Made by a program: the position numbers and the translations under genes. The notes under the pieces were generated by a model, which ran no database searches, was not told the origin of the DNA, and was given only the letters and a program-made list of their open reading frames with translations. DNA of 8,798 nucleotides, from contig JAGQJJ010000119.1 of assembly GCA_020430675.1 (NCBI GenBank), forward strand, positions 1-8,798. The letters are read 5' to 3'. Within the stretch, counting starts at the first letter, position 1, and each line of letters starts with the position of its first letter. The DNA is from Myxococcales bacterium (lineage in GTDB: Bacteria; Myxococcota; Bradymonadia; UBA7976; UBA1532). This document shows positions 1-8,798 of this stretch, one piece after another.

Positions 1-2483
1 TCGAGGCACCACTCCCAAACTGTGCCCGCCATCTCCTCGACGCCCCAAGGGCTGCGGCCGAGCGGATGCCGACCAACCAGTTCGAGACCCTGACCTCCGA
101 AGTTTGCCCGCTCAGCCTCCGGCAGCGCATCCCCCCACGGATACCGCCGGCCATCGCCGCCCCGCGCGGCGTATTCCCACTCGGCCTCGGTCGGCAGGTC
201 CGCCCGCCAGCCGGCCGGCACGGCAGCGGTCGTATTGAGCCAGTCGCAGAAGGCCCGGGCGTCTGCCCAGTTGACGCCGACCACTGGCTGCTTGGGCGCA
301 TTGAAGCGGCTGTTGCTCCACTCGGCGGGCGGTTCGCGCCCGGTCGCCTTCACGAAGACTCCATAGTCGGCGTTGGTCGTCGGGTGGCGGGCGATGCGAT
401 AGGCGGTCGGCATCTCCAGGCGGAAGGGCGGCAGCTCGTTGTCCCATGCCTCCGGGTCATGGACCGGGTGGCCCTTCTCGTTGGACGATCCCATCCAGAA
501 GGCGCCCGGCGCGATCTCGACCCACTCGATGCCCACCGGCGAGCCCGCCGGTCGCAAGAAGCGCCCTGGCCGATGCGCCTCGATGCCCACGGGCGCTGCG
601 ACCGCCGGATGGTCGGCCCACGCCTCGGCGGCGGCGGTGATGGTCGGCAGCGGCCGGTTGCGAAACAGCGAGAAGATCGCCGCCACCTCACGCAGATCGG
701 GGCCCCGCCCGAACCACGCCCGCCACCCCCGCGGGCGGCGCAGGGCGGGCAAAAACGGCGCGGGGTCGACCATCGGCGCGAGGCGGAAGCCCTCGTTGAG
801 CAGGTCGAGATGCGCGGCGACTTCGCCGCGACGCACGACGGCCTGCATCAACGGCTTGAAGACCCCCGGCATCGAGAAGGCGAGCAGGATGGCTTCGCGC
901 CAGAAGGCATCGCCCATGCCATCGACCAAGGCATCGTACAGATGTTCGTCGGCGGCATGGCTCGCCGCCAGGTACTCTTGAAATGACAGGTGCGGGAACT
1001 CATAGGTGTCGACATCGGTCCCGCTGAGCACGCCGCAGACCTCGCGGGCGGTGTCGAGGAAGTCCTGGGCGTCAAGCTGCAACTGCGGCATGCCGGCCAG
1101 CGGGCCCTCGACCACCGCGCGTGCCTCGGCGCCCGTGAAGGTCATCGGCCGGTCCTTGGGCCCGTCGCCCGCGGCCTGCTGGCGGTGCATGGCCCAGGCG
1201 AGCGGCTGCAAGACCAGCCGCGCCTGATCGACCGGCAGGCCGGCGTGGCCCTTCTCCTGGGCCCAGGTCTTGAGCAGAAAGCCCACGCACTCGTGGTACA
1301 GGCCGACACGGCGTTCAGGCAGCGCATCGCCCGCGTAGTGCACCAGACACAGCAGCGAGAGCAGCATCGGGTTCTGGGTCATCTGCCGCAGGCCGTAGAC
1401 CACCTGTCGCTCGGGGTCGAGCAGCGCGTCGAGCAGCGCCGCCGCGCGCTCTTGCGCCTCCTCGGCCTTCTCGGGCCGCACCATCAGCCCCAGATAGACC
1501 GCGCGATACCAGCGCGGCACGTACTCGCGCACGCGCTCTTCCGAGAGCCACTCGACCTCGGCCGGCAGAAAGTCATTGGCCAGGCGGCTCTCGCCACGCC
1601 AGGCCGCATACCGGCACGACGCGACAAAACATGCCTGCGGCCAACGGTGCACCTCTTCTTCCAGCCACCGACACACCGCGGCGCGCGTTGCGGCGTCGCG
1701 CACTTCGTCGAGGCCGTCGAGCAGAAACAACTGCCGCCCGCCGATCAGATCTTCAGCCGCATCGCCATGTCGCTTGCCTGCCACGCGGCGCACGAAGGCC
1801 GCCAGACCGTCCGAACGCCGGTCAGCCTCGGTCAGATCGGCGAACCGAAGAAAGACCGGCTGCAAGTCGGGCGGCAGGCCCACCGCCGCCGAGCCCTCGG
1901 CGCGCACGCGACAGAACAGGTGCTTGAGCAGCGTGGTCTTGCCCGCGCCCGGGTCGCCGATCAGGATCAGCCCGCGCTTGCCGGCCTCGACCATCAACGC
2001 CAGCGCGCCCGGCAACTCGACATGCGCATCGCGCATATGGCCGTCGACCTCGGGCCCAAAGCGCATCTTCTCCGCGCACGCCGGCCCCCAGAAGCCAACC
2101 CGGGTGCGCAGCTCGACAAAGACCTCATCGAGCGTCAGGTGCACCCGCTCCTGGCGCTGAAAGCCCAGGATCTTCACCCGCCGCAACAATCGCCATTGCT
2201 CATCGAGCCACGCCGCCAGCGGCCCCTCCGGCGCGTCGGTCACCGCCGTCGGCGGCGGCGCGGGCACGACATCCGGAAACTCGCGGTGCACGTACAGCTT
2301 GAGGCGATTGAGCGCCGCTGGCCCCTGCTCGGCCGCTTCGTTGATGATCTCGGCCCAGAAGACATCGGCGCCGTGATCGAAGCGCACCCGCCCGGTGGCG
2401 ATGCCTGCCTCATCGGCCACCATTCGTGCCTGCGCCGACGTGGGATACAGCGCTGCGCATTGCTCGCGGAAAGTCGCCCTCAT
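1..2483 (-). CDS. EAD1-like / NACHT NTPase / FGE-like protein (C-terminus off the left edge)
   Basis: I translated this by hand: the frame is open from the ATG at 2483 to the window edge, giving 827 visible residues. Residues 1-70 resemble an EAD1 effector-associated domain (LYPT at 12-15, an EAG(I) turn near 25-28, FW near 41-42, ending HREFPD). A proline-rich linker follows. The NACHT NTPase starts near 115; it has Walker A GDPGAGKTTLLK (176-187), Walker B LFLLDGLDE (252-260), SCR at 289-291 as a sensor-like strand, and the helical motif FPHLSFQEYLAA (496-507). After a helical linker, an FGE-like domain begins near 650 (FWMGSS, LPTEAEWEYAARG, WGVEEMAGTVWEWC); its last part, where RGGSW and GFR would lie, is outside the window. 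The start overlaps the upstream stop by 4 nt (ATGA), so translation is probably coupled. The expected role is an NTP-dependent switch in a conflict system; the trigger is unknown. Confidence 0.93.
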   Translation of the reverse strand, partial: MRATFREQCAALYPTSAQARMVADEAGIATGRVRFDHGADVFWAEIINEAAEQGPAALNRLKLYVHREFPDVVPAPPPTAVTDAPEGPLAAWLDEQWRLLRRVKILGFQRQERVHLTLDEVFVELRTRVGFWGPACAEKMRFGPEVDGHMRDAHVELPGALALMVEAGKRGLILIGDPGAGKTTLLKHLFCRVRAEGSAAVGLPPDLQPVFLRFADLTEADRRSDGLAAFVRRVAGKRHGDAAEDLIGGRQLFLLDGLDEVRDAATRAAVCRWLEEEVHRWPQACFVASCRYAAWRGESRLANDFLPAEVEWLSEERVREYVPRWYRAVYLGLMVRPEKAEEAQERAAALLDALLDPERQVVYGLRQMTQNPMLLSLLCLVHYAGDALPERRVGLYHECVGFLLKTWAQEKGHAGLPVDQARLVLQPLAWAMHRQQAAGDGPKDRPMTFTGAEARAVVEGPLAGMPQLQLDAQDFLDTAREVCGVLSGTDVDTYEFPHLSFQEYLAASHAADEHLYDALVDGMGDAFWREAILLAFSMPGVFKPLMQAVVRRGEVAAHLDLLNEGFRLAPMVDPAPFLPALRRPRGWRAWFGRGPDLREVAAIFSLFRNRPLPTITAAAEAWADHPAVAAPVGIEAHRPGRFLRPAGSPVGIEWVEIAPGAFWMGSSNEKGHPVHDPEAWDNELPPFRLEMPTAYRIARHPTTNADYGVFVKATGREPPAEWSNSRFNAPKQPVVGVNWADARAFCDWLNTTAAVPAGWRADLPTEAEWEYAARGGDGRRYPWGDALPEAERANFGGQGLELVGRHPLGRSPWGVEEMAGTVWEWCL
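6..530 (-). repeat. FGE-domain repeat, copy 2 (in the NACHT gene)
   Basis: This segment is a diverged DNA copy of 2702-3274. Both encode an FGE-like domain from IEW...APGAFWMGSS through GTVWEWC. By eye about 100 of the first 133 aligned residues are identical. The only length difference I see is a 16-residue stretch present in the CHAT-kinase copy and missing here, between PWG and GRHP. The copy continues beyond the window edge. Confidence 0.88.
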
Positions 2484-4960
2484 GCCTGACCGCCCGTGCG
2501 CCGACACACGACGCGAAAACCCAGATCAGCATCCCGTGGCTGGGTCAGCCACCAGTAGCGGCCGGCCGCGCGTTGGTGCACCGGATCGCTGGCCCACGAC
2601 CCACCGCGGATGACGCGCGGGGCGCTGATGTCATGGTCGACCATGGGTACGTCGGCAGGTGGCAGCAATGGCATCGGTCGCTTCTCCTGCCAGATGTCTC
2701 GGCACCATTCCCAGACCGTGCCGGCCATCTCTTCGACGCCCCAGGGGCTGCGGCCGGCCGGGTGGCGGCCCACGGGCAGCGGGCCGCTGGTCTGAAGGTG
2801 GGCCCGCCCCTTCTCCAGCGTCCAGCCGCCCGGTGGCGCGAAGTAGTCGGCGCGGGTGGCATCAGAGGGCGCGTTGCCCCAGGGATAGCGGCGTCCGACG
2901 CTGCCGCGGGCGGCGTACTCCCATTCGGCCTCGGTGGGCAGGTCTGCGCGCCAGCCATCCGGCACGGCGTCGGTGGTGTCGAGCCAGGCACAAAAGGCAT
3001 GCGCGTCCATCCAGTCGACGCCGACCACCGGTTGGTCGGGCGCGCTGAAGCGAGGGTTGCCCCACTCTTCTGGCGGCCGATGGCCCGTCGCCTTCAGGAA
3101 GGCGGCGAAGTCCGCGTTGGTGGTCGGGTGCCGCGCGATGCGGAAGCCCGCGGGCATCTCCAGACGCAGCGGCGGCAACTCGTCGTCGAACGCTTCGGGG
3201 TCAAAGGTCGCGTGGCCTTGCTCATGGGATGAGCCCATCCAAAAGGCGCCCGGTGCGATGTGAATCCACTCGATGGCAATCGCTGTTTGTGTCAGCCGGG
3301 GCGCGCTCGCCGGTTCGATCGCTCGCTCTGCCTGCACCGCCCGACGAAGCGCCTCGGCGAACGCCCGGGCGGAAGCGTGGCGCGCGTCGGGCTCCCAGGC
3401 GATCGCGCGAAGCACCTCGGCCTTGAGCGTGGCCCATCCTGCGACGTCGGCCAACTCGCCGGCCGGGTCGCGAAGCACGCGCTGCCTGAGCGCCGCGCCC
3501 TTGAGGGCAAAGAGCGCAGTCATGCCCAAGCCATAGACATCGCATGCGGGCCCGACCGAACCCGCGGCCTCCATCGCTTCGGGGGCCGCGTAGAGGAAGG
3601 TGCCGAGCGCGCCTGTCCGGGTGCCGCCGGTGGTGTCGCCCGCGCGCACGAGGTCGAAGTCGGTCAGCAGCGCGCCGCCGGTGCCATCGAGCAGGATGTT
3701 CGATGGCTTCACGTCGCGGTGCACGATGCCTTGTTGATGGGCTGCAAAGAGCGCGTCGGCCACCTGGCAGGTCACGTCGACCGCCCCTTCGGTCGAGATG
3801 CGTCCGCCGAGCACTGCCTGTTCGAGATCACCGCCCGCGGCGTAGGCCATCACGAAGAAGGACCATGCGTCGTCGTGGCCCTCCGCTTCGATGATGCGGG
3901 CCACATGCGGGTGGCCGATCTGCTGCATCTGGCGTGCCCCGCGGAAGAACCGCTGGCGACGCTCGGCGCTGTCACTGAACTGCCCGTGCAGCAGCTTGAC
4001 GGCGACGGTCTCATCGGTGGCGGCGTCCCAGGCCTGCCAGACCTCGGCGAAGCCGCCGCGGCCGAGCAGGTTGATCAGATGCCAGCGGTCGGACAGCACC
4101 AGCCCGGCGCTCGGGCGGTTGCCGTGCAATGCCTTGCGCTTGAGGTCGAGGATGCGCTGGTCGAGGCCGGCGAGCACGGCGGCGGGCGCGCCGGCGTCGG
4201 CGAGGGCTTTGCGTTTGGCGAGGGCGGCCTCCAGCGGGGTCGGCTCGGTCTTGGGCGCCTCGGCGTCGGCCACCAGCTTCCACGCGGCGTTGGTCGAGCC
4301 GGCCTGGCGCAGAATCCACGGCCAATGCGTCTGGCTGCGCAGGGGCACCAGCATGCGGAAGAAGCCATCGGCGGGCTCGCCTTCGCGTACCAGCGCGGCG
4401 GGTGTCTGCACGCGCGAGCGCTCGTCGCCCTCGGCCAGCGCAAAGGCCTGCGCCAGCGGGTGGCCCTGGGCCAGCGCAAAATAGAAGCGCCGCGCAAAGC
4501 GGGCGGCGACGTCGTCGCGGATGGCGCGCTCGGTCGCGATCACGGTGGCCACGCCCGCGTCGTGCAGCGCCGCGACATGGGCGGCGGTGGCGCAGCCGTT
4601 GAGGAAGACAAAACGCAGGTCGCGCAGCCCGCGCAGGGCGGCGGCGATGCCCTCAACCAAGGCGGCGGCCGGGCGGCCGAGGGCGTCCTCGAACTTCAGC
4701 CCCTCGGGGTCGGCGTGGCCGCCGAAGTGTATGCCGATGAGGCGGTCGCCATGGGTGGCGAGCTTGTCGAAGAAGGCGTCGTGCGTGACGTTGTCTTCGA
4801 AGACCAATTGGCAGCGGCCCTGCGCCGCCGCGGGCGCCAGCGCGGCTTCGATCGCGCGCCGCTCGGGCGCCAGGTTGCGCAACCATCGCGCGTCGCCCCC
4901 ATGCCGATCGTTGGCGAAGGCGAGCAAGATGACCGGCGGCGTGGCTGGGGGCGCGGGCAT
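2480..4960 (-). CDS. CHAT protease / Ser-Thr kinase / FGE-like protein
   Basis: The product is 826 aa. The N-terminal CHAT (caspase-like) domain, about 8-210, has HFGGHAD with candidate catalytic His82 and FLNGCATA with Cys123. The kinase domain, about 290-545, has the glycine loop GRGGFAEVW (300-308), VAVK with Lys322, HRDVKPSN with Asp416, an APE motif at 459-461 and a DVYGLG helix. Two oddities: DFG reads DFD (434-436), and the usual alpha-C glutamate appears to be Gly341. The FGE-like domain, about 560-826, runs from FWMGSS to RGGSW and ends LGFRVVCRR; the cysteine pair of true formylglycine-generating enzymes is absent. I chose ATG 4960 over the in-frame ATG at 5080 because a strong promoter (4992-5020) lies between them and GGGAG sits 10 nt upstream of 4960. 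It is the first gene of a two-gene operon, probably cytoplasmic. The role is inferred as protease/kinase signalling in a NACHT-linked conflict system. Confidence 0.94.
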   Translation of the reverse strand: MPAPPATPPVILLAFANDRHGGDARWLRNLAPERRAIEAALAPAAAQGRCQLVFEDNVTHDAFFDKLATHGDRLIGIHFGGHADPEGLKFEDALGRPAAALVEGIAAALRGLRDLRFVFLNGCATAAHVAALHDAGVATVIATERAIRDDVAARFARRFYFALAQGHPLAQAFALAEGDERSRVQTPAALVREGEPADGFFRMLVPLRSQTHWPWILRQAGSTNAAWKLVADAEAPKTEPTPLEAALAKRKALADAGAPAAVLAGLDQRILDLKRKALHGNRPSAGLVLSDRWHLINLLGRGGFAEVWQAWDAATDETVAVKLLHGQFSDSAERRQRFFRGARQMQQIGHPHVARIIEAEGHDDAWSFFVMAYAAGGDLEQAVLGGRISTEGAVDVTCQVADALFAAHQQGIVHRDVKPSNILLDGTGGALLTDFDLVRAGDTTGGTRTGALGTFLYAAPEAMEAAGSVGPACDVYGLGMTALFALKGAALRQRVLRDPAGELADVAGWATLKAEVLRAIAWEPDARHASARAFAEALRRAVQAERAIEPASAPRLTQTAIAIEWIHIAPGAFWMGSSHEQGHATFDPEAFDDELPPLRLEMPAGFRIARHPTTNADFAAFLKATGHRPPEEWGNPRFSAPDQPVVGVDWMDAHAFCAWLDTTDAVPDGWRADLPTEAEWEYAARGSVGRRYPWGNAPSDATRADYFAPPGGWTLEKGRAHLQTSGPLPVGRHPAGRSPWGVEEMAGTVWEWCRDIWQEKRPMPLLPPADVPMVDHDISAPRVIRGGSWASDPVHQRAAGRYWWLTQPRDADLGFRVVCRRTGGQA
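2702..3274 (-). repeat. FGE-domain repeat, copy 1 (in the CHAT-kinase gene)
   Basis: This is the partner of 6-530. It carries 48 extra bases encoding a loop with APPGGW and LEKGRAHL. The domain continues to 2480 with the RGGSW...GFRV end, whose counterpart in copy 2 is outside the window. Same-orientation tandem copies in one operon suggest domain duplication between neighbouring genes or domain capture. Confidence 0.88.
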
Positions 4961-5020
4961 GCGCGGCGGTCTCCCGATCGTGGTCGCCGGCAGTATAGAC
5001 CCGGTCCGCCAGGGCACCAA
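4944..5020 (-). repeat. Upstream regulatory cassette, copy 1
   Basis: The block from the -35 box to the sixth codon of the CHAT gene aligns without gaps to 7040-7116. Over 4944-4999 versus 7040-7095, 49 of 56 positions match. It contains the promoter, the leader segment CGATCGGGAGACCGCCG and the start codon. The -35/-10 spacer sequence has diverged while its length is kept, as expected for a promoter under selection or recently copied. Confidence 0.85.
4992..5020 (-). promoter_or_regulatory. sigma70-like promoter of the CHAT-kinase / NACHT operon
   Basis: Read on the minus strand, -35 TTGGTG (5020-5015), a 17-nt spacer and -10 TATACT (4997-4992). The expected transcript start near 4985 leaves a leader of about 25 nt before the ATG at 4960. 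The same elements with identical spacing occur at 7088-7116, which supports function by conservation inside the window. Confidence 0.78.
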
Positions 5021-5104
5021 CCCGATCAGATGGCAGTCACGTCGCGATGTGTGGCCCAAGCCAGGCGCGAAGGTGGTCAACCCTCAATGCGCGACGACTT
5101 CGAC

Positions 5105-5121
5105 GATGCCATGATGGCATC
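5105..5121. promoter_or_regulatory. 17-bp palindrome, possible operator
   Basis: GATGCCAT-G-ATGGCATC is a perfect inverted repeat with 8-bp arms and a single central base. It overlaps a second inverted repeat, CCATGATG (5109-5116) with CATCATGG (5124-5131). It lies in the 286-bp region between the divergent minus-strand CHAT operon and the plus-strand 68-aa gene, a natural place for a dimeric regulator. Binding is inferred only from symmetry and position. Confidence 0.4.
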
Positions 5122-5152
5122 AGCATCATGGTGCCGCGGCGCCTCGGATCGA

Positions 5153-5181
5153 CTGATGTGCTACGGGCAAGTACGTAAATT
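5153..5181 (+). promoter_or_regulatory. Weak candidate promoter for the 68-aa protein / lipoprotein pair
   Basis: CTGATG (5153-5158), a 17-nt spacer and TAAATT (5176-5181) lie about 65 nt before the plus-strand start at 5247. The matches to consensus are only partial, but this is the most AT-rich short stretch in the region. The palindrome at 5105-5121 lies upstream of it. Confidence 0.3.
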
Positions 5182-5235
5182 GCGCAACGCCCGCCCCGCG
5201 CCTGCCGATTGATCTCCTGAACGGCCGAAATGCCC

Positions 5236-5241
5236 AGGAGG
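5236..5241 (+). promoter_or_regulatory. Strong ribosome binding site
   Basis: A perfect AGGAGG lies 5 nt before ATG 5247. It is the main evidence that the 68-aa reading frame, which has no recognisable homology, is a real gene and that this is its start. Confidence 0.75.
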
Positions 5242-5246
5242 CCCGA

Positions 5247-5453
5247 ATGCCCGCCTACGACCTCGTTCACGACCACCCCGCGCCCGCTGATGAGCGCGCG
5301 CCAGCCCCGGCGCTCGCGATCGATCCCACCGGGCGCGCCGCCCGGGGGCAGAGCGCCGAGCTGCCAGCCGCCAACAAGGCCACCACCGCGCTGATTGCCA
5401 ACGAGCTTCACCAAGGCGCGTGCGCGCCGCGGGCGCTGGAGGCCGAGCGATGA
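5247..5453 (+). CDS. Small 68-aa protein of unknown function
   Basis: I do not recognise this protein. It begins MPAYDLVHDHPAPADERAP, has a Pro/Ala-rich first half and a more helical second half (KATTALIANELHQ), and has no signal peptide or membrane segment. Support comes from the perfect AGGAGG Shine-Dalgarno and from its TGA overlapping the ATG of the lipoprotein gene (ATGA at 5450-5453), a layout typical of translational coupling. It could be a small structural protein, a partner of the lipoprotein, or merely a translated leader for it. Confidence 0.6.
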   Translation: MPAYDLVHDHPAPADERAPAPALAIDPTGRAARGQSAELPAANKATTALIANELHQGACAPRALEAER

Positions 5454-5842
5454 TGCGCCTCAACCTCTGCCTGCTGATCGCCCTCATCGGCTGTGCCTCA
5501 ACGCCCGGGATGGGCGAAGCGCCGCCGTTGCCCGGCGCCGCGCTGGTCCATGCCGACCGGCCCTTCATCGGCCAGCTCGACCCGGCGAGTGGCGATGCCA
5601 TCGATTGGCTCGCCCTCGATGACTTGAGCCCCGGGCCGCGGCGCATCGAGATCCAGTGCACCGGTTCGGGCACCGGGCAACTCGCGTTGCTCGACGCCGA
5701 TGGCCGCATCATGACCGAAATGCTCCTGCCATTCGCGGATGTCATCGCGATCACCGAACACGACCGACCGAAGTGGCTGCGGCTGACGGGTCAGAGCGGG
5801 CGGCTCGACTATCGGATCATCTGGTCGCGAGAGCGGCAGTGA
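5450..5842 (+). CDS. Small lipoprotein with a possible PPC-like beta-sandwich domain
   Basis: The product is 130 aa. The N-terminus MMRLNLCLLIALIGCAST is a lipoprotein signal with lipobox LIGC and lipidated Cys15. The mature part has the pattern GQLDPASGDAIDWLAL, an I-E-I-Q-C strand, LALLDADGR, then WLRLTGQSG and DYRI near the end. This strand order recalls pre-peptidase C-terminal (PPC) like beta-sandwich domains, but the resemblance is by eye and weak. I chose the first of two adjacent ATGs (5450, 5453) because GGAGG (5438-5442) is 7 nt upstream of it. It overlaps the 68-aa gene by 4 nt and is convergent with the 375-aa gene. Probable location: inner or outer membrane, periplasmic face. Confidence 0.82.
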   Translation: MMRLNLCLLIALIGCASTPGMGEAPPLPGAALVHADRPFIGQLDPASGDAIDWLALDDLSPGPRRIEIQCTGSGTGQLALLDADGRIMTEMLLPFADVIAITEHDRPKWLRLTGQSGRLDYRIIWSRERQ

Positions 5843-5844
5843 TG

Positions 5845-5874
5845 GCATCGCACAGAAGGTCAGCACGGCGATGC
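5845..5874. terminator. Hairpin between convergent genes, weak terminator candidate
   Basis: GCATCGC (5845-5851) and GCGATGC (5868-5874) form a 7-bp perfect stem around a 16-nt loop, within the 39-bp gap between the convergent stops at 5842 and 5882. No T-tract follows on either strand, so it is not a classical intrinsic terminator. Confidence 0.3.
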
Positions 5875-5881
5875 GGCGTCT

Positions 5882-7009
5882 CTACTTCAGGCCCGCGGCG
5901 TCGAGCCGGTTGATGAAGCTGCGCTTGCGGGCGTGATTGCGGCGAAGTGCGGCCAGGCGGCCGGCGAACTCGAAGTCGGCGCCGGCCCGGGCAGCCAGAT
6001 CGCGCAGGTCGATCAGGTGGGCGGTGGCCTCGTCGTAGGCGCGCGGGGTGGTCGAGAAGAGCAGCGAGCGCACTTTGAGCCAGAGCGTGCTCTCTTGCCC
6101 GGCCAGCAGGTCCAGGTGCCGGGCGCGCGCAGCGGTTGCGGCGGCTTCGCGTTGCCGCCGTGCTTCGGCCGCGCGTCGGGCGCTCTGCTCGGCGGCGATG
6201 GCGCGCAGCTCAGTGGCACGATCGAAGAGCTGGCGCACGGTGCGCGGCGGCGGTGCTGCCGGGCGGGCGCTGCCTTGCGCGGCGCGGAAGCGTCGGCCCA
6301 GCGCGCTGGCCACGGCGGCGTGCTGGCCCTGCGCGACGCGAAGCAGCAGGGCGTCCTTCTCGGCGGCGGACAGCGCGCCGATCCACTCGGCCAGCGCCGC
6401 CGTTTCGAGCGTATCCGACGGGCTGCCTTCCGCGGCGGCGGCGACCAGGTGTTCGTCAACCCAAAGGAACCGGGCCAACGCTTCAAGTGCCGCCGGCAGC
6501 GTTGCCAGACCCGGCGGCACCGGCGGTTCAACCTCATCTCGGGCTTCGCCATCGAGCGAAGCCAGCCACCCGAGGTAGAGCGGCCGCCGGTCGCCCGCCA
6601 GCAGGGCGGTGCGCACGCCGGTCAGGGCTGACATCCATCCCTCGCCGGTGTCCCACTCGCGGAACTCTTCGAGCGCGCGGCCCAGTTCGACGATGACATG
6701 GTCGCCCGACTCAACGATGCGGAGGACTTCATCGGCGCGATACCCCTGCACCGCATCACGGTCGATCGCCTCGCGCGGCAGCCGCAGCGCGAGCTGTCGG
6801 ACGCACCCCATGGCCACATAGACATGCACATCGAAGAACCGCGCCAGCAGCTTCAGCGGGTCGGCCTTGAGGTCGCCGAAGCTGTAGTGGTTGGCAAACC
6901 GCGTCGTCGTGATCTCAGCGCGGGTCGAGATGGCCCGCAGCGTCTGCATTTGCGCCTCGGTCAGCGGATGGTCGACCGCCAGGAACTCATAGTACTGGTA
7001 CTCACTCAT
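5882..7009 (-). CDS. MSEYQYYEF-family conserved protein of unknown function
   Basis: The product is 375 aa. The N-terminus (MSEYQYYEFLAVDHPLTEAQ, then RITTRFANHYSFGDLK-like text at about 30-48, and DPLKLLARFFD) belongs to a family I recall as widespread in bacteria with no assigned reaction. The middle (about 95-240) is helical and includes EEFREWDTGEGWMSALTGVR. Residues 255-305 are Ala/Arg/Glu-rich and probably coiled coil. The C-terminus (YDEATAHLIDLRDLA and ending INRLDAAGLK) is also typical of the family. The frame stays open upstream to 7582, but ATG 7009 is the start: it begins the conserved sequence, has AAGGA 11 nt upstream, and the promoter at 7088-7116 would lie inside any longer version. 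The start overlaps a 16-codon leader ORF by ATGA. Its promoter is a near copy of the CHAT operon's, implying co-regulation. Confidence 0.88.
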   Translation of the reverse strand: MSEYQYYEFLAVDHPLTEAQMQTLRAISTRAEITTTRFANHYSFGDLKADPLKLLARFFDVHVYVAMGCVRQLALRLPREAIDRDAVQGYRADEVLRIVESGDHVIVELGRALEEFREWDTGEGWMSALTGVRTALLAGDRRPLYLGWLASLDGEARDEVEPPVPPGLATLPAALEALARFLWVDEHLVAAAAEGSPSDTLETAALAEWIGALSAAEKDALLLRVAQGQHAAVASALGRRFRAAQGSARPAAPPPRTVRQLFDRATELRAIAAEQSARRAAEARRQREAAATAARARHLDLLAGQESTLWLKVRSLLFSTTPRAYDEATAHLIDLRDLAARAGADFEFAGRLAALRRNHARKRSFINRLDAAGLK

Positions 7010-7056
7010 GTCATCCCGTTTCCTTGAGCGCCAAGCGCCGCTGGAGGCGCGGGCAT
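7006..7056 (-). CDS. 16-codon leader ORF, relic or coupled leader copied from the CHAT gene start
   Basis: Reads MPAPPAALGAQGNGMT then TGA. Its ATG aligns exactly with the CHAT gene ATG (MPAPPA...) inside the shared cassette and keeps the same GGGAG at the same 10-nt spacing. Its TGA (7008-7006) overlaps the ATG (7009-7007) of the 375-aa gene in the ATGA arrangement. Translation through it could deliver ribosomes to the downstream start. It may equally be a fossil left when the cassette was placed in front of this gene. Confidence 0.5.
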   Translation of the reverse strand: MPAPPAALGAQGNGMT

Positions 7057-7116
7057 GGGCGGCGGTCTCCCGATCGAAGTCAGGGGCAGTATAGAGGCTG
7101 GGCATCGGTGGACCAA
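7040..7116 (-). repeat. Upstream regulatory cassette, copy 2
   Basis: Gapless counterpart of 4944-5020: GGCGCGGGCAT, GCGGCGGTCTCCCGATCG and GGCAGTATAGA (forward-strand text) are shared, as is ACCAACCC over the -35 region. Identity falls off on either side (after about 7040 toward the gene, and beyond the -35 box upstream), so the copied unit is roughly the promoter plus the start of the CHAT gene. Confidence 0.85.
7088..7116 (-). promoter_or_regulatory. sigma70-like promoter of the 375-aa gene
   Basis: Read on the minus strand: -35 TTGGTC (7116-7111), a 17-nt spacer, -10 TATACT (7093-7088). The predicted transcript starts near 7081 and has a leader of about 70 nt that includes the 16-codon ORF. 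It matches the CHAT-operon promoter in both hexamers and in spacing. Confidence 0.77.
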
Positions 7117-7258
7117 CCCCGTCGCGCAGCGCGCTGCAGCGCCATCGGGGTCCAGGGTGCGTGTCTCGACCTTGGCGTCGAGCGCTTGATCCGCTTCGAT
7201 AGATCTTCGACCCTGCTGATGCGTCGAGCGCCGTTGTCATCGCCGCTGGAGACCCGAG

Positions 7259-8077
7259 ATGCACCGCCCCGAACCGAACCCGCCCCGCCGCGCTTCGCTT
7301 GTTCCCTCGCTGCTCGCCCTGGCCCTCTTCGCGGCCCTGCTCGCGCCCTCGCTGGCGCAAGGGCGCTGCATGTCGGGCAATTTGACCGTCTGGCCGCCGC
7401 CCGAGACCGCCTTGCCCACGTCGCCGCTCATCTTGATCGAAGGCTTCGGCGACCAGCAGCCGCAGGTGGCGGCGTTGGCGGCGGATGGGTCGGCCGAGCT
7501 GGTGGCGCCGGGGCATCGGGTGGCGTTGGTGGTCGACGCGGTGAATGTGGGGGCGTTTCGGGTGACGCAGGCGGTGGTGCATGCGGCCGAGCCGTTGAAG
7601 CCATCGAAACGGTATGTGTTGAAGCTGCGCGGGGCGAAGGGCAGAGCGGTGGCGACGACCTACTATGGCGACAAGGGGCGCGAGAAGATCGGATGGAAGA
7701 CCGCATCGGCCGAGCCGGCGCCGCTGCAGATGAGCGATGCCTTGCGCATCATCGGGCCGTCGTATGTGGCGTTGGGCTGCGGGCCGAGCGTGAACTTCCA
7801 GGTCGCCGTGCCGGCGACGTCGGGCGCGCCGATCGCGGTGGAAGTCGCGCTGACCGAGGCGGACGCCTCAGCCCATCGCTATGTGGTGCCCATCGAAGAA
7901 GGGGTGTTGCGCATCGGTCATGGCATGTGCGGCGGGCCGTTTGAGGTCACCGGCGCCGACAAGAAGTGGCAGGCGAAGCTGACGCTGCGCGATGCGGCGG
8001 GGCGTGTCTTGCCGGTGGCGGCGGCGCTCGAGTTTGCCGGCGTGGAGCCTGATTCGGCGGGTGGACCTGAGCGCTGA
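7259..8077 (+). CDS. Secreted protein of unknown function, Ig-like character
   Basis: The product is 272 aa. A basic N-terminus (PPRRAS) is followed by a long hydrophobic stretch, about residues 14-33, ending SLAQG, which fits a Sec signal peptide with cleavage after about Ala34. The mature protein is rich in alternating hydrophobics: PLILIEGFGD, VALVVDAVNVG, KRYVLKL, IAVEVALTEAD, AKLTLRDAAGR. This suggests beta-sandwich (Ig-like) domains. Three cysteines (CMSG at about 37, GCGPS, GMCGG) could form a disulfide after export. GGAG lies 7 nt before the ATG. A weak promoter-like pair (TTGGCG at 7172, TCGATA at 7196) precedes it. It is divergent from the 375-aa gene and ends at a good terminator, so it is probably monocistronic. 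I see no catalytic motif. Confidence 0.82.
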   Translation: MHRPEPNPPRRASLVPSLLALALFAALLAPSLAQGRCMSGNLTVWPPPETALPTSPLILIEGFGDQQPQVAALAADGSAELVAPGHRVALVVDAVNVGAFRVTQAVVHAAEPLKPSKRYVLKLRGAKGRAVATTYYGDKGREKIGWKTASAEPAPLQMSDALRIIGPSYVALGCGPSVNFQVAVPATSGAPIAVEVALTEADASAHRYVVPIEEGVLRIGHGMCGGPFEVTGADKKWQAKLTLRDAAGRVLPVAAALEFAGVEPDSAGGPER

Positions 8078-8097
8078 ATGCCACCGATGGCATTTTT
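8077..8097 (+). terminator. Intrinsic terminator after the secreted-protein gene
   Basis: AATGCCA-CCGA-TGGCATT forms a 7-bp stem with a 4-nt loop and runs into five T residues (8093-8097). It begins at the last base of the stop codon of the gene at 7259-8077. Confidence 0.72.
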
Positions 8098-8111
8098 GAA
8101 CCCCAGAATGT

Positions 8112-8138
8112 CACCCGCGGTACCACGGGTGGTACCGC
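8112..8138. repeat. Two overlapping, mutually exclusive hairpins
   Basis: GCGGTACC (8117-8124) pairs with GGTACCGC (8131-8138) around a 6-nt loop. The alternative CACCCG (8112-8117) pairs with CGGGTG (8126-8131). They share bases and cannot form together. The element lies just downstream of the minus-strand gene ending at 8144 and may help stop or protect that transcript, although no T-tract follows on the minus strand. Confidence 0.45.
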
Positions 8139-8143
8139 ACTGA

Positions 8144-8798
8144 TCAGCCGGGCATCGAGGGCAGCGAGGCGCGGTTCTTCGGCGCCGTTCGCGACGGGTG
8201 GCGGATCATGTTCGCCGCGAGGCCCAGGGCGGCGAGGGTGGCGGCGGCCAGGATCTCATAGCAGTACTCGGGCAGCGCCGCGTTGATCACGAAGGCGACC
8301 AGATAGATCGCCGCGGGCCAGAGCAGTCGGAAGTCGATCGCGGCGGCGATCAACGCCGATGACATGAAGTAGATCAGCTCGATGACGCCGATGGCTTCCG
8401 CAAATGGCACGCCCTTCCACATGGCGACGGGCCAATAGAGCACCGGCACCGCAAACGGGATGCCCATGCCGACGGCAAATCGCCGGTTGACGCGGTTGGC
8501 GCGCAGGGTGTCGCGGAACATCCAGGTCGCGACGCCGAGGGCGACGCCGTAGAGCAGGTTGATGGCATACATGGTGCCATGGGCCGCGTCGAAGATGCCA
8601 CTATGGCTCAGGGTGGCCAGGGTGACATAGACCGCGGCGAAGACGGCGCCCATGAGCTGCATGATGCGGGCGCGCTCGTGGCTGCCGATGCGGGTGTCGA
8701 CCTCCTGCTCGATGCGGCGCAGCTTTTCGAGTTCGCGGCCCTCGGCCTTGAGCTGGGCGCCGACGGCGGCTTCCAGGTTGGGGCGGGGCTCGGGCAGC
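8144..8798 (-). CDS. Membrane protein, C-terminal 217 aa (N-terminus off the right edge)
   Basis: The frame is open to the window edge, so the ATG at 8662 is internal and not the likely start. The visible first 45 residues are charged and helical, with coiled-coil character (EGRELEKLRRIEQEVDTRIG). They are followed by about six hydrophobic segments: LMGAVFAAVYVTLATL, YAINLLYGVALGVATW, GMGIPFAVPVLYWPVAMW, AIGVIELIYFMSSALIAAAI, LLWPAAIYLVAFVINA and ILAAATLAALGLAANMI. The tail is short and basic. The arrangement recalls C-terminal membrane domains appended to Ser/Thr kinases, but no kinase motif is in view, so that is a guess. It is convergent with the secreted-protein gene. Confidence 0.75.
   Translation of the reverse strand, partial: LPEPRPNLEAAVGAQLKAEGRELEKLRRIEQEVDTRIGSHERARIMQLMGAVFAAVYVTLATLSHSGIFDAAHGTMYAINLLYGVALGVATWMFRDTLRANRVNRRFAVGMGIPFAVPVLYWPVAMWKGVPFAEAIGVIELIYFMSSALIAAAIDFRLLWPAAIYLVAFVINAALPEYCYEILAAATLAALGLAANMIRHPSRTAPKNRASLPSMPG

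Follow-up and report, generated by a model that had tools for sequence, protein, structure and literature searches.

Two overlapping genes fill one end of the 8,798-nucleotide stretch of DNA analysed here (the window), apparently an entire contig: gene A, encoding a CHAT-kinase-FGE protein, and gene B, encoding an EAD1-NACHT-FGE protein (Table 1). Do they form a receptor and its effector and, if so, by what is the effector wired to the receptor? The original prediction had taken them as one operon and a self-contained sensor plus effector unit, of the kind known from bacterial conflict systems. We consider it on balance probable that they do, as an NLR-like system of two genes in the STAND-FGE conflict class whose receptor and effector are coupled through the sensor and which stops or kills the cell.

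Table 1. Features of the two-gene locus, in window positions
Feature	Position	Strand	Basis
Gene A, CHAT-kinase-FGE protein, 826 aa	2480..4960	-	ORF; Pfam; AlphaFold2 pLDDT 83.8
Gene B, EAD1-NACHT-FGE protein, 827 aa in view, 3' end past the contig	3..2483	-	ORF; Pfam; 47-53% homologues; model pLDDT 89
ATGA shared by gene A stop and gene B start	2480..2483	-	Sequence
CHAT of gene A, residues 37-177, His82 and Cys123	4430..4852	-	Pfam E 2.9e-9; PDB 8tl0 CHAT chain E 1.8e-5; motifs
Protein kinase of gene A, residues 293-489; K322, D416, N421, D434; Gly341; DFD 434-436	3494..4084	-	
FGE-like putative sensor of gene A, residues 563-817	2510..3274	-	
Gene A segment like relatives' DGR variable region (RGGSW...GFR, residues 785-816), without cysteine	2513..2608	-	Alignment; Treponema 2y3c
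EAD1 adaptor of gene B, residues 4-61	2301..2474	-	Pfam 22.6 bits, cut-off 24.2; four helices
NACHT NTPase of gene B, residues 172-327, P-loop Lys182, DGLDE 256-260	1503..1970	-	Pfam E 8.6e-13; invariant columns
FGE-like putative sensor of gene B, residues 653-826, truncated ahead of variable region	6..527	-	Pfam E 5e-32

Domain composition of the two proteins

The two-gene operon proposed originally was borne out by the open reading frames, by Pfam domains and by the ATGA overlap. All five expected domain types were found by profile, EAD1 alone scoring slightly below its cut-off, and the residues proposed for mutation (Cys123, the HRD Asp416 and the P-loop Lys182) proved correct.

In gene B, the P-loop Lys182 and the DGLDE motif are invariant in alignment A1. 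Among the 120 listed of 766 matches, query included, seven homologues (P0125-P0131) are nearly full-length, with 47-52% identity over 98-100% of the length. We accept EAD1 at the family level because a precomputed EAD1 call exists for five of these seven (P0125 and P0127-P0130, not P0126 or P0131) and because the model of gene B predicts four helices in this region. Gene B is predicted to fold like an NLR, with NLRP3, NOD2 and NLRC4 as fold matches, and its best PADLOC match has an E value of 0.0056. It belongs with the STAND/NACHT proteins known from the literature whose FGE (C-type-lectin-like) sensors, at the C-terminus, are often diversified by diversity-generating retroelements (DGRs), and the assignment to a putative conflict system stands. 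The contig ends inside the FGE domain of gene B, so that the variable region of this gene is out of view.

In gene A, CHAT scored 37.2 bits (Pfam cut-off 24) and its His-Cys dyad is present, as GGH82 and NGC123 (LNGC). Fold search lists were filled by kinase, FGE and NACHT structures, so CHAT and EAD1 were hardly probed that way. The Pkinase match has an E value of 3.6e-33. Conservation in the kinase was counted in alignment A2 over the window sequence and 59 rows chosen from the 120 listed of 1,913 gene A matches, four CHAT-NACHT-FGE rows being excluded. The VAVK Lys, the HRD Asp, the Asn and the metal-binding Asp are retained in 60 of 60 rows; in the same 60 rows the DFG Gly is replaced by Asp (Asp436) and the alpha-C Glu by Gly (Gly341). 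An alignment with PknA, which fixes the alpha-C position, has Glu and DFG at the corresponding places. We describe the gene A kinase, from its motifs, as divergent Hanks-type and non-canonical. With DFD and a Gly in place of the alpha-C Glu, it is probably latched and would need clustering or a partner; the two features mark the group as an unusual bacterial kinase. Mnk kinases have DFD too, and in their resting 'out' state the ATP site is blocked (PMC3326643, PMC1821047). The two substitutions resemble those of a hard-to-activate kinase, and together with the effect of DFD on the Mnk ATP site (PMC3326643) they would suit a gene A protein that serves as decoy or bait, its FGE copy presenting the sensor to the trigger of gene B and its kinase being catalytically poor. 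We regard this as very improbable, since the four catalytic residues kept in every row, with the CHAT His and Cys intact in the window, argue for selection on catalysis.

Residues 291-560 of gene A matched the best of the PADLOC models for the antiphage kinase PD-T4-6 with 188.7 bits (E 4e-56; no curated cut-off is given). The kinase domain also matched MAD6, a defence kinase modelled in NCBIfam, with 127.4 bits, below the curated cut-off of 460. As kinases cross-match, nothing firm follows from these scores, and the PD-T4-6 match may be general kinase likeness; it covers the kinase domain only, CHAT and FGE of gene A lying outside.

Neither Pfam nor NCBIfam (E 1) gave a family for the four other window proteins scanned, except for one weak sub-threshold Pfam match, and PADLOC, run on one of the four, gave no match either, so no defence island is shown.

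Distribution of relatives

The closest CHAT-kinase relative of gene A among the 120 matches listed of 1,913, P0006, is 58% identical over 66% of the length; it carries PF08308, presumably PEGA, and has no FGE call. The complete gene A architecture occurs, among the matches listed, in P0007, P0026, P0078 and P0115; it is also found, cut short, at locus L081 (genome of Chromatiaceae ppb02).

A set of 377 genomes was taken from the phylum to which G001, a Myxococcota bacterium, belongs. Gene B had matches at E 1e-60 or better in seven of them, the best being in G270 (53%, full length) and G222 (48%). The CHAT part of gene A matched in five of the 377 (at most six candidates scored per genome); G425, G339, G382 and G415 are among the 16 genomes of G270's order and G576 is not. 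Ten CHAT ORFs from these genomes, some cut by the fetched stretch, had no kinase in the same ORF. Within G270's order, gene B was found in one of 16 genomes (E 1e-80), and among 210 genomes of the order of G004 (E 1e-50), four genomes matched gene A (44-48% at best, over parts) and two matched gene B (36%). The flanking 375-aa gene had matches in 2 of 16 genomes, with a full-length match of 34%, too little to assign a host. An origin from plasmid or phage was not supported by a plasmid search with both genes or a phage search with gene B: at E 1e-30 the plasmids gave a single match to gene A, from Thiodictyon and confined to residues 554-818, and none to gene B, which had no match in phages either (E 1e-20).

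The closest genomes found belong to the same phylum as a Myxococcota MAG, and a Myxococcota host is likely, if unproven. Such relatives would agree with a role in kin or self recognition or in developmental signalling, variable sensors telling lineages apart in an aggregating bacterium. Kin recognition has been raised as an alternative for such DGR targets by Dore et al. (2024, in the part of PMC10907252 consulted). We think it improbable: the combination of an executioner-type CHAT with NACHT argues for cell death, although cell death is compatible with both readings and sequence separates neither.

The two proteins carry sister FGE domains

FGE-sulfatase (PF03781) was found in both proteins (gene A E 1.2e-47, gene B E 5e-32), and the predicted close relationship of the two C-terminal domains was confirmed. 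They are 65% identical over 208 columns; at the DNA level, identity is 76% over 407 bases, rising to 84% in the 73 bases closest to the edge of the window. Outside FGE the two proteins are unrelated. In a tree of 112 FGE domains, from which the long row P0170 was dropped and in which four CHAT-NACHT-FGE rows were not counted as kinase, the FGE domains of A and B are sisters with support 100/99, and this pair is joined by the NACHT-type P0126 at 96/92. In an earlier FGE tree, still with P0170, the CHAT-kinase-FGE homologues P0007 and P0026 fall in a clade separate from the A/B pair.

The 112-domain tree required ten changes between kinase-borne and NACHT-borne FGE, at least eight of them forced, and rejected a single clade for kinase FGEs (p 1.1e-5). 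With such interchange, the sensors look like portable modules. P0125 and P0127 are 95-96% identical in residues 1-560, but their identity falls to 74% in the linker, to 72% in the part of FGE in view and, over the final 71 residues, to 62%; the drop spans the whole FGE domain, more than a DGR alone explains, which suggests domain exchange besides the DGR. Judged from the A/B pair and from P0006, an FGE cassette, the putative sensor, is shared by or was copied between receptor (B) and effector (A). The sister FGEs, together with P0006 lacking an FGE call, make gene A look like a CHAT-kinase chassis fitted with a gene B-type sensor. It may also be that gene conversion made the two domains alike and that this likeness plays no part in coupling.

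We rejected the possibility that these domains are sulfatase-activating enzymes, as the catalytic Cys pair is absent. Residues 785-816 of gene A contain no Cys; among 61 family rows, CxxxxC was found in none and at least one Cys in 20. The position of the pair lies in this aligned segment, taking the human FGE catalytic pair to be C336/C341; the title of PDB 2afy mentions a C341S mutant.

The sensor tip and its link to DGRs

Compared with 60 other family rows, residues 785-816 of gene A show a variable-region pattern, and they align with the Treponema variable protein 2y3c. By this likeness the FGE tip is a DGR-type variable region. Against relatives' templates, the gene A segment differs at 17/22 and 18/23 adenines versus 27/74 and 24/73 non-adenines, and 18 of 44 differences fall at third codon positions, at least the share of first positions. 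The many non-adenine and third-position differences indicate divergence; no mutagenesis signature is readable in gene A. Profile searches found no reverse transcriptase within the window, and it holds no template, which leaves diversification in the window's own genome, as we infer it, unproven.

The relatives give a direct view of diversification. In G222, a probable Myxococcota genome, the gene B homologue lies at the end of contig C121. Its variable region pairs with a template found in contig C124, the two differing at 16/25 template adenines vs 4/123 other bases (Fisher p 7e-12); this homologue is a DGR target. Beside the template are genes for bAvd (40.5 bits against a cut-off of 40) and reverse transcriptase (32.8 bits against 29.6). 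Also on contig C124 are an EAD1-TIR gene and an EAD1-NACHT-FGE gene whose own variable region differs at 15/28 adenines vs 6/130 other bases. On another G222 contig (C93), a TIR-NACHT-FGE and a NACHT-FGE gene are convergent and enclose a reverse transcriptase and a template; compared with that template, their variable regions are changed at 19/26 and 11/26 adenines, and each at 5/116 other bases.

The gene B homologue of G270 and a second NACHT-FGE gene are convergent; the second has a weak EAD1 (17.8 bits) and overlaps a TIR-EAD1 gene by four bases. The variable regions of the two NACHT-FGE genes are 90.7% identical and their differences lie mostly at codon positions 1 and 2 (8/4/2 by position). 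The stretch between the two genes gave no reverse-transcriptase call, and the G270 assembly yielded no template for the gene B variable region. This genome also carries multicopy kinase-FGE genes of the gene A type with TIR replacing CHAT; the variable regions of two of them differ at codon positions 8/7/2, and the neighbour of one such gene matches reverse transcriptase below threshold, with 25.6 bits against a cut-off of 29.6.

Gene neighbourhoods of NACHT-FGE genes

We surveyed 88 loci, 80 from a scan (out of at least 153, at most 39% identical) and eight of our own choice; a NACHT-FGE gene is present in 56 of the former and seven of the latter, 63 in all. As 16 of these 63 loci are shorter than 8 kb, the counts are lower bounds. 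Conserved co-occurrence of the exact pair, set in advance as the test of the original prediction, was not observed: CHAT-kinase-FGE stood beside NACHT-FGE in none of the 63 loci, many of them short. A DGR-type reverse transcriptase was found in at least 13 of the 63, a second FGE gene in at least 17 and a TIR match in at least nine. At least three have a CHAT match (L009, L010 and L012), the CHAT ORF lying just downstream and overlapping. A kinase and FGE gene is present in at least two: L070 is a kinase-NACHT-FGE gene, and L074 has a kinase-FGE gene directly upstream of NACHT-FGE, its kinase being DFG-type. Three of our own picks had been chosen for a known reverse transcriptase, and the model used for this gene was built from four sequences including theirs; given this bias, the 56 scan loci alone are the fair count, with at least 11 reverse transcriptases. 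They also have at least 14 second FGE genes, five TIR, three CHAT and two kinase plus FGE genes. What recurs, then, is a NACHT-FGE gene next to some effector gene.

The scarcity of kinase plus FGE genes beside NACHT-FGE would be expected if A and B were two separate receptors in one operon, expressed together and acting in separate pathways, A as a stand-alone ligand-gated kinase-protease and B signalling to an EAD1 effector encoded elsewhere. EAD1 effector genes (TIR-EAD1 or EAD1-TIR) do lie close to EAD1-NACHT-FGE genes in G222 and G270 (L132, L136). In the same direction, kinase-like domains are the commonest in cyanobacterial DGR targets, where an autoinhibitory, ligand-gated role has been proposed for CLec (PMC7517822, as far as excerpted). 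The ATGA overlap and the sister FGE domains, which tie A to B, speak against separate receptors, an arrangement that we consider rather unlikely.

A proposed sensor-coupled model

Profile searches detected no EAD1 in gene A or elsewhere in the window outside gene B. The sensor plus effector part of the original prediction agrees with the domains and the intact catalytic residues; its self-containment is doubtful, since the EAD1 of gene B has no EAD1 partner in the window. What appears new at this locus, from the domains detected, is that the partner effector carries the receptor's sensor and no detected adaptor.

In the receptor and effector reading that we prefer, gene B would be the receptor, its FGE/C-type-lectin-like tip binding an invader-derived or non-self molecule. 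The NACHT module would then exchange nucleotide and oligomerise, and EAD1 would recruit partners. Gene A would act as executioner, its CHAT protease and latched kinase being kept off until clustered. Because gene A has a sister copy of the gene B sensor and no detected EAD1, we propose that it reaches the NACHT assembly without adaptor pairing, through a shared ligand or FGE-FGE contact. Clustering would lead to CHAT proteolysis and kinase signalling, and the cell would be stopped or killed. Ligand, oligomerisation, recruitment route and cell death are all conjectural steps here. If the model is true, an NLR-like receptor is wired to its effector through a common sensor, and whether hypervariable bacterial FGE domains sense antigens becomes testable.

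A more specific version supposes a shared, jointly diversifying sensor: once FGE had been copied from the NACHT receptor to the CHAT-kinase, conversion or a single DGR template acting on both would have kept the copies alike, and one ligand would bridge both proteins and so license killing. This would be a bacterial analogue of two-receptor co-stimulation; we hold it to be unlikely.

Comparison with known systems

Animal NLRs have C-terminal leucine-rich repeats. Gene B is 15-17% identical to NLRP3, NOD2 and NLRC4, and ends instead in FGE. The open-access literature searched yielded no description of the gene pair or of a sensor shared by NACHT and CHAT-kinase proteins.

DGR-target kinase-CLec proteins are described in cyanobacteria (Vallota-Eastman et al. 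2020, PMC7517822, in the excerpt at hand). They resemble gene A in joining a Ser/Thr kinase to a C-terminal DGR-type CLec; gene A differs by the added N-terminal CHAT and by its overlap with a NACHT-FGE gene. The DGR targets of Thiohalocapsa PB-PSB1 combine NACHT or nSTAND1 with CLec, and antigen sensing has been proposed for them (Dore et al. 2024, PMC10907252). They are like the present locus in their NACHT-CLec proteins, commonly two per DGR in one clade, and the domain key of that article includes CHAT and Pkinase. An operon of CHAT-kinase-FGE and EAD1-NACHT-FGE is not described in the portion of the article consulted, and no DGR is shown in the window.

Among the closest known systems are the EAD1-STAND-FGS proteins, for which a DGR link and the idea of invader sensing were put forward by Kaur et al. 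(2021, PMC8195603, in the part available). These STAND NTPase-FGS systems share with our locus an EAD1 or effector domain, a NACHT or nSTAND core, a C-terminal FGS/FGE and DGR association, and kinase, TIR and caspase effectors are named for them. The pair is a well-formed member of a known putative immune class, with an immune function that we infer, and its effector wiring is new: in the STAND-FGS systems EAD copies link the NTPase with its effectors, whereas the effector of the window, with no EAD detected, carries its own sister copy of the FGE domain.

Copies of the CHAT family of gene A

In genome G425 the CHAT family of gene A was represented six times, at 44-53% identity (loci L145 and L150-L154). 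None of the six carried a kinase in the same ORF, and FGE lay at the C-terminal end in two of them (L152 and L153). A divergent kinase gene adjoined the copy at L151.

Variable regions and contig ends

Similar variable regions were present at eight places in G270, the genome with the best gene B match (L137, L138, L139, L174, L178, L180, L182 and L184); the three of these eight that were inspected, L137, L138 and L139, were TIR-kinase-FGE genes. Among the eight matches to gene B, four (L095, L098, L099 and L100) ended less than 300 bases from a contig end, as is the case in the window, and assemblies may break at gene B loci owing to variable or repeated regions.

Neighbouring genes

The gene B homologue of G270 was adjoined by two small genes, named PIN-like and antitoxin-like from inspection of the sequence by eye only. 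In the window, the C-terminal 339 residues of the 375-aa protein had no family in Pfam, NCBIfam or PADLOC; a full-length match to this protein (34%) was found in genome G290, which belongs to G270's order.

Coordinates of features in the window and in loci of relatives
Feature	Location	Coordinates	Strand
ORF, 375-aa protein, starts MSEYQYYEFLAVD	window	5882-7009	-
TIR-kinase-FGE gene	L137 (G270)	7113-9647	
PIN-like and antitoxin-like genes	L132 (G270)	12764-13798	-
TIR-NACHT-FGE and kinase-NACHT-FGE genes	L070 (Anaerolineae)	8987-18838	

Effector and sensor combinations elsewhere

The two genes of L070 lie on the same strand and have similar C-termini. Three proteins, apparently from the same genome, differ in architecture: P0246 joins a CHAT-like part to NACHT-FGE, P0023 is TIR-kinase-FGE and P0071 is TIR-kinase with FHA-type calls. 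These differences hint at effector shuffling within one genome.
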